IMG/VR virus record: IMGVR_UViG_3300025728_000351
Span: 1-20,318 of that record
Direction: 5' to 3' (one strand)
Length of the DNA stretch: 20,318 nt
Source of the DNA: a virus
Position numbers and translations under genes: made by a program. Below, piece after piece: positions 1 to 20,318 of this stretch (the stretch's first letter is position 1; every line of letters starts with the position of its first letter). The notes under the pieces were generated by a model that did not search any database, was not told the origin of the DNA, and saw only the letters and a list, made by a program, of their open reading frames with translations.

Positions 1-207
1 ATGACTTGGTTCGGCTTCGTCGGCAATTTGCTCGCCGTCGCGCTTATTGAGTACGTAGCGTTTGGCTCCTATGGCGAATTTAACGTGCTGCGCTGGTCGC
101 TTATCATCATCTGGCTCTGTTATGCCGCCACGCTCGCCATGTTTGTGGCATACCTGCTACCTGAAGTTCTGGAAGCCCGGCGCAAGGCCCGGGCGCGTGA
201 TGTATAA
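1..207 (+). CDS. Small two-helix membrane protein, unknown function
   Basis: A 68-codon frame begins with ATG at the first base of the window, so the true start could lie further upstream. The protein has two strongly hydrophobic stretches (about residues 5-24 and 31-54), then a basic tail rich in Arg and Lys, which suggests a small inner-membrane protein with a cytoplasmic C-terminus. I do not recognise a family. It is followed by about 500 bases without a convincing gene and may be host DNA flanking the prophage or part of an older element. Composition and membrane topology look like a real protein, but no ribosome binding site can be inspected. Confidence 0.5.
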   Translation: MTWFGFVGNLLAVALIEYVAFGSYGEFNVLRWSLIIIWLCYAATLAMFVAYLLPEVLEARRKARARDV

Positions 208-532
208 CGGCCATTGATCGGACCGGGAAAACTCTACCTCTAACCGGACAAACTTTCCCCTGAACGGAACCCCGGATTTATCGGGGGCAAATCATCAAAG
301 GTAAGGCCAAGACGGGATTGGGGGCCGGCGGGGCTGGTGGAACGGGGCCGTACAGCGTGACGATAATGGTAACGACCAGGAGTAAATTGTTTAGGGTTTG
401 GTTTAAAGACATCGGTAAATTCTCTCGTATGTCTTTTATTTAGCTTGGCGAGATTCTGAATCAGCCGGAAAACGCTACCGTTCGTCGGGCGGCCTAAAAA
501 TAGTTCGGGGCGGCCGCCGGCGAGTGACCGCC

Positions 533-553
533 GCGTTACGAATAACGGCGTTT
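533..553. repeat. GCGTTACG palindrome repeat, copy 1
   Basis: CGTTA-CGAA-TAACG forms a 5-bp stem with a CGAA tetraloop inside a 21-base block that recurs exactly at 1684-1704. A close variant lies at 1982-1997. This copy is followed 20 bases later by a terminator hairpin, as is copy 3. Confidence 0.8.
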
Positions 554-572
554 TCGTTTAATCGCCCCCCAC

Positions 573-600
573 AAAAAGGCCCACCTCGGTGGGCTTTTTT
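573..600. terminator. Rho-independent terminator, probably bidirectional
   Basis: The arms AAAGGCCCACC and GGTGGGCTTT pair around a tiny loop. The stem is flanked by A-rich sequence on the left and a T run on the right, so it could work on both strands. No clear gene ends just before it on the plus strand. Confidence 0.75.
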
Positions 601-706
601 GTGCCGACTGGACGCCAGAGAGGCGGGATCTGGCCTACCATTCCAACAGTGAGGGGTTTTACGCGTATTCAGCCCCTGTCCTTCCTGCCCAGAGGCCTGC
701 TTTGGA

Positions 707-925
707 ATGTCCGTGCCCTATCTCCCGCTGGAAGCCTGGAACAAACACTGGCAACTCGACGGCCCGCAGGTGTGCTGTCGGCTGTGTAACCACGTCCAGG
801 ACCTAACGCAGGCCGGCGCTTTTACCCATGCACCGTACTGCAAAGCTCGCACCGTCGAACCCCAATACCCCAGCCGTGAACTGGCTGTGCTGCTGCAGCA
901 AAAAATCCAAGCGGGGTTGTTTTGA
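707..925 (+). CDS. Small putative zinc-binding protein
   Basis: This 72-aa protein has a Cys24-x2-Cys27 pair followed by His41-x3-Cys45, a plausible CCHC zinc site, and an amphipathic C-terminal segment. Its start ATG is preceded by AGAGG at a rather long spacing. No family is recognised. It sits alone between an orphan terminator and a convergent small gene at 981-1196. Codon composition fits a high-GC host. A nucleic-acid or regulatory role is possible for such small zinc proteins, but nothing in the sequence shows it. Confidence 0.55.
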   Translation: MSVPYLPLEAWNKHWQLDGPQVCCRLCNHVQDLTQAGAFTHAPYCKARTVEPQYPSRELAVLLQQKIQAGLF

Positions 926-980
926 TGCGCGCCGGGATTACCGTCGAGATACTGGGATAGGTCCCGGCAAGTCCAATTCT

Positions 981-1196
981 CTAGCGACTTTCGACCGAAT
1001 GACCAATGCGGCGTCTTTCGGTGTCGTCGATTTCGGTGGCTCTTACGTAGCAGGCACCTGAGGCCTTCTGTCCTTGAACTCTCTGGAGCATTAACATTTT
1101 TTCCATGCCTTGCTTGCAGTGCGCCTCTGAATCGCTTGGGAAGGCCTCTACGTCCTTCCCGTCGATCATCAGGATGAAAACCCACATTTTTAGCAT
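981..1196 (-). CDS. Small hypothetical protein
   Basis: A 71-aa minus-strand gene with a near-perfect ribosome binding site (AAGGAGG, four bases before ATG), which is the main reason to accept it. The N-terminus (MLKMWVFILMIDGKDVEAF) looks like a small beta-strand fold, followed by a helix with two cysteines spread across the middle of the protein. It converges on the gene at 707-925. I recognise no family. It lies just beyond a 9-bp hairpin (1227-1250) and an integrase 3' remnant, all on the same strand, so it may be a leftover of a previous prophage's end. Confidence 0.6.
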   Translation of the reverse strand: MLKMWVFILMIDGKDVEAFPSDSEAHCKQGMEKMLMLQRVQGQKASGACYVRATEIDDTERRRIGHSVESR

Positions 1197-1226
1197 GACG
1201 CCTCCTTGGCTTTGGGAGCGAAGCGG

Positions 1227-1250
1227 GTGGGGGTGGTGTTACACCCCCAC
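1227..1250. other. Hairpin between integrase remnant and small gene
   Basis: GTGGGGGTG and CACCCCCAC form a perfect 9-bp stem with loop GTGTTA. No T run follows on either strand, so a classical terminator is uncertain. It lies 23 bases past the stop of the integrase remnant and upstream of the gene starting at 1196. Confidence 0.55.
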
Positions 1251-1273
1251 TTCAGTACGGTATAGCTGAACCT

Positions 1274-1321
1274 CTATAGCTCCAGTGCTAATTGCAACAT
1301 CCCGACGACATCCGGCCCATC
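1274..1321 (-). pseudogene. 3'-end remnant of a second tyrosine integrase
   Basis: Read on the minus strand, these 48 bases encode DGPDVVGMLQLALEL followed by a TAG stop. The intact integrase at 2050-3216 ends DGPDVIGILQMALKL. The DNA matches at 39 of 48 positions, with most differences conservative at protein level, and 15 bases (GACATCCGGCCCATC) are identical. Homology stops abruptly upstream of this, where the catalytic region should be. This is the tail of a diverged relative of the resident integrase, not a recent duplicate, and points to an earlier element at the same locus. Confidence 0.8.
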
Positions 1322-1332
1322 GGGATAAGAGC

Positions 1333-1413
1333 ATGAGTGAAGTGATAGCCGAATTAGATGAGCGGAAAAGGAAAAGTCGCTTTCGGGAACCTTCTCTGGG
1401 TGAAGTCAAATAA
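1333..1413 (+). CDS. Possible 26-aa micro-ORF
   Basis: ATG to TAA encodes MSEVIAELDERKRKSRFREP plus six residues, a charged helical peptide of natural composition. No convincing ribosome binding site precedes it; the upstream sequence is the integrase remnant. It could be the leader of the gene at 1447 or a fragment of a lost gene. Weakly supported. Confidence 0.2.
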   Translation: MSEVIAELDERKRKSRFREPSLGEVK

Positions 1414-1446
1414 GCTTCCAATAAAGAACACAAAGGAACCCTAACC

Positions 1447-1683
1447 ATGAGCGAGCCGAACAATCCTGCCACGGTGGGCCGTGCCCGGGAGCAGATTGCC
1501 AAGATCGCCGGCGCTGAGTCGCATACCGCTGTTGGTCTGCTTAATCTCTGGGCGCGAGGGTATGTGGAAGCGTTGTACGCTGAAGGGCTGATCGACTGGG
1601 CCGAGTACTGTCTCCTGAACGATGCGGTCGACCAGCAGCGCGACCAGCGCAAGGCCGAATTGAAGGCGGCCGGGAAGGACTGA
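1447..1683 (+). CDS. Small hypothetical protein (helical)
   Basis: A 78-aa protein with start ATG preceded by AAAGGA at suitable distance. It appears wholly helical: a region of small residues, a mid segment with LLNLWARGYVEALYAEGLID, and a highly charged C-terminus. No membrane segment or known motif is seen. It is followed directly by the second GCGTTACG palindrome and then by the gene at 1771, in the same direction, so the two probably form one unit ending at the 2007-2045 terminator. Function unknown; a phage or satellite accessory gene is the likely class. Confidence 0.6.
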   Translation: MSEPNNPATVGRAREQIAKIAGAESHTAVGLLNLWARGYVEALYAEGLIDWAEYCLLNDAVDQQRDQRKAELKAAGKD

Positions 1684-1704
1684 GCGTTACGAATAACGGC
1701 GTTT
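1684..1704. repeat. GCGTTACG palindrome repeat, copy 2
   Basis: Identical over 21 bases to copy 1 at 533-553. It begins at the base after the TGA stop of the 1447-1683 gene. With copy 1 it forms direct repeats enclosing about 1.13 kb that contains the integrase remnant. Confidence 0.8.
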
Positions 1705-1770
1705 ATCGTGAAAGGAACCCACGGCGGCCGACTACACTACCCGGGGCAACCCATCAAAGGAGCGACACCT

Positions 1771-1974
1771 ATGCAAATGAGTGAAGCGGCAGAAGTGGTG
1801 CAAGTCGCCGGCGCGACCAGTGCCAACAAGAAACTGGCCGAGGGCTGGACGCTGCTGGCCGTAGTGCCCAATGCGAATAACTCCGGCTTGGCGCATGTGG
1901 CCTATGTGCTGGGCAAGTCCGAGCGGAGCCCGGAAAAGGAAGATGTTCCGGCGACGAAGGGATTTTTCACGTAA
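1771..1974 (+). CDS. Small hypothetical protein
   Basis: A 67-aa protein. I chose ATG at 1771 because AAAGGAG lies eight bases before it; an in-frame GTG at 1708 lacks such a site. The sequence holds a predicted helix then strand-rich core (KLAEGWTLLAVVPNANNSG, then AHVAYVLGK) and a charged tail. The fold looks like a compact alpha/beta domain with no recognisable active site. It is the last plus-strand gene before the bidirectional terminator that separates it from the convergent integrase. Confidence 0.6.
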   Translation: MQMSEAAEVVQVAGATSANKKLAEGWTLLAVVPNANNSGLAHVAYVLGKSERSPEKEDVPATKGFFT

Positions 1975-1981
1975 GCCCCGC

Positions 1982-1997
1982 GCGTTACGAGTAACGC
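1982..1997. repeat. GCGTTACG palindrome repeat, copy 3 (variant)
   Basis: GCGTTA-CGAG-TAACGC is a perfect 6-bp stem, differing from copies 1 and 2 in the loop and in the base closing the stem. It lies seven bases after a gene's stop codon and about 50 bases past the integrase 3' end, where attP/attL normally sits in P2-like phages. Confidence 0.75.
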
Positions 1998-2006
1998 CAC
2001 TTATGT

Positions 2007-2045
2007 AAAAAGGCCCCACACTTTGACTAGGTGCGGGGCCTTTTT
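2007..2045. terminator. Bidirectional terminator between convergent genes
   Basis: AAAAAGGCCCC pairs perfectly with GGGGCCTTTTT, with CAC/GTG extending the stem inside an A-C mismatch. A and T runs flank both sides. It serves both the plus-strand gene ending at 1974 and the minus-strand integrase ending at 2050. Confidence 0.9.
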
Positions 2046-2049
2046 GTTT

Positions 2050-3216
2050 CTACAGCTTCAGCGCCATCTGCAAAATCCCTATGACATCCGGCCCATCCTC
2101 ATTGATCCACGTCCCATAGTGCTGACGGATCATGTTCCCATTGGTATGTCCCATCTGCTCGGCGATCCAATCGACCGAAGCTACCCCCGTAGTCAACAAC
2201 TGGCTGGCGTAGGTATGCCGGCACTGGCCAGGCCCACGATAACGAACCCCGGCCGTGTTCAAGTGAGCCTTGAAGAACCGATCTCGCACAACGAAGTCGC
2301 TGACATGCGGTAAACCGCTCTTCGTGTTCAGGAATACGAAGTGCAGCTTGTGTTGCCGCACGGTCTTGTTGTCCCGTTCAACGATATCGACCGTCTGCGC
2401 TTTTTTGGTCGGGTTCATTGCATCAATCTTGCGTAGCGCATCCCACGCTGGCTCCAACAGCCGAACCTTCCGAGTCGAGCGCCGGGTTTTCGTCACCCGG
2501 TAAGCCCCGCGCACCTTGGATCGACGAAACGTCACCGTCCCTTGCTGCAGATCGACATCCTCCCAAGCCAGGGCGATGGTTTCTGATACCCGTGGTCCCG
2601 CCCAAATCATGAACTGGATCATCAGCAGCTCTTGCGTGCGATGGGTCGGTGTTTCGAGGATCTGTTTGATTTCCGCCCTGGTGAACGGGTCCGGTGCTTC
2701 AGGATCGGGCAAGCGGACGAACAGCCCTTCAGTCGGATCATGAGCGACTTTCTTGCGGGTACGGTAAAGCCGGAAGACTTGTCGCACGTTGCTGATAATG
2801 TCGCGGATGGTCTTGTTCTTCAGCCGCTTCGACAGCGTGTCCTGCACCCATTCCTGCAAATCCAGGTGATCGATCTGATCGATCTGAACCTTGCCCCAGC
2901 GCGGCCGGACATGCACCTCAGCCTTGTTGGCATAACCCCGATAGGAGGTTGCGGCAACGCTATTGCTTTTGATCTTCAGCCACAGATCAAGGTAATGACC
3001 GAAGGTGTTCTCGACTAGATTGGCTGAGTCAGGAAAATGCCGGCTGTAGTTGAAGGTGCCGGCCTGTATCTCGTATTCGATGATGTTTACCAGGCGCTCT
3101 GCTTGCTCTCGGTTGGCCGCAGTGTTGCCGCCGGGGATGAGCTCCCGGTACCGCTTGCCGTTGAAACGAAAATAGACCCGCACCGAATTGCCACGGGCCT
3201 CTACGCCATGTGCCAT
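2050..3216 (-). CDS. int: Tyrosine-recombinase phage integrase
   Basis: A 388-aa site-specific recombinase that would integrate and, with a directionality factor, excise the prophage. The N-terminus (about residues 5-60, VRVYFRFNGKRYRELIPGGN) matches the arm-type DNA-binding domain of the DUF3596 class. Residues 65-165 form the core-binding domain and 175-375 the catalytic domain. Catalytic residues visible are Arg209 (GPRVSE), Arg333 (GQCRHT), His357 (MGHT) and nucleophile Tyr367 (QHYGTW). The usual HxxR motif has Gly at the His position, as in the PYQxRHT variant of this group. AGGGA lies six bases before the chosen ATG. It is isolated from the early operon by the hairpin at 3264-3291. A diverged 3' fragment of a relative lies at 1274-1321. 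Confidence 0.95.
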   Translation of the reverse strand: MAHGVEARGNSVRVYFRFNGKRYRELIPGGNTAANREQAERLVNIIEYEIQAGTFNYSRHFPDSANLVENTFGHYLDLWLKIKSNSVAATSYRGYANKAEVHVRPRWGKVQIDQIDHLDLQEWVQDTLSKRLKNKTIRDIISNVRQVFRLYRTRKKVAHDPTEGLFVRLPDPEAPDPFTRAEIKQILETPTHRTQELLMIQFMIWAGPRVSETIALAWEDVDLQQGTVTFRRSKVRGAYRVTKTRRSTRKVRLLEPAWDALRKIDAMNPTKKAQTVDIVERDNKTVRQHKLHFVFLNTKSGLPHVSDFVVRDRFFKAHLNTAGVRYRGPGQCRHTYASQLLTTGVASVDWIAEQMGHTNGNMIRQHYGTWINEDGPDVIGILQMALKL

Positions 3217-3243
3217 ATACGTCCCTACACGATGAACTGAACA

Positions 3244-3328
3244 ACTGATCAGCAGGCTGAGAGCAGAAAGGCCCGTTATCGGGCCTTTCTGTGTCGCGTT
3301 GCCTTGGATTTGAGTGTTGCTGATCAGT
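3244..3328. repeat. 11-bp inverted repeat framing a terminator
   Basis: ACTGATCAGCA at 3244-3254 and TGCTGATCAGT at 3318-3328 are exact inverse copies, each containing the self-palindrome CTGATCAG. They flank the 3264-3291 hairpin just upstream of the integrase start. The right arm overlaps the stop codon of the preceding gene. Possible binding sites for a directionality factor or regulator. Confidence 0.7.
3264..3291. terminator. Strong terminator between early operon and integrase
   Basis: CAGAAAGGCCCG and CGGGCCTTTCTG form a perfect 12-bp stem with a 4-base TTAT loop. The arm end is T-rich on either strand. It should stop leftward early transcripts before the integrase and so give it separate control. 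Confidence 0.85.
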
Positions 3329-3536
3329 CCTGGCGAAGTAACCAGAACAAGCTGGCGCTTTTTCTAGGTCGGGGGGCAGCCCCGGATCTGGCTTCCTCAG
3401 CCCGCCGTTGCGCGTTGAGCGCCTGGCGCGCTTTGCTGCATTTCTGGTGATTGCCATGGGCGCGGGATTTGCCGCATTGGTCGCAGATGCCTGTGAGGTC
3501 CAGATTCCAGGGGAAGGATTTGCCGTTCTCGGCCAT
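3324..3536 (-). CDS. Small zinc-finger-like protein
   Basis: A 70-aa protein with ICDQCGKSRAHGNHQKCSKA near residues 17-36. It has a Cys-x2-Cys pair followed by His and Cys ligands spaced for one zinc knuckle, then a basic Arg/Lys-rich tail suited to nucleic-acid contact. I chose the ATG at 3536 because AGGAG lies nine bases upstream; an in-frame start 18 bases earlier lacks this. It is the last gene of the leftward early operon before the terminator. A small DNA- or RNA-binding role, possibly excision or regulation, is inference; being next to int makes it a candidate directionality factor, but no HTH is visible. Confidence 0.7.
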   Translation of the reverse strand: MAENGKSFPWNLDLTGICDQCGKSRAHGNHQKCSKARQALNAQRRAEEARSGAAPRPRKSASLFWLLRQD

Positions 3537-3562
3537 GGTTTCGCTCCTAGTCACATGCGCAA

Positions 3563-3802
3563 CTACTGATTGGAAAACCTCGGTGCCGCCAGCTGCGCCG
3601 GCCCCTGTTCATGTCGGCCCTGGACTTCGCAAATGAAGTAATGAAGCTTCCGGTTTTTGGCGGTCAATGCGGCCGTCAACTGCGGGACGGTCGCAATGCA
3701 CTGTTCATATGCATCAGGTTTGATCCAGCGTTGAACTGGGATCACCTGGCAGTCAGTGTGGGACGCGTCGACGCACAGGTACATCAGAAGGAGGGCGGTC
3801 AT
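3563..3802 (-). CDS. Small, possibly exported hypothetical protein
   Basis: A 79-aa protein whose ATG (3802) overlaps the TGA of the preceding gene as ATGA, implying translational coupling; GGAGGG lies at good distance. The N-terminus (TALLLMYLCVDASHTDCQVI) is a short hydrophobic stretch like a signal peptide or membrane anchor. The rest contains four cysteines and ends in a His/Gln-rich tail. An in-frame start two codons upstream would be too close to the binding site. No family is recognised. An envelope location is suggested but the hydrophobic core is short. Confidence 0.65.
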   Translation of the reverse strand: MTALLLMYLCVDASHTDCQVIPVQRWIKPDAYEQCIATVPQLTAALTAKNRKLHYFICEVQGRHEQGPAQLAAPRFSNQ

Positions 3803-4068
3803 GACCATTGCCCTCCAGTCAGCAGGCGTGTCAGCGCGTTCGGTTGGCCTTCCTGCGTCAGCTTGTCGAGCGGTTGGGTGATGTGTCGGCCATTGCCAAC
3901 ACGCACTGTTGCAACCTGGCCATCTATCTCGGTAATCACTCCTTTGCGAGCGCTGAATCGGTAGCCACGACCTACTGCCGTGATTTGGACGTAGCTGACA
4001 CGATCACCGATAGCGAGCGGGTTCGTGGTAGCCTCTTCAATACCGCCTTTGGGTTGATTCACTTGCAT
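3799..4068 (-). CDS. Small beta-rich (SH3/KOW-like) hypothetical protein
   Basis: An 89-aa protein with strong ribosome binding site AAAAGGAG. After a polar N-terminus, residues 20-68 (IGDRVSYVQITAVGRGYRFS, then KGVITEIDGQVATVRVGNGR) show the alternating strand pattern and glycine turns of a small SH3- or KOW-like barrel, a fold often used for RNA, DNA or protein contacts. Catalytic residues are absent. It follows the 4146-4532 gene and overlaps the next gene by four bases. Its mRNA leader contains a 12-bp hairpin that closely parallels the leader of the 4532 gene, so the two are probably co-regulated. Confidence 0.7.
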   Translation of the reverse strand: MQVNQPKGGIEEATTNPLAIGDRVSYVQITAVGRGYRFSARKGVITEIDGQVATVRVGNGRHITQPLDKLTQEGQPNALTRLLTGGQWS

Positions 4069-4121
4069 GGTGCTTCTCCTTTTGTGTGGTCGGTGCCGAG
4101 GGGTTGCAGCCCCTCGGCACC
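4062..4121 (-). promoter_or_regulatory. Structured mRNA leader with CTGCAA hexaloop (A)
   Basis: On the minus strand, GGTGCCGAGGGG and CCCCTCGGCACC pair perfectly around the loop CTGCAA. Eight bases later comes AAAAGGAGAAGCACC and the ATG. The 22 bases covering the binding site, the start and four coding bases are identical to those of leader B at 4526-4573, and loop sequence and spacing are also conserved, while the stem bases differ. Confidence 0.75.
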
Positions 4122-4145
4122 AGTTCTTTTCCGGTTTTGCCGAGA

Positions 4146-4532
4146 TCAGTGCAGGCGGATTTTCTTGCCGTCCTGCATCACGTAAAGATTCACATCGGCT
4201 ATCCGGTACTGGCCGCCGATTCCTCCCTTGACCACGTAACCACCAAAGTCCTCGACGATGCAGACCTTGAACGGGTAGCCGTACTGGCTATTACGGCAAA
4301 GGTCCACCTGACAGGCGTACTTGCTCGACTTCTTGATTTCCGCGTAAAGCTGCTGACTGGCAGCGGGCACCTCGTGCGAACCATGGGCTGCGTAAAAGCC
4401 GCGCCATGCGTCGAAGGTGCTTGAATTGTTGTAGGCGGACTCACCTTCACAGATCGTCAGGTCTAGGCCTTCGGCTGCTGCCCAGTCCTCAAAGGCGAGT
4501 CGCAGATTCAGGTGCTTGAGGTTGTCTTGCAT
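4146..4532 (-). CDS. Hypothetical early-operon protein
   Basis: A 128-aa soluble protein. The start is fixed by AAAAGGAG before ATG. The first half is helical and acidic (LAFEDWAAAEGLDL), with a short aromatic segment FDAWRGFYAAHG; the second half is strand-rich with a glycine-rich section (VEDFGGYVVKGGIGGQYRIA). Three cysteines lie in the centre. No signal peptide or membrane helix is seen and I recognise no family. It follows the stand-alone helicase gene after a 63-base gap holding leader B. Unrelated in sequence to the gene at 3799-4068 despite the shared leader. A phage replication-accessory or host-takeover role is only a guess. Confidence 0.65.
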   Translation of the reverse strand: MQDNLKHLNLRLAFEDWAAAEGLDLTICEGESAYNNSSTFDAWRGFYAAHGSHEVPAASQQLYAEIKKSSKYACQVDLCRNSQYGYPFKVCIVEDFGGYVVKGGIGGQYRIADVNLYVMQDGKKIRLH

Positions 4533-4573
4533 GGTGCTTCTCCTTTTATGTAGCCCAGGCGTTGCAGCGCCTG
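4526..4573 (-). promoter_or_regulatory. Structured mRNA leader with CTGCAA hexaloop (B)
   Basis: On the minus strand CAGGCG and CGCCTG pair perfectly around CTGCAA, eight bases before AAAAGGAGAAGCACC-ATG. Same loop, same spacing and same binding site as leader A, but a shorter stem of different sequence, so pairing rather than sequence is kept. Confidence 0.75.
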
Positions 4574-4595
4574 ATGAGTAAATTTTGAAGGCCGA

Positions 4596-5420
4596 TCAGT
4601 ACGGAATAGACGCCAAACCAACGTTGTGTTCGACTTGATTAAGGGCACTGCGGCGTTGCTCTTCGGTGAGGTTGAGCAGGAGACTGAGCACGTCCACCAA
4701 GGCCATTAGCAATCCGCCGTTTTTTGCGACTCGCGAACTCGGTTGAGCTGGGTGCTTTTCATAAAGAGTTGCTGAGTAGGCTGGAGCCAGCCTGTTAACC
4801 GAGCTGACCGTTTGATCTGCCCGCTGATCCAGGGCACGACCAAATGCCCCGGCCTGCTCAGACGTGAGTTGATACAACGCTTGTGCGTGGTGGCGGCTTT
4901 CGGTTGTATGGGGCGTCGTCAGCATTACGCGGACCATCCGGCTTTCAAGTGCGTCGCTGCATTCGATGGGCGGATTCGCGCTGATCACCAACGTTCCCTT
5001 GAAGGTGGCCTGAGTCTGTTCACTTGGCGAATGGACTGAGAGGGTGCCCCCGTTGTAGAGCGAGGCAATTTGTTCCCAATCAAATTTGGATTCGTGTTCG
5101 AAGTCGTTACTGCTCTCAAGAATCACGGGTGAATCACCGGCGTTGGCGATGATGCGGGCAAGTCCTCTTGGTGTTGCATGCCATGGGGAATAGGACGTCA
5201 ATGAGTCCAGGCCGTTGAGTGCCCACAGGTAACTCAGCAAGGACGTTTTCCCGCTACCCGTGCTGCCGGTGATGTACAGGAAGGGAAAGCCGTGCTGTTC
5301 CGCACGGATCTGCTCCGCGTGTTTTGCGCCAAGCCACCAGGCCATTGCGACAACACCCTGCGCGCCAAACACGGCATGGAAGTCGTCAAAGCGGATGGCG
5401 GATTTCAGTTCGTTTTGCAT
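4596..5420 (-). CDS. Stand-alone AAA+/SF3-like helicase paralogue
   Basis: A 274-aa ATPase whose whole length aligns with the C-terminal helicase half of the neighbouring 904-aa primase. Shared blocks include FGA(Q/K)G(V/I)VA(M/L)A, AEQIRA, FPFL, FDW, GGTL and TTESR. Walker A is GSTGSGKTS (residues 52-60), the likely Walker B is SPVILE, and sensor-1 Asn lies in VISANPP. It lacks zinc-finger and TOPRIM parts. I placed the start at 5420 because GAAGGAG precedes that ATG; the reading frame stays open 47 codons further, into the primase 3' end, without a better site. It follows the primase by 26 bases. A helicase subunit, loader or mixed-ring partner of the primase is likely by homology; which one is unknown. 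Confidence 0.85.
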   Translation of the reverse strand: MQNELKSAIRFDDFHAVFGAQGVVAMAWWLGAKHAEQIRAEQHGFPFLYITGSTGSGKTSLLSYLWALNGLDSLTSYSPWHATPRGLARIIANAGDSPVILESSNDFEHESKFDWEQIASLYNGGTLSVHSPSEQTQATFKGTLVISANPPIECSDALESRMVRVMLTTPHTTESRHHAQALYQLTSEQAGAFGRALDQRADQTVSSVNRLAPAYSATLYEKHPAQPSSRVAKNGGLLMALVDVLSLLLNLTEEQRRSALNQVEHNVGLASIPY

Positions 5421-5446
5421 TGTGTTGCTCCTTCGGTTACAGCGGT

Positions 5447-8161
5447 TTACGCGCTCTGGAAAATCCAGCAACGCACGGTGGTGGGTTTGTTGAACATCGA
5501 GTTGCCGGCGGCTTGCGAGGCACGCACCGCGCTGTAAACCGCCTTGTTGGTTTCCAGCCATTTACGGCTACGGCTATTCACCAGCAGCCCGCGTAAAGTC
5601 TTGAGGTCGGCCAGGTTCTGCCGATGCTCGCTGGCCTTTTCGGCGAACTCGTTGAGATTGATGGCGATGAGTTTCGGGTCGGTGCTGTGGTTGACCTGCG
5701 GGCCTTCGCCCAGGCTTTCGAGGTATTCGAAGACTTCCCAGAATTCAGCCACCAGTGGGTGATCTGCGCTGATTGCGGACTGCCGCTCCAGGGCCATGAC
5801 CGTGAGTGCCTGTTGCGTGGTCACCACCTGGTTTTCATCCAGCGGGCAGACCAGACGCAGGCAGTCGACCAGGGCCATTAACTGGCTGTGGTTCTTGATG
5901 ATCCGTTCAACGCGGATTTCTTTGAGGGTGCGCAGCTGCCGTTCGTGAACGAGCACGCGCTCGGCAAACTTCGCCATCACCTGCGCTTCTGCGCGCACGG
6001 CCAGCAGCAGGAAGTGGCTCAGCTGTTCAACCGGGATCAGGTTTAGGTTGTCAGCGGCTGCGCGGCTTTCCGTGGTGACTTCCGGGCGTGCAAAGTGCGA
6101 TTTGATAATCCGGGTCAGGATCGCCTCGGAGGCGCTGACATCAGCGTTCTGGCTGATGGCAATGGCGCCACGAAACGGCGGTTCGTAGGTCTCGTTGCCG
6201 CTGGTTTTCATGCCCTTGGTGCCGAGCGTACCGCCGCCGTAAAAGTCCTTCAGCTCATCCCAGTCGAAGCCTTTGGCGTGGGCCTTGTCCGGCTCGTTAC
6301 GGTCGCCTTCGATCAGCACCACCGGCATGTTGGAGACTTGGCCCATGGCGCGCTGTCGGCCGGCACGGGTCGATTTCGATGGGTCAAAACCTTCATGCTC
6401 CCGGCCCAGCAGTTTCCACAGGAAGGTCAGCAGCGTGGTTTTGCCGGCGCCGGCTTCGCCCGTGACTTCAAGGAACGGGAAGGATTTGTACTGTGCGCGG
6501 ATCTGTTCGGCGAACAGCGAGCCAAACCAGAACGCCAGGGCGACAATTCCCTTGGCGCCGAAGCACAGCCACAGCATCGGCAACCAGTCGGTGCGGTACT
6601 GCTTGCTGTCGCGCTGGATGTGCATGGCGATCGACTTTTGCAGCGTCTTGAGCCGCAGCTTGCCGAACTCGAAAAAGTCTTCTTTGTTCACCACGCTGAC
6701 GATGCCGCCGCGCACGGCAAGGTCGCCGAATACATAGCAGCTGTGGAGTTTGCTGTAGCCGATGAAGTCGATGGTCTCAACGGTTTTCAGGCCAAACAGC
6801 TGATCCTTCATGATCTTGTCGAGCTGCTGTCCGCTGCCGGTGAACACCGCGCCGGCTGCCATGCTGAGCAGGCGCTTTTTGAACTCGCTTGCGGCGGCGA
6901 CCTGGCCACCGGTGAAGGTGTTCTTGACGCTGCCGCTGTCGTGCGGGAAATCGACGCGGAAGTAATACCAGGATTCGTCGGTGACTTCGTTGCGTTGGAA
7001 ATACAGCGCCTGCGGATAGCAGTTGGCGATTTCAACGACACCACCGCACTGGCGTAGGGCTTTTTGCCGGCGCTGATCTTCATTGAGTAGCTGGTCTTCG
7101 TGGCGGTCAGATGTCTCTAGCGACAACATCGCCTTGCTGAACTTCTCCAGGTCCATCTTGAACCAGTACAGACGGCTGTCGAAGCCGAAGTGAAATTCAT
7201 GGCGTTCGCGCCAGTCATACATCAACACGCCTTTCTCTGCCGCACTTTCAGCGATCAGCAGTGAGCCGTGGTAGCGGGCCGTGGCGAGGTCTTTTTCGAC
7301 CTGCTCAGCGCGCTCGCTTTCGCCATCGATGAACGCCCAGCGCTGATGCAGATCGTTCCAGTCGACCTTGCGGCTGTCCGGTTGTGGGATCTGAGCCGCT
7401 TCACATTCGTAGCCCAAGGCGCGAGCCTGACGCACCCAGCGCTTGGTGTACTTATGCGCGCCTGGCTCGTTGTCCAGTGCCCAAACCAGTTTGGGCAACT
7501 TGCCGCCGCGCAGCCGTGCCAGTTCTTTCAGCGACTCTTCAGGATAGGCACCGGACGACATCGCCGACACCGCTGCAATGCCGTTGTGCACCAGGGCGAT
7601 GGCGTCGAATATGCCCTCAACAATCCACAGCTCTTTGACGTCCAGCAGATCGACACAGGGCGGACACCACCAGAAACCACGTGGACTATCACCAGGCTTG
7701 AACCGCGCTTTCATCTTGCCGAACCGGTGCGGCCGGTCGATCAGGCGTTCCCAGTAGCCACCCTTTTCCAGAGCGAAACGCACCGTAGCGCTACCGGCAT
7801 TCAACTCACCAGAGAAGTACGTTTCCTGAGTAAACCAGCCCTGAATCAGATCGAGGCGAAAGCCGCGGGCAAATTCCAGATAGGCGCGGGCCGTGGCATT
7901 GGGATGTTGCTCAGACGCCGGGGCGCGCTTGCTCCAGTCATTGAACAAGTCTTCGTAGATTTCTTTGACGTGCCAGGTGTGACCGCACTTGCCCCGGCCG
8001 CAACGGATCATCCACGGGTCATCATGGAAGGCATACAGCTCTTTTTTCTTGCACGATGGGCAAACCCCTTCGCGCATGTATTTGCCTGCCTTGTGCTTCA
8101 GGCCGTAGTCAGCCTGAAGCTTCTCCAGAATTTCGGCGCGTAGATCGTGTTTCATATTCAT
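5447..8161 (-). CDS. Zinc-finger/TOPRIM primase-helicase
   Basis: A 904-aa replication protein expected to lay RNA primers and unwind the fork. Residues 30-65 form a zinc-binding domain (Cys34-x2-Cys37, Cys54, Cys59). Residues 175-260 form a TOPRIM domain with Glu182 (WIVEGIFDAIAL) and the acidic ALDNEPG motif at 228-234. The C-terminal part is an AAA+/SF3-like helicase with Walker A GEAGAGKTT (568-576), a Walker B-like MPVVLIEGD and a sensor Asn in AISQNAD. The start is either ATG at 8161 or the ATG two codons later; the binding site is weak, so coupling to the gene just upstream is likely. It replaces the rolling-circle gpA of P2 itself, pointing to theta-type replication. Next to it lies a paralogue of its helicase half. 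Confidence 0.92.
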   Translation of the reverse strand: MNMKHDLRAEILEKLQADYGLKHKAGKYMREGVCPSCKKKELYAFHDDPWMIRCGRGKCGHTWHVKEIYEDLFNDWSKRAPASEQHPNATARAYLEFARGFRLDLIQGWFTQETYFSGELNAGSATVRFALEKGGYWERLIDRPHRFGKMKARFKPGDSPRGFWWCPPCVDLLDVKELWIVEGIFDAIALVHNGIAAVSAMSSGAYPEESLKELARLRGGKLPKLVWALDNEPGAHKYTKRWVRQARALGYECEAAQIPQPDSRKVDWNDLHQRWAFIDGESERAEQVEKDLATARYHGSLLIAESAAEKGVLMYDWRERHEFHFGFDSRLYWFKMDLEKFSKAMLSLETSDRHEDQLLNEDQRRQKALRQCGGVVEIANCYPQALYFQRNEVTDESWYYFRVDFPHDSGSVKNTFTGGQVAAASEFKKRLLSMAAGAVFTGSGQQLDKIMKDQLFGLKTVETIDFIGYSKLHSCYVFGDLAVRGGIVSVVNKEDFFEFGKLRLKTLQKSIAMHIQRDSKQYRTDWLPMLWLCFGAKGIVALAFWFGSLFAEQIRAQYKSFPFLEVTGEAGAGKTTLLTFLWKLLGREHEGFDPSKSTRAGRQRAMGQVSNMPVVLIEGDRNEPDKAHAKGFDWDELKDFYGGGTLGTKGMKTSGNETYEPPFRGAIAISQNADVSASEAILTRIIKSHFARPEVTTESRAAADNLNLIPVEQLSHFLLLAVRAEAQVMAKFAERVLVHERQLRTLKEIRVERIIKNHSQLMALVDCLRLVCPLDENQVVTTQQALTVMALERQSAISADHPLVAEFWEVFEYLESLGEGPQVNHSTDPKLIAINLNEFAEKASEHRQNLADLKTLRGLLVNSRSRKWLETNKAVYSAVRASQAAGNSMFNKPTTVRCWIFQSA

Positions 8162-8167
8162 CGGGGC

Positions 8168-8401
8168 TTACTTCACTTCGCCGAGACTGTGTTTAAGGGC
8201 GCCAATCAGGCGTTTCTGCGCGGCCATCACAGGGAAGGCCGCAAGCAACGAGCCGTGCCGTAAACCCTCAGGAATCAGCCGAAATCGATCGTCGTACCAG
8301 TACTCGTTGAACTGCATCGAGTACTGGTTGCGCAGTGCCTGGAGCAGGGCTTCGGCCTGGTCGCGGGGCAGTTTTGCGGTGATGGCGACGTCGATTTCCA
8401 T
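8168..8401 (-). CDS. Small hypothetical early protein
   Basis: A 77-aa protein. I prefer ATG at 8401, five bases after GAGGTG, over an in-frame ATG 30 bases upstream with no such site. The sequence MEIDVAITAKLPRDQAEALL reads as strand then helix, followed by an aromatic segment (FNEYWYDDRFRLIPEGLRHG) and a final helix. It ends six bases before the primase start, so the two are very likely co-translated. I recognise no enzyme motif; it could be a small primase accessory factor judging only by position. Confidence 0.7.
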   Translation of the reverse strand: MEIDVAITAKLPRDQAEALLQALRNQYSMQFNEYWYDDRFRLIPEGLRHGSLLAAFPVMAAQKRLIGALKHSLGEVK

Positions 8402-8476
8402 GGTCCACCTCGGATTTCGGGCAAAGCTCACCCAAACCCACGGGAAGCGGGGCAGGGTGGGGTGTTTAAAAAGGGA

Positions 8477-8848
8477 TTACTGAGGGTGGTGCTTGTGCGC
8501 GGAGTCGCGCTGGGCCAGCAGGGTCTGAGGCAGCAGCCTTGCCGGTACCGGGTAGCGCAGACCTTCCCGGGCGTCGATCAAGTGGACGACGGTACAATCG
8601 GGACTGTTGCCCCAATCGACACCGATCCACTTGCGCTGGTTGACCACCTGCAATTCCGTCCAGGCGTTGTGCACCAGTCGCTCAGCCATGAACACCGGCA
8701 CCTCCAGCGAGGTAGTCAGGTGCCGAACGCAGTTTTCGTAGAGCAGATCGGAATCCACCAGGTAATGCGCTTCGTGTCGTTGCAGGTACGAGAACGCCGC
8801 CTGTTGCATGCTGCTGCGGTAGTCGTGGGTCAACTGATCATGGTTCAT
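8477..8848 (-). CDS. Hypothetical early protein, coupled to the Ogr-like gene
   Basis: A 123-aa protein whose ATG (8848) overlaps the TGA of the zinc-finger gene as ATGA. The frame extends further upstream, but that part is antisense-like and Arg/His-rich with no start signal. The N-terminal half is helical (about residues 10-75, histidine- and tyrosine-rich). Then VVNQRKWIGVDWGNSPDCTV and a strand-rich end follow. The GVDWGNSPDCTVV string vaguely recalls the start of an RNase H/actin-type core but is too short to claim one. A 75-base gap with no clear feature separates it from the next gene. Confidence 0.65.
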   Translation of the reverse strand: MNHDQLTHDYRSSMQQAAFSYLQRHEAHYLVDSDLLYENCVRHLTTSLEVPVFMAERLVHNAWTELQVVNQRKWIGVDWGNSPDCTVVHLIDAREGLRYPVPARLLPQTLLAQRDSAHKHHPQ

Positions 8849-9135
8849 TGCGCACACTCCATTTCCATTTGGTCGAGCAGGTCGGGTTGATCGTTGGCGG
8901 TCTTCATCGAGGCGCGACGCAAAGCAATGTCGGCGATGGGCAGACGCACGGACGGGTTGGCCATGCCGCTGGGGCTCATCTCGTGGGTCATCTCGAACTG
9001 AGCGCGTACCGACCAGCCGCAAGCCTCGTTGGTGCATTGCAGGTAGGCCACACGCAGGAAAATGTGTGTGCCTTCACTGGTGCGGATGCGCATGCGGCCG
9101 AGGCAGTGGGGACAGACAAGTTTGTAAGTGCTCAC
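8845..9135 (-). CDS. ogr: Ogr/Delta-like zinc-finger late-gene activator
   Basis: A 96-aa protein with the Ogr-type zinc finger: Cys8-x2-Cys11 (VCPHC) and Cys34-x4-Cys39 (QCTNEACG). In P2 and 186, Ogr/B binds upstream of late promoters and contacts the RNA polymerase alpha subunit, turning on capsid and tail genes. Family members are about 70-80 aa; this one carries a longer C-terminal tail. It starts with GTG, overlapping the previous stop as GTGA. Unlike P2, where ogr follows gene D at the far end of the tail operon, it lies in the early operon right behind a CII-like regulator, so early transcription would directly produce the late activator. Confidence 0.82.
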   Translation of the reverse strand: MSTYKLVCPHCLGRMRIRTSEGTHIFLRVAYLQCTNEACGWSVRAQFEMTHEMSPSGMANPSVRLPIADIALRRASMKTANDQPDLLDQMEMECAQ

Positions 9136-9605
9136 CCAACAATCCCCCGAGCGTGTAGTTGGATGGTTGCCAGTACCTCGGCGTAGCGAGCGGACATGTA
9201 ATTCATCAGGGCTGTGATTATTGCCTGTGCCTCCCCGGGATTAATCACGCCGTCGTCCAAGGCCTCCGCAATGATCTGATCAACCCTGCCGCGCTTGGCT
9301 GCGGCGTGGACTGACCGGCTGTACAACTCGACGTTGTCCAGATCTGCCGACGCTGTCATGGGGACAAACATGCCGCCGTATTTGGCCGCGATGTAGTCCG
9401 GTAGGAAGGCAGTGCCCGCAATCTGCTCTAGACGGTGAACGTGGTCGTCACTCAGCGGCCGGCAGCCGGCGCTTTCATAGGCCTGGTTGTCGAATTTCTT
9501 GATCGGCATACCGAGTTCGGCGGCGGCATATAGGCGACCGCCCGGATAAGCGCAGATGACTGCGCTGACAACATCTTTCCTGTTGGCTAGAACTGGACGT
9601 TTCAT
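9132..9605 (-). CDS. CII-like (CP76/YmfL-type) regulatory protein
   Basis: A 157-aa protein. Residues 10-80 (VVSAVICAYPGGRLYAAAEL through the segment ending LPDYIAAKYGG) match the pattern of the CII/CP76 regulators of phage 186 and the YmfL group: an AYPGG turn, an HTH-like ELGMPIKKFDN helix pair, then a second helical block. The rest is helical and polar. I chose ATG at 9605; the frame runs upstream into the Cro-like gene without a better start. AGGGAG lies about eleven bases before it. In 186, CII activates repressor synthesis to establish lysogeny. It overlaps the Ogr-like gene by four bases. Confidence 0.78.
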   Translation of the reverse strand: MKRPVLANRKDVVSAVICAYPGGRLYAAAELGMPIKKFDNQAYESAGCRPLSDDHVHRLEQIAGTAFLPDYIAAKYGGMFVPMTASADLDNVELYSRSVHAAAKRGRVDQIIAEALDDGVINPGEAQAIITALMNYMSARYAEVLATIQLHARGIVG

Positions 9606-9645
9606 CTTCTGGTTTCTCCCTGGCGTTATTACCCCTACAGTCGTT

Positions 9646-9909
9646 TCATACGGCCTTGAGTTCTGAGGGTTGCTCGTTTGAGTCTGCCAAGATGCCAGGC
9701 AGCACCTCTTTGCCAATCACCTTGGAGAGATCACGCAGAATGCGGAACGACAAACGACCTCGTGGCAGCGTGTCATGCCCGGCCCAGCGCTGAACCACTT
9801 GAGTCACCGTGCGCGGTTCGTAGCCGTGGCTGATCGCGAATTGGCGGAAATTGCTGCCGTTCTCGATCAACCGCGCCTGGATCTGGCGCTTTTCCATGGC
9901 TTGGCTCAT
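9646..9909 (-). CDS. Cro-like DNA-binding protein, first early gene
   Basis: An 87-aa helical protein. Residues 8-50 contain an HTH-like region (ARLIENGSNFRQFAISHGY and then EPRTVTQVVQRWAG), resembling the small DNA-binding proteins of the BcepMu gp16 class. It is the first gene read from the leftward promoter at 9954-9981 and diverges from the repressor at 9999, the position of Cro/Apl in lambda and 186. AGGAAC precedes the ATG. Likely role: antagonist of the repressor, with possible excision function as in Apl; the exact role is inferred from position. Confidence 0.75.
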   Translation of the reverse strand: MSQAMEKRQIQARLIENGSNFRQFAISHGYEPRTVTQVVQRWAGHDTLPRGRLSFRILRDLSKVIGKEVLPGILADSNEQPSELKAV

Positions 9910-9953
9910 GGTTGATGTGTTCCTAGTTGGTTAAGATGTACCTGTTTGTTCGC

Positions 9954-9981
9954 AGTATACGCACTCAAATGGGTGCGTCAA
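9954..9981 (-). promoter_or_regulatory. Leftward early promoter
   Basis: On the minus strand, TTGACG (9981-9976) and TATACT (9959-9954) are spaced 16 bases, close to the sigma-70 consensus. Transcription would begin near 9946 and read the Cro-like gene and the early operon. The operator palindrome fills the spacer. Confidence 0.85.
9957..9978. promoter_or_regulatory. Repressor operator in the promoter spacer
   Basis: ACGCACTCA-AA-TGGGTGCGT (9959-9978) is a dyad with one mismatch between its 9-bp arms. It lies between and partly over the -10 and -35 of the leftward promoter, so a bound dimer would block polymerase. An 18-base block, ATACGCACTCAAATGGGT, recurs with two changes inside the repressor gene. 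Confidence 0.8.
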
Positions 9982-9998
9982 CCGGATCATATGAAAAA

Positions 9999-10406
9999 AT
10001 GAGTATAGCCACGCGTCTTCGCGATGTTCTCGACGTCAAAGGTCTGTCCATAAAGCAGGCAGCAGAGATCGTCGGCATCCCATATAGAACGCTTCAGAAC
10101 TATCTTCTGGATGAGCGAGAGCCCAATGCGAAGGCAATGAGTGCGATACGCACTCATTTGGGTATTAGCGTGGATTGGTTGCTCACGGGTGAAGGCTCAA
10201 TGTTTCCTGGTGTGTCGGCCGAGGGTGTGAGCACCGTCACCGCAGACATGCAGGAAAAGGCCATGCTTGAGCTGTTTCGCTCCTTGGGCGATGCGGGCAA
10301 GCGGGAGATACAAAGCGCTGCTGAGGAAAAGAAACGCTTAATGGATGTCGAGCAGCGCCTCAAGGATTTGACTGAAGCCCTTGCCGATACCAAACGGCCA
10401 GCATAA
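9999..10406 (+). CDS. CI-type lysogeny repressor, short form
   Basis: A 135-aa protein. Residues 1-70 form an XRE-type HTH domain: ATRLRDVLDVKGLSIKQAAE, IVGIPYRTLQNYLLDEREP, then the typical ISVDWLLTGEGSMF end of CI N-terminal domains. Residues 85-130 are a charged helix likely to form a dimerising coiled coil. There is no LexA/S24 autoprotease domain, so RecA-driven self-cleavage is not expected and induction must work another way. I prefer ATG at 9999; an in-frame ATG at 9969 sits inside the operator. The binding site is weak in either case. It diverges from the Cro-like gene and carries an internal operator-like site at 10146-10163. Confidence 0.85.
   Translation: MSIATRLRDVLDVKGLSIKQAAEIVGIPYRTLQNYLLDEREPNAKAMSAIRTHLGISVDWLLTGEGSMFPGVSAEGVSTVTADMQEKAMLELFRSLGDAGKREIQSAAEEKKRLMDVEQRLKDLTEALADTKRPA
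10146..10163. promoter_or_regulatory. Second operator-like site inside the repressor gene
   Basis: ATACGCACTCATTTGGGT matches the first 18 bases of the operator block at 9957-9974 with only the two central bases changed (AA to TT). The right arm is incomplete. It encodes part of SAIRTHLGI, so protein coding alone does not explain the match. Candidate auxiliary operator for looping or roadblock autoregulation. Confidence 0.6.
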
Positions 10407-10530
10407 TCTGTACCCATTAAGAACGGATCAGTCAGAAAGGACTACGACGATCCACTTGCCGAAGCCCAGATCTCGGGCTCACGAGTACGCCGCCAGGCGC
10501 TATATCCAAGCCACCATAGGGACGTGATCC

Positions 10531-10971
10531 ATGCGCAAAGTAGCAACCGCAGTTACCTCTTTGCTTTCTTTCAGTCTCCCAGCAGTTTTTGCTGATATTC
10601 GAGAAATCGACGAGGCGGCCATCGTGAAAGCTGTTGGCGCGCCTGTACTCAAGAGAGTGGCAGAAGAGGATTCGCCCGGTTGTAATACCACTCGCTATAC
10701 GTTCGGAGATAAGGTCTTTGATATGAAGCTTGAGTTTAAATGCAATCGGATAAATGTTGCATGGACAAGCTCTAAAGAACTCAAGAACCAAGCCCGAAGC
10801 GAGAATGCATTGGAGCTTGCAACTCGCGCCGTTCAAGCTCTAACGCAGGAGAGCGGCGTCGAGGTGGCAAAGGTTAGTGCTGGGCAGGTATTGAAAGAAA
10901 GAACTTATGCGAATGGATTGGTCGGTAGCGGGTCGTGTGCAATGACTTCCTGTTTGCTTACCTTTAAATAA
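10531..10971 (+). CDS. Secreted small protein, probable lysogenic accessory gene
   Basis: A 146-aa protein with a clear Sec signal peptide: MRK, a hydrophobic core (about residues 4-19) and an AVFA cleavage site near residue 21. The mature part is compact, with cysteines near positions 51, 70, 136 and 141 that could form two disulfides, as fits a periplasmic protein. I recognise no family. The binding site (AGGGA, ten bases before ATG) is modest. It lies 124 bases after the repressor on the same strand, a place typical of genes expressed from the prophage. Such a gene could alter the envelope or exclude superinfecting phage, but nothing in the sequence proves it. Confidence 0.7.
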   Translation: MRKVATAVTSLLSFSLPAVFADIREIDEAAIVKAVGAPVLKRVAEEDSPGCNTTRYTFGDKVFDMKLEFKCNRINVAWTSSKELKNQARSENALELATRAVQALTQESGVEVAKVSAGQVLKERTYANGLVGSGSCAMTSCLLTFK

Positions 10972-11003
10972 ATAAAATTAACTATAAATAATGTGGTCAG
11001 CAA

Positions 11004-11933
11004 ATGCATTCAATAGCCCCTTATTCCCTTCGTTGTTTCAATCCTTATAGTGATCCTAATAAAGGTGAAGATCGCTATGCTGTGCTGGACAAGATTGGGC
11101 AGTTTGATATGTATCAGCTTTTTAAAGCTTTTATAGAGGCTCAGGGGGATAAATTCAAAATTGTTGAGGCCACACAGCAAGTTTATCGTTTTCATGGAAT
11201 GAAATTTTATGATGACAAAAGAGAGATGGTCGGTTGGTTTGAAGCTGGATATTATGGAGTCAAAAACAATATCATTGATATTGAAACGGGTAACGTTGAC
11301 TTTGAAAAGCTTCAAAATAATGCCGAGATCATTAGGCATTATGTGAGGTTTTATATTCCTAATGGGTTTGATGAGGGAGTTGCTTTACTTCATAACTATA
11401 AAGGGAATGGAATAAAAACCTTATTGCATGATCTCTTAAGGGAAGACTTTAACAAGGTTACTAAGCGAACTTTTCAGATGAATCCTTTGGCGTACAAGAA
11501 GGCATTTAAAATCTGGGAAGAAGCTGTAACGAAAGAGATTAAGCTTACGAAGTTTATGGGGATGCCTGACATTACAGATCAATTGACTCGACTCGGTCAT
11601 AAAGAACAACAATTGATAGTGAAGCCTCCAAGTCGTGGCAAGCTGGGGAAACTTAAAGACTTCTTCAAACCCGGAACCGAAGAATATGAAGTGGTCGAAT
11701 TTTTAAGGCCCCACTGCGCACAGATTAAAGCCGTCGCCGAGTTGGATGGTAAAAAAAGAACTTTTACAATTGGACGTCCCGCAGAAGAACAAATATGTGA
11801 GATCATCATAGACGAGGACGAAGTCGTTATGGTTGCTGGAAATCCAGAGCCAGTGTCTTTACACAAATGGTGTACATCACTTCTTCAGGAATTCGTCGGA
11901 TACATATATCCCGGGCTAAAGGTAAAGGTATGA
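11004..11933 (+). CDS. 309-aa accessory protein of a two-gene unit (RexA-like layout)
   Basis: A soluble, Lys/Phe/Tyr-rich protein of 309 aa without signal peptide or membrane helix. Residues 1-110 alternate strands and helices (LFKAFIEAQGDKFKIVEATQ, YGVKNNIIDIETGNVDF). A middle part follows (YIPNGFDEGVALLHNYKGNG, KTLLHDLLREDF), then LTKFMGMPDITDQLTRLGHK and IVKPPSRGKLGKLKDF. The C-terminal 70 residues form a separate strand-rich domain. No nuclease, ATPase or NAD-binding motif is seen. Size, order of elements and position behind the repressor recall lambda RexA, but I cannot show homology. The DNA is much more A+T-rich than the phage genes, indicating separate origin. Its stop overlaps the start of the membrane-protein gene as ATGA. 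Best guess: sensor or effector of a prophage-borne phage-defence pair. Confidence 0.75.
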   Translation: MHSIAPYSLRCFNPYSDPNKGEDRYAVLDKIGQFDMYQLFKAFIEAQGDKFKIVEATQQVYRFHGMKFYDDKREMVGWFEAGYYGVKNNIIDIETGNVDFEKLQNNAEIIRHYVRFYIPNGFDEGVALLHNYKGNGIKTLLHDLLREDFNKVTKRTFQMNPLAYKKAFKIWEEAVTKEIKLTKFMGMPDITDQLTRLGHKEQQLIVKPPSRGKLGKLKDFFKPGTEEYEVVEFLRPHCAQIKAVAELDGKKRTFTIGRPAEEQICEIIIDEDEVVMVAGNPEPVSLHKWCTSLLQEFVGYIYPGLKVKV

Positions 11934-12469
11934 GCAGCAAGATAAATGTCGCGAATATTGTGTTAGGGCATATTGCAACACTTGCTGATCCTGCGGGGAA
12001 ACGTTCCCTTATGGATTACGTGACATTTTTCGCTGTGCCGAGCCTTGTCGCTGCGGTAGCGTGTTTTGTAGGCTATAATTTAAATAAAGATGTTTCCTCA
12101 ATGCTTGTTAACTTTGGAGCGATCTTTACAGCGCTGCTTCTTTCTGTGTTGGTGCTGGTTTACGATCAGGAAAGTAAGTTGAGTTCAGTCAAAGATACAG
12201 ATCCACTGTATGAAGCAAAAAAAACCCTTTTGCGCCAGCTCTATTATAATATCTGTTTCTCCATAATTAGTTCGATTGTTTTGGTTGCTTTGTGTTTTGC
12301 CCATTCGGTGTTGGATGGGCTTGTAAGTAAGATCGATTTTAACGGGTATGAGGTTGGCTTAAATTACGCCAAGTACATATTGACTCCGTTGGTTATTTTT
12401 GTAGTTGTTAATTTGATGCTCACCATTCTTATGATTGTGAAAAGGATGCATGCGATGCTTACTATTTAA
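11930..12469 (+). CDS. Four-helix membrane protein partner (RexB-like layout)
   Basis: A 179-aa integral membrane protein with four predicted helices at about 31-49, 58-78, 106-128 and 149-170. Between helices 2 and 3 lies a charged 25-residue cytoplasmic-type loop (YDQESKLSSVKDTDPLYEAK), and the N-terminal 28 residues are polar. The start is the ATG at 11930, which overlaps the TGA of the 309-aa gene; AAAGG lies just before. Coupled translation implies that the two proteins act together. Lambda RexB, the ion-channel partner of RexA, likewise has about four helices (144 aa). A pore or membrane anchor that depolarises the cell on infection is an inference. Codons are A+T-rich like its partner. 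Only 18 bases separate it from the convergent gpD gene. Confidence 0.75.
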   Translation: MSSKINVANIVLGHIATLADPAGKRSLMDYVTFFAVPSLVAAVACFVGYNLNKDVSSMLVNFGAIFTALLLSVLVLVYDQESKLSSVKDTDPLYEAKKTLLRQLYYNICFSIISSIVLVALCFAHSVLDGLVSKIDFNGYEVGLNYAKYILTPLVIFVVVNLMLTILMIVKRMHAMLTI

Positions 12470-12487
12470 GTAAGTGGAGCTAAACAT

Positions 12488-13741
12488 TCATATGCGCTGA
12501 AACTCTCGATCAACTGCTCGCTTTGCGGTTCTTTCACTGGCATACAACCAATGTAGTCGTCTTGGTTTGCTTTGATCACCGGCTGTCACCGTCTTCTCCT
12601 TCCCGCTCTTCTTGTCGCGATAGTAGGCGACGATCCCCGTGAATTCCCCCTTGTTCTCTTCCGCCAAATCTTCAATGGTGTGCTCTGGCAGCTTGCTCTC
12701 CAGCTCTAGGCTGACGGTATAGCCATTGTCCGCGCTTAGCGTGTGCTGCACGTTCCCCCCGTACCAAATTATCTCGTCAATTTCCGGTTTAACACCTTCC
12801 AACGTATACGTCAGCTCCGGTATCAAATCCGGCCGGCCCATAGCCAGTGTGTAACTGAGCGTCGCACTCCCACGTTGCAGCCGATTGAATTCGGCACGGG
12901 CCGCCCGTAGCGCAGATTGTCGGTCGCTGTAGGTGTGGCGCAGATCCTTGAGGTTTTCCCCGCCGCCCGCAATGGCTTCCTGTTTCTTGGCGCTGTTCAC
13001 ATCATAAAAATAGGCGCGTACGCCGTCGTAGCTGTCGCGGTCTGCTTGCAAGTACCGGTGCTGGTCGCCATCGGCGCGGGTGAGGGTGATGTGGGGCAGC
13101 TCGGCGCCGCTGGCGGTCTTGCCGCCGCCGGCGGGAAGGCACAGCAGGCAACCGGCTTTGACGGTAACCACGGCGTCGAACTCTTCACCAACGCGGCTGA
13201 TGAGGTTGGCGTCGGATTCGTTGGCCTGGTCGAGCTGGAGGATGGGCAGCCCGTCGAGGGCGCCGGCGATGGTTGCGGTCAGGCCGTTGCCTAGGGCGAT
13301 ATCGCCCAACACGTCACCGAGCGTGGTGTTGCTCCAGCTGCGTTCGCGTTTGGTCTTCAGGCCTTTGCGCAGGTCGGCCGAGCGGGCGCGGATGCTCAGC
13401 ACGTCGGGGGAGCCGGAGTGTTCGGTTTCATCGACGGTGTACGTGCCTTTATCTACCAGTCCTGTGTCGCTCCAGCCCAGCCACAACCGAATCACTGCGC
13501 CCTTGGGCGGGATGGCGAGCAGCCCGTCGTGGTCGCTGAGGGTGATGCTCAGTTGATCGGCCTCGATGCCGCGATTGTCGGTCAGGTCGAGGCTCATCAG
13601 GCGCGGGCTTATCAGTTGCGCAATGTCGTTGCCGTCCACGGTGATACGGAACGCCGGCACCGGGTAAGCGGCCTCGCGCTTGTATCGCTCGATGGTCTTG
13701 TCCAGAAAACCGGTGACGCGGGAGAGCGCGGCATCGATCAC
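12488..13741 (-). CDS. D: Tail protein gpD (late control gene D family)
   Basis: A 417-aa homologue of P2 gpD, a baseplate-hub/tail-tip protein of the gp27-VgrG fold that sits at the end of the tail tube. The N-terminal half (PVPAFRITVDGNDIAQLISP, LDLTDNRGIEADQLSITLSD, VIRLWLGWSD) is the typical start of this family. The middle includes ISRVGEEFDAVVTVKAGCLL and the end a segment with IVAYYRDKKSGKEKTVTAGD. It starts with GTG overlapping the gpU stop (GTGA). The length is slightly above the 387 aa of P2 D. It is the last gene of the late tail operon. Confidence 0.93.
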   Translation of the reverse strand: MIDAALSRVTGFLDKTIERYKREAAYPVPAFRITVDGNDIAQLISPRLMSLDLTDNRGIEADQLSITLSDHDGLLAIPPKGAVIRLWLGWSDTGLVDKGTYTVDETEHSGSPDVLSIRARSADLRKGLKTKRERSWSNTTLGDVLGDIALGNGLTATIAGALDGLPILQLDQANESDANLISRVGEEFDAVVTVKAGCLLCLPAGGGKTASGAELPHITLTRADGDQHRYLQADRDSYDGVRAYFYDVNSAKKQEAIAGGGENLKDLRHTYSDRQSALRAARAEFNRLQRGSATLSYTLAMGRPDLIPELTYTLEGVKPEIDEIIWYGGNVQHTLSADNGYTVSLELESKLPEHTIEDLAEENKGEFTGIVAYYRDKKSGKEKTVTAGDQSKPRRLHWLYASERTAKRAVDREFQRI

Positions 13742-14178
13742 AGCAGCGCCCTCATGATGCTGACGCCAGCGCTGGTACCGGCGCCGATCAGGTCGATACG
13801 GTCGTCATCGATGCGCTTGAGGCTGAGGGTGAATTCGATGCGGCGTGGCGTGCCGTCGCGGAAGAATATCGTCTTGGTTTCGCTCAAGCTTTCGATGATC
13901 CACAGCCCGTAAATGCGGCCGCTGCCCTCGACCATTGGCCACGCCTTTCCGGTGTTGGCCATCAAGCGCAAGGCGTCGAGGCTGAGGGCGCTGCCGGCGA
14001 GTTCCGGCAGGATGATGCCGGGCAGGGTGATGGAGTCATCACCACGGCCGACAAACTGGCGAGCTGGGGCGGCACCTACGCGGTTACTGCTGGCGTGGCG
14101 CCATTCGGTTTGGCGTTGCAGTTCCTGGTAGGCGGCGGTGGAGAGGCTGAAAACGAACATGCCCAGGGCAAGCATCAT
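13738..14178 (-). CDS. U: Tail completion protein gpU
   Basis: A 146-aa homologue of P2 gpU, which caps the tail tube after assembly. Family features are the MFVFSLSTAAYQELQRQTEW start, the GRGDDSITLPGIILPELAGS motif and a final strand block RRIEFTLSLKRIDDDRIDLI. GGAG, nine bases before the ATG, lies inside the end of the tape-measure gene. It overlaps gpD by four bases and follows gpT by six, so T-U-D are translated as a unit as in P2. Confidence 0.93.
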   Translation of the reverse strand: MMLALGMFVFSLSTAAYQELQRQTEWRHASSNRVGAAPARQFVGRGDDSITLPGIILPELAGSALSLDALRLMANTGKAWPMVEGSGRIYGLWIIESLSETKTIFFRDGTPRRIEFTLSLKRIDDDRIDLIGAGTSAGVSIMRALL

Positions 14179-14184
14179 GGCGGG

Positions 14185-16908
14185 TTACTCCAGGTCGGAC
14201 AGTTTGCTGCGCTGGCGAGCGTTCTTTTCGCTGGAGACGCGGGCCAGCTCGGCGCGCACGGCGCGGGCGATGGCGCGCTCATCCATGCCGGGCGTGGTGT
14301 GGATGTTGATTTCGTAGGTGTCGTGACTGTCGTAGGCTGCGGTCGGTGACGGACTTATGGGCGCGCGATTGTCGATCGACACTGAGGAGGATGCGGCGGC
14401 GCCAGCCGGCAACTGCGGCAGCCCAATGGCGCCGAGCGGGCCAGCCACGGCGCCGAGCGCACGTTGCCCGGCAGACACGACTTGTTTGCCCATGTCGGTG
14501 ATGGCGCCCAGCGGGCCGTCCTGGCCACCTTCAAGACCTTGAGTCAGCCCGGCCATGGTGAAGCCGCCGAGCGCGGTGAACACGCGGGACGGGCTGTGGA
14601 TGCCGAGCTTTTCCTTGAACATGTTGATGGCCGAATCAGCGATTGAGCTGACGGCGTCTTTGATCTGGCCCAGCCCTGCAAGCAATCCGTTGATCAGGCC
14701 GTTGACCAGCATGTTGCCGAACTCAGTAAAGCGGCTCGGCAGATCTACGCCCAGGTAACTCAGCACGCCGGCGAAGGCCTGGTAGATCAGACCGATGGGG
14801 CTGAAGTTGGCAAGCGTGGTGAGAATGCCGCCGATGCCTCCACTGAAACCGGCTTTGATCTCGGTCCAGGCGTTGCTGAAGTACAGTTTCACTGCGTCCC
14901 AATTGGTGTAGATCAGATAGGCCGCACCGGCGAGAGCCGCGACTACTGCGCCGATGGCGAGCGCGACCGGGTTGGTGGCGAGGCCCCACAGGGCAATGCT
15001 CACGGTTCGCAGGGCGGTTACCAGTGCGCCGCTGAGTGTGCTGGCCAGCGTGCGAAGGCCTTGCCCCAGCATGGGGAGTGCATTGCGGGCCAGACCGGTG
15101 ATGGTGGGGGCGAGCTTTTGCATAATTCGCAGCGTGCCACCACCCTGCATTCCGAACATCGCCATGCCGTAACGAATCACGGCAAACGGGCCGAGCAGGC
15201 TGGCCATGCCGATGGCCAAGCCACCGAACACGAACGACAGACCTGCAACCAGGGCAACAACTTTCACCAGGCCGCCGGCCAGTTTCGGATTTTCTCGCGC
15301 CCAGGCGCCGACGTTGTTGGCGACTTCGCCGAGCGTGTTGATCAGCTCTTTCAATTCAGGCGCAACGGCGGCGCCAAACTCGGCCATGGCGTTAGTGAAA
15401 CTGCCTTCGGCGGCTTCCATGACGTTGGTCAAGGTGCTGAGTTGCTCGTTGACGCGCGTGCGCAAGTCCGCCTGATTCTGGAGCTTCTGCTGCACCTCTT
15501 TGTAACCCGCCAGCCCCTTGTTCATCATCGTGTTGAGGGTGGTCATGGTTTCCGAGTCATCACCGAACAAGTCCTTGATGGTCTCGGTACGGTCTTCGTC
15601 GTTCAGCGCCTTCAGCTTTTCAACCTGGGCGAACAGGTTCTCCAGCCCGGCGAAGTTGCCTTCCTTGTTGGTGAAGCTGAACTGAATCTCCTGGCCCTTA
15701 AGTTGGCGGATTTTGTTGACGTCGTCGACCTTGTCCTTGTTCAGGCCCGCCTGAAAGATTTTGCGAAAGGCGTTACCAGCAGCACCGCCTTCCATGCCGG
15801 CCTGGTCCATCATGATCAGCAGCGGGGCCAGTTCGTTGGCGGCCTCAATCCCGGATTTCTTGATGGTGTCCATCACCGGGGCGATCTTGCTGAAGCCCTG
15901 AAGCATGTTGGTCGAATCGACACCGGAGTAAAACCCGCGCTGGATGGTGTCCATCAGCGCCATCATGTCCTTCTCGGTGGTGCGCGTGGCGTCCTGCATC
16001 TTGGCGGCGAACTCGGCGGCTTCGGCCACCGGCATTTTCAACTGCACGCCCAGGTACGCGGCCGCTTCGCCGGTTCCTCCAAGGATGCTTTGCGCGCTGA
16101 GGCCCTGGCGCCGCAGCATGGTCATCATTTCTTGAAAGTCGGCGGTGGTGCCAGGCAATCGGTCGCCGAGTTTGGTGGCGAGGTCGGTGATTTTCTGGAA
16201 GTCCTCGGCGACTTTGCCGGTGTTGTCCATCATCGACACTTTCAGCTGTGTGGCTGAATCTTCGTTCGGTGCGAATGCGCCCACGGCTTTGGCTATTGGG
16301 CGGCTGGCCGCGTAACCAACGCCCAACCCGGCCGCACCGTTGACCGCCATGTCACTGGCAAGGCCTTGGGTCTTCGCCAGTTTGGCGCGTTCGGCGGCCA
16401 TGCGTTTTTGCTGTGCATTCAACGCGACCAGCCGTTTGCCTTGTTCGCTGATCGTGGTGTTGGTGGCGCCGATCTGCTCGCGCAACTGGCGTTCGTGAGT
16501 GCCGAGGTCTTTGGTGCTGATCCCTGCGCTGTACAGCTTTGAACGCAAGGCCTGCAACTGTTCGGACTGCTGTTGGTGTTGTTCCTTGAGCCGCTGGGCC
16601 TCGCGCACGGCGGTGCGAAAGTCCTTGGCCAGCGCCTTGGTCGGAACGCCCGTGGCGGCGAACTGCTGACTGAGCGCGCGCACTTTGTCGCGGGCCGAGG
16701 TGAGGGCGGTTTCGGTCTGTTCAGCGGCGGCGCGCTGAGTGCGCCAGGCGCTGACGTCTTTCTGCTGGGCGTTGAGTTCCTTGAGCCGGTCGCGCGCGAC
16801 CTTGAGTGCGCGCGCCGCGCCAATGCTGCCCTTGTCGATGGCCTTCAGGGGGCCGCTCGCCCGGTCAATCGCGTTGAGCAGGACCTGAAGTTTTAAGTCA
16901 TTCGCCAT
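14185..16908 (-). CDS. T: Tail tape measure protein gpT
   Basis: A 907-aa protein that sets tail length and is probably ejected with the DNA. Residues 1-190 are long coiled coil rich in Ala, Gln, Lys and Arg. Residues 195-520 form the conserved phage tape-measure domain (LPGTTADFQEMMTMLRRQGL, FGDDSETMTTLNTMMNKG). Several hydrophobic segments follow around 545-600 and 640-690. The end carries LGIHSPSRVFTALGG, the usual C-terminal signature. It is longer than P2 gpT (815 aa), so a somewhat longer tail is expected. The start ATG follows GGAG and overlaps the E' stop by eleven bases. Confidence 0.95.
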   Translation of the reverse strand: MANDLKLQVLLNAIDRASGPLKAIDKGSIGAARALKVARDRLKELNAQQKDVSAWRTQRAAAEQTETALTSARDKVRALSQQFAATGVPTKALAKDFRTAVREAQRLKEQHQQQSEQLQALRSKLYSAGISTKDLGTHERQLREQIGATNTTISEQGKRLVALNAQQKRMAAERAKLAKTQGLASDMAVNGAAGLGVGYAASRPIAKAVGAFAPNEDSATQLKVSMMDNTGKVAEDFQKITDLATKLGDRLPGTTADFQEMMTMLRRQGLSAQSILGGTGEAAAYLGVQLKMPVAEAAEFAAKMQDATRTTEKDMMALMDTIQRGFYSGVDSTNMLQGFSKIAPVMDTIKKSGIEAANELAPLLIMMDQAGMEGGAAGNAFRKIFQAGLNKDKVDDVNKIRQLKGQEIQFSFTNKEGNFAGLENLFAQVEKLKALNDEDRTETIKDLFGDDSETMTTLNTMMNKGLAGYKEVQQKLQNQADLRTRVNEQLSTLTNVMEAAEGSFTNAMAEFGAAVAPELKELINTLGEVANNVGAWARENPKLAGGLVKVVALVAGLSFVFGGLAIGMASLLGPFAVIRYGMAMFGMQGGGTLRIMQKLAPTITGLARNALPMLGQGLRTLASTLSGALVTALRTVSIALWGLATNPVALAIGAVVAALAGAAYLIYTNWDAVKLYFSNAWTEIKAGFSGGIGGILTTLANFSPIGLIYQAFAGVLSYLGVDLPSRFTEFGNMLVNGLINGLLAGLGQIKDAVSSIADSAINMFKEKLGIHSPSRVFTALGGFTMAGLTQGLEGGQDGPLGAITDMGKQVVSAGQRALGAVAGPLGAIGLPQLPAGAAASSSVSIDNRAPISPSPTAAYDSHDTYEINIHTTPGMDERAIARAVRAELARVSSEKNARQRSKLSDLE

Positions 16909-17358
16909 CGGTGGAACTCCGCACCCTGGCGCGCTCGCGCCAGTCCATCAGTTCTTGCAGGCCGAGCTGATCCATATCAGCCGGCGCCCAGTGAAAGACC
17001 ACGGCCAGATCGGCCATGGCGTCCTCTACGCAACGAGGGAGGCGTCCGTTTTCACCGACCTCTGCAACAAAAAATGTGCAACCTTGTTGCCGCAGGCCAG
17101 CAGATCGGCCGGGTCCATGCCGGCGGCTTCGGTGGCAGTGATACTCGGCGAGGTGATGCGCGGCAGCACCTTGAGCAGGGCGGCGACGTCGAGGTTCAGC
17201 AGGTCCACCAAGTGCACGCCGCGCAGTTCGCCGGATGACGGTTTGCGCAGGGTGAGGCTGGTCATGTAGGACTTGCCGCGAACGATGGGCGTGTCAAGGT
17301 TGACGGTGTTGTCATCGACTGCCGGCAGAGCTTCGGTGTTGGTGTCTTCGGTGTTCAT
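16898..17358 (-). CDS. E': gpE+E' frameshift fusion, tail assembly chaperone
   Basis: Frame 0 runs from 17358 to the slippery TTG at 17070-17068 (97 residues). A -1 slip continues through GTT GCA GAG and 53 further sense codons to TGA at 16900-16898, giving about 153 aa; P2 E+E' is 142 aa. The -1 frame reads VAEVGENGRLPRCVEDAMAD and then a segment with AVVFHWAPADMDQ, LGLQELMDWRERARV, the typical aromatic, acidic E' tail. This frame has no start of its own. In P2 the short and long forms, in fixed ratio, act as chaperones for the tape measure protein next to them. Recognised from the slippery site plus coding in the -1 frame. Confidence 0.88.
17026..17358 (-). CDS. E: Tail assembly protein gpE, unshifted form
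   Basis: A 110-aa protein with the gpE signature LTLRKPSSGELRGVHLVDLL and a helical end. It is the major product, made without the frameshift, and works with E+E' in building the tail around gpT. CGGAGC precedes the ATG at proper distance. It lies between tube gene FII (32-base gap) and gpT, exactly as in P2. Confidence 0.92.
   Translation of the reverse strand: MNTEDTNTEALPAVDDNTVNLDTPIVRGKSYMTSLTLRKPSSGELRGVHLVDLLNLDVAALLKVLPRITSPSITATEAAGMDPADLLACGNKVAHFLLQRSVKTDASLVA
17068..17074 (-). promoter_or_regulatory. Programmed -1 frameshift slippery site
   Basis: On the minus strand the codons CAT TTT TTG give T TTT TTG, a canonical X XXY YYZ heptamer and the same type as in P2 E/E'. It lies 42 bases before the gpE stop codon. 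The following sequence is GC-rich and could form a stimulatory structure. Confidence 0.88.
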
Positions 17359-17390
17359 ATGTTGCTCCGGTTAATGGGTTTATAGGTGGT

Positions 17391-17906
17391 TCAAAGGCCG
17401 ATGGCAGAGCGCTGTTTCTCCAGCATGTCCACGCCGTTGACCTTCTCGATGAAGTTGAGCAAGTCGATTTCGATGATGTCTTCGTTATCGACGATCAGTT
17501 TGTAGTAGCTGCACGTCGTGGTGATGCTGTGTTCGGTGTCTTCACCAGGCGCCGCGTCGCCCATCTCGATGGTTTCGTGACGTCCACGCACGATGATTTC
17601 TACAGCGCTGATTTCGCCGGTGTCGTCCTGCTGGAAAGAGCCGGCAAAGCGCAGCTGCACGCCGGACGCGTTGACGCTGCCAAATTGCCGAAGCGCGATC
17701 AGATCCAGCCCGCCGGTTTTCCATTCGAACTGGATGCCGTCATCGGAGAAGCCGAGGTCAGCCTTGACCGGGCCGTTCATTCCGCCGCCGCGATAGCTTT
17801 CCATCTTGCGACCGAGCGGCGGCGGGGTGACGCTTTTGGCAACGCCCTGGTAGGTGTTGCCGTCGTTAAACAGGTTCATGTTTTTGAGTTTGCGAGGCAT
17901 GGCCAT
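17391..17906 (-). CDS. FII: Major tail tube protein gpFII
   Basis: A 171-aa homologue of P2 FII (172 aa), forming the inner tube through which DNA passes. Recognised by the start MPRKLKNMNLFNDGNTYQG, by VTPPPLGRKMESYRGGGMNG and by the final strand-rich segments with YYKLIVDNEDIIEIDLLN. GGAG lies nine bases before the first ATG; a second ATG two codons later is possible. It follows the sheath gene by 46 bases. Confidence 0.95.
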   Translation of the reverse strand: MAMPRKLKNMNLFNDGNTYQGVAKSVTPPPLGRKMESYRGGGMNGPVKADLGFSDDGIQFEWKTGGLDLIALRQFGSVNASGVQLRFAGSFQQDDTGEISAVEIIVRGRHETIEMGDAAPGEDTEHSITTTCSYYKLIVDNEDIIEIDLLNFIEKVNGVDMLEKQRSAIGL

Positions 17907-17952
17907 GGCGTTGGTCTCCGGGGTACGGACTCCCCCGCAGGGGAGCGCCGAT

Positions 17953-19122
17953 TCAGGCGTTCACTTTGCTGGCGAACTGGATCAGGTAGCGGTCGGTGAT
18001 GCGCTGGCGAAGGGTCAAATCTTCCAGCGGCGGCACGGGTGTGTAGTCGTAATCGAGGTAGAGCTTGCCGGCCTTGAGCGTGTCCTTGTCGTTGATGTCC
18101 TCTGGATACCAGCAGTCGCCGCCGATCAGGTAGCCGCTGCCAACCATTTCGCGGAACTTGGCCTTGATGCTCTCGATCATGTCGCGCACCAGCGACGGGT
18201 GCATGGGCCTGTCTACGGCCCACATCTGCGCTTCGGCCATGGTGTCGGCGAGGATCTGCGCGGTGCGGGTGTAGTTCTCGAAGGCAAACAATGGATCGTC
18301 GCTGCACGTGCGGCTACCCCAGAAGCGGAAACCGCCCTCGTTGATCAGGGTGGTGACTTCGTTGCCGTTGAGGTAATTGGCATCGGTGGCTGGGTTTTGC
18401 AGATCCCAGAACACGTCGGCGCTGATGCCAGTGACGCCGTTCACTGCGACGTTGGACAGAGTTTTGTGCCAGCCCACTTCCTGGTCGATCTTGGCGCGCA
18501 GACCGAGTGCACGGGCGATGGCCGAGGCCTTTACGGTGGTGCTGGTGACGGTGTCCCAATTCTGGAAGTCCGGCCAGATCACCATGACTTCGCGGGCGCC
18601 GAAGTTCTCGCGATAGGCGACGGCTTCTTCCTTGGTTTTGCAGTCCCAGGCACTGACGTAGGCGAAGGCGCGCAACTGCTGGGCGATGCTTGCCAATGCC
18701 GTGGCCACGGGTTGGCTGTCGAGGCCTGGCACGCCGAGGATGCGCGGCACCATGCCGACTTTTGCCTTGGCGGCGAGCAAAGCCTTCATGCCAGTGTATT
18801 TGCCGTCGGCTGTGGTGGTGCCGATCAATGCGCTGGCCGTTTCCGCCTCGGTGGCGCCTGCCTTGACGCGCACGACGATGGTGTAGGGCTTGGTCTGGTC
18901 AGCGATGGCTTGCAGGCTGGCGGCGAGGGTGCCGGTGGTACCGGCTTTGCCGACGGCGGTCTGCACGTTGGTGAGCAGCACCGGCGTGTCGAGCGGGAAG
19001 ACATTAGCGTCGGCATCGTCGGCCGTGCAGACCACGCCGATGACAGCGGTGGGGATGGTGCGAATGGGGCGGGTGCCGTCGTTGAGTTCGAGCACCCGCA
19101 CGCCGTGAAGATAATCGGCCAT
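17953..19122 (-). CDS. FI: Tail sheath protein gpFI
   Basis: A 389-aa homologue of the contractile sheath of P2 (FI, 396 aa). The N-terminus MADYLHGVRVLELNDGTRPI and following IRTIPTAVIGVVCTADDADA are diagnostic. Later blocks include LINEGGFRFWGSRTCSDDPL and DRPMHPSLVRDMIESIKAKF. The ATG at 19122 is chosen on homology; an in-frame ATG 12 codons upstream would add residues not found in the family. The binding site is weak. Preceded by a 120-base gap with a hairpin and a possible activator site. Confidence 0.95.
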   Translation of the reverse strand: MADYLHGVRVLELNDGTRPIRTIPTAVIGVVCTADDADANVFPLDTPVLLTNVQTAVGKAGTTGTLAASLQAIADQTKPYTIVVRVKAGATEAETASALIGTTTADGKYTGMKALLAAKAKVGMVPRILGVPGLDSQPVATALASIAQQLRAFAYVSAWDCKTKEEAVAYRENFGAREVMVIWPDFQNWDTVTSTTVKASAIARALGLRAKIDQEVGWHKTLSNVAVNGVTGISADVFWDLQNPATDANYLNGNEVTTLINEGGFRFWGSRTCSDDPLFAFENYTRTAQILADTMAEAQMWAVDRPMHPSLVRDMIESIKAKFREMVGSGYLIGGDCWYPEDINDKDTLKAGKLYLDYDYTPVPPLEDLTLRQRITDRYLIQFASKVNA

Positions 19123-19196
19123 GGATTTGCCTGCGCAGTAAATGGGATGACAGTGCACAGGCTGCCGCGCGCGCGCCGGATGGGCGAGGGGTGGGA

Positions 19197-19219
19197 CTTG
19201 TAGGGAGAGGCGCTACAGG
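19197..19219 (-). promoter_or_regulatory. Possible Ogr-type activator site upstream of FI
   Basis: On the minus strand CCTGTA-N11-TACAAG is a dyad with one mismatch, similar in form to the TGT-N12-ACA sites bound by Ogr/Delta about 55 bases before P2 late promoters. It is 75-97 bases upstream of the FI start, where P2 has its FI promoter. No clear -10/-35 was identified, and it overlaps another hairpin. Confidence 0.35.
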
Positions 19220-19231
19220 ACAGCGCCTCCC
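19203..19231. terminator. Hairpin after the fibre-associated gene
   Basis: AGGCGCT and AGCGCCT form a perfect stem with loop ACAGGAC; GGG/CCC extend it past a two-base bulge. It lies 12 bases after the stop of the minus-strand gene at 19243. No T run follows, so it may be a weak terminator or an mRNA 3' end. Confidence 0.5.
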
Positions 19232-19242
19232 GACGAGACCTA

Positions 19243-19794
19243 TTACGATTCGGTGGTTGGCGTCCTTGAATCCGGCCAACCTTCATTTAGCATTTCATCG
19301 TGATACTCGTCGGCTTCAATCGCCTGCAACAATGCATGCTCGCGGTCAAAACATGCCTGAACGTGTGCACGCACGGCCTTGGCTATGGCAATAATTTGCG
19401 CCGATCCGATCTCGACGAAACCGGCGGCCGTTTTGAAGTTGCAGCGATAATCCGGATCAAGCACTGCGGACAATCCGGTACTGGCAATCAACGCCTGGCT
19501 GTCGCGTGTCGTCTCGATGGGCAGCCCTTCGACTGTGACGCCGGTACCCTCCCGCCTGAAACGCTCGGCGGCGATAATTTCACTCAGCGGTTCAGGAACC
19601 ACGACGGGCAACCCTGGCGGCGAAAATTGCCACGCTCCGTCCATCTCGATCGCTTTCCAGCCAATGGCCGGCGCTGGCTCGATGCCGTCCATACACACCC
19701 AGATCATGGAGGGGTGATACATCGTCGAGATATTGCCGCTCACCTCGACAAACTCAAACACCTGATCGGCATAGATCCGCGCATAAATACTCAT
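19243..19794 (-). CDS. Tail-fibre-associated protein with DUF4376-like domain
   Basis: A 183-aa protein beginning MSIYARIYADQVFEFVEV at ATG 19794, preceded by GAGGAG and overlapping the stop of the fibre gene as ATGA. Residues 70-165 (AERFRREGTGVTVEGLPIET, then DSQALIASTGLSAVLDP and KTAAGFVEIGSAQIIAIAKA) match the DUF4376 domain found at the end of many tail-fibre assembly proteins. Position directly after the fibre gene supports a chaperone or fibre-tip accessory role, as for gpG of P2. Confidence 0.82.
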   Translation of the reverse strand: MSIYARIYADQVFEFVEVSGNISTMYHPSMIWVCMDGIEPAPAIGWKAIEMDGAWQFSPPGLPVVVPEPLSEIIAAERFRREGTGVTVEGLPIETTRDSQALIASTGLSAVLDPDYRCNFKTAAGFVEIGSAQIIAIAKAVRAHVQACFDREHALLQAIEADEYHDEMLNEGWPDSRTPTTES

Positions 19795-20318
19795 GTCCAC
19801 TCCTCAACATCGACCCAGCCATCAGCACCATGGCCACCACGCAAATGAGCAGGGTAGGAAGGAAGCGCAACCGCACCGCCACCACCCGCACCCGGATTGA
19901 CCGCATCAGCCCCCTGCGAGCTGGTTGAGATTGAGTTACCACCCGGCCCCATCTCGCTCGCACCTCCCTCGCCAGACACGACAAAATCCGTCTTTGGCCC
20001 AATGACGCCACCGCCGCCCTTGCCCGTACCGTTCTTGACAGTCGCGCCGACTGCCGGCTGTGAATTCGGGGTCTGGCCGAGGTAAAGCGGCGGCACCACG
20101 TTCGCCGACAACCCGCCACCGATTCCGCCCGGCGCGGTGACATGTGATCCGAACGAAGTTGCACCGCCGTTATTGCCGGGACCAACGAGCACACCGGTGC
20201 CGCCCTTACCGATTGTGACCGTCACACCATCGAAACCGCTGGTGATCCACGTATCAAATGGCGCTCCCGCACCGCCGCCGCAACCGGCGGAAACCTGACC
20301 GCTCGCGGTTGATGCTGC
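19791..20318 (-). CDS. Tail fibre C-terminal part, glycine-rich tip (partial)
   Basis: The frame is open to the right edge of the window, so only the last 175 residues are seen. The first residues visible are AASTASGQVSAGCGGGAGAP. The rest is a run of glycine-rich loops (GGIGGGL, GKGGGGVIG, GEGGASEMGPGGN, GAGGGGAVA) ending HLRGGHGADGWVDVEEWT. Such poly-glycine sandwich tips occur in phage receptor-binding proteins, where variable loops between glycine segments decide host range. An internal GTG at 20225 is not the start. It overlaps the DUF4376 gene by four bases. Confidence 0.85.
   Translation of the reverse strand, partial: AASTASGQVSAGCGGGAGAPFDTWITSGFDGVTVTIGKGGTGVLVGPGNNGGATSFGSHVTAPGGIGGGLSANVVPPLYLGQTPNSQPAVGATVKNGTGKGGGGVIGPKTDFVVSGEGGASEMGPGGNSISTSSQGADAVNPGAGGGGAVALPSYPAHLRGGHGADGWVDVEEWT

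Follow-up and report, generated by a model that had tools for sequence, protein, structure and literature searches.

The window, by which we mean the whole stretch of DNA analysed here (a 20-kb virus record of 20,318 nucleotides), encodes an integrase and a Toprim primase (phrog_1139) and gives signals of P2-type tail genes and of Ogr/Delta. Between the primase and the integrase lie two structured leaders, A and B, which stand on the minus strand before two genes with ATG codons at 4532 and 4068, respectively (Table 1). AlphaFold2 models the protein of gene B with a mean pLDDT of 81 and with an N-terminal segment that is predicted to be disordered; compared with the PDB, this model gives weak matches only, to Tudor and SH3/KOW folds, none of them at E <= 0.001.

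Table 1. Leaders and neighbouring genes in the window; the training set of CM R1 (52 sequences) included leaders A and B, so that their scores in this table are not independent.
Feature	Position	Strand	Evidence or remark
Phage DNA primase, Toprim, phrog_1139	5447..8161	-	Leader array starts after it; present in 38/38 leader-bearing loci
Degenerate third leader: CTGTAA without a proper stem, AAGGAGCAACACA, ATGCA	5416..5459	-	CM R1 13.7 bits, E 0.015
Gene behind the degenerate leader	4596..5420	-	Resembles C-terminal part of primase (phrog_1139), 2e-47
Leader A hairpin CAGGCG-CTGCAA-CGCCTG, 6 bp + hexaloop	4556..4573	-	Sequence; CM R1 59.6 bits, E 1.7e-17
Leader A linker GGCTACAT + ribosome-binding site AAAAGGAGAAGCACC	4533..4555	-	Sequence; family-wide conservation
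Gene A, 128 aa, start ATGCA	4146..4532	-	phrog_18597 (no assigned function)
Leader B hairpin GGTGCCGAGGGG-CTGCAA-CCCCTCGGCACC, 12 bp + hexaloop	4092..4121	-	Sequence; CM R1 63.5 bits, E 8.9e-19
Leader B linker GACCACAC + ribosome-binding site AAAAGGAGAAGCACC	4069..4091	-	Sequence
Gene B, 89 aa; SH3/Tudor/KOW-like small barrel after disordered N-terminal segment MQVNQPKGGIEEATT	3799..4068	-	phrog_3728, E 2e-6
Integrase	2050..3216	-	Pfam Phage_integrase 2.4e-15; downstream limit of accessory region

The original prediction described both leaders as a hairpin with a CTGCAA hexaloop, followed by eight bases and AAAAGGAGAAGCACC-ATG, and this anatomy is correct to the base. As it also claimed, 22 nt (AAAAGGAGAAGCACCATGCAAG) are identical between A and B on the minus strand, the two 8-nt linkers differ by transitions only, and the unlike stems both pair perfectly, with 6 and 12 Watson-Crick pairs; one extra G-U pair is possible on each. 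Folding yields a hairpin for either leader and leaves the ribosome-binding site unpaired. The degenerate third leader precedes the gene at 4596-5420, and an intact leader stands in L067 before a similar gene that starts with MQNELKTIIRFNDF. The gene at 4596-5420 adjoins the primase that it resembles; its leader has decayed here, and relatives elsewhere have intact ones.

A wider search answers a question on which the original prediction turned, namely whether further examples exist: they occur in well over 100 related phages, and the leader is present in over 100 IMG/VR contigs. A member of this family consists of a covarying hairpin with the hexaloop C[U/G]GCAA, closed by a G-C pair, then an A/C-rich linker of 6-11 nt, AAGGAGAAGCACC and AUGCA. 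The stem varies in sequence and length while its pairing stays, and the ribosome-binding site is unpaired in folds; many leaders have short or imperfect stems, many others perfect hairpins. The hairpins usually begin no more than about 45 nt past the preceding stop codon. Leaders stand before many unrelated genes in the primase-to-integrase interval of P2-like Pseudomonas phages, usually in 2-4 copies per phage; in Citexvirus D14A all three lie between helicase/primase and integrase. Of 399 Pseudomonas species genomes, 44 contain the hairpin and ribosome-binding site pattern, nearly always clustered, and the reversed-pattern control gave 0. Strong matches to the leader model are limited to Pseudomonas-like genomes with such prophages, and a 229-genome sample of the class yielded just two genomes with them, the centre genome and another that carries a similar prophage. 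All 38 leader-bearing loci compared encode a primase, an Ogr-like protein, a phrog_3967 protein and a 9132 protein, and are thus P2-like prophages.

The association of loop, hairpin and start site does not depend on a search for the loop. When only AAGGAGAAGCACCATG was fixed and the upstream DNA was then read, about 208 of the 270 distinct sites had C[TG][GC]CAA upstream, and the perfect-stem hexaloops were dominated by CTGCAA (102) and CGGCAA (55). The start context ATGC accompanied 204 of the 208 sites with C[TG][GC]CAA, as against 12 of the 62 without. Conversely, in the 38 prophage loci an SD sequence and ATG followed 71 of 73 hairpins with a CTGCAA or CGGCAA hexaloop, compared with 12 of 1198 hexaloop hairpins with another loop. 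This association is not due to chance. A third loop state, CGCCAA, was seen in L033, L007, L030 and L031, in the first of these on two leaders. The base run preceding the SD sequence also varies by loop type, being mostly CCCAAGGAG in G-type and CCAAAGGAG in U-type loci.

Leaders A and B both show the makeup captured by the family model CM R1, which combines a covarying stem with a C[UG]GCAA hexaloop and AAGGAGAAGCACC-AUGC. Rfam 15 gave no match above the gathering threshold in the window, the best sub-threshold match being ctRNA_pGA1 on the opposite strand (25 bits, 45 required), and searches of the literature, Rfam and plasmids found nothing that names or describes the leader element. The loops CTGCAA and CGGCAA lack the GGA of a CsrA/RsmA hairpin, GGA lying in the unpaired SD sequence; an A/C-rich linker follows the hairpin in place of the U-run of an intrinsic terminator. 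Judged from sequence, the leader family is a real, widespread and previously undescribed cis-regulatory element, whose mechanism we infer.

The pairing of the stem is preserved by compensatory change. In an alignment of 52 diverse leaders, ascertained by loop and ribosome-binding site and not by stem, 89.8% of the cells in the six core pairs are paired (shuffled mean 62.9), all six core pairs show double compensatory changes, with 79 double-change cells against 28.6 after shuffling, and the covariation score is 0.589 against 0.151; such values were reached in 0 of 500 shuffles. Slid pairing registers are just 32-52% paired, and a separate count of 130 distinct leaders picked by ribosome-binding site and loop alone gave the same outcome. 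Together with the further examples, these changes strongly support a constrained structured leader common to unrelated genes, as proposed earlier. Mismatches within the stems comprise 22 A-C and 20 G-U; since A-C is about as frequent as G-U, pairing in RNA and in single-stranded DNA are not told apart by these counts.

The second loop position is U or G, and never both in one phage. Among leader pairs from 37 phage loci, the loops agree in 88 of 88 within-phage pairs and in 49% of between-phage pairs, whereas identical 6-bp stems are rarer within phages (2%) than between them (5%). CTGCAA and CGGCAA are mixed in 0 of 131 multi-leader viral contigs, a set chosen by the CTGCAA pattern in which a single match per contig sufficed, and in no prophage cluster of the 44 Pseudomonas genomes that have the pattern. 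Mapped on the primase tree, the loop letter must have changed 7 times, and supported branches force at least 5-6 of these changes; the host rpoB tree likewise needs 7, at least 4 of them forced. The letter has thus switched at least 4-6 times on these trees, so that neither ancestry nor host alone fixes it. The loci L303 and L308, whose hosts have similar rpoB, illustrate such a switch: their flanking DNA is 93% and the three universal proteins are 96-98% identical, and both homologous leaders have changed between U and G inside alignable sequence. Single leader-borne gene families also contain both loop types. Conversion between leaders explains this poorly, because stem letters would be carried along too. 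We infer that common ancestry, host and inter-leader conversion account poorly for the concordance, for which one factor recognising all leaders of a phage would account.

The "two otherwise unrelated genes" of the original prediction proved far too few, as the leader-borne proteins form about 30 clusters. Besides the barrel protein of gene B, they include C5 methylase-like, Arc-domain, DUF7673, DUF2786 and Zn-finger proteins and small predicted membrane peptides. Many share a 15-residue N-terminal segment, which occurs behind hairpins of the leader B type; as MQ[VA]NQPxGGxxEATT (4024-4068 in the window, minus strand) it is fused to unrelated C-terminal domains, among them Arc, Zn finger and the KOW-like barrel. 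Nonsynonymous differences outnumber synonymous ones in this segment, and its conservation is unlike that of a protein; it looks as if DNA or RNA, and not the peptide, were preserved.

We consider it probable (about 60%) that a single cis-acting RNA element recurs in all the leaders, a multi-gene translational operator that would be read in trans by a phage-specified factor. In P2-like Pseudomonas phages, the element would govern the translation start of those accessory genes that follow the primase in its operon. The trans-acting factor, with a loop specificity set by the phage, would bind every leader of that phage at its loop and stem, and perhaps at the SD/AUGCA region too; this binding would change 30S access, probably by competition with the ribosome. 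The most likely effect would be repression or timing of accessory-gene translation, comparable to the gp43 or RegA operators of T4. The open ribosome-binding site and the near-fixed distance from hairpin to SD sequence point to translation initiation as the site of action, and a need for the loops to match the proposed factor would explain why each phage has one loop letter while its stems drift freely. By analogy, competition with 30S binding appears to be the most economical reading, and activation of the Com type the alternative. A more specific version, which we put at somewhat below even odds, is a translational regulon private to these phages. A single RNA-binding protein, encoded by the phage, would read the hexaloop (CUGCAA, CGGCAA or perhaps CGCCAA) of its 2-4 leaders as an "address"; this address would have been switched jointly several times, and newly captured accessory genes would come under control by acquiring a leader with or without the 15-codon start segment.

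The protein-bound operator of the original prediction is thus favoured by the loop concordance within phages, but no binding factor was found among the proteins compared. The KOW-like protein, suggested earlier as a possible partner of the loop RNA, is rejected as a general partner, being encoded in only 16 of the 38 leader-bearing loci. No alignment column follows the loop in the phrog_3967, Ogr-like or 9132 proteins, the primase or the repressor, and the first three are rejected as loop determinants, since they are 96-98% identical across a U/G pair. Within about 20 kb per locus, no gene family distinguishes the two types by occurring in most loci of one, U or G, and being missing from the other. 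An antisense small RNA to the loop was also rejected, as no conserved complementary-loop hairpin tracks the loop type.

Several phage systems share parts of this design. Lambda-type N proteins recognise boxB, short hairpins with a loop that the sites of a phage have in common and that varies from phage to phage along with the cognate protein. The leaders resemble boxB in having a loop common within and variable between phages; boxB differs in serving transcription antitermination together with boxA, at few sites per genome and with no fixed distance to an SD sequence. The DNA polymerase gp43 of T4 blocks initiation at an operator that combines a hairpin upstream of the start with a recognised sequence overlapping the ribosome-binding site (PMC3014915). 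Its anatomy of upstream hairpin and ribosome-binding site resembles that of the leaders, but it controls one autoregulated gene and has its hairpin about 40 nt upstream (PMC3014915) and another loop, whereas the leaders precede many genes. T4 RegA, which competes with the ribosome near the AUG of about 30 initiation regions (PMC3014915), is like the proposed leader factor in that one phage protein would act on many such regions. RegA sites are, however, unstructured and A+U-rich (PMC3014915), in contrast to the GC-rich leaders with their covarying hairpin and fixed loop, which show no such unstructured A+U-rich site at the AUG. In phage Mu, the loop read by the zinc-finger protein Com has six residues and belongs to a hairpin close to the translation start of mom, a likeness to the leaders. 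Com, however, activates one gene and recognises the motif CC(N)2-3GAG, and an adjacent inhibition structure conceals the start codon (PMC6483171); the leader ribosome-binding site is open. The letters of the leader loop do not fit CC(N)2-3GAG.

A relative lies in the Mu-like phages D3112/DMS3, where the leader of DMS3 gp7 has the same GGTGCCGAGGGG stem, a hexaloop, AAGGAGA and ATGCA (CM 28 bits, E 3e-7) and differs from the family in its loop TGGCCT and its single copy. This related leader of Mu-like P. aeruginosa phages occupies 5585-5641 in DMS3 (L250).

Among the other readings, we regard as unlikely a recombination linker or gene-capture cassette, in which the leader, with the 15-codon MQVNQPxGGxxEATT behind leader B, would be a homology hook or an attC-like single-stranded DNA hairpin for exchanging accessory genes and translation would be incidental. 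It suits the position of the leaders at gene boundaries, usually just past stop codons and before some 30 protein clusters, the recurrence of one N-terminal segment, not protein-like in its conservation, ahead of Arc, Zn-finger and barrel domains, and the equal frequency of A-C and G-U mismatches. A homology hook, however, would retain neither pairing through stem sequence change nor an exact SD sequence and AUGCA; stems less alike within a phage than between phages are the opposite of what homology needs, and a uniformity confined to the loop letter is left unexplained.

The original prediction also offered an mRNA stabiliser, which leaves both the conserved loop and the conserved AUGCA context unexplained. 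We think it improbable that the leaders are passive stabilisers with a strong ribosome-binding site, spread by duplication without a trans factor. Stable GC-rich hairpins directly upstream of an open ribosome-binding site in an operon would be in keeping with this, but a stabiliser needs no fixed loop, and the restriction of loop position 2 to U or G, complete agreement within phages and repeated joint switching would be unexpected. Slightly less probable again is a host RNA-binding factor that reads the loop, so that loop type follows the host. Although loop type is more clustered on the host tree than shuffled labels are, the seven changes on the rpoB tree speak against it, as do G211 (CGG) within a CTG clade, G391 (CGG) near G162 (CTG), and the restriction of strong leader-model matches to Pseudomonas-like genomes with such prophages; the rpoB tree rejects the host as the sole cause. 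Very improbable is a cis-only switch in which the loop UGCA pairs with the AUGCA of the start region in a pseudoknot hiding the start codon: the U-type loop is complementary to AUGCA over 4 bp and AUGC is near-invariant, but G-type CGGCAA loses the U-A pair with no compensating change in AUGCA, CGCCAA disrupts the pairing further, and the agreement among leaders of one phage is left unexplained.

What is new here is the leader family and the loop shared within each phage, which together suggest a hitherto undescribed RNA switch that a phage-specified factor would read. To our knowledge, few phages have translational regulons in which one RNA hairpin serves several genes. The many natural variants and the joint switching of a single loop letter make the specificity of such an operator directly testable. 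The leader would also help to predict which small uncharacterised genes of these phages are co-expressed, and in Pseudomonas it would be a candidate for an orthogonal RNA part.

Three similar repeats on the plus strand of the window (532-572, 1683-1723 and 1981-2021), which lie outside the early region of the phage, bear a CGTTACGAATAACG-like hairpin; the third has CGTTACGAGTAACG. A direct repeat of 82% identity links 1273-1321 with 2049-2097. As the latter copy overlaps the 3' end of the integrase gene, the copy at 1273-1321 may be a remnant or attachment-related.
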